In this document: positions 1-53,155 of the stretch, piece by piece | How positions within the stretch are numbered: position 1 is the stretch's first letter | Layout: the number at the start of each line of letters is the position of its first letter | Position numbers and translations under genes: made by a program | Notes under the pieces: model-generated | Told to the model about the DNA's origin: nothing | What the model saw: only the letters and a program-made list of their open reading frames with translations | Databases searched by the model: none | Assembly: GCA_016125285.1 (NCBI GenBank) | Contig: WGMA01000083.1 | Coordinates: 1 to 53,155, forward strand | DNA from: Phycisphaera sp. | GTDB taxonomy: Bacteria > Planctomycetota > Phycisphaerae > Phycisphaerales > Zrk34 | Reading direction: 5' to 3' | DNA: 53,155 bases

Positions 1-74
1 GCCACCGAAGCAACAGACTCACCGCGTTCGATCGCTTCGAGCATCTTCTGACGGGTCTGAACCGGAATAGGCAT
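1..74 (-). CDS. N-terminus of a transposase-like/HTH protein, cut by the window edge
   Basis: A reading frame starts at 74 on the minus strand and runs off the left edge. It is preceded by an excellent ribosome binding site, AAGGAGGT, about six bases before the ATG. The 24 visible residues begin MPIPVQTRQKMLEAIERGES and resemble the first helix of IS630-type or other helix-turn-helix transposases, which open with a similar basic, glutamate-rich helix followed by a 'SVASVA' turn. The gene being real is well supported by the Shine-Dalgarno sequence and clean codons. The family is a guess from a short stretch, and a host HTH regulator would look similar. The sequence beyond the edge would decide. 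Confidence 0.6.
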   Translation of the reverse strand, partial: MPIPVQTRQKMLEAIERGESVASV

Positions 75-142
75 GACGCGACCTCCTTGTCGATGCCGTA
101 TCATCGCATGTGCAACACGATCGCGCAAGATGCTCTAGTGGC

Positions 143-910
143 TTAGCCGAACTTCGCCAGGGAGTCGCGCGCGGTGATCTTCGGCGCGACGATCAGGCCG
201 TCGGCGTTCTTCTCGCCGGTCGGATCGATGTAGACGCGCCCGCCGGTCTTGAACTCGTCGGACTCCAGGTTCAGCACGTGGATGTTGAAGATGTAGCCCA
301 CCTCGCTGGTGGCGGTGAACCAGTGCACGTTATCGCGGTGATCGGAGATCGTGGAGAACTGGCCGGGCTTGAACTGCCCGTCGATCGTCGGGCGGATGAT
401 CATATGATCCTTGTGATCCTCGACGCGGTCGTAGTGCCGGCCGCGGAACTCGCCCGACAGCACGATAAACGACGTGGCCATCCGCTGGTGCCCGTGCGGC
501 GTGACCGAGTGGCCCTTGCTCATGCCGAACACCTGGTTGCCGAACACCAGGTCCGTCGGCAGGCCCTCGACCTTCGGCAGCGGCGGGTGGAATGCCGTCT
601 CTCCCCGCTCGCGGAACTTCGCGGCCTTCGACAGCTTGTCGTAGTCGATCAGCTTCAGCACGTTGTCGAGGTCGACGGTCTTGTACAGCTCCTCGACCTT
701 GTCCTGCCACTGCGTCTGCGTGATCTTGTTGCCGCGCAGGTCCTTCGACATGTCGTTGACCTGCTTGAGCCAGGCGACCGCCTCGGGCTTCAGCTCGTCG
801 GCGAACAGGTTCTGCACGAACATCGTGTGCAGCAGCGAGTAGGTCATCAGCGACCCGAGCGTCGCGTCGTTGAGAAACGCCCGGCGGGACATCGATGCGT
901 CATTCGACAT
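143..910 (-). CDS. Exported cupin-like protein
   Basis: 255 residues. I chose the ATG at 910 because ACGGAG lies just upstream; longer in-frame starts lie in repeat DNA. The N-terminus (RRAFL at 9-13, then a hydrophobic stretch) looks like a short Tat-type export signal. The second half carries cupin-like histidines: H139 and H141 in TPHGHQ, then a VLSGEFRGRHY strand with H159, and H191/H196 further on. That pattern suits a small beta-barrel that binds metal, but no substrate can be assigned. It is last in the minus-strand run that begins with the sigma factor at 7103. A double-hairpin repeat at 972-1054 separates it from the isomerase gene, so it may be expressed separately. Gene confidence is high; function is weak. 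Confidence 0.7.
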   Translation of the reverse strand: MSNDASMSRRAFLNDATLGSLMTYSLLHTMFVQNLFADELKPEAVAWLKQVNDMSKDLRGNKITQTQWQDKVEELYKTVDLDNVLKLIDYDKLSKAAKFRERGETAFHPPLPKVEGLPTDLVFGNQVFGMSKGHSVTPHGHQRMATSFIVLSGEFRGRHYDRVEDHKDHMIIRPTIDGQFKPGQFSTISDHRDNVHWFTATSEVGYIFNIHVLNLESDEFKTGGRVYIDPTGEKNADGLIVAPKITARDSLAKFG

Positions 911-971
911 GTGCGTGCTCCGTGAGAGGTGTGCAGACATTATACCGCGCACCGCGGCGTCAAACGCTCGT

Positions 972-1054
972 GTGCCACTGGCGGCTTGACCGCCAGTGCG
1001 GTTGTGCATTGGTTGCGTCGGGTAGAGCACTGGCGGTCAAGCCGCCAGTGGCAC
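972..1054. repeat. Double-hairpin inverted repeat (REP/BIME-like)
   Basis: Two perfect 27-nt inverted arms (972-998 and 1028-1054) are separated by 29 nt. Each arm is itself a hairpin: CACTGGCGG, a five-base loop, then CCGCCAGTG. The element can therefore fold as two small hairpins or one long stem. It lies between two minus-strand genes and has no T-tract, so it is not a classic terminator. Confidence 0.85.
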
Positions 1055-1075
1055 CCAGCGAAGCCGCGAGCGGTG

Positions 1076-2002
1076 TTAGATGAGCTTGGCGAGGATGTCG
1101 AGGTACCGCGGGATGGCGTCGCGGGGCTCTTCGTTCGCCTCGTACTCCAGCACGACGTAGCCGCTGTAGCCCGCGTCCTTGAGGATGTTGACCACGCGGG
1201 CGAAATCGGTCGGCTGCTTCTTGCCGTTGACGGGGATCTCGACCTTGATCTGCGCGTTCAGCGCGTACGGCGCCATGCGTGCGAGGTCCGCGTAGGGGTC
1301 GGCGGTCTCGCGGAGGTTGCCGGAGTCGAGGTTGACGCCGAACCACGGCGAGTCGACGGCCTCGACGATCTTCATGAAGCGCGGGATGTCGGTGGTGAAG
1401 TCGTGGTTCTCCATCGCGAGGATCACGCCGCGCGTCGCCGCGTATTCACACGCGGCGCGGAGGTTGACGATGATGTTCTCCACCGCCTGGTTCTCGTCCT
1501 CGCCCTTGGCGGGATGCCCGGCGAACACGCGGATGACCGGCACGCCCATCGCGGCGTAATGATCGATCCACATGTGCGTGTACTGCATCTGCTGCTTGAG
1601 CGTGTCGGAGTCCGGCGCGTAGGCGAAGTTGTTGCCGATGGCGCCGCCGGACAGGTCGATGCCCTGCACGTGGGCGTGCTGCTTGATCTTGTTGATGTAG
1701 GCGGCGTCGAGCGGATTGGGAAAGAAGTACGACGTGAGCTCCGCGGCGCCGAGGCCGAGGTCGGAGCAGTAGTCGAGGAAGCCGAGCATGTCCATCTCGC
1801 CGGTCGCGTCGGGCTTGGACTTGGTGTTGGGCAGGTACTTCCGCATGGAGTACGCGGCGAGCGAGAGCTTGCGGACGGCCTTGCCGGTGCGGACGAGGGG
1901 CTTCATGGCGTGCGCGGGCAGCGGCGTGACGAGGCCGGCGGCGCTCGCGGCGGCGACGCCGGCGGTGGTGCTGAGGAACGAACGCCGGGAGAGAGTGGTC
2001 AT
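1076..2002 (-). CDS. Tat-exported sugar phosphate isomerase/epimerase (xylose-isomerase-like TIM barrel)
   Basis: 308 residues. The start at 2002 follows GAGGAC at good spacing; upstream in-frame codons are arginine-rich read-through. A Tat signal (SRRSFL at 5-10, then an alanine-rich stretch ending LPAHA near 31) predicts export. The rest matches the AP-endonuclease-2/xylose-isomerase-like barrel: AYSMR at the first strand, and candidate metal ligands E198 (LAMENHD), D226 (VNLDSGN), Q251 and E286 (VVLEYE). The family isomerises or epimerises sugars using a divalent metal. The usual third ligand histidine seems to be replaced around Q251-K253. Only 37 bases separate it from the lipoprotein gene upstream. 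The substrate is not deducible. Confidence 0.85.
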   Translation of the reverse strand: MTTLSRRSFLSTTAGVAAASAAGLVTPLPAHAMKPLVRTGKAVRKLSLAAYSMRKYLPNTKSKPDATGEMDMLGFLDYCSDLGLGAAELTSYFFPNPLDAAYINKIKQHAHVQGIDLSGGAIGNNFAYAPDSDTLKQQMQYTHMWIDHYAAMGVPVIRVFAGHPAKGEDENQAVENIIVNLRAACEYAATRGVILAMENHDFTTDIPRFMKIVEAVDSPWFGVNLDSGNLRETADPYADLARMAPYALNAQIKVEIPVNGKKQPTDFARVVNILKDAGYSGYVVLEYEANEEPRDAIPRYLDILAKLI

Positions 2003-2039
2003 GCTGCGTCCTCGTATCGGTGCGAATTGTTGGGGATGA

Positions 2040-2495
2040 TCAAAACTGGATCGCGAGGTCGGGCCGGGCCTTCTGCAGCGACTCGTAGCCCTTCTGGCTG
2101 ATCTGCGTGCGCGTGATCTGCAGGCCCTTGAGCGTGGAGATCTGCTCAAGGGCGGGCAGGCACTCGTCGGTGATCTGGGTGTTGTCGAGGGCGAGGCTGT
2201 CGAGCTTGGGCATGCCGACGAGATTGGCGATGCCGGCGTCGGTGACGTGCGTCTCGCTGAGGTTGAGCCACGTCACCTGCGGCAGCGTGGCGACGATGGC
2301 CAGCTGCTGGTCGGTGACGTTCGACCCGCCGAGGTCGAGGTAGGTCTTGTCGGGCTGATCCTTGATCGCCTTGAGCGCTTCGTCGGTGACCTGGTTGCCC
2401 TGAAGGATCACCGAGTCGGTCGGCGCGTCGCCGCATCCGGGCAGGTGCAGACAGCAGGCCAACAGAAACAACAGCATCGCAGTCGGTTTCGACAT
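2040..2495 (-). CDS. Leucine-rich-repeat lipoprotein
   Basis: 151 residues starting at 2495. The N-terminus (KPTAMLLFLLACCLHLPGC) is a lipoprotein signal with Cys21 as the probable lipidated residue; proline before the glycine makes the lipobox atypical. The mature part holds about four to five short leucine-rich repeats of 22-24 residues of the planctomycete/ribonuclease-inhibitor-like type, such as YLDLGGSNVTDQQLAIVATL, WLNLSETHVTDAGIANLVGM and SLALDNTQITDECLPALEQI. Such repeats bind proteins. It probably sits on a membrane facing the periplasm. Its place between a pseudopilin-LamG gene and an exported isomerase suggests the same transcription unit. No strong ribosome binding site is seen, and its partner is unknown. 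Confidence 0.8.
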   Translation of the reverse strand: MSKPTAMLLFLLACCLHLPGCGDAPTDSVILQGNQVTDEALKAIKDQPDKTYLDLGGSNVTDQQLAIVATLPQVTWLNLSETHVTDAGIANLVGMPKLDSLALDNTQITDECLPALEQISTLKGLQITRTQISQKGYESLQKARPDLAIQF

Positions 2496-2560
2496 GATGG
2501 ATTCGTGCCTCACGATGTAACAGGTTAGCGTGGCGGATGCCGAGGGCAAGCGGCCGCGGA

Positions 2561-3451
2561 TTACTGGATCGGCTCGATGGTTTTCACACGCTCGGTGGCG
2601 GTGCTGACGTTGCCCTCGTACTCGCCGACGGCGCCCTGGCCGCCGAGGCACAGCTGGTCGATTTCCTCGTCCGTCAGGCCGCGCTTGTAGAAGTAGACGT
2701 CCTTGATCCAGCCCTTGAATCGCCGGTTGCCGCAACACTCGTCTCTGCCGATCTTCAGGTCGTTGAACCGGGCGCTGGGGTGGTTGTAGGCGTTGCGCGC
2801 CTTGACGATCTCGGGGCTGCCGATCGCCCGTGCGAAGAGGATCGCCTCGTCGGCCTGCGCGAGGCTCGGCTTGGATTTCCGCACGGCGACGCCCACCACG
2901 TACCACGTGTCGAGTTCGAGCGATGGGCCTCCCGTGAACCCCCACGTCGAGCTGCTGTCGCGCCAGTGGTACCCGAGCTTGCTGTCCGAGCCGCCACCAC
3001 GCAGGTTCAGGCCCTGCACCTGCCCGCCGCCCTCGCGGCTGAACACGATGCCGCCGAAGCCGACCCAACTCTCGATCTTGATCGTCGCGGCGTACGTCGC
3101 CTCGGTGACGGTGTAGTCGAAGGTCGGGATGTCCAGCTCGGAGTTGACGCCGTCGAAGTACGCGACCTCCGAATTCAACGCCGGCAGATCGATGACGTGG
3201 ACGTAGGGCTTGCCGGTGGTCGCGTCCTTGGGCACTTCGACCTCGTGCGACCCGTCGTACTCCTGGTCCATCTTCCACGTGCCGACCATGTCTTTCACGG
3301 GGATGCCCTGGCCGACGAGTTCTTTGACCTTGAACTTCGCCTGGCTCAGCGCGGGCAGCAGGATGCCGATGAGGACGACGATGATCGCGAGGGTCACGAG
3401 GATCTCGATGAGCGTGAAACCGCGTGTGTCGTTGTTGGATCGACTGTGCAT
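2561..3451 (-). CDS. Pseudopilin with C-terminal LamG-like domain
   Basis: 296 residues. The N-terminus has a type IV prepilin signal: basic leader, cleavage after G11, then FTLIEILVTLAIIVVLIGIL with the conserved glutamate five residues into the mature protein. From about residue 90 to 285 the sequence reads as a concanavalin-like LamG domain (LDTWYVVGVAV near the middle, WIKDVYFYKRGLTDEEIDQL near the end, typical last strands of LamG). Pseudopilins are cleaved by prepilin peptidase and anchored in or assembled from the inner membrane; LamG domains bind carbohydrate or protein. I infer a membrane-anchored glycan-binding or hydrolytic surface protein. No pilus motor or secretin gene is in this window. 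Confidence 0.85.
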   Translation of the reverse strand: MHSRSNNDTRGFTLIEILVTLAIIVVLIGILLPALSQAKFKVKELVGQGIPVKDMVGTWKMDQEYDGSHEVEVPKDATTGKPYVHVIDLPALNSEVAYFDGVNSELDIPTFDYTVTEATYAATIKIESWVGFGGIVFSREGGGQVQGLNLRGGGSDSKLGYHWRDSSSTWGFTGGPSLELDTWYVVGVAVRKSKPSLAQADEAILFARAIGSPEIVKARNAYNHPSARFNDLKIGRDECCGNRRFKGWIKDVYFYKRGLTDEEIDQLCLGGQGAVGEYEGNVSTATERVKTIEPIQ

Positions 3452-3473
3452 GGACGGTCTCCTCGAGGCGTGT

Positions 3474-4040
3474 TCACCTCGCGGCGGGTGTCGGCGGCCG
3501 CAGGCCGGTCGGCGGCGCCGGCCGGCACGGCAGCGGGCGTGCGGTGGTGCAGTGTTCGAGGAACGCGGTCATGACCCGCGCCCCCTCGGGCGACGACGCG
3601 GCCAGCCAGGCCACGCCGTTGTCCGACACCAGCCGCTGCTGATTCAGATTTTCGTCGGCCATCAGCGCGTCCTCATACGTGCCGTACTGCTGGACGACAG
3701 CTTGGCCCGATGACGTGTACTTCTCATAGTAGGCTACGAAGCGTTGCTTTTCTCCACAACCGCCACACCCGTACATCACCGCCCGGACGCACTCGTGACC
3801 GGCGGCGTTCTCGAACGGCGGGATGTGGCGTCCGGAGTCGACGAACACCTCCTGCGTCTCGACGTCGAAGAACCACTGGGGCCCGGGGTCGAAATCCGGC
3901 GGCGCCTCGATCACGGCGTTGCCCCCGCGCGACAGCAGCGTTGCCAGGCACATGCCGATGATGATCACCAGAACGATCGTGAACGCGCCCGCATGGGTAT
4001 TCACCCGGTCGCGCAGCTGATAGAGAATCGCCTTCACCAC
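3474..4040 (-). CDS. Membrane-anchored hypothetical protein with CxxC motif
   Basis: 188 residues. There is one membrane helix at about 18-37 (GAFTIVLVIIIGMCLATLL) after a short basic cytoplasmic end, leaving about 150 residues outside. The outer part holds C84 and a CGGC motif (C92, C95) before EKQRFVAYYEKY, which could be a small metal site or a disulfide. The last 25 residues are proline- and alanine-rich. I do not recognise the family. It lies 22 bases before the pseudopilin-LamG gene and 54 bases after another pseudopilin gene, so it is probably co-expressed with both and may be an accessory of that pilin-like system. Confidence 0.7.
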   Translation of the reverse strand: MVKAILYQLRDRVNTHAGAFTIVLVIIIGMCLATLLSRGGNAVIEAPPDFDPGPQWFFDVETQEVFVDSGRHIPPFENAAGHECVRAVMYGCGGCGEKQRFVAYYEKYTSSGQAVVQQYGTYEDALMADENLNQQRLVSDNGVAWLAASSPEGARVMTAFLEHCTTARPLPCRPAPPTGLRPPTPAAR

Positions 4041-4094
4041 TGAACTACCTCAAGTCCTGCCCCGGAACCTGGGCCGTCGACGCAGCGTCACCGT

Positions 4095-4988
4095 TCAACG
4101 GCCGTTGTCGGTGTTCGGCACGTTCCAGAGACGGGTCTTGTTGTTCGTCACGCCAGACCCCGCCAGCCAGTCGGTGTAGACCTCGGCGTAGTAGTCCTTG
4201 ATCGACAGCCACTCGCAGGAACCGTCGGCGTTGATCGCGCTGGTGTAGCCGTAGTTGTACTGCGCCTCGGCGTTCGTCGCGGCCCCGTCCTTGTCGTTCT
4301 TGATGTAGATGTGACGTCGGGTCACGCCTTCCCAAGGGAAGTTCGACCCGTCGTGCCACCATCCACCAGATTTCAACTCGTCGGCCTCCCAGTAAAGGAT
4401 GTCGTTCTCCTTGAACTGCGACACCTTGTACGTCTTCCAATAGCCGTCGTACTTGCCGGGCTCAACTTCGATGTCCTGATAGACAACCTCATCATAGCCG
4501 GACATGTTGCGGATGAGCTTGCGAGGATAGGTCGGCGGGTTCGGGTCCCACGTGCCCTGCCCCCACTTGATCCACGACCCGTTGGAGCAGTAGCTCGTCA
4601 TCATGCGCGAGTTGTTGGGACGGCCCGGAACCGTGTCGGGCTTCGTGCGATCGGCGGGACACCTGTACACAGACGCGTCCAGCAGGTATTCCCAGAGTTG
4701 CCCCGTCTGGCAGTCCTCAGGCTTGTCCATCTGCAAATCGTAATAGAGCCAGCCGTGGGCTTTGTCGAGTCGCCAGTTCGGTCCCGGCAAGCGCAGCTGA
4801 TTCTCCAACGTGTAGCTCATCGTCGCCAGACCAATATTCTTACAATTGAACTGGCAGTAGACCATGCGCTGCATGTCGATGCCGCGTTCGAGCTCCGGAG
4901 TAAGGATGGTGATCAGCAACAACATGATCGCCACCACCACCAGCATCTCGACGAGCGTGAAGCCGGACTGTTTGTTGTGTCGTGCCAT
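4095..4988 (-). CDS. Type IV pseudopilin (DUF1559-like)
   Basis: 297 residues with a class III signal: leader MARHNKQSG, then FTLVEMLVVVAIMLLLITIL. The mature domain is aromatic-rich, with Cys pairs (YCQFNCKN, VYRCPADR) and a late ADGSCEWLSI segment that resembles the 'DG' end motif of planctomycete prepilin-like proteins. These proteins are processed by prepilin peptidase; most have no known function but are highly expanded in this phylum. The gene follows the FecR gene after 24 bases, so the sigma/FecR pair very probably controls it directly. A moderate AGGG ribosome binding site precedes the ATG. Confidence 0.85.
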   Translation of the reverse strand: MARHNKQSGFTLVEMLVVVAIMLLLITILTPELERGIDMQRMVYCQFNCKNIGLATMSYTLENQLRLPGPNWRLDKAHGWLYYDLQMDKPEDCQTGQLWEYLLDASVYRCPADRTKPDTVPGRPNNSRMMTSYCSNGSWIKWGQGTWDPNPPTYPRKLIRNMSGYDEVVYQDIEVEPGKYDGYWKTYKVSQFKENDILYWEADELKSGGWWHDGSNFPWEGVTRRHIYIKNDKDGAATNAEAQYNYGYTSAINADGSCEWLSIKDYYAEVYTDWLAGSGVTNNKTRLWNVPNTDNGR

Positions 4989-5012
4989 AGTGCGTGCCCT
5001 GCGTGAATGTGG

Positions 5013-6575
5013 TTAGTGCCCAAGCAATTCGAGGACCGGGTCGATCAGCACCGCCCAGTCGAACGCCATGTCACCGTCGCCGTCGGTGACGATCAGCGTG
5101 AGGAACCGTTGATTCGCGTCGATCGGCACGTCGACGGACATGCCATTCGGCGACCCGGCGTGCAGGCCGGAGGAGTACATGATTTGGCCGTCGAGCAGCA
5201 CGAAGAACTCCACCGAGCCGCGTGCGTTGCCGATGACGGACTTGAAGCGTTCGATGTGCATGCCGGGCCTGGCGCGGCGCACCGCGTCGAGGTCGATGGT
5301 CAGGCCCTTGTTGGCGTGCATGCCCAGCACGGCGTGGCCGGGCTTGTCGACCGACAGGCCGTTGGGCAACTCGAAAACGGTGCGGTTCACGCCGAGCCAG
5401 AGGTTGTCGAAGCTCACGCCGCAGGTGTCCGGCAGGCCGTGGGCGACGAGCCCGGTGCTGGCGATCTGCACGGGCACGGGCTGGCCGTCGGCGACGCCGT
5501 CCGGGATGAACACGCCGTCGATGTACGGGTTGTGCGGGACGGTGACGAAGAAGTTGGAATTGCCGCTGATGCCGTCGGCGTGCGTGTTGGTGGGCGTGCC
5601 GTCGATCATGCTGATGCCGCCGGGCTTGTCGGGGCCGCGTCCCTCGGCCATCGCGTCGAGCAGCCTGAACGTGTGTAGCGCCGGTTCGACGTCCAGGAAC
5701 CGCTTAGTGTCAATCGCCACCTCGGCGAGCGTCGGCTCACCGGAGCGATCGAGCCGCACCGCGTGCCCCTGCGACAGACGCGACTGCTGCACGACCTTCC
5801 CGGACCCGCCGATGACCTGCGCCTCGACCTGACCGCGGAACACGTGCACCTCGCTGGGCACGCCGTCGTTAACCTCGATGCCGAACTGCGTGCCGAGGTC
5901 GACGACCGTCAGGCCCGGCGAGACCACCGTGAACCCGTGGGCCTTCTCCGGGACGTACGTGACCAGCCGGCCGCGCTGGAGCCGACACCCGTTGCGGCTT
6001 GTCAGACTGAAGTCCGCCGGGCCCTGGATGTTGACCACCGCCCCGCTGGCGAACACGAACTGCACGCGCCCGGCGAGGAGGTGGAGGTCGCTGGCGTCCA
6101 TGTCGGCGCCGATCACCGGCGAGCCCTCGGGCCCGACCTCCCACTTCGCGTTGGTCAAATCCGACAGCACGGCGATCGGCGCGGGCGCCGGGGCCGACTG
6201 ACGCTTCGGTTCGGGCTTCGGCATCGACGAGACGATCATCGCGCCAACGCCGACGAACAGCACCAGCACCGCGGCGATACGCATCGCGATCATGCGGCGC
6301 GGCGTGCCGACCCGTTCGATCACGTGACTGGTCTCGGGCAAGCACACGTCGACGTCGCACGCCGACTCGCGGCGGTTGAGTTCCTGCGCGATCGGCACCG
6401 CCTCCCAGACCAACGCCGTGTGCAGCGCCACGCGACGCTGGTAGTACGCGCGGGCCTCCGCGTCGTTGGCCAGACGGTCACGCAGCCGCGGCCAGTCCGC
6501 GTCGTCGAGCGTCTCGTCGATCAGCCGATCAACGAGCACGCGCCAGTCATCGTTCTTGGTGTAATCGTTGGACAT
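5013..6575 (-). CDS. FecR-domain anti-sigma/sensor protein with NPCBM-like C-terminus
   Basis: 520 residues. An N-terminal cytoplasmic part (1-95, with a VDRLIDETLDDADWPRLRDRL helix typical of FecR-type anti-sigma proteins) precedes one membrane helix at about 96-117. A FecR domain follows at about 165-290 (LLAGRVQFVFASGAVVNIQG ... TVVDLGTQFGIEV). The last 150 residues look like an NPCBM-type carbohydrate-binding fold (HANKGLTIDLDAVRRARPG, VEFFVLLDGQIMYSSG, LTLIVTDGDGDMAFDWAVLI). FecR proteins hold or activate a partner ECF sigma factor in response to an outside signal, and the sigma gene ends only three bases upstream. I infer a sugar- or glycan-sensing module controlling the pseudopilin genes downstream. 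Confidence 0.88.
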   Translation of the reverse strand: MSNDYTKNDDWRVLVDRLIDETLDDADWPRLRDRLANDAEARAYYQRRVALHTALVWEAVPIAQELNRRESACDVDVCLPETSHVIERVGTPRRMIAMRIAAVLVLFVGVGAMIVSSMPKPEPKRQSAPAPAPIAVLSDLTNAKWEVGPEGSPVIGADMDASDLHLLAGRVQFVFASGAVVNIQGPADFSLTSRNGCRLQRGRLVTYVPEKAHGFTVVSPGLTVVDLGTQFGIEVNDGVPSEVHVFRGQVEAQVIGGSGKVVQQSRLSQGHAVRLDRSGEPTLAEVAIDTKRFLDVEPALHTFRLLDAMAEGRGPDKPGGISMIDGTPTNTHADGISGNSNFFVTVPHNPYIDGVFIPDGVADGQPVPVQIASTGLVAHGLPDTCGVSFDNLWLGVNRTVFELPNGLSVDKPGHAVLGMHANKGLTIDLDAVRRARPGMHIERFKSVIGNARGSVEFFVLLDGQIMYSSGLHAGSPNGMSVDVPIDANQRFLTLIVTDGDGDMAFDWAVLIDPVLELLGH

Positions 6576-6578
6576 CGC

Positions 6579-7103
6579 TTATCGAACCTCCCCGGCAACC
6601 CTCTTCTCCACACAATCCTGCAGGGCGTTCCGCAGCCGATACAGCGTCTGCGACACCGCCCCGACCGAACGCCCCAGCGTGCGGGCGATCGCCTTGACCG
6701 ACCCGCCCGGGGCGTATCGCCGCTGAACCAGATCGCGGTTCTCCGGCGACAGCTTCTGCATGCAGTCCCGCAACGCCTGTCGCTGGCCCTCGATCGCCCC
6801 CGACGCGGCCGGAGCCTCCTCGGCCATGATGTCCACGAGTTCCGGCGCGAACCGCAGCTTCTCTCGCTTGGCTTTCTTCAGGTAGGTCAGCACCTCGTAA
6901 CGGGCGACCTCGCGGACCCAGCCGTCAAAATTCCGGATTTCTTCCGCCTGATTCACCTTCCGCCACAACGCCAGATTCGTCTCCTGCATGACATCCGACG
7001 CGGCCTGATGATTGGGCACCATCGCGTAAATATATGCGTAAATATCCGGCTGACAGGTTGTTAGCCTTCTAACAAACGCATCTTGGGCCGCGGATTCGGG
7101 CAT
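6579..7103 (-). CDS. ECF RNA polymerase sigma factor (Rhodopirellula/Verrucomicrobium-type)
   Basis: 174 residues starting at 7103, where GAGGAG lies 11 bases before the ATG; an earlier in-frame ATG at 7184 has no such site. Region 2 spans about 8-77 (YAYIYAMVPNHQAASDVMQE, FDGWVREVARYEVLTYLKK) and region 4 about 112-165 (LSPENRDLVQRRYAPGGSVK, AIARTLGRSVGAVSQTLYRL, the helix-turn-helix that reads the -35 element). ECF sigma factors direct RNA polymerase to a small regulon and are usually controlled by the adjacent membrane protein, here FecR three bases downstream. It is first in a leftward run of eight genes. Autoregulation is likely but no promoter motif could be confirmed. Confidence 0.93.
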   Translation of the reverse strand: MPESAAQDAFVRRLTTCQPDIYAYIYAMVPNHQAASDVMQETNLALWRKVNQAEEIRNFDGWVREVARYEVLTYLKKAKREKLRFAPELVDIMAEEAPAASGAIEGQRQALRDCMQKLSPENRDLVQRRYAPGGSVKAIARTLGRSVGAVSQTLYRLRNALQDCVEKRVAGEVR

Positions 7104-7237
7104 AGACGGGTTAGCTCCTCTACCTATATGGGGCGCAGACGTGCCAAATCTCACTACTTGATAACGAAATTTTCTCCTACGCATCGCCTGAATACAAGTT
7201 CAAATTTCCGGCGGGTCGTTCCGCGACGCCGGATCGG

Positions 7238-7243
7238 TATAAT
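7238..7243 (+). promoter_or_regulatory. Candidate -10 box for the DUF1080 gene
   Basis: A perfect TATAAT lies about 80 bases before the start of the DUF1080 gene, in the divergent region 7104-7322. No good -35 hexamer is visible at 16-18 bases, so the call rests on the -10 box alone. Confidence 0.3.
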
Positions 7244-7322
7244 CAGTCCCCGAAATCGATCGAACCGGCCGGTCGGACTGACGTATTGTCAGGCGAATCA
7301 AGCCAACAAAAGGAGACTGGTT

Positions 7323-8030
7323 ATGCAGTTCACCCGCTCGATCCACCGCGTCGGCCTCGCCGCGGTGGCGACGCTCGGCCTGACCGCCGCCGTCATGGCC
7401 GCCAGCGAACCCTTCAACGGCAAGGACCTCACCGGCTGGACCGTCAAAGACACCGACAAGCCCCACACCTGGAAGGTTGGCGAGGCCAAGCTCGACCCCG
7501 CCGACCCCCGCATGCTCGTCGTCATCCCCGGCGGCAAGCAGCTGGTCAACGCCACCACCGGGCACGGCAAGAGCCAGGACCTGTTCACCACCAACGTCAA
7601 GCACGGCGACGCGATCGTCGAGGTCGAGCTGATGGTGCCCAAGGGATCCAACTCCGGCATCTACCTCCAGGGCGAGTACGAGGTGCAGGTCCTCGATTCG
7701 TTCGGCAAGGACAAGCCCGGCCCCGGCGACATGGGCGCGATCTACGGCGCTCAGCCGCCCAAGGTCAACGCGTGCAAGGCGCCCGGCGAGTGGCAGAAGT
7801 ACGAGATCCACTTCCAGGCCCCGCGCTTCAACGACAAGGGCGAGAAGACCGCCAACGCCAAGTTCGTCAAGGTCATCCTCAACGGCACGGTCATCCACGA
7901 GAACGTCGAGATGAAGGGCCCCACGCCCGGCGGCGTCACCGGACAGGAGCACGCCGAGGGACCGCTGATGTTCCAGGGCAACCACGGCGCGGTCGCGTAT
8001 CGCAACATCAAGATCTCGCCGCTGAAGTAG
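7323..8030 (+). CDS. Secreted DUF1080 protein (3-keto-disaccharide hydrolase family)
   Basis: 235 residues starting at 7323 after AAGGAG at eight bases. A Sec signal peptide (about 1-26, ending AAVMAA) is followed by one DUF1080 domain: EPFNGKDLTGW at the start, SNSGIYLQGEYEVQVLDSFG in the centre, and WQKYEIHFQAP with GAVAYRNIKISPL at the end. Members of this family cleave 3-keto-glycosides in the periplasm, acting after C3 oxidation of a sugar. The length is normal for a single-domain member. It diverges from the sigma/FecR operon and is followed by a serine hydrolase gene on the same strand. The specific glycoside is unknown. Confidence 0.9.
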   Translation: MQFTRSIHRVGLAAVATLGLTAAVMAASEPFNGKDLTGWTVKDTDKPHTWKVGEAKLDPADPRMLVVIPGGKQLVNATTGHGKSQDLFTTNVKHGDAIVEVELMVPKGSNSGIYLQGEYEVQVLDSFGKDKPGPGDMGAIYGAQPPKVNACKAPGEWQKYEIHFQAPRFNDKGEKTANAKFVKVILNGTVIHENVEMKGPTPGGVTGQEHAEGPLMFQGNHGAVAYRNIKISPLK

Positions 8031-8074
8031 ATCTCGTCATAACGCGATCGTCCGCAAGAAAGTGCAAAATGGTC

Positions 8075-8154
8075 AATGGTCATTGCAAAATGCAAAATGC
8101 CCATCTGAATCGCATGCGCCGCGTATGATGAATTTGCATTTTGCAATGACCATT
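8075..8154. repeat. AT-rich inverted repeat, AATGAC-word family (no gene inside)
   Basis: Perfect 22-nt inverted arms (8075-8096 and 8133-8154) are separated by 36 bp. The arms are made of TGCAAAATG and TGGTCATTG words, much more AT-rich than the flanking genes. It lies between the DUF1080 and serine hydrolase genes. It resembles the arms of the cassette at 45050-45499 in word content. Confidence 0.85.
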
Positions 8155-8194
8155 TTGCATTTTGCATTTCCTCGTTGATTCACAAGGGCACACC

Positions 8195-9733
8195 ATGACA
8201 CGCACACGTCAACGCTTCTTCCTCGCAACATTCATCTTCCTCAGCCTCGCCGCGTCACTCACCGCCACCCGCGCCGCTGCCCCGCCGCTGCCGACCAGCA
8301 CGCCCGAGGCGCAGGGCGTCGAGTCGCAGGCCATCGTCAACTTCGTCAACGCCTTCGAGAAAGAGGTCGACGCGCCGCACGGCGTGGTGATCCTCCGCCA
8401 CGGCAACGTCATCGCCAAGGGCTGGTGGGCGCCCTACCAGGCGCACCGCAACCACATCCTCTACTCGCTGTCGAAGAGCTTCACGTCGACCGCGATCGGC
8501 ATGCTCTACGACGACGGCAAGCTCGACATCGACGCGCCCGTCCTGTCGTTCTTCCCCGACGAGGCGCCCGAGAATCCGTCCGACAACCTCAAGGCCATGC
8601 GCGTCCGCGACCTGCTGTCGATGAACTCCGGCCACGACAAGGACACGCTCGGCCGCGTGACGCTCGCCGACGAACGCAACTGGGTCAAGACGTTCCTCTC
8701 GCTGCCCGTCGAGCATCAGCCCGGCACGTTCTTCCGCTACAACACCGGCGCGACGTACATGTGTTCGGCGATCGTGCAGAAGATCACCGGCAAGAGCGTG
8801 CTGGAGTTCCTCACGCCGCGCCTCTTCGAGCCGCTGGGCATCGAGCACCCCACGTGGGAAACCGACCCGCGCGGCATCAACACCGGCGGGTGGGGCCTGA
8901 GCATCACCACCGAAGACATCGCACGCTTCGGCCAGCTCTACCTGCAGCGCGGCGTGTGGAACGGCAAGCGGCTGATCTCCGACGCGTGGGTCACGCTGGC
9001 CTCCGCGCCGCAGACGCCCAACGGCTCCAACCCCGAAAGCGACTGGAACCAGGGCTACGGGTTCCAGTTCTGGCGCTGCCGGCACAACGCGTTCCGCGGC
9101 GACGGCGCGTTCGGCCAGTTCTGCGTCGTCATGCCCGACCTCGACATGGTCGTCGCCATCAACGCCGGTCAGGGCGACATGCAGAAGACGCTGAACCTGC
9201 TCTACGACAACGTGCTGCCCGGCGTGCACGACGCCCCGCTGCCCGCCAACGACGCCGCGGCCAGGGCGATGACCGACCGCCTCGCGTCGCTGGCGCACCC
9301 CACCGTCGAAGGCGACGCCACGTCGCCCACCGCCGCGACCGTCAACGGCAAGACCTACAAGCTCGACGACAACAACGCCGACGTCCGCTCCGTCACCTTC
9401 ACCTACGAAGGCACCACCCGGCGTGTCACGCTGCACACGAAGCACGGCGACCAGCCCTACGACCTCGGCTCCGGCGCGTGGGTCACGCAGACCATCGACT
9501 ACCACAAGCTCGGCATCCCCGCCGCCGCGACCACCGCACCCCAGGCCGTCGCCGCGAGCGGCGCGTGGACCAAACCCAACGAACTGACCGCCCGCTGCTG
9601 GCTCATCGAAACCCCCTTCCGACTCGAGATGACCTTCACCTTCTCCGACGACGCGAAGACGCTGACGATGACCACCCGCCTGCACCCCCTCAACGGCAAA
9701 CCCACCACCATCAAGGGCGCCGTCGAAGACTAA
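8195..9733 (+). CDS. Secreted serine hydrolase (beta-lactamase/esterase fold)
   Basis: 512 residues starting at 8195; the signal peptide runs to about 29 (LSLAASLTATRAAA). The catalytic signature of class C beta-lactamase-like hydrolases is present: S91-L-S-K94 (nucleophile and base) and Y182-N-T in FFRYNTGATY. WGLSITTEDIARFGQLYLQ is typical of this fold. The family includes esterases, D-aminopeptidases and penicillin-binding-like proteins, so true antibiotic resistance is not implied. About 120 residues after 390 form an extra C-terminal domain (TVNGKTYKLDDNNADV), probably a lipocalin-like or beta domain. An AT-rich inverted repeat separates it from the DUF1080 gene. Confidence 0.9.
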   Translation: MTRTRQRFFLATFIFLSLAASLTATRAAAPPLPTSTPEAQGVESQAIVNFVNAFEKEVDAPHGVVILRHGNVIAKGWWAPYQAHRNHILYSLSKSFTSTAIGMLYDDGKLDIDAPVLSFFPDEAPENPSDNLKAMRVRDLLSMNSGHDKDTLGRVTLADERNWVKTFLSLPVEHQPGTFFRYNTGATYMCSAIVQKITGKSVLEFLTPRLFEPLGIEHPTWETDPRGINTGGWGLSITTEDIARFGQLYLQRGVWNGKRLISDAWVTLASAPQTPNGSNPESDWNQGYGFQFWRCRHNAFRGDGAFGQFCVVMPDLDMVVAINAGQGDMQKTLNLLYDNVLPGVHDAPLPANDAAARAMTDRLASLAHPTVEGDATSPTAATVNGKTYKLDDNNADVRSVTFTYEGTTRRVTLHTKHGDQPYDLGSGAWVTQTIDYHKLGIPAAATTAPQAVAASGAWTKPNELTARCWLIETPFRLEMTFTFSDDAKTLTMTTRLHPLNGKPTTIKGAVED

Positions 9734-9762
9734 TCCACCGCCCCCTCATTCAAACCCTAAAG

Positions 9763-9784
9763 CCTGGGGCAGGCCTGCCCCGGG
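9763..9784. repeat. GC-rich hairpin repeat
   Basis: The 22-nt near-palindrome CCTGGGGCAGGCCTGCCCCGGG lies in the 91-bp convergent gap. It has the same pattern (AAGCC-GGGG, CCCCGGGT) as the hairpins at 13725 and 52647. There is no T-tract; it could still act as a bidirectional terminator or mRNA stabiliser. Confidence 0.6.
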
Positions 9785-9824
9785 TCCCGCCCCCGCGCGC
9801 CACCCGCGCCTCCCCCGCGCCCCC

Positions 9825-12800
9825 TCACTCCCCGCCCATCCCGATCACCGCGCCGCCCGTCGTGCACATGTACAGCCGGCCGTCCGCGACGATCATCCCG
9901 TCGAACGCCGGCATCTCCTTCAGCTCGTGCCGCCCGACGATCTCGCCCGTCTCCGCCGACAGCTCCCACAGCCGGCTGCCGAGCCGCCCCTCGAACGCAG
10001 CGTTGGGATCGCCCTCCTTCACCTCGTCCGGTGCGCCGCACACGATCAGCTTGTCGCCGCCGAGCACCATCGCGTTCACACGCACCGGGATCCAATGGTG
10101 CCAGATCGGAGGAGCGCCGCGCGAGAAGCCCATGCCCTTGTCCTTGCCCCAGGCACGCGGGTCCAGCGTCGGCTCGTTGTGGTTGTCGTCGGCGATGATC
10201 AGGTAACCCTTCGTGCCCGGCGTGTACGTCGGCGTCAGCGGGTAACGCGACGTGTACGCCTTCAGCGCGTACGTCTTCTTCGGCCCCACCACCACCAGCT
10301 GCCCGCTCTTCGGAGCCAGGATCGACATGTTGAACCCCATCCACGTCGCCGAGTAAGACCAGAACGTGCGGTTGAAGAACGACGTGTCCAGGAACCCGCT
10401 CGTCGTGAACATGTGCAGGCCCAGATCGCGCTCGCCCTCGCTGTCCTTCTCGTCGACCAGGATCCCCGCCAGCTTGTCGTAGTTGCTGTACGTGGTGTTA
10501 CGCCACTTGACCTTGAAGATGTCGTCGTTGACGTAGTCCTTGTTGTCGAGGTTCATCGAAGGACGCTTCGTGACCTCCTCCTTCGTCAGGTACTTCGCGG
10601 GCTGGAGCTTGAGGTCCGGCGAGAACTTGAACTGGTCGAGGAAGATGAAGCCGCCCTCCGCCACGAGCAGGTCCGACTGCGCCCCCTCGATGTTGTACGA
10701 CGCCATGAACGTGTTGCGCTTGATGTCCTCGCGCTCGTTCGACCCGGTGTACAGGTTCGTGCGGTGCTTGATCTCGCCGGTCTTCACGTCGATCGCCGTG
10801 AGGAACAGCCCGCCGTCCACGAAGCTCGACCGCCCCGCGATGCAGTACGCCAGCCCGTCGACGACCGGCGCGCTGCCGTGCACGCGCCACACCGACTCCA
10901 GCTGACCGTGATCCGCCATCCACCGCACCTGCGGCGCGAGCCGACGCCGCCACGCCAGCTGCCCGTCCGTCGCACGCACGCAATACGCGTACCCGTCGGC
11001 GCAACCAAACACCAGCAGCCCCCGCCAGATCGTCGGCGGTGAATCCACCTGCGCCCCGGCGGTGAACGTCCACACAGCCTTGCCCGTCGCGCCGTCCAGC
11101 GCGTGCAGCGTGTGATGCGCCTTGGCCACCACGTACACCCGCCCGTCCGCCGCGACCGGCGGCGTCACGTCCGTGCCCAGGTCCACCTTCCACCGACGCG
11201 TCAGCTCACCGGTCACTCCATCCGTCGTCCCGCCCGTCCGCCGCTCGTCATGCCGATATGCAGGCCACCCCTTCGTATCGCTTGCCTCTTCGCCGACATA
11301 TCCATACGCCGCGCCCTTCTCGATCGCACCCGGCTCGTCGGCCACCGGCGTGTGATCCGGCTGACCCGCCGGCGGTCCCGCGTACGCGTTGAAGCCCTTC
11401 TGCAGCGCCGCCGCGTAACAGAAGCAACCGTGCGGCGGCTGATACAAAAACCCGTTCGCCGGCATCACGCCGTACGTGCACGACCCGCGCAGCCAGTCGT
11501 TCTGGCTGCTCTGCTCCTGGCTGCTGAGCCCCACGAACTCCACGCCGCGGTACTGCGTGATCAGGAACTTCTCCGTCGCCTTCGCCCGGTAGCAACGCAG
11601 GTGGTGCCCCTCGCTCTGCACGTTCGTCGGATCGATCCGCGTGGTCGGCTTGCCGGTCTTCAGGTCGTAGCCCGCGATCAGGTTGCCCGACGACGCGTTG
11701 GCGAACACCTGCCCGTCCGCCACGAACATGTCCCCGCCGCGCATCGAGCTGCCCTTCGTGCCCGGCGCCGTCCACACCGTCTTGCCGTCCGCCAGCGACA
11801 CCGCCGTGATCCCCTTGCCCGTCGCGATCAGCAGCTTGCCGTCCGCCACGAGCATCATGCCCGAGTTGTAGTTGATGTTCTCCTTGCTATCGAACGTCCA
11901 CCGCCGCTTGCCGTCCGCCCGGTTCAGGCACACCACCTCCTTGCGGTTGTGATACACCACCGCGTCATCGCTCACGCTCGTCATCTGCGGCACGTACCGC
12001 GCATCCTCCGCCTGCCAGACGAGCTTCTCGGCCTTCAGGTCGTAACGCGTGAACACCACGCGCGCGTCCGGCCGACGCGGGTCGAACTCGCTGACCGCGA
12101 ACAGGTCGTCCCCGTCCACCAGGATCTCCTTCACGCCGTCCGTCTTCGGCACCGTCCCCAGCGTCTTGCCCGTCGCCGCGTCGAGGACCTCCACGCCCTT
12201 GCCGTAGTCGAACGTCACGAACAGCTTGTCGCCGCTCGCCACCAGCCGACGCGCCATGTCGCCGTTGAAGAACCGCAACGCGTGGTTGCCCCACACCTCG
12301 CTGCCCCACGTCGACATCGGACGCTCCCACAGCAACGCCCCGTTGAACGCGTCACGCGCCACCAGCGTCCACTTCTCCGGCAGTCGCTGGTCCTCCATCC
12401 CCGTCACGCCCTCGTCAAACACGTAGAACAGCCGGCCCCGCGCCGACACCATCGCCGGCATGCTGTTGTTCACCTCGTGACCGCGCGTCCACATCTCGCC
12501 GCCCGTCCACTGCAACCGACGCGGCGGGCCGATCGAATCGTCCTCCGACACCGCGTTGCCGCTCGCGTCGTGCAGGAAGTGCGTCCACTCGTCCATCCCC
12601 TTCGGCCAAGGCTTCACCGTCGACTCCCACCCGCCGTCCGCCCCCGCCGTCCACAGCACGCCCAGCGGCTCGAGCACACGCAGCATCTCGTCCTTCGACA
12701 CGCCCGAAGCGTCGTCCACCACCAGCACGTTGATCAGGTTGTCGCGGTACGGCAGCGTCGCCCCCTCTAGCACGTTCGCCGACACCGGCCCGTACTTCCC

Positions 12801-13061
12801 CGCCGTCGCGATCCCCCGCCGCGCCGCCGCGACGCGACCCGCGTCACGATCCAGCGCCTGCACCACGAACCGCCCGTCCGCGCTCAGCGCCACGCTCCGC
12901 GACCCGTCGCCGCAACCCAGCTGCACCAGCATGCCCGGCCGCGTCGCCGGATCGTCCAGCACCGCCTTCACCGGCGGCAGCCCCGCCCGCACCGCCACGC
13001 CGCTCAACAAAACTACCAACATGCAAACAACGATCCGGAACCGATCGGGCACGTGCGACAT
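9825..13061 (-). CDS. Exported PQQ-like beta-propeller protein with N-terminal methyltransferase-like domain
   Basis: 1078 residues starting at 13061 (GAGG upstream; the longer frame begins in non-coding DNA). A signal peptide (about 9-27) is followed by a Rossmann-type segment with a SAM-site motif LGCGDGSRSVALS (48-60) and LPYRDNLINVLVVDD. From about 185 to the end there are many PQQ/BamB-like propeller blades (LDGATGKAVWTFTAGA, AIDVKTGEIKHRTNL, WELSAETGEIVGRH). Propellers of this type bind quinone cofactors or scaffold proteins. A methyltransferase fold in an exported protein is odd because SAM is cytoplasmic, so the N-terminal domain may be a binding relic. The neighbouring genes converge from the left and diverge to the right. 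Confidence 0.88.
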   Translation of the reverse strand: MSHVPDRFRIVVCMLVVLLSGVAVRAGLPPVKAVLDDPATRPGMLVQLGCGDGSRSVALSADGRFVVQALDRDAGRVAAARRGIATAGKYGPVSANVLEGATLPYRDNLINVLVVDDASGVSKDEMLRVLEPLGVLWTAGADGGWESTVKPWPKGMDEWTHFLHDASGNAVSEDDSIGPPRRLQWTGGEMWTRGHEVNNSMPAMVSARGRLFYVFDEGVTGMEDQRLPEKWTLVARDAFNGALLWERPMSTWGSEVWGNHALRFFNGDMARRLVASGDKLFVTFDYGKGVEVLDAATGKTLGTVPKTDGVKEILVDGDDLFAVSEFDPRRPDARVVFTRYDLKAEKLVWQAEDARYVPQMTSVSDDAVVYHNRKEVVCLNRADGKRRWTFDSKENINYNSGMMLVADGKLLIATGKGITAVSLADGKTVWTAPGTKGSSMRGGDMFVADGQVFANASSGNLIAGYDLKTGKPTTRIDPTNVQSEGHHLRCYRAKATEKFLITQYRGVEFVGLSSQEQSSQNDWLRGSCTYGVMPANGFLYQPPHGCFCYAAALQKGFNAYAGPPAGQPDHTPVADEPGAIEKGAAYGYVGEEASDTKGWPAYRHDERRTGGTTDGVTGELTRRWKVDLGTDVTPPVAADGRVYVVAKAHHTLHALDGATGKAVWTFTAGAQVDSPPTIWRGLLVFGCADGYAYCVRATDGQLAWRRRLAPQVRWMADHGQLESVWRVHGSAPVVDGLAYCIAGRSSFVDGGLFLTAIDVKTGEIKHRTNLYTGSNEREDIKRNTFMASYNIEGAQSDLLVAEGGFIFLDQFKFSPDLKLQPAKYLTKEEVTKRPSMNLDNKDYVNDDIFKVKWRNTTYSNYDKLAGILVDEKDSEGERDLGLHMFTTSGFLDTSFFNRTFWSYSATWMGFNMSILAPKSGQLVVVGPKKTYALKAYTSRYPLTPTYTPGTKGYLIIADDNHNEPTLDPRAWGKDKGMGFSRGAPPIWHHWIPVRVNAMVLGGDKLIVCGAPDEVKEGDPNAAFEGRLGSRLWELSAETGEIVGRHELKEMPAFDGMIVADGRLYMCTTGGAVIGMGGE

Positions 13062-13183
13062 AACGGTTAGCCTCAGTTGGAGAAACTCGATTGAGTGCAG
13101 CTTAGGCCCCCAGACACTCACGCCCGCGGGCCTCGCAATATAACGCCCAACACCACCCACCTATTGCCCCCTGCGCGCCGTTC

Positions 13184-13203
13184 CCCTCTCCCCCGGGAGA
13201 GGG
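13184..13203. repeat. Palindromic repeat
   Basis: CCCTCTCCC, two bases, then GGGAGAGGG forms a perfect 9-bp stem, followed by GCGAGGGTGAGGG. It is a widely dispersed bacterial palindrome type, and a related longer version lies at 51384-51525. The rest of the 243-bp gap 13062-13304 holds only the -10 region of the next gene. Confidence 0.7.
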
Positions 13204-13258
13204 CGAGGGTGAGGGAACACCGCACATCCCCAACCCCAAACCCCCATCCCCCAACCCC

Positions 13259-13267
13259 TGTTATAAT
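13259..13267 (+). promoter_or_regulatory. Extended -10 promoter for the DUF4132 module
   Basis: TGTTATAAT is a perfect extended -10 (TGnTATAAT) located 38 bases before the ATG at 13305. No -35 consensus is visible, which is acceptable for extended -10 promoters. Confidence 0.5.
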
Positions 13268-13304
13268 CGCGACACACATTCGACCACTCATCCGGGAGGC
13301 CCGC

Positions 13305-13703
13305 ATGTCCATCACGATGACGATCCGCGACGAGACCACCGCCGGGGACAAGACCGACGCGCTCACGCTCGATTTCCTCAACGAACGCATCACCGTCCGC
13401 GAGCTGATCCGCAGCCGCGTCTACCAGGAAGTTCAGGACTACAACACCAAACAGCCCGAACACTTCCGCGGCCTGATCCAACCCACCGACGCCGAGAAAA
13501 CCCTCAACGGCTACAAACTCCGCCAAGGCCGCCAGATCAGGTTCGATACGCAGTACCAAAAAGCCCTCGCCGCGTTCGAGTCCAACGGCTTCCTCATCCT
13601 CGTCGGTGACAAACAGGTCGACGACCTCGACGAAGAGATCGTCATCGGCCCGACGACCAACGAGGCGACGTTCCTCAAGCTCGTTCCCCTCGTCGGCGGC
13701 TGA
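13305..13703 (+). CDS. Small conserved-looking protein upstream of the DUF4132 gene
   Basis: 132 residues with a strong GGGAGG ribosome binding site six bases before the ATG at 13305. I do not recognise the domain. It is soluble, acidic and has no signal peptide: a beta-like start (SITMTIRDETTAG), a helix ITVRELIRSRVYQEVQDYN around 29-47, then a ALAAFESNGFLILVGDKQV segment (about 87-105) and VDDLDEEIVIGP. It lies 83 bases before the DUF4132 gene with no other gene between, under what looks like its own extended -10 promoter. I infer that the two form an operon and possibly a complex. Function is unknown. Confidence 0.8.
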   Translation: MSITMTIRDETTAGDKTDALTLDFLNERITVRELIRSRVYQEVQDYNTKQPEHFRGLIQPTDAEKTLNGYKLRQGRQIRFDTQYQKALAAFESNGFLILVGDKQVDDLDEEIVIGPTTNEATFLKLVPLVGG

Positions 13704-13724
13704 CCCCTCCCACGACCACTAAAG

Positions 13725-13746
13725 CCCCGGGGCGACTTCCCCCGGG
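13725..13746. repeat. GC-rich hairpin repeat
   Basis: CCCCGGGG, a short loop, then CCCCCGGG, preceded by TAAAG. It sits between the small gene and the DUF4132 gene. Same family as the hairpins at 9763 and 52647. Confidence 0.6.
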
Positions 13747-13786
13747 CGCTCTCTTCAAATCCGTCCGGCAGTTGGGAGCTTTAACG

Positions 13787-16444
13787 ATGGCCCTGGAACA
13801 ACTCGACGCGTTTCTTGGCGGGCGCCGCATGACCGAACTCGGACCAACGACCACCATCGGCCCGGACAACTTCCCGCTGCTCGAATCCTCCGAATTGGCC
13901 GACACGCATGCGCTGCTGAGCGAGGCCCTGATGGAGTTCAACGCCGACTATAACCGCGAGCGACGTTTGTCGGATCTGAAGGCCGGCGTGGCGCTGCTGT
14001 CTGGTGACGACGACGCAAGATCGGCTGCCTTTCTGGCGATCCTTGAACGCGAATTCGCTTACACGGCCAAGCTTGGCGAGCGGGCCCCATATCCTCAGAC
14101 CCGGTGGTTCGGGTACGGCACCGCACAGCGAGCGTTGATCGAACTGATGGACGAAGGGGTGGTTCTTGATCGAGTGCTTCTGCCCGCGCTGCGTTACCTC
14201 GCCGCGCACTTCAACTTCTACTACATGACCGCCATCACCGCCCGATTGATCGCCGAAGTGCGTCAACGATACGGCCCGTCGATGCCTGAAGAGATTCGCG
14301 ATGTGCTGACGCTGATCCGTGGTCAACTCACGGGCGGTGGCGGGCTCGGCGGCGACCGAGTCGCGTTGAGCAGCCTCGATGAACTGCTCGGCGACGGTCT
14401 GTGGAAGCTGATCGATCCCTGCGAAGTCTGGACACACCACGCCACCGAGCAGATCAACACAATGACTGACGAGCAACGCGACGCATGGGTCGCGATACTG
14501 ACCCACTGCCGCACCGCCAAGAGCGCTAAGCCCGCCGCAAAGTGGACGAACGCCGCATTGCCCCTCATCGAGCGCATCGGCGCCGCGACGTTTCAGTCAC
14601 ACCTGCTGGAATGGTTCAGTCTCGTCGACAAGGCGCGACGCCACCGGACCATCGGCTCCGCATGGGACAACACCGACGACACGCAGCGCATGCACGACAC
14701 CAATGCCGACGTGCTGCGCGGCCTAATCTGGGCCTGTCTGCAAATCCCTTCGAGAGACATCTGCCGCTCGATCACAACAGTCGCGCTTTCCGCCTATCGC
14801 AAGGCACGAGGCATCGGCCCCCGCGCCGTCAAAGTCGGCAACGCCTGCGTCTGGGCGCTCGGGGAGATGCCCGGCCTCGAAGGCGTCGCGCAGCTGGCGC
14901 TCGTCAACGTGCGCGTGAAGTACAAGCCCGCGCAGAAAGGCATCGAGAAGGCGCTGGAGAAGACCGCAGAGCGGCTCGGCATCGGGCCCGACGAGGTCGA
15001 GGAGATGTGCGTGCCCGAGTACGGGATGACCGAAGTCGGCCTCCGCCGCGAGCAGCTCGGCGACTTCACGGCGGAGGTCGCGGTGACGGCGACGAACAAG
15101 GCGGAGCTGCGGTGGTTCAAGCCGGATGGCAAGCCGCAGAAGTCCATGCCCAAGGCGGTGAAGGACGAGCACGGCGAAGAGGTGAAGGAGCTGAAGCAGG
15201 CGGCGAAGGACATCGAAAAGATGCTGCCTGCGCAGCGTGATCGCATCGATCGCATGTTTCTCCAGCCGCGCTCGTGGCCGATGCCGAGGTGGCGCGAGCG
15301 GTACCTCGATCACCCGCTCGTCGGCGTGATCGCGCGGAAGCTGATCTGGCGCTTCACACGCGGCGGGCAGACCGCCGACGCGATCTGGCGCGACGGTCGT
15401 TTCGTCACCGTCGACGACCAGCCCGTCGACTGGCTCGACGGGGCGGGCGACGACGTGACGGTGGCGCTGTGGCACCCGATCGAGCACGATCCCGATGTCA
15501 TCACCGCGTGGCGCGACTGGCTCGACCGGCACGAGGTGCGCCAGCCGATCAAGCAGGCGTACCGCGAGGTGTACCTGCTGACCGACGCCGAGCGGAACAC
15601 CGGCGTGTACTCCAACCGCTACGCGGCGCACGTCATCAAGCAGCACCAGTTCAACGCGCTGTGCGCGATCCGCGGCTGGCGCAACACGCTGCGGCTCATG
15701 GTCGATGACAGTTACCCGCCGACGTCCCGCGCGCTGCCCGAGTGGAACCTCCGGGCCGAGTTCTGGGTCGAGGGCGCCGGTGACGAGTACGGCCGCGACA
15801 CCAACGAGACCGGCACGTACCTCTACCTCGCCACCGACCAGGTGCGCTTCTACCGCATCGACGCCGCCGAGCGCTACGCCCACGCCAGCGGAGGCCAGTA
15901 CACCACCAACGCCGAGGGGCCGGGAACGGACAACGTCAACGAACCCCTGCCGCTGACCGACATCCCGCCGCTCGTGTTCTCTGAGGTCATGCGCGACGTC
16001 GACCTGTTCGTCGGCGTGTGCAGCGTCGGCAACGACCCGACGTGGAACGACGGCGGGCCCGAGGGACGCTACCACGACTACTGGCAGAACTTCAGCTTCG
16101 GCGAGTTGGCCGAGACGGCGCAGACGCGCAAGGCGGTGCTCGAGCGGATCGTGCCGCGGCTGAAGATCGCCGGGCGGTGCTCGTTCAGCGATCGCTTCCT
16201 CGTGGTCAAGGGCGACGTCCGCACGTACAAGATCCACCTCGGCTCGGGCAACATCCTCATGGAGCCCAACGATCAGTACCTGTGCATCGTGCCCAACCAG
16301 ACCGTGGCCGACCGTTCGACGGAAAGCGTCTTCCTCCCTTTCGAGGGCGACCGGACCCTCGCGGTGATCCTCAGCAAGGCCCTGCTGCTCGCCGACGACA
16401 AGAAGATCAAGGACAAGACGATCCTCAGCCAGATCGGGCGGTGA
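13787..16444 (+). CDS. DUF4132 domain protein with DUF7737-like C-terminus
   Basis: 885 residues starting at the ATG 13787 (GGGAG eight bases upstream; an in-frame TTG at 13772 is less likely). Residues about 1-440 are helical and repeat-like (LRYLAAHFNFYYMTAITARL; ALGEMPGLEGVAQLALVNV), suggesting HEAT-like helices. About 450-650 matches DUF4132 (LIWRFTRGGQTADAIWRDGR, LWHPIEHDPDVITAWRDWL, HVIKQHQFNALCAIRGW). About 735-885 is the conserved end (DVDLFVGVCSVGNDPTW, YWQNFSFGELAETAQTRKAV, DVRTYKIHLGSGNILMEPN). These families are widespread but without a proven biochemical role. No signal peptide or membrane helix is seen, so it is cytoplasmic. Codon use appears less GC-biased in the first third than in the rest. 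Confidence 0.85.
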   Translation: MALEQLDAFLGGRRMTELGPTTTIGPDNFPLLESSELADTHALLSEALMEFNADYNRERRLSDLKAGVALLSGDDDARSAAFLAILEREFAYTAKLGERAPYPQTRWFGYGTAQRALIELMDEGVVLDRVLLPALRYLAAHFNFYYMTAITARLIAEVRQRYGPSMPEEIRDVLTLIRGQLTGGGGLGGDRVALSSLDELLGDGLWKLIDPCEVWTHHATEQINTMTDEQRDAWVAILTHCRTAKSAKPAAKWTNAALPLIERIGAATFQSHLLEWFSLVDKARRHRTIGSAWDNTDDTQRMHDTNADVLRGLIWACLQIPSRDICRSITTVALSAYRKARGIGPRAVKVGNACVWALGEMPGLEGVAQLALVNVRVKYKPAQKGIEKALEKTAERLGIGPDEVEEMCVPEYGMTEVGLRREQLGDFTAEVAVTATNKAELRWFKPDGKPQKSMPKAVKDEHGEEVKELKQAAKDIEKMLPAQRDRIDRMFLQPRSWPMPRWRERYLDHPLVGVIARKLIWRFTRGGQTADAIWRDGRFVTVDDQPVDWLDGAGDDVTVALWHPIEHDPDVITAWRDWLDRHEVRQPIKQAYREVYLLTDAERNTGVYSNRYAAHVIKQHQFNALCAIRGWRNTLRLMVDDSYPPTSRALPEWNLRAEFWVEGAGDEYGRDTNETGTYLYLATDQVRFYRIDAAERYAHASGGQYTTNAEGPGTDNVNEPLPLTDIPPLVFSEVMRDVDLFVGVCSVGNDPTWNDGGPEGRYHDYWQNFSFGELAETAQTRKAVLERIVPRLKIAGRCSFSDRFLVVKGDVRTYKIHLGSGNILMEPNDQYLCIVPNQTVADRSTESVFLPFEGDRTLAVILSKALLLADDKKIKDKTILSQIGR

Positions 16445-16827
16445 GCGAGATGACGTCGCGCCGGTGCGCACCGCGTGACCGTCCTAATGAGGCCTGTTGA
16501 CGCCCGGTTCGACGCAAAACGCGACACCCCGGTGACCCCGATCCGCACTCAAATCGCCCGTTAGCGCCCCATGCGCGCCCCGTTGGCGCCCCATGTTTTT
16601 AGGGGTGATCGGGTCGGCGGCGCGCTGTAAGTCGTGGAATCCCGTCGCGGCGGGGTCGCGCGGTGATGTAAGTCGTGATCTCACGTCGAGGCCGCACGCG
16701 AATCGCCGATCCCGCGGGGCGCACGCCGTTCGCGACACGGTCGTGCGCACGCGGTGACCGCGCCAACACCGCGACGTCGCAGCGCACGCGCGGACAAGCG
16801 GACCCGAACTCGCTATCCTTTCCCGCC
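16445..16827. other. Gene-free stretch before the ABC-F gene
   Basis: 383 bp with no convincing gene. It holds two copies of GTAAGTCGTG (16627 and 16668, 41 bp apart), duplicated GCGCCCCATG words near 16565 and 16589, and G/C-rich sequence. Neither a sigma-70-like promoter nor a leader peptide could be defined. Confidence 0.6.
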
Positions 16828-18873
16828 ATGGCTTTGCTATCGATCTCCAACCTGACGCACGCGTTCGGGGATGACCTGATCCTCGACGGTGTCAATCTCA
16901 CGCTCGAGTCCGGCGAACACGTCGGGCTCGTGGGGCGCAACGGGTGCGGCAAGTCGACGCTGATGAAGATCATCGCGGGGATCGGCAACATCAAGGCCGA
17001 CGGCGGGCAGGTGCAGCTGGCGCGCGGCGCACGCGCGGGGTACCTGCGGCAGGACCCGGACCTCGACCTGTCGCGCACGCTGCGGCAGGAGGCGTCCGCG
17101 GCGTTCGACGGCCTGTGGGAGCTGCACGAGAAGCTCGAGAAGCTCGAGCACCTGATGGCCACCGCGGAGGGCGATTCGCTCGACAAGCTGCTCAGCCAGT
17201 ACGAAAAGGCGCAGGGGCGCATGGAGGCGATGGGCGGTTACGTCGTGGATCACAAGATCGACGCGACGCTGCACGGGCTGGGCGTGACCGACGAGTTCTT
17301 CGACGTGCTGGTCGCGGACCTCAGCGGCGGGCAGCGCGCACGGCTGGCGCTGGCGAAGCTGCTGCTCAGCGAGCCGGACCTGCTGCTGCTCGACGAGCCG
17401 ACGAACCACCTCGACATCGAGGGCCGGCGTTGGCTCGAGGAGTACCTCGCGTCGTACAACGGCGCGGTGATCGTCATCAGCCACGACCGCTGGCTGCTCG
17501 ACCGCAGCGTGTCGAAGATCTACGAACTGAGCGAGGGCCGGATGGAGGAATACCCCGGCAACTACGTCAAATACCGCGAGCTGCGCAAGGAGCGTATCGA
17601 GTTCCGCCTGCGTGAGTACGAGAAGCAGAAGGACAAGATCAAGCGCGAGCAGGCGTTCATCGACCGCTACCGGGCCGGGCAGCGCGCCAAGCAGGCGCAG
17701 GGTCGCGAGAAGCGGCTGGAGCGTTACAAGCGCGACGAGCGCATCGAGCGTCCGCTGCAGCTCGACGCGATGAACCTGCGGCTGTCGACCACGACGCGCG
17801 CCGGTGACGTGGTGCTGTCGCTGGAGAACCTGACGAAGGGCTACGACGGCAAGCCGCTGTTCGAGCCGTTCACGGTGACGATCAACCGCGGCGACCGCAT
17901 CGGCGTCGTGGGGCCGAACGGCGCGGGCAAGTCGACGCTGATCCGCTGCATGCTCGGCGAGCAGGAGGCGGACTCGGGCACGGCGCGCATCGGCTCGCAG
18001 GTCGACGTCGGCCACTTCCGGCAGACGCACGAGCACCTGAACCTCGACGACACGCCCGTCGAATACCTCCGTCGGATCACCGAGGCCGAGCAGGTCGCGC
18101 GCGACCTCGCGGGCGCGTTCATGTTCAGCGACACCGACCAGGACAAGCAGCTGCGTGTGATGAGCGGCGGCGAGCGCGCACGCGTGGTGCTCGCGGGGCT
18201 CGTAGCCGGCGGGCACAACCTGCTCGTGCTCGACGAGCCGACCAACCACCTCGACATCCCCTCGGCCGAGCGGCTCGAAGAGTCGCTGCTCGCGTACACC
18301 GCCGAGCGCAAGGGCTGGGGCGAGTCGACCACCGGCGGCGGCACGCTGCTGCTGATCACGCACGACCGCATGCTGCTCGAAAACCTCTGCAACCAGCTGA
18401 TCGTGCTCGACGGCCACGGCGGTATCCGCCACTTCTACGGCTCGTGGAGCGACTGGCTTTATCAGCAGAAGGACCAGCAGCCGACCTCGAAATCGGCCGC
18501 GCCCGCCGCGACGCCCGCGCCGAAGCCCAAGGCGGAGAAGCCCACACCGACCGAGTCGAAGCCCGCCCCCGCGCCAAAGCCCGCGTCACCCGCGCCGACA
18601 CAGGCAAACCAGTCGAGCGACGCCAACAAGTACGCCGGGATGAAGAACGCGAAGAAGAATCCGCACGCGCTGCTGAATCAGAAGAAGCTCGAAACGAAGC
18701 TCGCCGAGACCGAACTGGCGATCGCGAAGATCGACGAGCAGCTCGCCGACCCCGACACGTACCGCGACGTCGCGAAGGCCAAGCGGCTGACCGCCCAACG
18801 CGACGAGCTGCAGGAACAGCTCGCCCCGCTCGAGGAAGAGTGGATCCGCCGAGCCGAACAGGCCGAGACCTGA
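16828..18873 (+). CDS. ABC-F family ATPase (Uup-like)
   Basis: 681 residues from the ATG at 16828; no good ribosome binding site is seen. Two ABC domains without membrane segments: Walker A GRNGCGKST (36-44) and GPNGAGKST (362-370), signatures LSGGQRARL (about 165) and MSGGERARV (about 445), and LDEPTNHLD in both Walker B regions. The linker between them is basic and helical (EYEKQKDKIKREQAFIDRY). A proline/alanine-rich spacer (about 555-600) leads to a coiled coil (about 615-681, LETKLAETELAIAKIDEQL) like that of Uup. ABC-F proteins act on ribosomes to rescue stalled translation. The long linker with the C-terminal coiled coil points to Uup rather than EttA. No resistance role can be claimed. 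Confidence 0.93.
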   Translation: MALLSISNLTHAFGDDLILDGVNLTLESGEHVGLVGRNGCGKSTLMKIIAGIGNIKADGGQVQLARGARAGYLRQDPDLDLSRTLRQEASAAFDGLWELHEKLEKLEHLMATAEGDSLDKLLSQYEKAQGRMEAMGGYVVDHKIDATLHGLGVTDEFFDVLVADLSGGQRARLALAKLLLSEPDLLLLDEPTNHLDIEGRRWLEEYLASYNGAVIVISHDRWLLDRSVSKIYELSEGRMEEYPGNYVKYRELRKERIEFRLREYEKQKDKIKREQAFIDRYRAGQRAKQAQGREKRLERYKRDERIERPLQLDAMNLRLSTTTRAGDVVLSLENLTKGYDGKPLFEPFTVTINRGDRIGVVGPNGAGKSTLIRCMLGEQEADSGTARIGSQVDVGHFRQTHEHLNLDDTPVEYLRRITEAEQVARDLAGAFMFSDTDQDKQLRVMSGGERARVVLAGLVAGGHNLLVLDEPTNHLDIPSAERLEESLLAYTAERKGWGESTTGGGTLLLITHDRMLLENLCNQLIVLDGHGGIRHFYGSWSDWLYQQKDQQPTSKSAAPAATPAPKPKAEKPTPTESKPAPAPKPASPAPTQANQSSDANKYAGMKNAKKNPHALLNQKKLETKLAETELAIAKIDEQLADPDTYRDVAKAKRLTAQRDELQEQLAPLEEEWIRRAEQAET

Positions 18874-18937
18874 TCGCCGCACGACGGGCCGAACCCGGCG
18901 TTGCAGGCCGATCGAGAGAACGCACGGACGCTCATCG

Positions 18938-19531
18938 ATGGACACCGAGACGCTGATCAAGACGTTCGGCTACCCCGCGATCGCGCTCGGCGTGGCGTTC
19001 GAGGGTGAGACGGTGCTGCTCGTCGCCGGGTACCTCGCGCACCGCGGTTACTTCGACATCGCGACCGTCATGATGGTCGCGATGATCTCGACCACCCTCG
19101 CCGACCAGTGGTGGTTCCACGTCGGCCGCACCGGCGGCAAGTCCATGCTCGACCGCCGGCCGCGCTGGGCCGACCGCGTCGATCCCATCCGACGGATGAT
19201 CGACCGTCACCAGGTGCTCGTCATCATGGGCTTCCGGTTCATCTACGGCCTGCGGACCATCACGCCGGTCGTTCTCGGCATGACCGGCGTCCCGCTGCGA
19301 CGCTTCATCCCGCTCAACATCCTCAGCGCGACGATCTGGGCGGTGGCCGTCGGCGTCGCGGGTTACCTGTTCGGGCAGCTGCTCGAAAACTTCTGGAGCG
19401 ACCTCCGCCGGCACGAGTGGTGGATCGCCGCGGGCATCCTCGTGATGGGCGGCGTGATCTGGGCGATCGTCTTCTTCCGCCACCGCCCGCAGGCCGACAC
19501 GCCGGACGCCAACACACCGGACGGCAAGTAG
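18938..19531 (+). CDS. DedA family membrane protein
   Basis: 197 residues with four to five membrane segments. DedA/VTT-domain signs are present: the acidic first re-entrant motif FEGETVLLVAG (21-31) and the arginine-containing RFIYGLRTITPVVLG (100-114, R100 and R106). DedA proteins move phospholipids such as undecaprenyl phosphate or phosphatidylethanolamine across the inner membrane using the proton gradient. It starts 64 bases after the ABC-F gene on the same strand and its stop lies two bases from the stop of the convergent methyltransferase gene. The C-terminal tail is hydrophilic (PDANTPDGK). No exact subfamily can be fixed. Confidence 0.9.
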   Translation: MDTETLIKTFGYPAIALGVAFEGETVLLVAGYLAHRGYFDIATVMMVAMISTTLADQWWFHVGRTGGKSMLDRRPRWADRVDPIRRMIDRHQVLVIMGFRFIYGLRTITPVVLGMTGVPLRRFIPLNILSATIWAVAVGVAGYLFGQLLENFWSDLRRHEWWIAAGILVMGGVIWAIVFFRHRPQADTPDANTPDGK

Positions 19532-19533
19532 GG

Positions 19534-20289
19534 TCACGCACGCCGCGCGCTCCACGCGCGCGTGAGGTACGGCACGTCGAACGTCTCGGCGCCGAGTTCG
19601 TCGATCAGCGCGTTGATGCGCGACAGCACCGTGATCATCCGCCGCGGGCCGGCGGTGACGTTGAGGTTGTTGTGGCTCCGCCAGAGCGTCAGGAAGCGCT
19701 CGCGTGACATCGGCACGACGTGCGGCGACTCGTGGTAGGCGACGTCGGTGAAGTCGCCGGTCGAGGTGAGCAGCGCGGCGGTGTCGACGTCGCGGTACAG
19801 CTCGTCGAACTCGGGCACGTGCTCGTTGATCGTCGCCGCGACGCGCGCCAGCAGCGTGCTGCGCGACGGGTCGCGGTTGTTCCACAGGCACGTGAACCAG
19901 CCGCCCGGCCGCAGCACGCGGCGGAGCTCCGGCAGCGCCAGCGCGGGCGTCGCCCAGTGGAACGCCTGCGCCGCGACGGCCCAGCGCTGCGATGCGTCGG
20001 GCAGGCCCGTCGCCTCGAACGTGCCGTCGGTCCACGTGACGTGATCCAGCGCCGGCGCGTGGCGGCGCATAGTGGCATTGGGTTCGACGGCGGTAACGAC
20101 GAACCCCCGCCGCGCCAGCAGCGCCGTCGCGATGCCCGTTCCGGCGCCGATGTCCGCGACGGGATCGCCGGGCGACGCGCCGACGTGCGCGACGATGCGG
20201 TCGAGCAGCTCGCCGGGATACGTCGGCCGCGCCGCCGCGTACGCCTCGGCCTGTGCGGAAAAGTCACCGAGTTGGGGGTCGCTGGGCAT
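19534..20289 (-). CDS. Class I SAM-dependent methyltransferase
   Basis: 251 residues starting at 20289 (the upstream part of the open frame is repeat DNA). Motif I VADIGAGTGIATALL (44-58) binds SAM; VVTAVEPNATMRRHAP, the acidic motif II, follows, and later LPELRRVLRPGGWFTCLWNN is the typical post-motif strand. The fold resembles methyltransferases acting on small molecules or quinone-like substrates, but the substrate is not shown. It is convergent with the DedA gene, with two bases between stops. Upstream lies an AATGAC-word inverted repeat (20349-20481), so its promoter may be inside or next to that element. Confidence 0.9.
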   Translation of the reverse strand: MPSDPQLGDFSAQAEAYAAARPTYPGELLDRIVAHVGASPGDPVADIGAGTGIATALLARRGFVVTAVEPNATMRRHAPALDHVTWTDGTFEATGLPDASQRWAVAAQAFHWATPALALPELRRVLRPGGWFTCLWNNRDPSRSTLLARVAATINEHVPEFDELYRDVDTAALLTSTGDFTDVAYHESPHVVPMSRERFLTLWRSHNNLNVTAGPRRMITVLSRINALIDELGAETFDVPYLTRAWSARRA

Positions 20290-20348
20290 AGGATGATTAT
20301 GCCGCGTCTCGGCGGGCGAGCAATGATGGGCTGTATTGTGTGAATGAC

Positions 20349-20481
20349 GAATGACGAAATTCGAATGACAAATCAAATCCCAATATTCAAATCTCAAGTC
20401 CCGAACCCGGTGCACATTGCACGGCCCCGTTTGAACATTGGTTCATTCGGTCATTGTTTTGTCATTCGAATTTCGTCATTC
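20349..20481. repeat. AT-rich inverted repeat, AATGAC-word family (no gene inside)
   Basis: Perfect 24-nt inverted arms (20349-20372 and 20458-20481) enclose 85 bp. Arms and flanks are built from GAATGACGAA and AATGACAAA words (GTCATT on the right). It lies in the divergent gap between the methyltransferase and hydrolase genes. Confidence 0.88.
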
Positions 20482-20546
20482 TTCCCCGCAACCACCGCAT
20501 TGCCCGCCGGTAGATACCCATGACACCGCACCCACGGAGCACGCTT

Positions 20547-21641
20547 ATGCCGCGTCTATCTCGCGTCGCCGTCACCGTCCTCGCCGCCGCGCTGCTCGCC
20601 ATGCTGACGCTGGGCCCCGCCGCGCGTCCCGCGCGCGCCGAGCCGTCTTCCGAGAATAACCAGCAACTCAAGCAGGCGCTGAAGCAGTTCCCGCAGGCCG
20701 ATGGGAATCACGACGGCGTGCTGACGCTCACCGAGGCGCGCGCCTTCATGAAGGCGATGACCAGCATCGCGCCCAAGCCGGTCAACAACCAACAGCCGCT
20801 GCCGACACACGCGGACGTGAAGTACGGGCCGTACGACAGCAACGTGCTGGACTTCTGGCAGGCCGAGTCCGACAAGCCGACGCCGGTGGTGGTGTACATC
20901 CACGGCGGCGGGTTCCTGGCGGGCGACAAGACAGGCGCGAACCGTCACGCGATCGACCAGTACCTCAAGGCCGGCGTGTCGTGCGCGTCGATCAACTACC
21001 GGTTCCTGACCGACGCGCCGATCCAAGACATCCTGCACGACGCGGCCCGCGCCATCCAGTTCATCCGCTACAAGTCCAAGGATTGGAACGTCGACAAGAA
21101 ACGCATCGCGTCGTACGGCGGCAGCGCGGGCGCGGGCACGTCGCTGTGGCTGGCGACGCACGACGACCTGGCCGACCCGGACAACGCCGACCCGGTGCTG
21201 CGCGAGTCGTCGCGCCTCGTCGCCGCGGGCATGGTCAACGGGCAGTTCTCGTACGACCTGACGCAGTGGTCCGACGTGCTCAAGGCCCCGAACACGCTGT
21301 TCGGCTCGCCGGACTTCCACACGTTCTACCACTTCGACACCGCCGACCAGATGAAGACCGACGCCGGGAAGAAGGTGCTGGCGGAGTGTGACATGCTGGG
21401 CATGATCACGCCGGACGACCCGCCGGTGTACCTGTACTGCACGCTGGCCGACGCCCCGCCGCGCAACACCAACCAGTTCTACCACCACCCCGAACACGAA
21501 CGCATCGTCGCCGAGCACTGCAAGAAGGCCGGCGTGGAGGCTTGCCTCAACCTCACCCGCGCAGGCGTGACGCCGCCGAACAACCTGACGATTCATGCGT
21601 TCATGCTGCAGAAACTGGGCGTGACGAAGGCGGCGGAGTGA
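20547..21641 (+). CDS. Exported alpha/beta hydrolase with N-terminal EF-hand
   Basis: 364 residues. I prefer the ATG at 20547 (GGAG upstream) over one nine codons earlier. The signal peptide runs to about 31 (ARPARA). A calcium-type EF-hand loop follows: D52-x-N54-x-D56-G57-x-L59 with E63 at position 12. The hydrolase part has the oxyanion motif HGGG (119-122, VVYIHGGGF) and the nucleophile GGSAG with S193; a C-terminal H in LTIHAFM is a catalytic candidate. It belongs to the BD-FAE/carboxylesterase-like group, often acting on acylated sugars in this phylum. It converges with the membrane protein gene with no base between the stops. The substrate is unknown. Confidence 0.87.
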   Translation: MPRLSRVAVTVLAAALLAMLTLGPAARPARAEPSSENNQQLKQALKQFPQADGNHDGVLTLTEARAFMKAMTSIAPKPVNNQQPLPTHADVKYGPYDSNVLDFWQAESDKPTPVVVYIHGGGFLAGDKTGANRHAIDQYLKAGVSCASINYRFLTDAPIQDILHDAARAIQFIRYKSKDWNVDKKRIASYGGSAGAGTSLWLATHDDLADPDNADPVLRESSRLVAAGMVNGQFSYDLTQWSDVLKAPNTLFGSPDFHTFYHFDTADQMKTDAGKKVLAECDMLGMITPDDPPVYLYCTLADAPPRNTNQFYHHPEHERIVAEHCKKAGVEACLNLTRAGVTPPNNLTIHAFMLQKLGVTKAAE

Positions 21642-22352
21642 CTACTCGACGAGCCACCCCGTAGCCTCTGGCGCACAGACGATCGCGATCAGGATCACGA
21701 AGATCGCCGCGGCGATCCAACTCGGACGGATGGGAGTGGCGAGCGCGTCGCCCAGCCAGATTACGCCCCATGTCCACACACCGACAATAATTATCCGTTC
21801 GGGCGGCCAAAGTGTGCCATGTGGGCGCATTTCGAGCACCCACTGAGTCGTCGCGGTCGAAACGCCGTACGCGAGCAGCACCAGCAGCCCGACCTCGTAG
21901 ACAAGGCGAGACCGCATGCACCGCCATGACTGAACGAAGCGGACCGGGAAGAACCGGTGATCGACGCGCCCGTAGAACAAGCGTGCCCCCGCAGCGCCTA
22001 CGAACATCGCGACAAGCACCGCGGCGAAGAGGAACGCTGTGAACGGCAGGTCGTTCCTCAAGCGAGCGTCGAACCACGTCTCGGAGCTAAAAATGGGATG
22101 CGGCTGATCGGCCAACCCTTCGATGAGGAACAGCAGGTAGAGGCCCAACGCGTAACACGCAAGGGTGAATGCGATCGCGCAGACCCGTCGTCCAGTGGAA
22201 ACCGCCACATCCGATTGATCATTGTCGGCGTGTGTCACGCATGTGGCTATGCGCCCCGAGTCGGCCGCGTGTAGTTCGGCGGGGTCGCGACGCCTTTGTG
22301 ATCCCACCCCGTCTCGCGGCGCTCGCAGGCGTGGGCTTCGGGTGCGCGACAT
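21642..22352 (-). CDS. Multi-pass membrane protein of unknown function
   Basis: Up to 236 residues; the true start is uncertain. The only ATG (22352) lies inside the left arm of the repeat at 22351-22438 and has no Shine-Dalgarno sequence, so a GTG further in, around residue 39 or 49, is possible. Five membrane helices are visible at about 57-79, 103-126, 150-168, 187-205 and 211-228, which is strong evidence of a real protein. I do not recognise the family. It is one of the less GC-biased genes in the window. Its stop abuts that of the hydrolase gene at 21641. The first 50 residues, arginine-rich, are probably not translated or are a cytoplasmic tail. Confidence 0.6.
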   Translation of the reverse strand: MSRTRSPRLRAPRDGVGSQRRRDPAELHAADSGRIATCVTHADNDQSDVAVSTGRRVCAIAFTLACYALGLYLLFLIEGLADQPHPIFSSETWFDARLRNDLPFTAFLFAAVLVAMFVGAAGARLFYGRVDHRFFPVRFVQSWRCMRSRLVYEVGLLVLLAYGVSTATTQWVLEMRPHGTLWPPERIIIVGVWTWGVIWLGDALATPIRPSWIAAAIFVILIAIVCAPEATGWLVE

Positions 22353-22438
22353 ATAGCCCCGGGTTTACCCGGGGAAATCGTCCATCGTGGATCGGACCCT
22401 TGATCGCGGCGTTTCCCCCGGCAAGCCGGGGGCTATAT
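22351..22438. repeat. Double-hairpin inverted repeat overlapping a gene start and a gene end
   Basis: Imperfect 27-nt inverted arms (22351-22377 and 22412-22438) are separated by 34 nt; each arm is itself a hairpin (AGCCCCGGG...CCCGGGG; CCCCCGG...CCGGGGG). The architecture is the same as at 972-1054. The stop codon of the pseudopilin gene and the only ATG of the membrane protein gene fall at its edges. Confidence 0.85.
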
Positions 22439-23310
22439 CACCGGATGGCGTTTGCGGGCAGGTAGTGTCTTGCGGGGTGGTTGCCCTTGACGCCGGGGTG
22501 GGCGTAGACGGTGTCGTGGGACCAGTAGCGTTCGACGTGGCCGTCGGTGTAGCCGGCGTTCATCTGCATGTCGGGGTAGTCGGTCTCGGGGGTCGTGTCG
22601 CCGATCCGCCAGGTGGACTCGCTGCGGTTGAGCTGGGGGTAGCCGTCCTCGGCGTGGACGGATCCCCAGGCCAGGTCGCCGGCGGGCTCCTGCCACTCGA
22701 GGACGTCGCAGGTGAGGAGGTTGGCTTCGTCGCGGACGTTGAGGTCGCGTGTGGGGCCGACGAAGGGGGCGAGGCCGGGGTCGGAGCCGTCGATGGCGGT
22801 GGGCGCCTGGGTGGCGTAGCCGCTGTAGTTCCAGAGCATGAAGTAGGACGTGCCGGTGAGTCGTGTGTCGCCGGTGCGGTAGGCGTCGTCGAGTTCGATG
22901 CCGTTGTTGGTGGAGTCGACGAGCGGGCCGGGCGTGCCGGGGCCGAGCGGGCAGTAGAACACGTCGGGCGAGGGCGTGTAGGAGTAGAGCCAGCGGCCGA
23001 TGTTGTGGCCGTTCTTGGAGGCGGCGGTCCCGGCGTAGGCCCAGCTGGGGTGGTAGTTCATCCAGAACGGGATGGACCACCAGCCGTTGCCGAGCGCGGC
23101 GTTGGACGGCGGGTAGTAGCCGCGGTTTTCGGTGGAGTAGGCCGCGACGCCGATGATGATCTGCCGCTGACTCGTCATGCAGACCACGAGCTTCGACGAC
23201 CGGCGGGCCTTGGCGAGCGACGGCAGCAGGATCGCGATGAGCAGGACGATGATGCTGACCACGACGAGCAGTTCGATGAGCGTGAAGCCGCGGCGTGTGT
23301 GGGCTTGCAT
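22438..23310 (-). CDS. Type IV pseudopilin (DUF1559-like)
   Basis: 290 residues from the ATG at 23310 with GGGAG upstream. The leader MQAHTRRG is cut before FTLIELLVVVSIIVLLIAIL, a textbook class III signal with glutamate at +5. The mature part is rich in Tyr, Trp and Pro, with one Cys-containing segment VFYCPLGPG, and ends with a GYTDGHVERYW segment like the DG motif of planctomycete prepilins. A near-consensus promoter lies 28 bases upstream (23338-23365). It diverges from the sialidase gene and may share its regulation. Its stop lies in the edge of the repeat at 22351-22438. Confidence 0.87.
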   Translation of the reverse strand: MQAHTRRGFTLIELLVVVSIIVLLIAILLPSLAKARRSSKLVVCMTSQRQIIIGVAAYSTENRGYYPPSNAALGNGWWSIPFWMNYHPSWAYAGTAASKNGHNIGRWLYSYTPSPDVFYCPLGPGTPGPLVDSTNNGIELDDAYRTGDTRLTGTSYFMLWNYSGYATQAPTAIDGSDPGLAPFVGPTRDLNVRDEANLLTCDVLEWQEPAGDLAWGSVHAEDGYPQLNRSESTWRIGDTTPETDYPDMQMNAGYTDGHVERYWSHDTVYAHPGVKGNHPARHYLPANAIR

Positions 23311-23337
23311 GAGGTCAGTCTCCCGGTGGATGGTATC

Positions 23338-23365
23338 ATCATAGAATAAATAGATCGCGTGTCAA
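23338..23365 (-). promoter_or_regulatory. Sigma-70-like promoter for the pseudopilin gene
   Basis: Read on the minus strand, TTGACA (complement of 23360-23365), a 16-base spacer and TATGAT (complement of 23338-23343) form a near-consensus promoter, 28 bases before the ATG at 23310. Confidence 0.65.
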
Positions 23366-23392
23366 TAATATTTCTTATATGATTGGAATTTA

Positions 23393-23420
23393 TTGATTGC
23401 CGTCCTATTGTGCGTATCAT
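23393..23420 (+). promoter_or_regulatory. Candidate promoter for the sialidase gene
   Basis: TTGATT (23393-23398), 16 bases, then TATCAT (23415-23420), 26 bases before the ATG at 23447. It is back to back with the minus-strand promoter at 23338-23365 in an unusually AT-rich patch. Confidence 0.45.
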
Positions 23421-23446
23421 CGGAGCCGGTGAACAAGGAGTCTGGC

Positions 23447-24580
23447 ATGCGAAATCGGATGACGGATTGGCGTGGCGGCGTGATGCTGCTGGCGGTGACA
23501 GCGATGTGGACGGCCGGCGTGGCGCGGGCCGCGTCGCCGGAGCTGGTCGACGTGTTCGTCGGCGGCGAGGGCGGGTATCACACGTATCGCATCCCCGCGC
23601 TGGTGGTCAGCAACAAGGGCACGCTGCTGGCGTTCATCGAGGGACGCAAGACAAGCGGCGGCGATCACGGCGACATCGACATGATGCTCCGCCGCAGCAC
23701 CGACGGCGGCAAGACGTGGCTCGCGATGCAGATGGTCTACGAGGAAGGCGACACGAAGAAGGTGACGATCGGCAACCCGTGCCCGGTGGTCGATCGCGAC
23801 ACGGGGCGGATCTGGCTGCCGTTCAACCGCGACAACGACGACGTGCTGATCACGTGGAGCGACGACGACGGCGTGACGTGGGCGAAGCCGCGGGTGATCA
23901 CGCCGGACGTGAAGGCGCAGGACTGGACGTGGTACGCGACGGGGCCGGGCGTGGGCATTCAGATCGAGCGGGGAGCGCACAAGGGGCGGCTGGTAATCCC
24001 GTGCGACCACCGCGAGGCGTACAAGGGCAAGACGGCGAAGATGTCGCACGTGTTCTACAGCGACGACCACGGCGAGACGTGGAAGCTGGGCGGGACGGTC
24101 GCGCCGCACACGGACGAGTGCCAGGTCGCCGAGCGGGCCGACGGGTCGCTGATCATCAACATGCGCAACTACTGGGAACGCGACGGCGGTGAGAAGGCGA
24201 AAGGCGGCAAGCGTGCGATCGCCACGAGTGACGACGGCGGCGTGACGTGGTCGGCGTTACGGTTCGACGAGACGCTGATCGAGCCGATCTGTCAGGCGGG
24301 GCTGGTCCGCGTCGCGGCGCCGAGCGGCGGTGGCAAGGGGCTGCTGGTGTTCACGAACCCCGCGAGCACGTCGAAGCGTGATCACATGACGGTGCGGATC
24401 AGCGAAGACGACGGCGCGACCTGGCCGCGTAGCGCGCTGCTGTACGGCGGGTCGTCGGCGTACTCGTGCCCGACGCGGCTGCCCGACGGGCGTGTCGGCG
24501 TGCTGTTCGAACGCGACGGGTATCGCAAGGCGACCTTCGCGGCGTTCGACACGTCGTGGGTCGGCGTGACGGACAAGTAA
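23447..24580 (+). CDS. Secreted exo-sialidase (BNR-repeat family)
   Basis: 377 residues from 23447 with AAGGAG seven bases upstream. The signal peptide is about 1-29. The sialidase RIP motif is in YHTYRIPALV (R48), with EGRKTSGGDHGDIDMMLRRS holding the second conserved patch. Five Asp boxes are visible: STDGGKTW, SDDDGVTW, SDDHGETW, SDDGGVTW and SEDDGATW. These mark a six-bladed propeller that releases terminal sialic acid or a related keto-sugar from glycans. The length fits a single catalytic domain. It is followed 54 bases later by an NTF2-like protein gene, probably co-transcribed. Activity on sialic acid itself is likely but unproven; KDN or other nonulosonates are possible. Confidence 0.92.
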   Translation: MRNRMTDWRGGVMLLAVTAMWTAGVARAASPELVDVFVGGEGGYHTYRIPALVVSNKGTLLAFIEGRKTSGGDHGDIDMMLRRSTDGGKTWLAMQMVYEEGDTKKVTIGNPCPVVDRDTGRIWLPFNRDNDDVLITWSDDDGVTWAKPRVITPDVKAQDWTWYATGPGVGIQIERGAHKGRLVIPCDHREAYKGKTAKMSHVFYSDDHGETWKLGGTVAPHTDECQVAERADGSLIINMRNYWERDGGEKAKGGKRAIATSDDGGVTWSALRFDETLIEPICQAGLVRVAAPSGGGKGLLVFTNPASTSKRDHMTVRISEDDGATWPRSALLYGGSSAYSCPTRLPDGRVGVLFERDGYRKATFAAFDTSWVGVTDK

Positions 24581-24634
24581 CCGCGGCGCGCGAACCACGC
24601 CGCGGCTGACGCGTCCATATGCGGGGACCACGAC

Positions 24635-25417
24635 ATGATCAGCCACCGTCATCACCCCATCGCGACGATCGCCCTGCTCACGCTGGCGACGTGGTGCGCC
24701 GCGAGCGCCCCGCTGCTCGCCGACGAGAAGACCGACATCGCGGAGCTCGTCGTCGCGGCGCAGCGGGCCGGTTACGAGCAGCATCAGCTCGAAGCGTACA
24801 TGCAGCTGTGGGCGGACGACGCGAAGCTGATCGGCTCACGTGACGCGGCGGGCACGGATCACCCCGTCGAGATGGGCGTCGAGCAGATCCGCCTGACGCG
24901 CAAGCTGACGTTTCAGCGGCTCGCGGGCGACGAACCGCTGCGGCTGGTGTTCGGCGATCAGCGCGTGACGATCGACGGCGACACCGCGGAGTTCCGCGTC
25001 GAGTCGAGCACCGTGCGCGGCGCCGGCTACTTCAAGGTCGGTGAGGTGTACAAGCTGCGCCGCACCGACAAGGGGTGGCGCGTGTACGAAAACCGTTGGT
25101 GGCCGATCGAGCAGAAGAGCGGCGGATCGCTCACGCGGTTCAACGCCGCGACCTGGCGGGACCTCGACGACGACGCGGACGCCGCGAAGCTCAGCGGCGA
25201 CGACCGCAACGCCGCGGTCAAGCTGTACGTCGCCCACCGGTTCACCGAGGCGCTGCGACACGCGATCGTGCACTGCTCGACCGGTCAGGCGAGCGCGACG
25301 GACTGGGCGTTGCGCGGATGGATCGCCGTGCAGGCCGGCAAGGGTGACGACGCGGTCAAGTCGTTCAACAAGGCGCGCGAACTCGAGCCGCGCATCTCGG
25401 TGCCGCGAACGGACTGA
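24635..25417 (+). CDS. Exported NTF2/SnoaL-like protein with TPR-like tail
   Basis: 260 residues from 24635 (GGGGA upstream). The signal peptide is about 1-29 (LLADEK marks its end). Residues about 35-150 look like an NTF2-type cone (YMQLWADDAKLIGSRDAAG, TAEFRVESSTVRGAGYFKV, WRVYENRWWP), the fold of SnoaL-like and nuclear transport factor 2-like proteins, which bind small molecules or act as subunits. After about 205 the sequence WALRGWIAVQAGKGDDAVKS is TPR-like. The function cannot be stated. It follows the sialidase gene on the same strand and its end faces the large dehydrogenase gene 19 bases away. Confidence 0.8.
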   Translation: MISHRHHPIATIALLTLATWCAASAPLLADEKTDIAELVVAAQRAGYEQHQLEAYMQLWADDAKLIGSRDAAGTDHPVEMGVEQIRLTRKLTFQRLAGDEPLRLVFGDQRVTIDGDTAEFRVESSTVRGAGYFKVGEVYKLRRTDKGWRVYENRWWPIEQKSGGSLTRFNAATWRDLDDDADAAKLSGDDRNAAVKLYVAHRFTEALRHAIVHCSTGQASATDWALRGWIAVQAGKGDDAVKSFNKARELEPRISVPRTD

Positions 25418-25436
25418 CACGACCGCCCCACCGCGA

Positions 25437-28400
25437 TCACTTCTCCATCGGGTACAGCTTCAGCAGTTCCTCGGGCTTCCAGAACAGGCTGCGGTCCTTC
25501 ACCGCGGCGCGGACCTCCGTAACGGTCTGCGTGTCGATCGGCTTGGCGCGGTTCGACCACGAGTTACGCACGAAGGTGAGCACGGCGGCGAGTTCGCCGT
25601 CCTTGAGCAGGTCCTTGAACGGCGTCATCGGCGGCAGCGGCGGCGACTCGTACGTGTCGCCGAACAGCTCGAGCTTGCCCCACAGGCCGTGCAGCGCGAC
25701 GCGGGTGAGGCGTTGCTCGTTGCCGGTGACCCACGGGCTGCCGTCGAGCGGCGGGTACTGGTTCGGCAGGCCGCGCCCGTCCGCCTGGTGGCACGTGGCG
25801 CAGTGGCCGTCGCGGAAGAACACCTCGCGGCCGAGCGCCATGACCTTCGGGTCGATCTTCGTCGGCACGCTCGCCAGCAGGTCGGCGACCTGCTTCGCCG
25901 CGGCCGCGTCGCCCTCGGTGAGCGACTGGCCGAGCATCATCATCGCCGCGAAGTCCGCGGTCTCGCGCTGCGGCAGGGTCGTCTCGCCGCTGCGCGCGAT
26001 CAGCTTCGCGGCGATCGCCTGACGCGTGTCGCCGGTGACGCGTTTCGCCACGGCGTCGGCGGGCATCACCGACAACGCCGCGAGCGCCGAGTCGACGCTC
26101 TTGTCCGACGTGATGAGCTTCGCGTAGTCGTCGATCTTCTCGTCGACGTGCCCGCGCAGCTGCGACGTGATCGTGATCGCCAGGTCGTGGATGGACTTCG
26201 TCTCGACGCCGCCGATCGCCCCGGCGGGGATCTCCTGCTTGCCGAAGCCCGGCCCCTGCCACGACACGACGAGCCCGTCGCCGCCGCCGTTGTCGAAGTA
26301 CACGACGGTGATCGCGTGTGCGCCGGGCGCGAGCTGCGTGTCGCCGCCCCGCTCGACCATGCCGTGCAACCCGTCGTTGTTGATCAGCTCCTTGCCGTCG
26401 AGGTAGAGACGCGAGCCGTCGTCGGAGTTGATGAAGAACGTGTACTTGCCGGCCTTGGGCGTGTGCACGGAGCCGGTGAACACGAGCGTGAAGTTGTCGC
26501 GGCTCTTGATCGGCGCGTCGTCGATGCGGAACTGCTTCGCCGGGCCGCTCGACTGCGGCGTGAGCGACTCGTAGGTCTTGAGCTCCGCGTTGCCGCGCGC
26601 CGGGGAGAAGTACGCGGCCTGCATGGCGCTGGTCGACGCGGCGCTCGCGCCGGCGCCGGCGTCACGCAGGTTGCCCGGCAGCTCGAACATCAGGCTGCGC
26701 AGGTGCGGGTACAGCGACTCGACGGCATTGGGGTTGTTGATCATCGGGATCGCGCGGATCAGGTCGCCGAGCGTGTCGACGGACTTCGACGCGTGTTTCC
26801 ACGCCGCGGCGCCGTCGCCGTCCGCCATTACCCACGCCGCGTAGATGCTCCGCCGCGTGTCGGCGCTCGGCGTGCTCTCGGCCAGGGCGATGAGCGGCTT
26901 GAGCTCGCCCTTGATGTCCGGCGCGGGTGACGTGCGGAGCATCGCCAGCAGGTCGCCGATGCCGCCGCCGGGGTTGACCTGCTCGCGCTCGATCGCCGCG
27001 ACGAGCTCCTGCGCGGGCTTCGTGCCGTGCATCTTCGCGATCTCGGCCAGCGCCTCGTGACGCGTCGACAGCGGCACGCCGTCGCGCGACAGCAACGCCT
27101 GCAGCACCAGCTCGGTGTGCTTCATCGACAGCACGGTCTGCAGGCTCGCCTTCTGCACGGCGTAGGTCTGCGCGGCGGGCGACAGCGGCTGCCCCGCCTT
27201 CAGCGCGTCCTGCACCATCTGGTCGACGTTGATCTGCCTGCGGGCGTAGGCGAGCACGTAGTCGAGCTGATCGTCGGTCGGACGCGTGGCGACCTCGAAG
27301 ATCGCCTCCGCCGCGGGCAGGCCCTCGAACGACGTCGCCGCGAGCGCCGCCTCGGCGCGCACCAGCGCGTTGTCGTCACGCGCCCCGGCCAGCAGCAGCT
27401 CCGACCAGTTGTCGACCTTCGCGCCCCAGTGCCCCAGCGTGCGGATCGCCGCGGCGCGGACACGCGGCTCGGTCGCCTTGAGCACCTTCGCCAGCAGCTC
27501 GCGGTTCGGCACGCGCTGCTCCTCGAACACCCATAGGCACTCGAGCAGCGGCTGCTCGTTCTCGACCTTGCCGATGTCGAGCTTGCCGGCGAACTTCGCC
27601 GTGGCGGCGATGACGTCCTTCGTGTCGCGACCGCTCAGCTCGAGGCGGGCGCGGTAACGCGTGCCGTTCTCCTTCGCGAAGAAGTGCGTGAGCACCTCGT
27701 CGATCGGCTTGCCCTTCATCTTCACCGGCTCGAGCAGCGAGCGGCCGACGGCGGTCACGCGGTAGATGCGGCCGTGCGTGTGATCGCGGTTGGGGTCGCG
27801 GATGTTGTGCTGCATGTGACCGATCAGCGGGTTCTGCCAGTCGGAGATGTACAGCGCGCCGTCGCCGCCGATCTCCAGGTCCGTCGGGCGGAAGTTCGGA
27901 TCGGACGACACGACGATCGGCTCGATCTCCGTGGCGGTGATGTCGGCGCCGTCGTACTTGAACTCGTGCTGGAGCACGCCCTGGAAGCCGATCGCGTTGC
28001 AGACGAGGAAGTTGCCCTGGTTGGCCTCGGGGAAGTGGCTCGACGAGAGGATGCCCGACGCGGGCACCGGGCGGACGCGCTTCGTGTAGAAGTGCTTGGG
28101 CGATCCGACGCCGTGGCCGATCGCGACGTAGTCGCCGACGCCGGTGGTGCCGTCGGTCGCGAAGTGGAAGCCCCACTGGTCGAAGGCCTGGCCGTGCGGG
28201 TTGGGTCCGATCGGATGCACGTACTCGTTCTGATACGTGCGCGGGTCGAAGCGGTAGACGCCGGACTGCGAGTTGGTGTGGAACGGCCCGGTGGGCGTCT
28301 CCATGTTGTCGACGTGGAACACGCCGTGCGAGTAATAGAGGCCGCCGTCGGGGCCGATCGTCAGGCCGTTGCAGGTGTGGTGCGAGTCGGCGCTGGACAC

Positions 28401-29804
28401 GCCCTGCAACACGCGGATCTTCACGTCGGCCTTGTCATCGCCGTCGGTGTCCTTGAGGAACCAGATCTCCGGCGCCTGCGCGACGAGCACGCCGCCGCCC
28501 CAGAACTCGAAGCCGGTCGGGCTGTTGAGGCCGTCGACGAAGACGGTCTCCTTGTCGGCCTTGCCGTCGCCGTCGGTGTCCTCGAGGATGATCAGCTTGT
28601 CCTCGCGCGGGTCCTTCGGGTTCCAGTGCGGGTAGCTCGGCCACGTCGCGATCCACAGGCGGCTGTCGGTATCGACGGCCATCTGCACGGGGTTCACCAG
28701 GTCGGGGAACTTCTCCTCCGACGCGAACAGGTTCACCTGCATGCCCTGCGCGACCTTCATCTTGGCGATCGCCTCCTCGCCGCCGAGGAACGGGTAGCTG
28801 CCGTCGGGGCCCGGACCCGGGCGGTTCGTCTCGACCTTCACCAGCGGCGGCGCGTTGCTGTCGTCGACCTTCATGTCGCCGCCCTGCGCCACCGCCCACA
28901 CGCGCTTCTGACGGTTTGCCGTCATCACGCTGAAGATGTCCATCTCGCGGCTCATCACGTCGGCGTTCGACTGGCCGTGCCAGTTCAGCTTCGAGCGGCC
29001 GCCGTACACGTTGTAACCGTCGACCGTGCGGTACAGGTTGAACCAGTGGTAGTTCTTGTCGAGCACGGCCTGACGCAGCTTCTCGGTCTGCTCGCTGTTG
29101 AGCTTCGACTCGACGCCGGGGAACAACTGAGCGACGATCGCCTCGGCGACCGCGTGATTGCCCTTCTCCAGCAGGTGCACGCCGTTCATCGTCACCGGCT
29201 CGGACGACTTCTTGTAGAGCTCCATCGTCGGCGTGAACAGGTCGACGAACGGCACGCCCTTCTCCTTCGCGACCTCCGCCATCGCCTTCGCGTACAGCGC
29301 GATGCGGGCGTTGTTCGCCGAGCCGTCGGGCAGGTTCGGATCGTGCAGGTCCTCGCAGGCGATCGGCGAGCAGAGCACGAGTTTCGGCGCGCCCTTGTCG
29401 TCGTACTTCTGCTGCGCGGTGTGATCGATGAAGGCCGCCAGGTCGCTGCGGAACTTGCCGAGCCCGGCCTCGCCGCGGAACGACTCGTTGAACCCGAAGA
29501 ACGCGATCACCACGTCGGCGCGCGTCTTCGTCAGCCAGTCGTCGGGCGTGCCGAAGTTCTCGGAGCGCGGCCGGAGGTTCACCTCGTCGGCGGGGAACGC
29601 GAGGTTGCGGAACGACAGCTCCAAGCCGGGGAACCGCGCCTGGACCAACGTCTCCAGCCAGCCGTCGTGCTGCATGCGGTCGGCGAGCGTGTTGCCGATG
29701 ATGCTGATGTGGTCGCCCTTGTTGAGCGTGAGCGGGTCGGCGTGCAGCGGCGCGGCGAACGCGGCGAAGAGCGTGCATGCGACAACGGTCGGCAATAGCT
29801 TCAT
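25437..29804 (-). CDS. SGNH-like / PVC membrane-bound dehydrogenase / HEAT / PA14 / cytochrome c fusion
   Basis: 1455 residues from 29804 (AAGGA upstream) with a signal peptide to about 22. In order: an SGNH/GDSL-like region (about 28-270; GDHISIIGNTLADR has GNT where GDS is usual), a PVC-type sugar dehydrogenase propeller (about 350-690; GMQVNLFASEEKFPDLVNP, DTDGDGKADKETVFVDGLN), HEAT repeats (about 735-1035), a PA14 domain (about 1081-1190; YTFFINSDDGSRLYLDGKEL), and a class I cytochrome c with CATCH near 1335 and AVLTFVRNSWSNR near the end. Related soluble dehydrogenases oxidise sugars and pass electrons to haem. It is last in the operon starting at 36975. Substrate unknown. Confidence 0.9.
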   Translation of the reverse strand: MKLLPTVVACTLFAAFAAPLHADPLTLNKGDHISIIGNTLADRMQHDGWLETLVQARFPGLELSFRNLAFPADEVNLRPRSENFGTPDDWLTKTRADVVIAFFGFNESFRGEAGLGKFRSDLAAFIDHTAQQKYDDKGAPKLVLCSPIACEDLHDPNLPDGSANNARIALYAKAMAEVAKEKGVPFVDLFTPTMELYKKSSEPVTMNGVHLLEKGNHAVAEAIVAQLFPGVESKLNSEQTEKLRQAVLDKNYHWFNLYRTVDGYNVYGGRSKLNWHGQSNADVMSREMDIFSVMTANRQKRVWAVAQGGDMKVDDSNAPPLVKVETNRPGPGPDGSYPFLGGEEAIAKMKVAQGMQVNLFASEEKFPDLVNPVQMAVDTDSRLWIATWPSYPHWNPKDPREDKLIILEDTDGDGKADKETVFVDGLNSPTGFEFWGGGVLVAQAPEIWFLKDTDGDDKADVKIRVLQGVSSADSHHTCNGLTIGPDGGLYYSHGVFHVDNMETPTGPFHTNSQSGVYRFDPRTYQNEYVHPIGPNPHGQAFDQWGFHFATDGTTGVGDYVAIGHGVGSPKHFYTKRVRPVPASGILSSSHFPEANQGNFLVCNAIGFQGVLQHEFKYDGADITATEIEPIVVSSDPNFRPTDLEIGGDGALYISDWQNPLIGHMQHNIRDPNRDHTHGRIYRVTAVGRSLLEPVKMKGKPIDEVLTHFFAKENGTRYRARLELSGRDTKDVIAATAKFAGKLDIGKVENEQPLLECLWVFEEQRVPNRELLAKVLKATEPRVRAAAIRTLGHWGAKVDNWSELLLAGARDDNALVRAEAALAATSFEGLPAAEAIFEVATRPTDDQLDYVLAYARRQINVDQMVQDALKAGQPLSPAAQTYAVQKASLQTVLSMKHTELVLQALLSRDGVPLSTRHEALAEIAKMHGTKPAQELVAAIEREQVNPGGGIGDLLAMLRTSPAPDIKGELKPLIALAESTPSADTRRSIYAAWVMADGDGAAAWKHASKSVDTLGDLIRAIPMINNPNAVESLYPHLRSLMFELPGNLRDAGAGASAASTSAMQAAYFSPARGNAELKTYESLTPQSSGPAKQFRIDDAPIKSRDNFTLVFTGSVHTPKAGKYTFFINSDDGSRLYLDGKELINNDGLHGMVERGGDTQLAPGAHAITVVYFDNGGGDGLVVSWQGPGFGKQEIPAGAIGGVETKSIHDLAITITSQLRGHVDEKIDDYAKLITSDKSVDSALAALSVMPADAVAKRVTGDTRQAIAAKLIARSGETTLPQRETADFAAMMMLGQSLTEGDAAAAKQVADLLASVPTKIDPKVMALGREVFFRDGHCATCHQADGRGLPNQYPPLDGSPWVTGNEQRLTRVALHGLWGKLELFGDTYESPPLPPMTPFKDLLKDGELAAVLTFVRNSWSNRAKPIDTQTVTEVRAAVKDRSLFWKPEELLKLYPMEK

Positions 29805-29868
29805 CGGTGATTCCTTGCGTGGCGTGTGTGCGTGCCAGTCGGGTGATCGTCGTGGCGCGGTCAGCGGG

Positions 29869-31026
29869 TCACTTTTTCTTACGCAGCGTCGTGAGGTACT
29901 CGACGAGATCAACGAGCTCCTGCTCGGTAAACGTCGCCTGGAGGCCGGGCGTCATGAGCGACACGGCCATCTGCTGCTTCGACTTGAGCTTGCTCTTGTC
30001 GACGCTCAGGACCACGCCGCCGGGCACCTTCACGGAGATCGTCTGCTCCGTCTCCGAGGTGATGATGCCCACGAGCGAGCTGCCGTCGGTCATTTGAAGT
30101 GTATAGCCGACATAGTCAAAACTTACGCCCGCGGACGGATCAATAATCGCGGTGTACAGCGCGTCTTTCGGCAGCTTGTCGCCGATCTCGCTCAACGCCG
30201 GGCCGAAGTCGATGCCGATGTCGCCCGCCTTGTGACACGCGACGCAGACTTTCATGAAGGCCGCCTTGCCTTTTTCCGGATCGCCCTTGCGTTTGATCAG
30301 CTCGGCGATCGGGGGCAGCGGCTTGCCGCCACCGGCCGCGGGCATCTTGATGTATTCCGCCGCGGTGTCGCGCACCTTCGGGTCGGCGCTGTTGCGCAGC
30401 ACCGTGCCGGCCGTGAAAGACAGGTCCGCCGGCAGTTTCTTCGACGTGACCAGCTCCAGCAGCCGCAACTCGCCGGCGCGGCCACGGCCGAGCCCGCGCA
30501 CGGCGTCGGACCGCACGGGCACCGCGTTCTTCGTGTTCAGCGCGATCGACTCCAGCAGCGCCACCGCCGCCTTGTCGCCCGTCACGCCGAGCACCGTCAT
30601 CGCCGCCTGCGCCTTTTTCGGATCGTCGCCGCCGACCGCCTTCTCGAGGTGCTCGCCCTGCCCGAACTTCAGCAGCAATTCCGCCGCCTTCACGCCGATC
30701 GTCTCCGTCGGCTTGTCGAGCGCGAGCTTCGTGAGACCCTCCGCCTGATCCTTGACGCTGAACTTCTCGATCAGGTCGACGTACTCCTCGGTGCCGTAGA
30801 TGCGGCCGAGGTGACGCGACAGCGCCGCCTGCGCCTTCTCCGACGTGGTGATGTCGAAGTTGTCGAGCCGCTGGATCGTCTGCACGATGATGCGATCCTT
30901 CGCGGCCTGCGCATCGTCATCGTCCGCGGCGCGGACGGCGGCCATCGAAACCAGAGCGATGATGACGAACAGTCCCATCACGCGCCGGCCGAACCGGCGT
31001 GTCGCTACGAGCGTCGAGTCACACAT
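29869..31026 (-). CDS. Exported PVC-type cytochrome c (CxxCH haem-binding) protein
   Basis: About 385 residues. The ATG at 31026 has GAGG six bases upstream and is preferred over 31038, which lies only three bases from the stop of the previous gene. The signal is basic (RRFGRRVMGLFVIIALVSMA). The middle is helical, HEAT-like (AAVALLESIALNTKNAVPV). A haem site CVACH is at about 261-265, followed by IGIDFGPALSEIGDKLPKD and IIDPSAGVS, the PVC-type cytochrome signature, and a beta segment ending ELVDLVEYLTTLRKKK. It probably takes electrons from the ThuA/dehydrogenase protein encoded just upstream, which lacks its own CxxCH. It is the fourth gene of the five-gene operon. Confidence 0.9.
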   Translation of the reverse strand: MCDSTLVATRRFGRRVMGLFVIIALVSMAAVRAADDDDAQAAKDRIIVQTIQRLDNFDITTSEKAQAALSRHLGRIYGTEEYVDLIEKFSVKDQAEGLTKLALDKPTETIGVKAAELLLKFGQGEHLEKAVGGDDPKKAQAAMTVLGVTGDKAAVALLESIALNTKNAVPVRSDAVRGLGRGRAGELRLLELVTSKKLPADLSFTAGTVLRNSADPKVRDTAAEYIKMPAAGGGKPLPPIAELIKRKGDPEKGKAAFMKVCVACHKAGDIGIDFGPALSEIGDKLPKDALYTAIIDPSAGVSFDYVGYTLQMTDGSSLVGIITSETEQTISVKVPGGVVLSVDKSKLKSKQQMAVSLMTPGLQATFTEQELVDLVEYLTTLRKKK

Positions 31027-31041
31027 CGAAAGCCTCATGTG

Positions 31042-34000
31042 TTACAGGCCGAGCAGGCTCTTGAGCGCCTTGTCCTTCGCCGCGCCGTCGAGGAAGTCGA
31101 ACGCCCGCATGTAGTGGTCGTTCATGTCCTTCGGCGTGTTGGGGTCCTGTAGGATCTTGACGAGGTAGTCCGCCGCGCCGCCGCTGCGGGTGCGCCACAC
31201 GATCTCGTGACCGGCGGGCGTGTTCCACTTGTCGCCCACGAGGCTCATCCACGCGTCGAAGCGGGCGTCGGCGTGGAGGTCCGAGCCGATGCCCAGCGCC
31301 TCGAGGTACCAGCGATCCTTGCCGTCGTACTGCGCCGCGAGCTTCGCCCACAGCTCGTTGGCCTTGGTCGAGCCGTCGAATCGCAGCGCGATCGAGCAGT
31401 CGCGACGCACCTGCGGGGAGCTGTCGCCGACGAGCTTCGCCACGACGTCGAGCGTGTCGACCTTGTCCGACTCCCGCGCCATGCGGAGCGCCTGGCAGCG
31501 GATGCGATCGTCCTTGTCACCGGCGGCGGCGGCGACCGCGCCGGCCGGGTCGAGCTTCGCCAGCAGCCACAACGCGCGGGCGCGGTACACGGGGTTCGAA
31601 TCCTTCGACATCGCGGTCAGCGCGCCCCTGGCGGCGTCGCCCTTCGCGGCCAGGCCCTGCCACGCGACGTAGCGCGTCGCGTTGTTCGGGCTCTTCAGCG
31701 CCGCGATCAGGCCGTCGATGCTGCCGAAATCCTGCTTCGGCACGCTGTAGCCGCTGTGATCCTTCGGCGTGACGCGGAACAGGCGGCCGCGGTCCATGTC
31801 CTGCATGTTGTGACCGCCGACGCCCGGGTCGTACCAGTCGGCGACGATCAGCGAGCCGTCCGGCGCGACCTTCACGTCCGACGGGCGGAACCAGCGGTCA
31901 CGCCGGCCCTCGAGGATGTTGACGATCTCCGCGGAGTAGCCGGCGCCGTCGTCGGTCAACGCGTACGCCCGCACGACGTTGGGGCCCGCGTCGCAGTGGA
32001 TCAGCTGGTTCTGGAACACCTTCGGCAGCAGGTCGCCCTCGTACTTGCAGATGCCCGTCGGCGAGCCGGCGCCGGTGTGCAGCAGGTTCGGCACGACGCC
32101 GGGGTCGTTCTGGTGCCAGTGCTTCCACGGCAGGTTCGGGTTCATGCCCGTGCGCTTGGTCTGCCAGCTCGCGCCGGTCTTCTCGTCTTTGTAGCCGTAG
32201 TTGCCGTACTCCATGACGTAGTTGATCCGCACGCCCTTGTTGCCGTCGTCGTCGTTGTCCGACTGCCACAGCGTGCCGAACGAGTCGACGGTGACCATCC
32301 AGTTGTTGCGGAAGTCCCAGCCGAGCGTCTCGAACTCCGACCCGTCGAGGTTGCAGCGGAAGACCATGCCCTCCTGGTACGGCTTGCGGTGGTTGTTCAC
32401 CTCGTTGCCGGCCTTGTCGATGATCGGCTTGCCGTCGGCGTCCTTGATCTGCTGACCGGCGTTGCCGAAGTTGAAGTACAGCTTGCCGTCGGGCCCGAAG
32501 ATGAACTGGTGGATGCCGTGGTCGTGCTGCGTGCCGGAGATGCCGCTGAACAGCACACGCTTGTCGTCGGCCTGGCCGTCGCCGTCCTTGTCGGTGAACA
32601 CCCACACCTTGTCGCCGCACGACACGATCGCCTGCGTGCCCTTGAGGTCCGGCGTCGCCAGCACGCACACGCCGTGCGCCGAGTTCACCTCGGGGCCCTG
32701 GTAGAACACGGTCTCCTTGTCGGCGTGACCGTCGTGGTCGCTGTCCTCGAGGATCAGGATGCGGTCACCTTCCTTACGCTCGCCGTTGTGGCGGCGGTAG
32801 TTGACGATCTCGCAGACCCACACGCGGCCGAGGTGGTCGATGTCGGTGTTCGACGGGCTGAGCAGCATCGGCTCGGCGGCGAACAGGTCGACCTGCAGGT
32901 CCGGGTGCACGTCCAGCGTATTGGTCGCCTCGTCGGGATCGTGACCGGCGACGCCGGCCGTGCTGGAGATCGCGCCGACCGACGGCGCCGCGTTGAACAC
33001 CATGAACTCGACGGTGCTGCCGCAGCCCTGGCTGGTGCCGCCCTCGTCGACCGCGCCACGCGCCTTGAACTTTGTAAACTTGTGACCCGCCGGCAGATCG
33101 TACGCGATGATCGAGTTGGCGTGCGTGCCGATGCCGTAACCGATCGGCGTGTCGTCGCCCTCGACCTTCAGCGGGCCACCGTCGACACGCTTGTTGATGT
33201 GCACCTCGCCGAACCCCGCCGACGCCGACTTCCACTTCAGGTCCGTCAGCTTCGTCTCGCTGCCGTCCGCGGCGACGAGTCGCGGCTCGATCCAGTCGGC
33301 CCAGTCGCAGCCGAAGCCGTCACCGCCGTCGCCGACCACCAGGTACAGCTGCTTCGCGCCGGTGATGTCGACGTCGACATCGACCGCGCGCCCCTTCGTC
33401 GAGGCGCTGACGCCCTTGGAGAACAGCGCCTTGGCGCCCTTGCTCGCCTTCGCGCCGCTCGGGCCGGCCTTGCCGCCGCTGCGCTTCGTGTCCGTGCCGT
33501 TCCACTCGTTGATCTGGTTCTGGATCGTGTCGAGGTTGAAGTTGCCCGGCGCCTTCTCGTCCTGGTTCGCCGCCACGTCGTCCGCGGTGACGGGCGTCAG
33601 CGGCACGCCGCCGGACGGGACCTCCATCTTCGCGGCCCACACGATGGCGTTGAGCACGAGGCGACGCTGGTTGTCGTTGGCCCAGTTCCAGTGGAAGTGA
33701 CCGCCGGTGAACCCGAAGCCGCGCCCGTTGTTGTAGTCGGCGCCGCGCTCGTAGGCCCACGCCATGTGCTGAGGCTCCTTGCGCTCGAGCACCGCCTTGC
33801 GCACCTCGGGGTTGCCCTCGTGCGGGCCGTCCTTGCGCGTCAGCGACGACGCCGGCGGCAGGTCCGACAGGATCGGCGTCACGCCCTCCATGTTCGGCTT
33901 GAACCGCATGTGGTAGTACCACTCGTCGTTGGTGCTGAACGGCTTGACGCCGCGTGTGATCTCGTGCTCGGGCAGCTTTTCGTAGTTGGCCTTCCAGTGC

Positions 34001-34452
34001 GGGTTGACCGACCAGTTGACCGCGAAGTAACCGCCCATCCACTTCAGGAAGTAATCGCCCGCCTCGCCGTCGGTCGTCTCGACGCCGTAGTGCAGGCACA
34101 CCAGGCCCACGCCCTTCTTCATGATCTTGTCGAACTCCGCGGCGGGCTTGTTGAGCAGGTGCCCGCCGCCGCCGTCGCAGTACACGACGACCGCGTCGGC
34201 GTCGTTGAACACGCTCGGGTCGGACGGGTAGCCGTAGCCGTCGGTGACGACCGCCGTCACGCCGATGTTCGCCTTGTTGAGCTGGTCGGCCAGCAGCAGG
34301 CAGCCGGCGCGGTGCTCGTGCGACCCGTACCCGTGACTCGGGCGACCGGGGACGAACACGATCTTCTTCGCCGCGTCGGCGCGCTCGGCAAAAAGGCCGC
34401 CGGTCAGCAGCGCCAGCAGGGCGACCATCACATACATTGCGTGTCGGCTCAT
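31042..34452 (-). CDS. ThuA / NPCBM / PVC membrane-bound dehydrogenase fusion
   Basis: 1136 residues from 34452 (AGGAA upstream) with a signal peptide to about 27. A ThuA-like domain is at about 28-275 (KIVFVPGRPSHGYGSHEHR, LVCLHYGVETTDG, GFGFTGGHFHWNW), a NPCBM carbohydrate-binding domain at about 360-492 (DWADWIEPRLV, YGIGTHANSIIAYDLP), a PVC dehydrogenase propeller at about 517-894 (DLQVDLFAAEPMLLSP, ILEDSDHDGHADKETVFYQG), then HEAT repeats. ThuA-like proteins occur in pathways for 3-keto sugars. There is no CxxCH, unlike the proteins at 25437-29804 and 48146-51211, so the cytochrome encoded downstream probably supplies the haem. Substrate unknown, very likely a carbohydrate. Confidence 0.9.
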   Translation of the reverse strand: MSRHAMYVMVALLALLTGGLFAERADAAKKIVFVPGRPSHGYGSHEHRAGCLLLADQLNKANIGVTAVVTDGYGYPSDPSVFNDADAVVVYCDGGGGHLLNKPAAEFDKIMKKGVGLVCLHYGVETTDGEAGDYFLKWMGGYFAVNWSVNPHWKANYEKLPEHEITRGVKPFSTNDEWYYHMRFKPNMEGVTPILSDLPPASSLTRKDGPHEGNPEVRKAVLERKEPQHMAWAYERGADYNNGRGFGFTGGHFHWNWANDNQRRLVLNAIVWAAKMEVPSGGVPLTPVTADDVAANQDEKAPGNFNLDTIQNQINEWNGTDTKRSGGKAGPSGAKASKGAKALFSKGVSASTKGRAVDVDVDITGAKQLYLVVGDGGDGFGCDWADWIEPRLVAADGSETKLTDLKWKSASAGFGEVHINKRVDGGPLKVEGDDTPIGYGIGTHANSIIAYDLPAGHKFTKFKARGAVDEGGTSQGCGSTVEFMVFNAAPSVGAISSTAGVAGHDPDEATNTLDVHPDLQVDLFAAEPMLLSPSNTDIDHLGRVWVCEIVNYRRHNGERKEGDRILILEDSDHDGHADKETVFYQGPEVNSAHGVCVLATPDLKGTQAIVSCGDKVWVFTDKDGDGQADDKRVLFSGISGTQHDHGIHQFIFGPDGKLYFNFGNAGQQIKDADGKPIIDKAGNEVNNHRKPYQEGMVFRCNLDGSEFETLGWDFRNNWMVTVDSFGTLWQSDNDDDGNKGVRINYVMEYGNYGYKDEKTGASWQTKRTGMNPNLPWKHWHQNDPGVVPNLLHTGAGSPTGICKYEGDLLPKVFQNQLIHCDAGPNVVRAYALTDDGAGYSAEIVNILEGRRDRWFRPSDVKVAPDGSLIVADWYDPGVGGHNMQDMDRGRLFRVTPKDHSGYSVPKQDFGSIDGLIAALKSPNNATRYVAWQGLAAKGDAARGALTAMSKDSNPVYRARALWLLAKLDPAGAVAAAAGDKDDRIRCQALRMARESDKVDTLDVVAKLVGDSSPQVRRDCSIALRFDGSTKANELWAKLAAQYDGKDRWYLEALGIGSDLHADARFDAWMSLVGDKWNTPAGHEIVWRTRSGGAADYLVKILQDPNTPKDMNDHYMRAFDFLDGAAKDKALKSLLGL

Positions 34453-34582
34453 GGATCAGATTCCTGTGCTTGGGATCGGTGTGGAAATCAGTAGTGTTAC
34501 CAAGCTAATGCGATAATCCGGCTAAAGGTTACACCTTCGCGAAATAGATTCGACGCATTGAGCTATCGTGCCGCGCAGCCGA

Positions 34583-35332
34583 TCAGTCCAGCTTCTTGAT
34601 GCGGATGTTGCGGAACTGCACCTTCATCGGCGTGCCGTGGTGCATCTGGAACGCCAGGATCCCGCTGTCGCGACGCTGCTCCTTGTCCTCGTCGGTGCAG
34701 TCCGCGGTCATCACGCCGTTGATCTCGTGCGTGAAGTGGAACCCCTTGGCCACGACGCGGTAGGTGTTCCAGTCGTTCTTCTTGATCTTCGTCTGGATCT
34801 CCTTCGAGTCCCCGACGCTGCCGACGACCTTCGGCTTGTGGTTGTCGCCGATGACGGTCTTCTGCCCGCGGTTGCAGAGGATGCCGCGGAACTGCTCGCC
34901 GTAGAGGATGCCGGAGTAGGTGTCCCCGGCCTCCATGTCCGCCTGGTATCCGCCGACGCGCCACTTGTTCTTGTCGTCGGGGATGCGGAAGCTGCGGTAC
35001 TGGATGCCGGAGTTGGCGAAGTTGCCGCCGCCCATCGGCATGATGCGGTACTCGAGGCGCAGCTCGAAGTCGCCGGTCTCCCCGCCGGTCCAGACGATGA
35101 ACGTGTTGCTGCCGACCTGCTTCTCCGGCGTGCTCTCGCCGGTCAGCGTGCCGTCTTCGACACGCCAGAACTGCGGATCGCCGTCCCAACCCTCCAGCGT
35201 CTTGCCGTCGAAGATGGACACGAAGCCCGCCTCGTCGTCATCGGCGGCGACGGCGTTGGTGTTGTTGAACGACAGAGCGGTCATCGCGACCAGCGCGAAC
35301 ATGGCGAACATCAGGGCGTGCCTACGGTTCAT
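34583..35332 (-). CDS. Secreted DUF1080 protein (3-keto-disaccharide hydrolase family)
   Basis: 249 residues from 35332, with AGGAT about nine bases before it; the longer frame has no ribosome binding site. The signal peptide is about 1-30. The DUF1080 domain follows (GFVSIFDGKTLEGWDGDPQF, FANSGIQYRSFRIPDD, WNTYRVVAKGFHFTHEINGV, FRNIRIKKLD). The family removes or rearranges 3-keto glycosides in the periplasm. It is the second gene of the minus-strand operon, between a DUF1080-ThuA fusion and a ThuA-dehydrogenase fusion, which supports a shared role in one sugar pathway. The intergenic gap of 130 bp downstream has no terminator I can see. Confidence 0.9.
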   Translation of the reverse strand: MNRRHALMFAMFALVAMTALSFNNTNAVAADDDEAGFVSIFDGKTLEGWDGDPQFWRVEDGTLTGESTPEKQVGSNTFIVWTGGETGDFELRLEYRIMPMGGGNFANSGIQYRSFRIPDDKNKWRVGGYQADMEAGDTYSGILYGEQFRGILCNRGQKTVIGDNHKPKVVGSVGDSKEIQTKIKKNDWNTYRVVAKGFHFTHEINGVMTADCTDEDKEQRRDSGILAFQMHHGTPMKVQFRNIRIKKLD

Positions 35333-35418
35333 AGTGTTGATCCTGTTTCGGGGTGACGAATGCGTGACCAGGCGGCCGTCGATCGACCGCCGGTCGATGG
35401 TTGTACGTGCGCTCCGCG

Positions 35419-36975
35419 TCACTTGATCGCGGGCAGGTCCTGGTGGACCATGTTTTTCTTCTGGTCAAGATTGGCGTTGAGCTCTTCCTCGGTTACGGCC
35501 GCGGACTCCACGCCGTTCGGCGGCACCTCCGCGCCGGCGACCCACAGCATCGCGTTGAGCACGGCGCGCCGCTGCGTGTCGTACGCCCAGTTGCGGTGCC
35601 AGTGTCCGCCGGTGAACCCGACGCCGCGACCGCCGTCCTTCCGCTCCACCGCCCACATCAGCGTCTCGCTCTGACCGGACGCGGCGATGATGTGCGGGTA
35701 GGGCTTCGGCGGGTAGCCGTTCTTCGACCGGGCCTCGTCCGACGGCTTGGCCTCGAGCACCGTGGTCACGCCGGACATGTTCTCCCGGAAGCGGATGCTG
35801 AAGTACCACTCGTCGTTGATCGTCGCGGGCTTGACGCCGTTGCAGATCGGGTGCGCGGTGTTGGGCTTGAGCGCGGCGTCCCAGTGTGGGTTCGAACTGT
35901 AGCCCTCCTCGTAGTAGCCGCCGATCCACCTGGCGAACGCCTCGCGTGTGTCCGGCGGGTCGGCCTGCACGCCGTAGTGCATGCACATCAGCCCCACGCC
36001 CTTGTCCATCAACGCGCCGAGTTCCGGCAGGTGATCGTTGGCCGGGTGCTTCTTGCCGCCGTCCATGTACATCACCACCGCGTCGGCGTTGTCGAACGCC
36101 GTGGGGTCCGCCGGCCAGCCGTTGTCGTGATACTCCTGCGCGATCACCGAGCCCACCGCGTCCAGCCGCTTCGTCAGCAGCCTGATGCCCGCGTTGAACT
36201 CGTGCTGACCCGACGGGTGGCTCGGCGCCCCGGCGATCAGCACCAGCTTCTTGCGGCCGTCCGACAGCGGCAGCCGCTTGAGCATCACGTCCTTGTACTG
36301 CACCGTCGTCGCCGGACCGCTGTGGAGCTGAAACGCGAGCTTGCCCTTCAGGTCACGCGACGCGGTTTCGTCGTCGACGACCTCGCAGGTCGTGTACCCG
36401 TTGATCCGCAGCGTGATGTGCCCGCCGGTGGCCTTGATGTGGTAATCGTTCCACTCGCCCGGCCTGATGTGCGACATCAGCTTCGCGGCGTCGCCGATCT
36501 TCGTGACCTTCCGCGTGCCGTCCGGCGAGATCACCGTCTTCTCGCCGCGCGTCGCCAGCACCTTCCGGCCGGTGTGCTCGTCGTAGAGGCAGCCCACCCA
36601 GTTGCCCGCCAGGTCGATGTCCGCCTGGTAGCCCTCGGCGTGCCCGTCTTCGTGGATGGCGCTGCGGATCTGCACCCCGCCGTTGGCCGACGCGGCCCCG
36701 GAGATGCGGAACTTGAGGTGCAGCTCGAAGTCGTCGAGCTGACCGAGTTCCCAGACGATGAACTGATTCTGCTTGCAGGGGTGTGCGTCGGTCGACTTGC
36801 CGGTGATCGCCCCGTCCTCGACCGTCCAGTAGCTCATGTCCGGGCAGTGCCAGCCGTCGAGTGACATGCCGTCGAAAATCGGCTTGAACCCCTCGTCGTC
36901 CGCGGCACGAACCGACCCGACGCCGAGGGCGACCACGCCCGCCAGCACACACACGACAAGCCATGATTTGAGCAT
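35419..36975 (-). CDS. Secreted DUF1080-ThuA fusion protein
   Basis: 518 residues from 36975 (GGAG nine bases upstream). The signal peptide is about 1-25. Residues 27-231 form a DUF1080 domain (EGFKPIFDGMSLDGWH, WNDYHIKATGGHITLRINGY, VQYKDVMLKRLPL). Residues 239-500 form a ThuA-like domain (KKLVLIAGAPSHPSGQHEFN, GLMCMHYGVQADPPDTREA, GRGVGFTGGHWHRNWAYDTQ). The fusion joins functions that neighbours carry separately, supporting one pathway on 3-keto sugars. It is first in the operon; the region upstream (36976-37335) holds a 14-bp palindrome but no clear promoter. The roughly 55% of the protein that is ThuA has no proven catalytic residue in this reading. Confidence 0.9.
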   Translation of the reverse strand: MLKSWLVVCVLAGVVALGVGSVRAADDEGFKPIFDGMSLDGWHCPDMSYWTVEDGAITGKSTDAHPCKQNQFIVWELGQLDDFELHLKFRISGAASANGGVQIRSAIHEDGHAEGYQADIDLAGNWVGCLYDEHTGRKVLATRGEKTVISPDGTRKVTKIGDAAKLMSHIRPGEWNDYHIKATGGHITLRINGYTTCEVVDDETASRDLKGKLAFQLHSGPATTVQYKDVMLKRLPLSDGRKKLVLIAGAPSHPSGQHEFNAGIRLLTKRLDAVGSVIAQEYHDNGWPADPTAFDNADAVVMYMDGGKKHPANDHLPELGALMDKGVGLMCMHYGVQADPPDTREAFARWIGGYYEEGYSSNPHWDAALKPNTAHPICNGVKPATINDEWYFSIRFRENMSGVTTVLEAKPSDEARSKNGYPPKPYPHIIAASGQSETLMWAVERKDGGRGVGFTGGHWHRNWAYDTQRRAVLNAMLWVAGAEVPPNGVESAAVTEEELNANLDQKKNMVHQDLPAIK

Positions 36976-37335
36976 ACCCAGACTCCGTGATACCCGTGGA
37001 AGCAACGCCCGAGCAGCCCGGCCCAGGCGAGACGCAGTATCGTACCCGCGATAACCGCCTGCATCCACACGCCGACCCCGTCAAACCGGCGCAGGCAAAC
37101 ATCTTGTGAACACAAGCCGCGGCTTCGGCCGCAGGGTAATCTTCGCGCGCCGCGTTCCGCCATCGATCACCACCCCCGGCAACCCGCCTGAGCCCCGACA
37201 AGGCAAAGACCATATAAGGTTTTTTTGCGCAGAAACTGTCCAATCGACGCCCCGAGGGACCATTACTAGGTGAAGGCACAGAGTGACCCCGTTCCCGGCG
37301 GGCCGTCACCAAATCGTTACTCGAGTACAGATAAA
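36976..37335. other. Divergent regulatory stretch between the DUF1080-ThuA operon and the pseudopilin genes
   Basis: 360 bp without a gene if the pseudopilin begins at 37336. It contains a perfect palindrome CTTGTGAACACAAG (37103-37116), a typical size for a dimeric repressor site, and an AT-rich tract with T7 near 37220. No convincing -35/-10 pair is visible. Confidence 0.4.
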
Positions 37336-38151
37336 ATGTTACACCGCAAGGTCACCCCGCAAGTCGCGTCCGCTCGGCGTCTACCCAAGCCCCGGCGAAT
37401 CCGCTGTGCCGGGCGAGCCTTTTCGTTGATCGAGGTGATGGTGGTCGTCGCCGTGATCGCGATGCTGATCGCGATCACCATGCCGTCGCTCAAAGAGGCG
37501 CAGCGCAACAGCCAGAAGCTGATCTGCATGACCGACCTCCGCACGCTCGGGCAGGTCACCAAGATCTACGCCAACGAGAACAACGGCGCCTACATGGATC
37601 TCCAGATGGACTGGAGCGACACCAGCAATTCGATCAGCCAAAGGAACCCGTATCGCGCACACGCGTATTGGCGCGACCTGTTTCTGGAAAAGTACCACCT
37701 GCAGCGCAAGCATTTCTACTCGCTGATGAACCCCAGCTGGAACCGGGATGACTACTGGGAGAACGGCTCGGACAAGGAAATGGTCATGGGCCGCATGTAT
37801 TTCGGGTCCACGACGTTTCAGTCGACGCTCTACAGCGGGCTCCACGCGGCGGAACTCAACGCCGGCGAGCAGAAGTTCGCGCCCGTCTTCCCGACCTCGA
37901 CGACCGACTTCGCCATGTTCAACATCCTCTGGACGGACCTGAACAAGCTCACCACGACCACCTCGCCGTGGACCAGCAGCAGCCTCGTGACGACGAATCA
38001 CCTCGATCCGAAGTCGCGTAACAACCCGCATCCGGAAGGCAGCCACCAGGTTTACGACGACGGCAGCGCCGACTGGGTGGAATGGCAAGACATGCGCAAC
38101 TACGCGAAAACCTCATACGAACTCTACTGGGCTGCCGGACGCGGCCACTGA
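37336..38151 (+). CDS. Type IV pseudopilin (H-X9-DG type)
   Basis: 271 residues if the ATG at 37336 is used; a GTG at 37270 is possible and the long basic leader (TPQVASARRLPKPRRIRC) is unusual either way. The class III signal is variant: cleavage after A28 before FSLIEVMVVVAVIAMLIAI. A classic H-X9-DG motif is present near the C-terminus (HPEGSHQVYDDG). Repeated YWRDLF and SWNRDDYW patches resemble the next two genes, so these three are paralogues. Such proteins are processed by prepilin peptidase. It starts a run of three genes. No strong ribosome binding site is visible. Confidence 0.8.
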   Translation: MLHRKVTPQVASARRLPKPRRIRCAGRAFSLIEVMVVVAVIAMLIAITMPSLKEAQRNSQKLICMTDLRTLGQVTKIYANENNGAYMDLQMDWSDTSNSISQRNPYRAHAYWRDLFLEKYHLQRKHFYSLMNPSWNRDDYWENGSDKEMVMGRMYFGSTTFQSTLYSGLHAAELNAGEQKFAPVFPTSTTDFAMFNILWTDLNKLTTTTSPWTSSSLVTTNHLDPKSRNNPHPEGSHQVYDDGSADWVEWQDMRNYAKTSYELYWAAGRGH

Positions 38152-38159
38152 AGACTTCC

Positions 38160-38996
38160 ATGAAAAACACCGAACTGCTCATGTCGCGCCGATCCAAAGG
38201 CTTCACGGTGGTCGAACTGCTCGTCGTGGTGAGCATCATCGTCCTGCTGGTCGCGCTGTTCCTGCCGGCGTTGAAGCAGGCCGAGCTGCGCAGCAAGGAA
38301 GCGGTATGCGGCGCGAGCATGCGCACGCTGGGACAGGTGTGGATCTCCTACGCGACGGACTACTACGGGCTGTATCCCGACATGTCGTACAAGCCGGACG
38401 GCACGGGCTCGCTCCGCGCGAACTATTGGAGCCACGCCGAGTGGCGCGACTACTTCGAGACCGAGTGGAAGATCGACCGCTCGCTGTGGTACAGCCCGAC
38501 GAATCCGCGATGGAACCGCGACGGGTTCTACTACGGCGGCGACTCCAGCGAGAGCGCCGGCGTCCCGTCCGGCTACTGGGTCATGGGCCGGCACTGCTTC
38601 ACGTCGTCGGTGATGAACACCACGTCGTTCTTCAACGGCATGCAGAACACGACGTACATCACCGCCGAGGACATCCCCACCAGCAACGACCACCAGATCG
38701 GCGCACGCCGGATGAACCAGAAGGCGTACTTCGACATCATGTGGACGGACCTGTGCCGCGAGTGGAGTTCCGCGACGCCGACGCCGAACAACGTCGCCAA
38801 CCCGAACTACCAGTTCCTCACGCCCGGCGACGCGAATCGCTGGGGCACCAATCACATGTACCCCAGCCGCGGCAACGGCGGCAGCCTCGTGCCGTACGGC
38901 ATCCACCTGATCGCGCTGGACGGCTCGCTCCGCTGGAAGCTGTGGGACGAGATCCGTTGCCGGGCCGTGTACCAGAGCGTCGAGTTTTGGTGGTAA
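38160..38996 (+). CDS. Type IV pseudopilin (paralogue, second of three)
   Basis: 278 residues, starting at 38160, eight bases after the previous stop, so translation may be coupled; an ATG at 38181 is the alternative. Prepilin signal: leader to G14, then FTVVELLVVVSIIVLLVAL. The middle shares WYSPTNPRWNRDGF with its neighbours. The ending QSVEFWW is aromatic like the others, and ALDGS replaces the H-X9-DG motif. A strong terminator (39050-39080) follows. Function unknown; probably an exported surface or matrix component. Confidence 0.85.
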   Translation: MKNTELLMSRRSKGFTVVELLVVVSIIVLLVALFLPALKQAELRSKEAVCGASMRTLGQVWISYATDYYGLYPDMSYKPDGTGSLRANYWSHAEWRDYFETEWKIDRSLWYSPTNPRWNRDGFYYGGDSSESAGVPSGYWVMGRHCFTSSVMNTTSFFNGMQNTTYITAEDIPTSNDHQIGARRMNQKAYFDIMWTDLCREWSSATPTPNNVANPNYQFLTPGDANRWGTNHMYPSRGNGGSLVPYGIHLIALDGSLRWKLWDEIRCRAVYQSVEFWW

Positions 38997-39049
38997 CCCG
39001 CGCCACGCCGCAACGGGCGTAGACACCGTGATTTTCAGCTGAACGTGAT

Positions 39050-39080
39050 CACCCCGCGCCCGCCCGGCGCGGGGTGTTTT
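39050..39080 (+). terminator. Rho-independent terminator after the second pseudopilin gene
   Basis: Perfect 11-bp stem CACCCCGCGCC (39050-39060) / GGCGCGGGGTG (39066-39076), five-base loop CGCCC, then TTTTCG. Confidence 0.88.
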
Positions 39081-39150
39081 CGTTGGCCGATGTCCACTTT
39101 GCCCGCGCGGGGCTCTGTGCTGAAAGACGCTCGGGTTTCAGCCATAAATC

Positions 39151-39181
39151 CCTTGGATCAGCCAAGGCATTGGATTAAACT
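39151..39181 (+). promoter_or_regulatory. Candidate promoter and palindrome before the third pseudopilin gene
   Basis: TTGGAT (39153-39158), 17 bases and TAAACT (39176-39181) could be a promoter. It overlaps the palindrome CCTTGG-ATCAG-CCAAGG (39151-39167), which could be an operator. Confidence 0.3.
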
Positions 39182-39262
39182 GGACACATACAACTCGATG
39201 GCGCATCCGCGTGGCATCCTCCACCTCTGTTCGCGCGATGCGGCCGACAGTGAGGACAGATC

Positions 39263-40036
39263 GTGAAAGACCAACCCGTACAAAGTGCGCCGACGAATCG
39301 AGTGCGAGGTTTTACGCTGATCGAGCTGCTCGTCGTCGTGTCGATCATCGCCCTGCTGATCGCGATCCTGTTGCCTTCGCTCAGACAGGCGCGACTCCGG
39401 GCGAAGGAAGTGACGTGCGGGGTGAACATCCGAATGATGATCGTCACCACGCAGACCTACGCCAACTCATTCCAGGGCAAGTTCCCCGACCTGGCGCGGA
39501 AGCCGCAAACGAACAGCGTCCAGGCGTATCCGTACTGGACCTGGCCGTACTGGACCAACTATTTCCGCGACGAGTACGGCGTAGAGCGTGACTTGTGGTT
39601 CAGTCCAACGAACAAGATATGGAACGATGACGCCCTTTGGTTTTGGGGCTGGAACGGCGCCGACCCCGACACCGCCACGTCAAAGGTGTTTGGGCTGTTC
39701 TATTTCGGATCGGACAGCCTGGTCAACAAGAAGGCGTTCAAGGCGGGCGTCGTGGATCCGTCGGTGACGGTGCGTAGCGCGCTGTTCCCGACGCAGCAGA
39801 GCGACACGAAGACCACGTTCAATGTGTTGTGGACGGACTTGAACCGCAAGTATGCCGGGCAATTCATCGGGGCCGGCAACCGCTGGGGATCGAATCACAT
39901 GTACGACGCCGACGCCGATCTGCCGAGCGGGTCGCATGTCGGATACGTCGACGGGTCGGTGATCTGGCACACACGCGACGAAGTGCAGCACCGCATCAGC
40001 TATCCGGTGCCGAGTTCGGCGGACCTCTACTGGTAA
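39263..40036 (+). CDS. Type IV pseudopilin (paralogue, third of three)
   Basis: 257 residues starting with GTG at 39263, supported by GAGGA seven bases upstream. Leader to G16, then FTLIELLVVVSIIALLIAIL. The FSPTNKIWNDDALWFWGW and VLWTDLNRKY segments match the two preceding proteins, and it also ends in an aromatic tail (SSADLYW). HVGYVDGSVIW is its DG segment. It has its own likely promoter (39151-39181) and its own terminator (40061-40087), so it is a separate transcription unit. Function unknown. Confidence 0.88.
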   Translation: MKDQPVQSAPTNRVRGFTLIELLVVVSIIALLIAILLPSLRQARLRAKEVTCGVNIRMMIVTTQTYANSFQGKFPDLARKPQTNSVQAYPYWTWPYWTNYFRDEYGVERDLWFSPTNKIWNDDALWFWGWNGADPDTATSKVFGLFYFGSDSLVNKKAFKAGVVDPSVTVRSALFPTQQSDTKTTFNVLWTDLNRKYAGQFIGAGNRWGSNHMYDADADLPSGSHVGYVDGSVIWHTRDEVQHRISYPVPSSADLYW

Positions 40037-40060
40037 CGACGGCTTACCGATCAAGGGCAG

Positions 40061-40087
40061 GCCCCGCTGGGCGCGCGGGGCTTTTTT
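40061..40087 (+). terminator. Rho-independent terminator after the third pseudopilin gene
   Basis: Stem GCCCCGC (40061-40067) / GCGGGGC (40075-40081), seven-base loop, followed by TTTTTT. Classic form. Confidence 0.92.
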
Positions 40088-40196
40088 ATTGCGCCGTGTC
40101 CAATTTGGACCGCATGCGTACTAAACCATAGCGACCGCGGATGTGCCGCGCGTCGGTCGCCGGTCACGCGGGCCGGTCAAGCGAAACGAGGTTGGC

Positions 40197-43097
40197 ATGC
40201 GGAACGGACGAAGTGTGATGTGGGTGTTGATCGGCGCGAGCCTGGCATGCGGTGCGCCGTACGGCGCGGCCGAGGCGGACGACCACCGGCAGATCAGCGG
40301 CGTGTATCCCCACACGACCACCTACGCGCACAACGATCCGCAGGGCCTGTACAAGACCGGCAGCGAGTGCGGCATCGGCGCCGTCGTGCCCTGGGCCGGC
40401 AAGCTGTGGCTGATCAACTACGCCGCGCACATGCCCAACGGCTCCGATCACAAGCTCTACTCGATCGACGCCGACATGAACTTCACCGTCCACCCCGAGT
40501 CCGTCGGCGGCACCCCCGCGGCGCGCATGATCCACCGCGAGTCCAATCAGCTGCTCATCGGCCCGTACCTCATCGACGCCGAGGGCAAGGTCCGCGTGAT
40601 CAGTCCGAAGATCATGCCCGGCCGCATCACCGCCATCGCCCGCCACCTCAAAGACCCGGCCAACATGGTGTACTACTACATGATGGAGGGCGAGCTCTGG
40701 GAGGCGAACGTCCGCACGCTCGAGGTCCACAAGCTGTTCAACAATCCGCTGCCCGGCTGGCACGGCAAGGGCGGGTACACGTCGCAGGGCCGACTTGTCG
40801 TGTCCAACAACGGCGAGCGCGGCGGCGAGAACACGAAGGAGTGGCAGGTCACCGATCTGACCTACCCGCCGGGCGACCCGAAGGCGGGCGCGCTGGCGTC
40901 GTGGGACGGCGAGAAGTGGACGCTGATCGAGCGGCACCAGTTCACCGACGTGACCGGGCCCGGCGGCATTCACGGCGCGCCTGACGACAACGCCCCGCTG
41001 TGGACGATCGGCTGGGACAAGCGTTCGCTGAAGCTCAAGCTGCTGCAGGACGGCGCGTGGCACGACTACCGCCTGCCCAAGGCGGCGTTCAACAACGACC
41101 CGTCGCACGGCTGGTTCACCGAGTGGCCGCGCATCCGCGAGCTGAGCGACGACATGGCGATGATGGACATGCACGGCATGTTCTTCGACTTCCCGCGCTC
41201 GTTCGCGCTCGGTCACACCGCGGGCATCCGCCCCATCGGCTCGCACCTGCGTTACATCCCGGACTTCTGCGTGTGGAACGACCGCCTCGTGCTGGCGACC
41301 GACGAGACCAGCGTGCAGGGCAACGAGCTGGGCGGGCAGCCGCAGAGCAACCTGTGGTTCGGCACGAAGGACGACCTGCGCAGCTGGGGCCCGCGCTCGG
41401 CGTACGGCGGGCCGTGGGTGAACGACCCGGTGAAGGCCGGCGTGCCGAGCGACCCGTTCCACATCGCCGGCTACCCGCGCCGCGTGCTGCATATCGTGCA
41501 CGGCGTGCGCGCCGCCGCGGAACCGTCACGCGCCGCCGGTGGTCGCACGCGCACCACCGACAAGTATCCGCTCACCGCCCTGCCCGACACGCTGGCGGCG
41601 CTGCCGATGGTCGCCACGTCGCGCGGGCTTTACACGCAGCCCGGCCGCGGCTTCGGCTTCACCATCGACAAGCCCGCCACCGTCTACCTGCTCGTCGACG
41701 CCCGCGCCGTGCCCGAGATGACCGGCTGGACGAAAACCGACATAACCGCGACGTGGGACGGCAAATACCACGACGCGGTGTACAAGCGTGACTTCCCCGC
41801 GGGCGAGGTGGCGATCGGTGAGAACAACGCGCACGTTACCGACAGCGACTTCGGCATGCCGCACACGGCTTTCGTCAGCGGCGACGGCGTGTCGATCACC
41901 GCGGGCAAGGGCGCGAAGCTGATCGAGGCGAGTGCTAAGCCGCAAGCGGCCGCCGAGCCCGCGCCGCGCGGCGGCGAGGTGACGATCACGCTCGAGCTCG
42001 ACCGCAAGGGTGACGGCCTGTGGGAGAAGTACAAGACGATCACCGCGCCGGCGAACGCGCTGACGTCGGTCATCCTGCCCGACGACCTCGACGCCGAGTG
42101 GGTGCGGCTCACGACCGACCGCGACGTCGACAACATGACGGCGTACTTCCATTACACCGACGACACGTACCGCGATCCCGCGGCGGGCGAGGCACTGTTC
42201 GCCGGGCTCGCCGACATCAGCTACAGCGGCGCGGTGCACACGGCGCTGGTTCGTCCGTCGTCCAAGACGTACGACCTGAACCTGATCGCGCGCGACGTCG
42301 AGGGCGGCGTGGCCGGCGACGAGGCGTACATCGACCTCAACCGGTCCTTCGAGTTCAAGACCGGCGAGGCCGACGCGAAGCTCAAGGCGATGCTCACGAA
42401 GCAGCCGCTGAAATTCCGTATCGACAACGCGTCGGTCATCGTCACGCACAACGGCGTGGACTACCGCCTGCCGAAGGGCGACGCGGCGTACGACAAGTTC
42501 GGCGAGTCGACGTTCGTGCGGGTGGTCCGCGAGGTCGAGTCCGAGCGCGAGCTGGCTAACATCCACGGCACGTTCTACGAACTGCCGCTGGCGATCGTCG
42601 GCCAGCCCCCGCTCATCGACAAGCTCCGCCCCGTCGCCAGTCACCACAAGGCGATCTACGAGTACATGACGTGGCGCGGCCTGCTGCTGCTCAGCGGCGT
42701 GCGCGCCGACGCGACCGAGGGCGGGCACATCCTGCTCGCGCAGGACGGACGCACCGCGCTGTGGGCCGGGGCGATCGACGACCTGTGGAAGCTCGGCAAG
42801 CCCGTCGGCCACGGCGGCCCCTGGCGCGACACCGCCGTGAAGGCGAACACGCCGTCCGACCCGTACCTGATGACCGGCTACGACCGCAAGACGCTCACGC
42901 TCACCGCGGACAAGGACACGACGATCACGCTCGAGGTCGACATCGATCACCAAACGGGCTTCCACGCGTACAACACATTCGAAGTCAAGGCGGGCACGCC
43001 GCTGACGTACACGTTCCCCGTCGGCTTCAGCGCCCACTGGGCGCGCCTGAGTGCCGACACCACGTGCACGGCGACGGCGGAGTTTGTTTACGAATAG
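40197..43097 (+). CDS. Large exported protein of unknown family with internal duplication
   Basis: 966 residues from 40197 (GAGG six bases upstream); the signal peptide is about 1-28 (VLIGASLACGAPYGAAEA). I do not recognise the family. It reads as beta-propeller-like in the first part (AVVPWAGKLWLINYAAH, LYSIDADMNFTVHPES). A block recurs: HGMFFDFP at about 325 and HGTFYELP at about 788, each followed about 80-85 residues later by GGPWVNDPVKAGVPSDPF (about 404) or GGPWRDTAVKANTPSDPY (about 873). The two lobes are therefore duplicated domains. A sugar-binding or polysaccharide-lyase-like role is possible but not shown. It follows a terminator and is convergent with the RAYT gene. Confidence 0.78.
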   Translation: MRNGRSVMWVLIGASLACGAPYGAAEADDHRQISGVYPHTTTYAHNDPQGLYKTGSECGIGAVVPWAGKLWLINYAAHMPNGSDHKLYSIDADMNFTVHPESVGGTPAARMIHRESNQLLIGPYLIDAEGKVRVISPKIMPGRITAIARHLKDPANMVYYYMMEGELWEANVRTLEVHKLFNNPLPGWHGKGGYTSQGRLVVSNNGERGGENTKEWQVTDLTYPPGDPKAGALASWDGEKWTLIERHQFTDVTGPGGIHGAPDDNAPLWTIGWDKRSLKLKLLQDGAWHDYRLPKAAFNNDPSHGWFTEWPRIRELSDDMAMMDMHGMFFDFPRSFALGHTAGIRPIGSHLRYIPDFCVWNDRLVLATDETSVQGNELGGQPQSNLWFGTKDDLRSWGPRSAYGGPWVNDPVKAGVPSDPFHIAGYPRRVLHIVHGVRAAAEPSRAAGGRTRTTDKYPLTALPDTLAALPMVATSRGLYTQPGRGFGFTIDKPATVYLLVDARAVPEMTGWTKTDITATWDGKYHDAVYKRDFPAGEVAIGENNAHVTDSDFGMPHTAFVSGDGVSITAGKGAKLIEASAKPQAAAEPAPRGGEVTITLELDRKGDGLWEKYKTITAPANALTSVILPDDLDAEWVRLTTDRDVDNMTAYFHYTDDTYRDPAAGEALFAGLADISYSGAVHTALVRPSSKTYDLNLIARDVEGGVAGDEAYIDLNRSFEFKTGEADAKLKAMLTKQPLKFRIDNASVIVTHNGVDYRLPKGDAAYDKFGESTFVRVVREVESERELANIHGTFYELPLAIVGQPPLIDKLRPVASHHKAIYEYMTWRGLLLLSGVRADATEGGHILLAQDGRTALWAGAIDDLWKLGKPVGHGGPWRDTAVKANTPSDPYLMTGYDRKTLTLTADKDTTITLEVDIDHQTGFHAYNTFEVKAGTPLTYTFPVGFSAHWARLSADTTCTATAEFVYE

Positions 43098-43107
43098 CGG
43101 CGCGCCG

Positions 43108-43149
43108 GACTGCGTGCTTGCCTCTTCGCGAAGAAGCAAGCACACAGTC
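43108..43149. repeat. Hairpin next to the RAYT gene (3' side)
   Basis: 14-nt arms GACTGCGTGCTTGC (43108-43121) and GCAAGCACACAGTC (43136-43149) with one mismatch. The loop contains the palindrome CTTCGCGAAG. It shares GCTTGC/GCAAGC with the hairpin at 43761-43798. Confidence 0.85.
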
Positions 43150-43165
43150 GCGCCCGACGTAAGAG

Positions 43166-43831
43166 TCAGCGCTTCGGGTGCGGCCACCCGTCGTAAGATT
43201 GCACGAAATCCCACGATTGCGCGGACAGACCTTCCTTCATCGGATTGTCCGCGATGTAACGGATCAGTCGTCGCACATCGTCAGGCGTGTACGCGTAGAC
43301 GACATACGGGCGATCGGACCACGCGGGGTGCGCCGCGTCGACGTCATCGAAGTGACGCAACGCCTCCATCGATTGTTCTGCGAGGTTCGTCCAGATCGTG
43401 CGGCCGTCGTCGCGATGCCGACGCACGAGCAGATGCGCGTGGTTCCTCAACACGGCGCACGCCCAGACCGTGTAACGCTGCGATCGCACGACTTGCCCAA
43501 ACGCGTCCCCCACCGCTTGCCTCTTCGCATCGTCAAACCAGATCGGTTGATACTTCAGGCGCGGCGTCGCCTCGCGGTAGAAAGCCCGCAGCTCGTCACG
43601 AGGAGGCTGCATACGTTTGCGCCCGTGGTGCACGGGACCCAACTCGTCGAGTTCGGGCGTGTGCGTTTCGGTGGATCCGCTGCCACGCGGGTCGTTGGGC
43701 AGCCAGTGGCCGTAGCCGTGCAGGATCAGGTGGTGCGCGATGATCTGCCGCGCATGAGAACGCCCCGACGGCTTGCGAAGAGGCAAGCGGTCGGGGCGTG
43801 GTGCGTTGTTGCCCCCGGAACGTTGCGCCAT
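43166..43831 (-). CDS. REP-associated tyrosine transposase (RAYT, Y1/HUH)
   Basis: 221 residues from 43831 with GGGGGA six bases upstream. The family signature HLILHGYGHWLPNDPRGSG (34-52) is clear; the HUH motif is H131-A-H133 (VLRNHAHLLV), and the catalytic tyrosine is probably Y192 in RYIADNPMKEG. RAYTs nick single-stranded DNA at REP hairpins and are mostly single-copy, domesticated enzymes. Matching hairpins lie at both ends (43108-43149; 43761-43798). The second is inside the coding region, so it encodes part of the N-terminus (RPDRLPLRKPSGR). It sits 25 bases after the oxidoreductase gene. Confidence 0.92.
   Translation of the reverse strand: MAQRSGGNNAPRPDRLPLRKPSGRSHARQIIAHHLILHGYGHWLPNDPRGSGSTETHTPELDELGPVHHGRKRMQPPRDELRAFYREATPRLKYQPIWFDDAKRQAVGDAFGQVVRSQRYTVWACAVLRNHAHLLVRRHRDDGRTIWTNLAEQSMEALRHFDDVDAAHPAWSDRPYVVYAYTPDDVRRLIRYIADNPMKEGLSAQSWDFVQSYDGWPHPKR
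43761..43798. repeat. Hairpin inside the 5' end of the RAYT gene
   Basis: 16-nt arms CGCCCCGACGGCTTGC (43761-43776) and GCAAGCGGTCGGGGCG (43783-43798), one mismatch, six-base loop. It is the probable partner of the hairpin at 43108-43149 as a RAYT substrate. Confidence 0.85.
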
Positions 43832-43856
43832 GATGTCCCCCGGAACTCGTCTGACG

Positions 43857-45005
<1,149 letters not shown>

Positions 45006-45049
45006 ATTCGTTTCTCGCTTGTTGCGTGCGCCTGATCATGTGGCCTGCA

Positions 45050-45499
45050 AATGACCAATGACCAAGCACCAATGTCCAATGATTCCCTAGTGTTTGTCCT
45101 GACTATTTCGATGGATTGTCGCGAAGATCAAGTGCAGTTCGTGCGCTTCTTTCCAGAGTCTTCGCAGTTCCTCTTTGCTGTCGTCGATCGCCGCGCCGAG
45201 CATGCGCAGAAATCGTTTTGTTTCGCGTGCTTCCTTCTTGCAGACCGCGATGCGGTATCGGAAATCCTTCTTCGATGGGGCCTCGTCGGCCTCGTCGTAA
45301 TTCGCACCGATGCTCGTCGCTGCCCGTACCACCTGACTAATCAGCGGGTTGGTTACCGCGTTACGCTTGATCGACCGACAACACCGAATGACCTGCTCAC
45401 CAAACACCGCCGTCCGCTCGGACAGGTCGAACGCCTGATTACCCCCGGATTGTTCGACCGCGTCCGACATTGGTCATTGGTGCTTGGTCATTGGTCATT
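45050..45499. mobile_element. Inverted-repeat-bounded four-helix-bundle cassette
   Basis: 32-nt inverted arms (45050-45081 and 45468-45499) differ at one base and end exactly at the cassette edges. The words are AATGACCAATGACC... The enclosed gene begins with the last ATG of the right arm and ends five bases inside the left arm. No clear target-site duplication is visible. It lies between two sugar genes of one direction. Confidence 0.75.
45087..45470 (-). CDS. Four-helix-bundle protein (23S rRNA intervening-sequence protein family)
   Basis: 127 residues. FDLSERTAVFGEQVIRC, NPLISQVVRAATSIGANYDE, KKDFRYRIAVCKKEARETKR and KEAHELHLIFATIHRNS form the typical four helices of the S23/TIGR02436 family, which includes proteins encoded inside intervening sequences of 23S rRNA genes and is related to the Avd protein of diversity-generating retroelements. 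No catalytic activity is known; Avd-type members bind RNA and reverse transcriptase. The start ATG (45468-45470) lies in the right inverted-repeat arm and has no Shine-Dalgarno sequence. I see no reverse transcriptase or rRNA gene here, so it is a free-standing copy. Confidence 0.88.
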   Translation of the reverse strand: MSDAVEQSGGNQAFDLSERTAVFGEQVIRCCRSIKRNAVTNPLISQVVRAATSIGANYDEADEAPSKKDFRYRIAVCKKEARETKRFLRMLGAAIDDSKEELRRLWKEAHELHLIFATIHRNSQDKH

Positions 45500-45505
45500 A
45501 CGCAT

Positions 45506-46543
<1,038 letters not shown>

Positions 46544-46599
46544 ACGAAAGTCCTTTCAAACGCCACGACGTTCACGCCGCGACTGTTGTCGTTGCGTGT

Positions 46600-47856
46600 T
46601 TATGCGTTCTTGTAAGCGCCCATCGCCGGCGCGTCCGGGTTCACTTCCGGGCCGAAGTAACGCAGCATCACCAGGTCCTCGGTGGTCGAGCTGTTCTCGT
46701 ACACCACGCCGGCCTTCGCCGCGGGCTCGGTCACGAAGAACTCGTCCTCGGTCAGGTCGTGGAAGCGGATCAGCTTCGGGCAGTTCAGACGCATGCCGTT
46801 CGCGTAGCCCTCGCCCTGCACAACAATCACGCTGGTCGCGCCGTTGTCCCTGATCGTGACCTTGCCGCCCGGCTTGACCGTCAGCTCCTTCGCCGAAAAG
46901 TACTGCTTGCCGTCGATGCGGCCGTACACGATCCACTTGTCCGCGTGCGCGTCGTCCGACGTGTGCACGACCGGCTCGAGGTAATGGTTGTCCTTGAAGC
47001 TCGGGTCGACGTTCGCGTCCCAGTCGAGCTGGGACATGATGAAGTCGATGTCCTGCTTGTGGTCGTTGGGCACGTCCTTGACCAGCAGGTCCCACGGCAC
47101 GGTGCGGCCCTCGACGACGTTCTGCCACATGCCGAACACGTCCGAGCCCCACTGCGGCTCGTAGGTGCACAGCGAGCCGGGCGCGTGCAGGATGCACGGC
47201 GGGACCAGCCAGCCCGTGCCGGGCATCAGCTTCTGCGCCTGCGACAGCGCGAGGATGTAGTTGTCGCCCTTCTCCCACGTCTCGATGCACCGGCGCACCT
47301 GCTCCTTCGTCGTGCCCGGATTGAACCCGAAGAAGGTGTACGGGAAGTTGTTGCCCGTGGGGTTGTGCTGCGGCGGGAAGTAGTACGACTCGGGCTTGCC
47401 TTCCTGATCCACCAGCGCGGCCTGCTCGGCGGACTGGTGCATGTGGTGCGGGATCGGCCCCATGTTGTCGAAGAACTTGGAGTACACCGGCCACTTGCCG
47501 TACTGCTTCCACAGGCCGTTGCCGACGATGTTGCCGCCCAGCTCGCTGACCACGTCGCGGAGCTGAAACCGCGTGCCCTCGTGGACGACGTAGCTGAGGC
47601 CCTCGTCGGGCTCGCGGTTGTCGTTCATCGCCTCGGTCGTCGAGCCGAACCAGCGCTCGTCGATACCGCCGCGTGTCAGGCCGAACGCGAAGATGTCATC
47701 GGGGTGAAGCTTGAGCCGCAGGCCCGGCTGGAGGAACGACCGCGGCACCCAGCACGGCGCCAGACGCAGCAGTCCCTTGTTCGCTTCGAGTGCGGCCTCC
47801 GCGGAAGCCTTCACGTTGCCGGATACGGTGTCCAGTTCGAGGACGGACGTGGCCAT
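46600..47856 (-). CDS. Cupin-fold protein, mannose-6-phosphate isomerase-like
   Basis: 418 residues from 47856 with AAGGAG eight bases upstream. A cupin-type metal site is suggested by PIPHHMHQSAEQA (about 135-147), then a second barrel ending with GGKVTIRDNGATSVIVVQG. The layout resembles class I mannose-6-phosphate isomerases and related ketose-aldose isomerases, but I cannot place the full active site, so a regulatory or lyase-type cupin is possible. No signal peptide. It is 56 bases before the isomerase gene and read in the same direction, which supports the same pathway. Upstream lies a tandem-repeat region (47966-48132). Confidence 0.65.
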   Translation of the reverse strand: MATSVLELDTVSGNVKASAEAALEANKGLLRLAPCWVPRSFLQPGLRLKLHPDDIFAFGLTRGGIDERWFGSTTEAMNDNREPDEGLSYVVHEGTRFQLRDVVSELGGNIVGNGLWKQYGKWPVYSKFFDNMGPIPHHMHQSAEQAALVDQEGKPESYYFPPQHNPTGNNFPYTFFGFNPGTTKEQVRRCIETWEKGDNYILALSQAQKLMPGTGWLVPPCILHAPGSLCTYEPQWGSDVFGMWQNVVEGRTVPWDLLVKDVPNDHKQDIDFIMSQLDWDANVDPSFKDNHYLEPVVHTSDDAHADKWIVYGRIDGKQYFSAKELTVKPGGKVTIRDNGATSVIVVQGEGYANGMRLNCPKLIRFHDLTEDEFFVTEPAAKAGVVYENSSTTEDLVMLRYFGPEVNPDAPAMGAYKNA

Positions 47857-47965
47857 GCAGCAACTCCTTGTACGAGCCCGTTCGGTTGATCAAAGAGCGG
47901 CGTGGGGAACGCTTTTTTACAGGGTTTGAGGCGGCGTGGCAACTGCCGAACGCCGGGATAAAGCC

Positions 47966-48027
47966 GGATGCTGGATGCTGGATGCTGGATGCTGGATGCT
48001 GGATGCTGGATGCTGGATGCTGGATGC
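47966..48027. repeat. Tandem repeat GGATGCT, about nine copies
   Basis: Eight exact heptamers plus a ninth partial one, 62 bp in total. Located between two minus-strand genes. Confidence 0.95.
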
Positions 48028-48054
48028 GATCAGCCTATGCGTCGCCCCCATCCG

Positions 48055-48132
48055 GCATCGGCAGCGCAGCGAGCCATCCAGCATCGCGAACGCAGTGAGC
48101 CACCCAGCATCGCGAGCGCAGCGAGCCATCCC
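48055..48132. repeat. Three tandem 26-bp repeats
   Basis: Units at 48055-48080, 48081-48106 and 48107-48132, each starting GCATCG and ending AGCCA(T/C)CC(A/C). The CCATCCAGCAT in them is complementary to the GGATGCT array, so the two could pair. Spacer sequence between units is absent, so this is not a CRISPR. Confidence 0.85.
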
Positions 48133-48145
48133 GCCGCCGCGGCGG

Positions 48146-51100
48146 TTACTTAAACATCCGATCCTTGCGATTGCCGCCCGAGCGCAGGTACGCGATCAGG
48201 TCCAGCAGCTCGTCCTCGTTCAGCGCGTTGATCAGCTTCGGCACCATCGCCGAGACCTTCGACGGCGTCAGCTTCGCCACGTCCGCCTTGTCCACGCTGA
48301 TCAGCTGGTTCGGCGCGAACGGGTTCGCCGAGACCTTGTACGTCTTGTTGTCCTCGGCGACGATGCGGCCGGTCACGTCCGAGCCGTCCTTCTTGGTGAT
48401 CGTCGTCGACTCGTACTGGTCGGAGATGACGTTGCTGGGGTTGATGATCGAGTCGAGCAGGTCGGCGACGGAGAACTTATTGCCGACGCTGGACAGGTCC
48501 GGGCCGATGTCGCCGCCGAAGCCGTCGAAGCGGTGGCACTGGGCGCAGAGCACCGCCTGGAACGACCGCTTGCCGTTCTCGAAGTCGCGGTGGTGCATCT
48601 TGCTCTCGGCGAGCTTCACGACCTCGTCGATCTGCCAGTCCTTGCCGGGGCCCTTGGGCTTGGGCAGGCTCGCCAGGTCGGGCGCGCCCTGGATCTTGTC
48701 GCCGGTCAGGTCGGCCACGGCCTCGCGCTCGACGTTGGAGCAGTTGGCCAGCGCCTCGCTGCGGATGTTGTTGAGGTAGCCCGGGAAGCTGGCGCCGCCG
48801 GGGTGGTTCGCCGCCTCACGCAGGAACTGAAAGTACGCGCGACGCTGCTCGATCGTCCAGCCGTTCCGCAGGTTCCGCAGCGTGTACGCCAGCTGGATGC
48901 CCTGCAGCGGTGGCATGTTCGCCGCGACCGCGCTGGCCGTGCCGCCGTAGCCGCCGTTGCGATCCAGCACCGTCTGCCACTCCGGCGCAGGCGTCGGCCC
49001 GGCCTCCGTGATCAGCTTGATCGTCCTGCCCACCACGCCCGGCGCACGCAGGTACACCAGCAGGCGGCACAGCTCGCGGTTGATGTTGTCCGACGTCGAC
49101 GGGTACATCGGGTTGAGCTTCGCGGTCACCGCGTCGCTGTCGGCGTCCGACGGACGACCCATGCGGGCGAACACCAGCTGATACGCACGCAGCGCCTCGA
49201 GCTGCTGCGACTCGGCCAGCTTCGCGAGGTTCACGCCGTTCAACGCCTTGAGCAGCTGCGACCGCACCTCCGGCTTGCCCTGCCGCGCCAGCGCCACCGC
49301 CCCGGTGATCAGCGCCTCGGGGTCCGACTCGCCGAGCACGCGGCTCTGCCACGACTCGACCGGCTGGGCCTCCAGCGCGATCCGCGCCGCGAATCGGATG
49401 TGACGATCCGCGTGACCGAGATACGGGTACGCCGTGGCGACCGCGGCGGCGTCCTGCCTGCCGTGGAACGCCTCGAGCTTGTGACGCAGCGCCCGCAGGT
49501 CCGCAAAGTCATCGGCGTCGCCACCGATGTGCCCCGTGGGATCGCTGCCGGTGTACGTCACGCGGTACAGCCCCGACTGCGTGCCGCGACCGCCGACCGT
49601 GAAGTAGAACACGCCGTCCGTGCCGATCGTCGCGTCGGTCACCGGCAGCGGCTTGCCGCTGACGAACTCCTCGACCTTGCCGTCGTAGCTCGCGCCGTCG
49701 GGCTTGAGGTGGATCGCCCAGATCGTGCCGTACGTCCAGTCGAGCGCGAACAGCGCCCGCTGCCACTTGGCCGGGAACTTCGCGCCCGTGCCGAACAGCA
49801 CGCCGGTCGGCGACGCCGGGCCGATCTCCACGACCGGCGGAAGCGAGTCGGGGTAGTACGTCGGCCACTTGCCCGCGCCGCTGCGCCAGCCGAACTCCGC
49901 CCCGCTGACGATGTGACAGATGCGCGTCGGGCGGTACCACGGCAGGCCGAAGTCCCACTCCATGTCGCTGTCGAACGTGAACATCTCGCCGTCTTCGTTG
50001 AGGGCGATGTCGTACAGGTTGCGGAAGCCGTTGGCGAACAGCTGCTGCTGCTTGCCGTCGGGGCTGATGCGGGCGACCCAGCCGCCCGGCGCCAGGATGC
50101 CGCGGGCGTGACCCCGCGCGTCCCACTGACGCGGCAGCAGCAGGTCCTCGTCCCAGTTGCTCGGCTGATTCGTGCCCGTCAGGTCCGGCGGGATGTGCGT
50201 GTGGTTGCCCGCGCAGATGTACAGGCCCTTGCCGTCCGCCGTCTTGATCACCGCGTGCGGCCCGTGCTCGCCGCCGCCCGGCACGTTCACCACCTGCTCG
50301 GCCTTGTCCAGCTCACCGTCGCCGTTGCTGTCGGTGATCCGCCACACGCCCCCGCCGTCGCCGTTGCGGTTGATGTACAGCGAGTCGAAAGCCCACACCA
50401 TGCCGTGCGCGTTCGACACGTTCACGTTCACCTTCGTGACCGTCGCCTCGTCCTCCGAACCCAGCGCCGGCGGAACGATCTTGTAGATGCCCGCACCGCC
50501 CTGGTCCGACGCGTACAGCTCGCCCTTCGGGCCCGCCGTCAGCGACACCCACGAACCCTGCGTGCCCTTCGGCACCGAGTAGATCTGCTCGACCTTGAAA
50601 CCCTCGGCCACGCTCAGCGTGCCGTTCGGGATCGCCGCGCCGCCCGCCGCGAACACGTTGTTCCAAGGCCCGTCGCCCAGCTTGCCGATCACCTTCGGCG
50701 CTTCCCAGTCCGCGACCGCGTCGAAGCCCGCCTTGTCCCAGCCGTCGATCGCCTTCGGCGTCACCTTCCACGACGTGTCGGTCACCACGTACCGCGGCCG
50801 GCCCTGCCCCCTCGGGTCGAGCTTCATCGCCGCGACAAACGCCGCCACCCCGCCGTCGTTCTTCGCCTGCACGACGATCGTGTTCTGACCCGGCTTGATC
50901 AGCTTCGTCACGTCCACCGTCGCAGGCTCGTTCCACTCGTCCGACTGCGCCACCACCTTGCCGTTGACCGCCACACGCATGTGGTTGTCACACGACGCGG
51001 TCAGCGTCGCCGACTTCGGCGCGCCGTCCATCTCGAACGTCTTGTAGAGGTAGATCGTCTGCCCGTCGCCCAGGCTGTTCGTCCAGATCCATTGCGGCGT

Positions 51101-51211
51101 CGGCCCGTCGACCACCGGCTTGGTCTTCGCCCCGTCCGCCCACGGTGATAGACACGCCACCACGAGCGCCACGAGAACCGTCACCAAAACAGCACTGATG
51201 CGATGCGGCAT
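48146..51211 (-). CDS. Exported PVC-type dehydrogenase with C-terminal cytochrome c
   Basis: 1021 residues from 51211, where GGAGG lies eight bases upstream; an ATG five codons earlier is less likely. The signal peptide ends near 28. A sugar-binding beta domain (about 40-140; DNHMRVAVNGKVVAQSDEW, IKPGQNTIVVQAKND) is followed by a PVC dehydrogenase propeller (about 195-560; ITDSNGDGELDKAEQVVNV, WDEDLLLPRQWDARGHARG), HEAT-like helices, and a PVC-type cytochrome with CAQCH (about 889-893) and DIGPDLSSVGNKFSVADLLD. It should oxidise a sugar or alcohol in the periplasm. Unlike the protein at 31042-34452 it has both parts in one chain. Substrate unknown. Confidence 0.92.
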   Translation of the reverse strand: MPHRISAVLVTVLVALVVACLSPWADGAKTKPVVDGPTPQWIWTNSLGDGQTIYLYKTFEMDGAPKSATLTASCDNHMRVAVNGKVVAQSDEWNEPATVDVTKLIKPGQNTIVVQAKNDGGVAAFVAAMKLDPRGQGRPRYVVTDTSWKVTPKAIDGWDKAGFDAVADWEAPKVIGKLGDGPWNNVFAAGGAAIPNGTLSVAEGFKVEQIYSVPKGTQGSWVSLTAGPKGELYASDQGGAGIYKIVPPALGSEDEATVTKVNVNVSNAHGMVWAFDSLYINRNGDGGGVWRITDSNGDGELDKAEQVVNVPGGGEHGPHAVIKTADGKGLYICAGNHTHIPPDLTGTNQPSNWDEDLLLPRQWDARGHARGILAPGGWVARISPDGKQQQLFANGFRNLYDIALNEDGEMFTFDSDMEWDFGLPWYRPTRICHIVSGAEFGWRSGAGKWPTYYPDSLPPVVEIGPASPTGVLFGTGAKFPAKWQRALFALDWTYGTIWAIHLKPDGASYDGKVEEFVSGKPLPVTDATIGTDGVFYFTVGGRGTQSGLYRVTYTGSDPTGHIGGDADDFADLRALRHKLEAFHGRQDAAAVATAYPYLGHADRHIRFAARIALEAQPVESWQSRVLGESDPEALITGAVALARQGKPEVRSQLLKALNGVNLAKLAESQQLEALRAYQLVFARMGRPSDADSDAVTAKLNPMYPSTSDNINRELCRLLVYLRAPGVVGRTIKLITEAGPTPAPEWQTVLDRNGGYGGTASAVAANMPPLQGIQLAYTLRNLRNGWTIEQRRAYFQFLREAANHPGGASFPGYLNNIRSEALANCSNVEREAVADLTGDKIQGAPDLASLPKPKGPGKDWQIDEVVKLAESKMHHRDFENGKRSFQAVLCAQCHRFDGFGGDIGPDLSSVGNKFSVADLLDSIINPSNVISDQYESTTITKKDGSDVTGRIVAEDNKTYKVSANPFAPNQLISVDKADVAKLTPSKVSAMVPKLINALNEDELLDLIAYLRSGGNRKDRMFK

Positions 51212-51383
51212 AACGGAAGCCTCCAATTGAAGTCAGAAATCTGCTGCGCCCCGTGCGAATATGCACGGTCATCATAACGGATTGCGGTGTCGAGGCGCAC
51301 AGGTTACGCCTCGGGCGTGGGGTGTAAGGTTTAAGTTGACGCCACGCCGGAAAGCTGGACACGCCGGGCCGAAAATGTTTTTG

Positions 51384-51525
51384 ACCCCTCTCACCCGGGT
51401 GGGGGAGAAGTTGGGTGACGGGGTCGTTCCTTCAAACACAGCGCATCGCACGCAAAGATGACGAAGCGCTCGACCGATTCACCGTCACCCCAGCCCTCTC
51501 CCTCCAGGGAAAGAGGGTTTTTCAG
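51384..51525. repeat. Large imperfect inverted repeat with hairpin arms
   Basis: The left arm (about 51384-51421) and right arm (about 51482-51525) pair imperfectly, both starting or ending in GGGTGACGG/CCGTCACCC and each with an internal stem (CTCACCCGGGTGGGGGAG; CCCTCTCCCTCCAGGGA). The spacer is 60 bp. It is related in style to 972-1054 and 22351-22438 and in sequence to 13184-13203. Confidence 0.65.
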
Positions 51526-51561
51526 ACCGACAAGACGTATCCGACCATGCGACCCGCGGTT

Positions 51562-51597
51562 AAACAAACAAGGCCCGACGGACGAGTCCGCCGGGCC
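51562..51597 (-). terminator. Terminator of the epimerase gene
   Basis: On the minus strand GGCCCGGCGGA, loop CTCG, TCCGTCGGGCC (51572-51597; one internal mismatch) is followed by TTGTTTGTTT. It lies about 40 bases after the stop at 51636. Confidence 0.82.
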
Positions 51598-51635
51598 CTG
51601 CGTGTGTCTCTGATGTCGGTGTGTCTACGCCGCGA

Positions 51636-52475
51636 TCACCACAGCTGCTTGATCAGCTTGTAGCCCTCGGTGTACACGTGCTCGGGCGACGGGAAGAAGT
51701 CGCGCCACACGCGTGTCGCCGCGGCGAGGTCCGGCAGCGCCCGGCCGAACGCCTCGATCGTCAGCCACCCGTCGTAGCCCGCGCTCTTCAGCGTCGACAG
51801 CGTCTCGGGGAACGGCACGTGGCCGAAGCCCGGCGTGCCGCGGTCGTTCTCGGAGATGTGCACGTGGCGGATCACGTCGATGTTCGGCGTGATGATGCCG
51901 ATCGGGTCCTTCTCCTCGATGTTCGCGTGGAACGTGTCGTACATCGTGCCGAAGTTCGAGTGGCCCACGCGCGACACGTAGTCCGCCGCCTGCTCCATCG
52001 TCGTGATGAAGTAGCACTCGAAGCGGTTGAGGTACTCCAGCGCCAGCACGACGTCGCGCTCCTGCGCGTAGTCCGCCGCCTGACGGTGCACGTCCGCCGC
52101 CCACTTCTTCTCGTCCTCCGTCGCGCCGTTGCCGGTGAACTCGCCGAGCGGCTGGTGGAACGGCCCGAGCAGCGTCTCGGCGCCCATCGCCTCGCAGCAG
52201 TCGATCGCCCACTTCAGGTGATCCAGCGCGCCCGCCCGGCTCGCCGCGTCCGGGCTCACGCACGAGTGCGCCTGGTCCGGCATCACCGTCACCGCCGTGC
52301 AGCCCAGACCCTTGTCCTTCAGCACGCCGCCCAGCTTCGTGTAGTGAGCCACGTCACCGGCGAACAGCGGGATCTCCACGCCGTCGTAGCCGGTCTTCTT
52401 CAGGCTGTCGAGCAGCCCGTGATGCTCCTCCTCGACAAACCCGGTCCACAGCAGCAGGTTGAATCCGATCTTCAT
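51636..52475 (-). CDS. Ketose 3-epimerase-like sugar isomerase (D-tagatose/D-allulose 3-epimerase family)
   Basis: 279 residues from 52475 (AGAGG upstream). Signature segments of the family are visible: ALEYLNRFECYF with E147, YDTFHANIEE with D180, HVHISENDRGTPGFG with H206 and R212, and WLTIEAFG with E241. E147, D180, H206 and E241 would bind the divalent metal. The family epimerises ketohexoses or related keto sugars at C3 through an ene-diolate. No signal peptide. It ends with a clean terminator, so it is a separate unit from the dehydrogenase gene. In context it could process keto sugars formed by the oxidoreductases nearby; the exact substrate is not shown. Confidence 0.92.
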   Translation of the reverse strand: MKIGFNLLLWTGFVEEEHHGLLDSLKKTGYDGVEIPLFAGDVAHYTKLGGVLKDKGLGCTAVTVMPDQAHSCVSPDAASRAGALDHLKWAIDCCEAMGAETLLGPFHQPLGEFTGNGATEDEKKWAADVHRQAADYAQERDVVLALEYLNRFECYFITTMEQAADYVSRVGHSNFGTMYDTFHANIEEKDPIGIITPNIDVIRHVHISENDRGTPGFGHVPFPETLSTLKSAGYDGWLTIEAFGRALPDLAAATRVWRDFFPSPEHVYTEGYKLIKQLW

Positions 52476-52597
52476 GGACGCCTCTCGTTGAATGCGGAAT
52501 GTGGTGATCGACGGATCGAACGTTCCGTCGCTGACGACCCCTCGCAGCGACGGCCCGCTATTGGAACCCGTCAAGCACCGATGTGCAAGGCGACCCG

Positions 52598-52632
52598 GGA
52601 GTCGGGAGTCAGGAGTCAGGAGTCAGGAGTCA
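52598..52632. repeat. Tandem repeat GGAGTCA, five copies
   Basis: Five 7-bp units, the first GGAGTCG and the rest GGAGTCA. Same unit length as the GGATGCT array at 47966. Confidence 0.95.
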
Positions 52633-52646
52633 TCCCAATCCTCAAG

Positions 52647-52668
52647 CCCGGGGGTGGCCTCCCCCGGG
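52647..52668. repeat. GC-rich hairpin repeat
   Basis: CCCGGGGG, TGGCCT, CCCCCGGG; preceded by TCAAG. Same family as 9763-9784 and 13725-13746. Confidence 0.65.
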
Positions 52669-53110
52669 TCCGACCCAAGCGCGCCGCCCGCCCTACCCCG
52701 GCCCACACGCGCCAACGCGTGAGGCTCACACGTCAGGTCAACCACTCTGATCACCGCTCATGCACCCACGGCGACCGACAACACGCCAACTCAGCTGTAC
52801 CGCTGTCTAAGTCACCCCGTGCGCACCCCCCTGCGCGACCCCGCCTTTTCGTCACCCTTTCGCACCTTTTTCGACACCGGCGGCACCCTTCTCTTGCCCG
52901 GTCGCGCTCCGTTTGCGCCCCTTTCGCGCTCCGTTTTGCCCCGTCGCGGCACCATCAAAATCGCCCAAAAACACGCGGTTTTTGCGAATTATCCGCCGCG
53001 GGCGACGTAAGTGCCGATCTGACGGACCCGCCGCGGGGGCGGCGGGATCGCGCATCGCGCCGAAATCGCGATCCCGAAAATCCGTCGCGCCAATCCGTGC
53101 GCGCCCCGCG

Positions 53111-53145
53111 CAACAAATAACCCCGCCGCTGGCGCGACGGGGTTA
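53111..53145 (-). terminator. Possible terminator for a minus-strand gene beyond the right edge
   Basis: On the minus strand TAACCCCG, a short inner stem, CGGGGTTA (53118-53145) is followed by TTTGTTG. The plus strand lacks a T-tract, so the terminator would serve a gene to the right of the window. Confidence 0.45.
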
Positions 53146-53155
53146 CTCGTGGGGA

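Follow-up and report, generated by a model that had tools for sequence, protein, structure and literature searches.

A putative ubiquitin-like protein with a GG tail is encoded next to DUF4132-DUF7737 proteins across bacterial phyla

Bacterial ubiquitin-like proteins known so far are sulfur carriers, modifiers encoded in operons with E1, E2 and JAB genes, or odd subunits such as TmoB. The Bil and Bub operons are ubiquitination-like operons of the second kind and carry E1, E2 and JAB genes. The families covered in the sections consulted of a survey of prokaryotic ubiquitin-like proteins (PMC1779556) differ from the one reported here; among its subjects are bacterial E1-E2-JAB operons as well as TmoB and YukD, two beta-grasp proteins encoded in operons without conjugation enzymes. 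DUF4132 is named in three of 5.39 million open-access papers, and in none of them with a partner of the present kind; one DUF4132 gene of Deinococcus belongs to the DNA-damage regulon (PMC8533742). Our search of the open-access literature (subscription journals and preprints being outside its scope) found no description of a ubiquitin-like protein paired with a DUF4132-DUF7737 protein. The pair is thus apparently an undescribed two-part bacterial system without the usual ubiquitin-activating enzyme next door, in line with the initial annotation of the locus, which had proposed a candidate undescribed system.

The window analysed is a stretch of 53,155 nucleotides from Phycisphaera sp. (contig WGMA01000083.1), in which the pair and its features occupy the following positions.

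13259..13267, + strand: extended -10 promoter-like element TGTTATAAT upstream of the small gene, plausible from direct sequence reading
13294..13299, + strand: ribosome-binding site GGGAGG, 5 nt 5' of the small-gene ATG (direct sequence reading)
13305..13703, + strand: small gene, encoding a 132-aa putative ubiquitin-like (beta-grasp) protein with the C-terminus -KLVPLVGG (open reading frame, AlphaFold2 model, PDB matches, family conservation)
13680..13700, + strand: flexible, almost invariant C-terminal tail LVPLVGG, residues 126-132 (column entropy, pLDDT)
13774..13778, + strand: ribosome-binding site GGGAG, 8 nt 5' of the DUF4132-gene ATG (direct sequence reading)
13787..16444, + strand: large gene, encoding an 885-aa DUF4132-DUF7737 protein (open reading frame, Pfam; model pLDDT 85.5)
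13787..15001, + strand: predicted N-terminal alpha-solenoid of HEAT/ARM type, residues 1-405 (repeated helices in the model; CAND1, PP2A-A and importin matches)
15128..15679, + strand: DUF4132 domain, residues 448-631 (Pfam)
15980..16006, + strand: codons of SEVMRDVDL, residues 732-740, signature SExxRDxDL (alignment; kept in paired and lost in unpaired DUF4132 proteins)
16037..16126, + strand: conserved loop, residues 751-780, candidate docking surface (pLDDT 50-56, column conservation)
16118..16435, + strand: DUF7737 domain, residues 778-883 (Pfam)

The two genes lie on the same strand, 83 bp apart, and each is present in a single copy in the genome. The initial annotation had read here a 132-residue protein followed by an 885-residue protein of DUF4132/DUF7737 type, and both reading frames were recovered; DUF4132 (PF13569; E 1.8e-51, 175 bits) and DUF7737 (PF24879; E 1.6e-42, 144 bits) each score far above the Pfam cut-off of 27 bits. 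The ribosome-binding site that it had assigned to the small gene is indeed found five bases before the ATG. It had also named an extended -10 promoter; the element TGTTATAAT is present, but a consensus scan upstream of the small gene found no paired -35/-10 promoter (0 against 0.4 expected), so that the promoter can be called plausible. A hairpin in the 83-bp gap was no more stable than in shuffled sequences. No Pfam family above cut-off matched the small protein, neither protein was matched in NCBIfam or PADLOC, and PDB sequence searches with alignments of both proteins returned no relative.

Structural modelling gave clues regarding the nature of the small protein. The AlphaFold2 model (52 sequences, pLDDT 86.9) has the beta-grasp order strand-strand-helix-(insert)-strands, with strands predicted at residues 3-11 and 16-24, a helix at 31-49, and strands at 96-100, 111-113 and 120-125. 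Foldseek ranked ubiquitin and NEDD8, each in complex with its E1 enzyme, first and MoaD shortly after them, and realignment gave Z scores of 6.6-7.9 to ubiquitin, MoaD, SAMP1 and a bacterial multi-ubiquitin protein, with alignments running to residues 125-130. A Z score below 8 is weak alone, yet the match lists consist almost wholly of beta-grasp proteins. Comparison with ThiS/MoaD by hhalign returned a probability of 0.11%, no better than shuffled columns, for a query of low diversity (Neff 2.5). Since this profile-profile comparison detected no sequence homology, the proposed relationship to ubiquitin rests on the predicted fold and on the tail.

Within the tail, all 52 sequences share L129, G131 and G132, and almost all share L126 and V130; column entropy at these five positions is near 0, and the same segment has the lowest pLDDT of the model. 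A tail that is invariant though predicted to be disordered suggests that something recognises it. The GG stands at the stop codon in all 10 small proteins found by the class-wide search described below, a set without bias for the tail pattern. In a divergent branch, whose partners are about 1630 aa long, the tails end in GG, GA or SG, indicating that the terminal glycine is not always needed. Judged from its predicted fold and its floppy GG tail at the stop codon, the small protein resembles a mature ubiquitin-like modifier. These are the features that it has in common with ubiquitin, NEDD8 and SAMP1, from which it differs by its length of 132 aa, an insert between the helix and strand 3, and the lack of detectable sequence homology and of a linked E1.

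Conservation of the pair was assessed at two scales. Whole-protein searching of the same class (198 genomes) found the small protein in 10 of them, and a DUF4132 gene directly adjoined it in all 10; seven more genomes of the class carry DUF4132. The small protein is 48-64% identical in the nine genomes other than that of the window and always stands next to DUF4132, so its conservation is more than chance. A scan of all GTDB species then covered a wider range. It used two peptide patterns, one of them in the C-terminal tail, and is therefore biased for the tail; 454 relatives of the small protein were returned, of which 80 loci were analysed. A DUF4132 protein was encoded within the locus in 74 of these 80, mostly on the same strand, and where its gene lay downstream the median gap was 2 bp (at most 50 bp in 59 of 67 gaps). 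The two-gene pairing seen by the initial annotation in a single sequence is accordingly kept in other genomes. Among the six loci without DUF4132, three (L066, L083 and L113) are cut off by the contig end on the side in question; a DUF7737 gene lies elsewhere in the genome of L113 and in each of those of the orphan ubiquitin-like genes L060, L085 and L125. One genome (G252), in which no DUF4132 was found, has a distant ubiquitin-like gene, and this counts against the mechanism favoured below. Hosts of the GTDB relatives comprise planctomycetes, verrucomicrobia, cyanobacteria, Streptomyces, Micromonospora, Rubrobacter, Armatimonadota, Omnitrophota and Calditrichota, and records of Novosphingobium and Nonomuraea with the small protein were found in a plasmid collection. 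The pair spans at least seven bacterial phyla (Planctomycetota, Cyanobacteria, Actinomycetota, Verrucomicrobiota, Armatimonadota, Calditrichota and Pseudomonadota), and the association persists despite reversed order, two partners or three ubiquitin-like copies in some loci. Pairwise distances among the small proteins track those among their partners (r 0.83, with a maximum of 0.21 over 1000 permutations), shared descent contributing to this value; the correlation is limited as evidence, because co-inheritance alone yields correlated distances.

The organization of the locus is variable. In five loci of a planctomycete group (L080, L107, L108, L122 and L131), the DUF4132 gene comes first and is directly followed by the ubiquitin-like gene. 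A Verrucomicrobiia MAG carries three serial ubiquitin-like genes upstream of one DUF4132-DUF7737 gene (L095:6483-12082), with small genes resembling antitoxin/toxin pairs between the three. Elsewhere, one ubiquitin-like gene precedes two tandem DUF4132-DUF7737 genes (L106:8001-13580), and a second DUF4132-DUF7737 gene is found at the pair's locus either on the opposite strand (L102:5357-10840) or in a short version of 476 aa (L088:668-5439). At L153/L246:1834-2424, a distant ubiquitin-like gene product ends in AGG, and no DUF4132 gene was found in the locus or genome.

We searched the surroundings of the pair for further components. Clustering of all neighbouring reading frames revealed no third conserved gene beyond local Streptomyces synteny, and the 25 commonest families in a Pfam scan of 104 neighbours include no E1, E2, JAB, AAA or VWA family. 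The module is composed of two genes. It shares with the E1-E2-JAB operons the presence of a ubiquitin-like gene in a bacterial operon, as these are described in PMC1779556, and differs from them in that E1, E2 and JAB do not recur around it.

The initial annotation had associated the small gene with DUF4132. The association is strong, but the true partner is narrower than this family and consists of the DUF4132 proteins that also contain DUF7737. Across the phylum (392 genomes), 19 of 23 genomes with both domains carry the small protein, as against none of 14 with DUF4132 only and one of 355 without DUF4132 (Fisher 5e-7). Of the four DUF7737 genomes lacking it, one has a partner gene that starts 70 bp from the contig end (L241) and another has a sub-threshold match; the other two are without such explanation. 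Similarly, in an independent collection of 72,556 plasmid records, the small protein occurs in two and DUF7737 in the same two, while 29 further records with DUF4132 have neither. Alignment showed that unpaired DUF4132 proteins (YehI of E. coli and three from the class) end before DUF7737 and are devoid of the SExxRDxDL signature, whereas paired ones have both. YehI, also known as MolR, thus has the DUF4132 core in common with the large protein, but its gene has no ubiquitin-like neighbour and adjoins WGR, MoxR, VWA and SWIM genes. Both the ubiquitin-like fold with its GG tail and the DUF7737 link had been missed in the initial annotation.

The Deinococcus operon DRA0165-DRA0166, a DNA-damage-induced DUF4132 operon (PMC8533742), was considered as a studied example of the pair and rejected. 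DRA0165 is a short peptide restricted to Deinococcus (PMC9650054), and Deinococcus plasmid records with DUF4132 contain neither DUF7737 nor the small protein. By this plasmid evidence, which comes from other Deinococcus species, the DNA-damage DUF4132 gene probably belongs to a branch without DUF7737.

The model of the large protein agrees with the earlier description of a HEAT-like protein, its N-terminal half being predicted to form a HEAT/ARM-type alpha-solenoid. Over residues 1-405, CAND1, PP2A-A and importins were matched at Z scores of about 8-10, a range below the tool's safe level for helical repeats, and solenoid matches filled the structure match list of the whole model. The more conserved part of the partner is the C-terminal half, with the lowest column entropy at residues 721-750 and 781-830. 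In the loop at 751-780, W753, D755, Y765, W766, F771, G772 and L774 are each present in at least 96% of 50 partner sequences. This loop is conserved yet has a pLDDT of 50-56, as expected for a surface that orders on binding, which suggests that the GG tail docks there. A catalytic role of the cysteine C833, which close relatives all share, was considered and dropped, since some distant partners have E, V or P at this position.

In the mechanism that we favour, and to which we give slightly better than even chances, the pair would be a dedicated two-component system. The small gene would yield a ubiquitin-fold protein produced in its mature form, its -PLVGG tail free and flexible. Its cytoplasmic partner would bind a target or scaffold through the N-terminal HEAT/ARM solenoid and receive the GG tail in its C-terminal alpha/beta part (DUF4132 and DUF7737), at DUF7737, the SExxRDxDL motif and the conserved loop. 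The ubiquitin-like protein would then act as a detachable subunit that switches or tags whatever the solenoid holds. Complex formation between the two proteins, already suggested from their pairing, is inferred, and the same applies to docking of the tail, to a covalent reaction of any kind and to the process that the system serves; with a borrowed E1, the tail could be used covalently. The small protein represents a widespread family that looks like a finished modifier and has one fixed partner of no known function, and it could provide an initial entry point to the function of DUF7737 and of one branch of DUF4132.

A doubtful but still credible alternative is that the beta-grasp protein is a structural subunit like TmoB, stabilising or assembling the DUF4132-DUF7737 protein, with the tail serving in packing only and no switching or tagging. 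TmoB and YukD show beta-grasp proteins serving without conjugation (PMC1779556), and the tail end in the distant branch is not strictly GG. The partners of TmoB and YukD are monooxygenase or ESX secretion proteins, and their tails have no conserved GG. A floppy tail with near-zero entropy up to the last residue exceeds what ordinary packing would require in the free protein, and three copies of the small gene per partner, as in L095, would be odd for a fixed 1:1 subunit.

Conjugation appears unlikely. A housekeeping E1 of ThiF/MoeB type, encoded at another locus, would activate the GG tail for attachment to substrates that the solenoid recruits, a task for which alpha-solenoids are suited, and the DUF4132-DUF7737 protein would be a ligase or substrate adaptor. 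The mature GG end and predicted beta-grasp fold are compatible with this, and all 25 genomes tested encode at least one ThiF-type E1 protein, as do most bacteria. Nevertheless, a ThiF/E1 gene was near the pair in 0 of the 25, E1, E2 and JAB are absent from the recurrent families of the 104 neighbours, some tails end in GA, and there is no cysteine position common to every partner, an argument against thioester transfer by the large protein. It is similarly improbable that a GG-tailed modifier has the solenoid protein itself as its acceptor or ligase in a bacterial tagging or sulfur-transfer system without dedicated E1, E2 or protease, a logic for which no parallel is known among other ubiquitin-like systems.

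A role as sulfur carrier, in which the tail would become a thiocarboxylate as in MoaD/ThiS and the DUF4132-DUF7737 protein would play the part of acceptor enzyme that MoaE has for MoaD, seems distinctly improbable. Human MoaD (5mpo_B, Z 7.9) is among the top structural matches, its fold and GG end being alike, the tails look similar (IIPPVSGG, IVTLVGGG), and a DUF4132 relative owes its name molR to molybdate use in E. coli, according to a reference cited in PMC8533742. Unlike MoaD/ThiS, the pair is not accompanied by ThiF (25 genomes) or by cofactor or sulfur genes (recurrent families of the 104 neighbours), and the profile comparison was negative. In addition, the tail is GA in some members, moeA/moeB of Deinococcus do not respond together with the DUF4132 gene (PMC8533742), and the window genome already has its own ThiS/MoaD-type genes. 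Five such matches were found in this genome, two of them near a ThiF gene on contig C23 (G000:C23:85882-90570).

An anti-phage defence module, to which the patchy distribution would be suited (small protein in 20 of 392 genomes of the phylum), is very improbable given the lack of a PADLOC match, of the small protein in phage records and of recurrent defence, transposase or integrase neighbours, together with a conserved housekeeping neighbourhood within Streptomyces.

In the window, the pair is flanked by a divergent beta-propeller (PQQ-type) gene and by an ABC-F type ATPase gene, both identified with Pfam. The former (9825-13061, - strand) encodes a large PQQ_2 protein, the N-terminal part of which is weakly methyltransferase-like (E 0.14).
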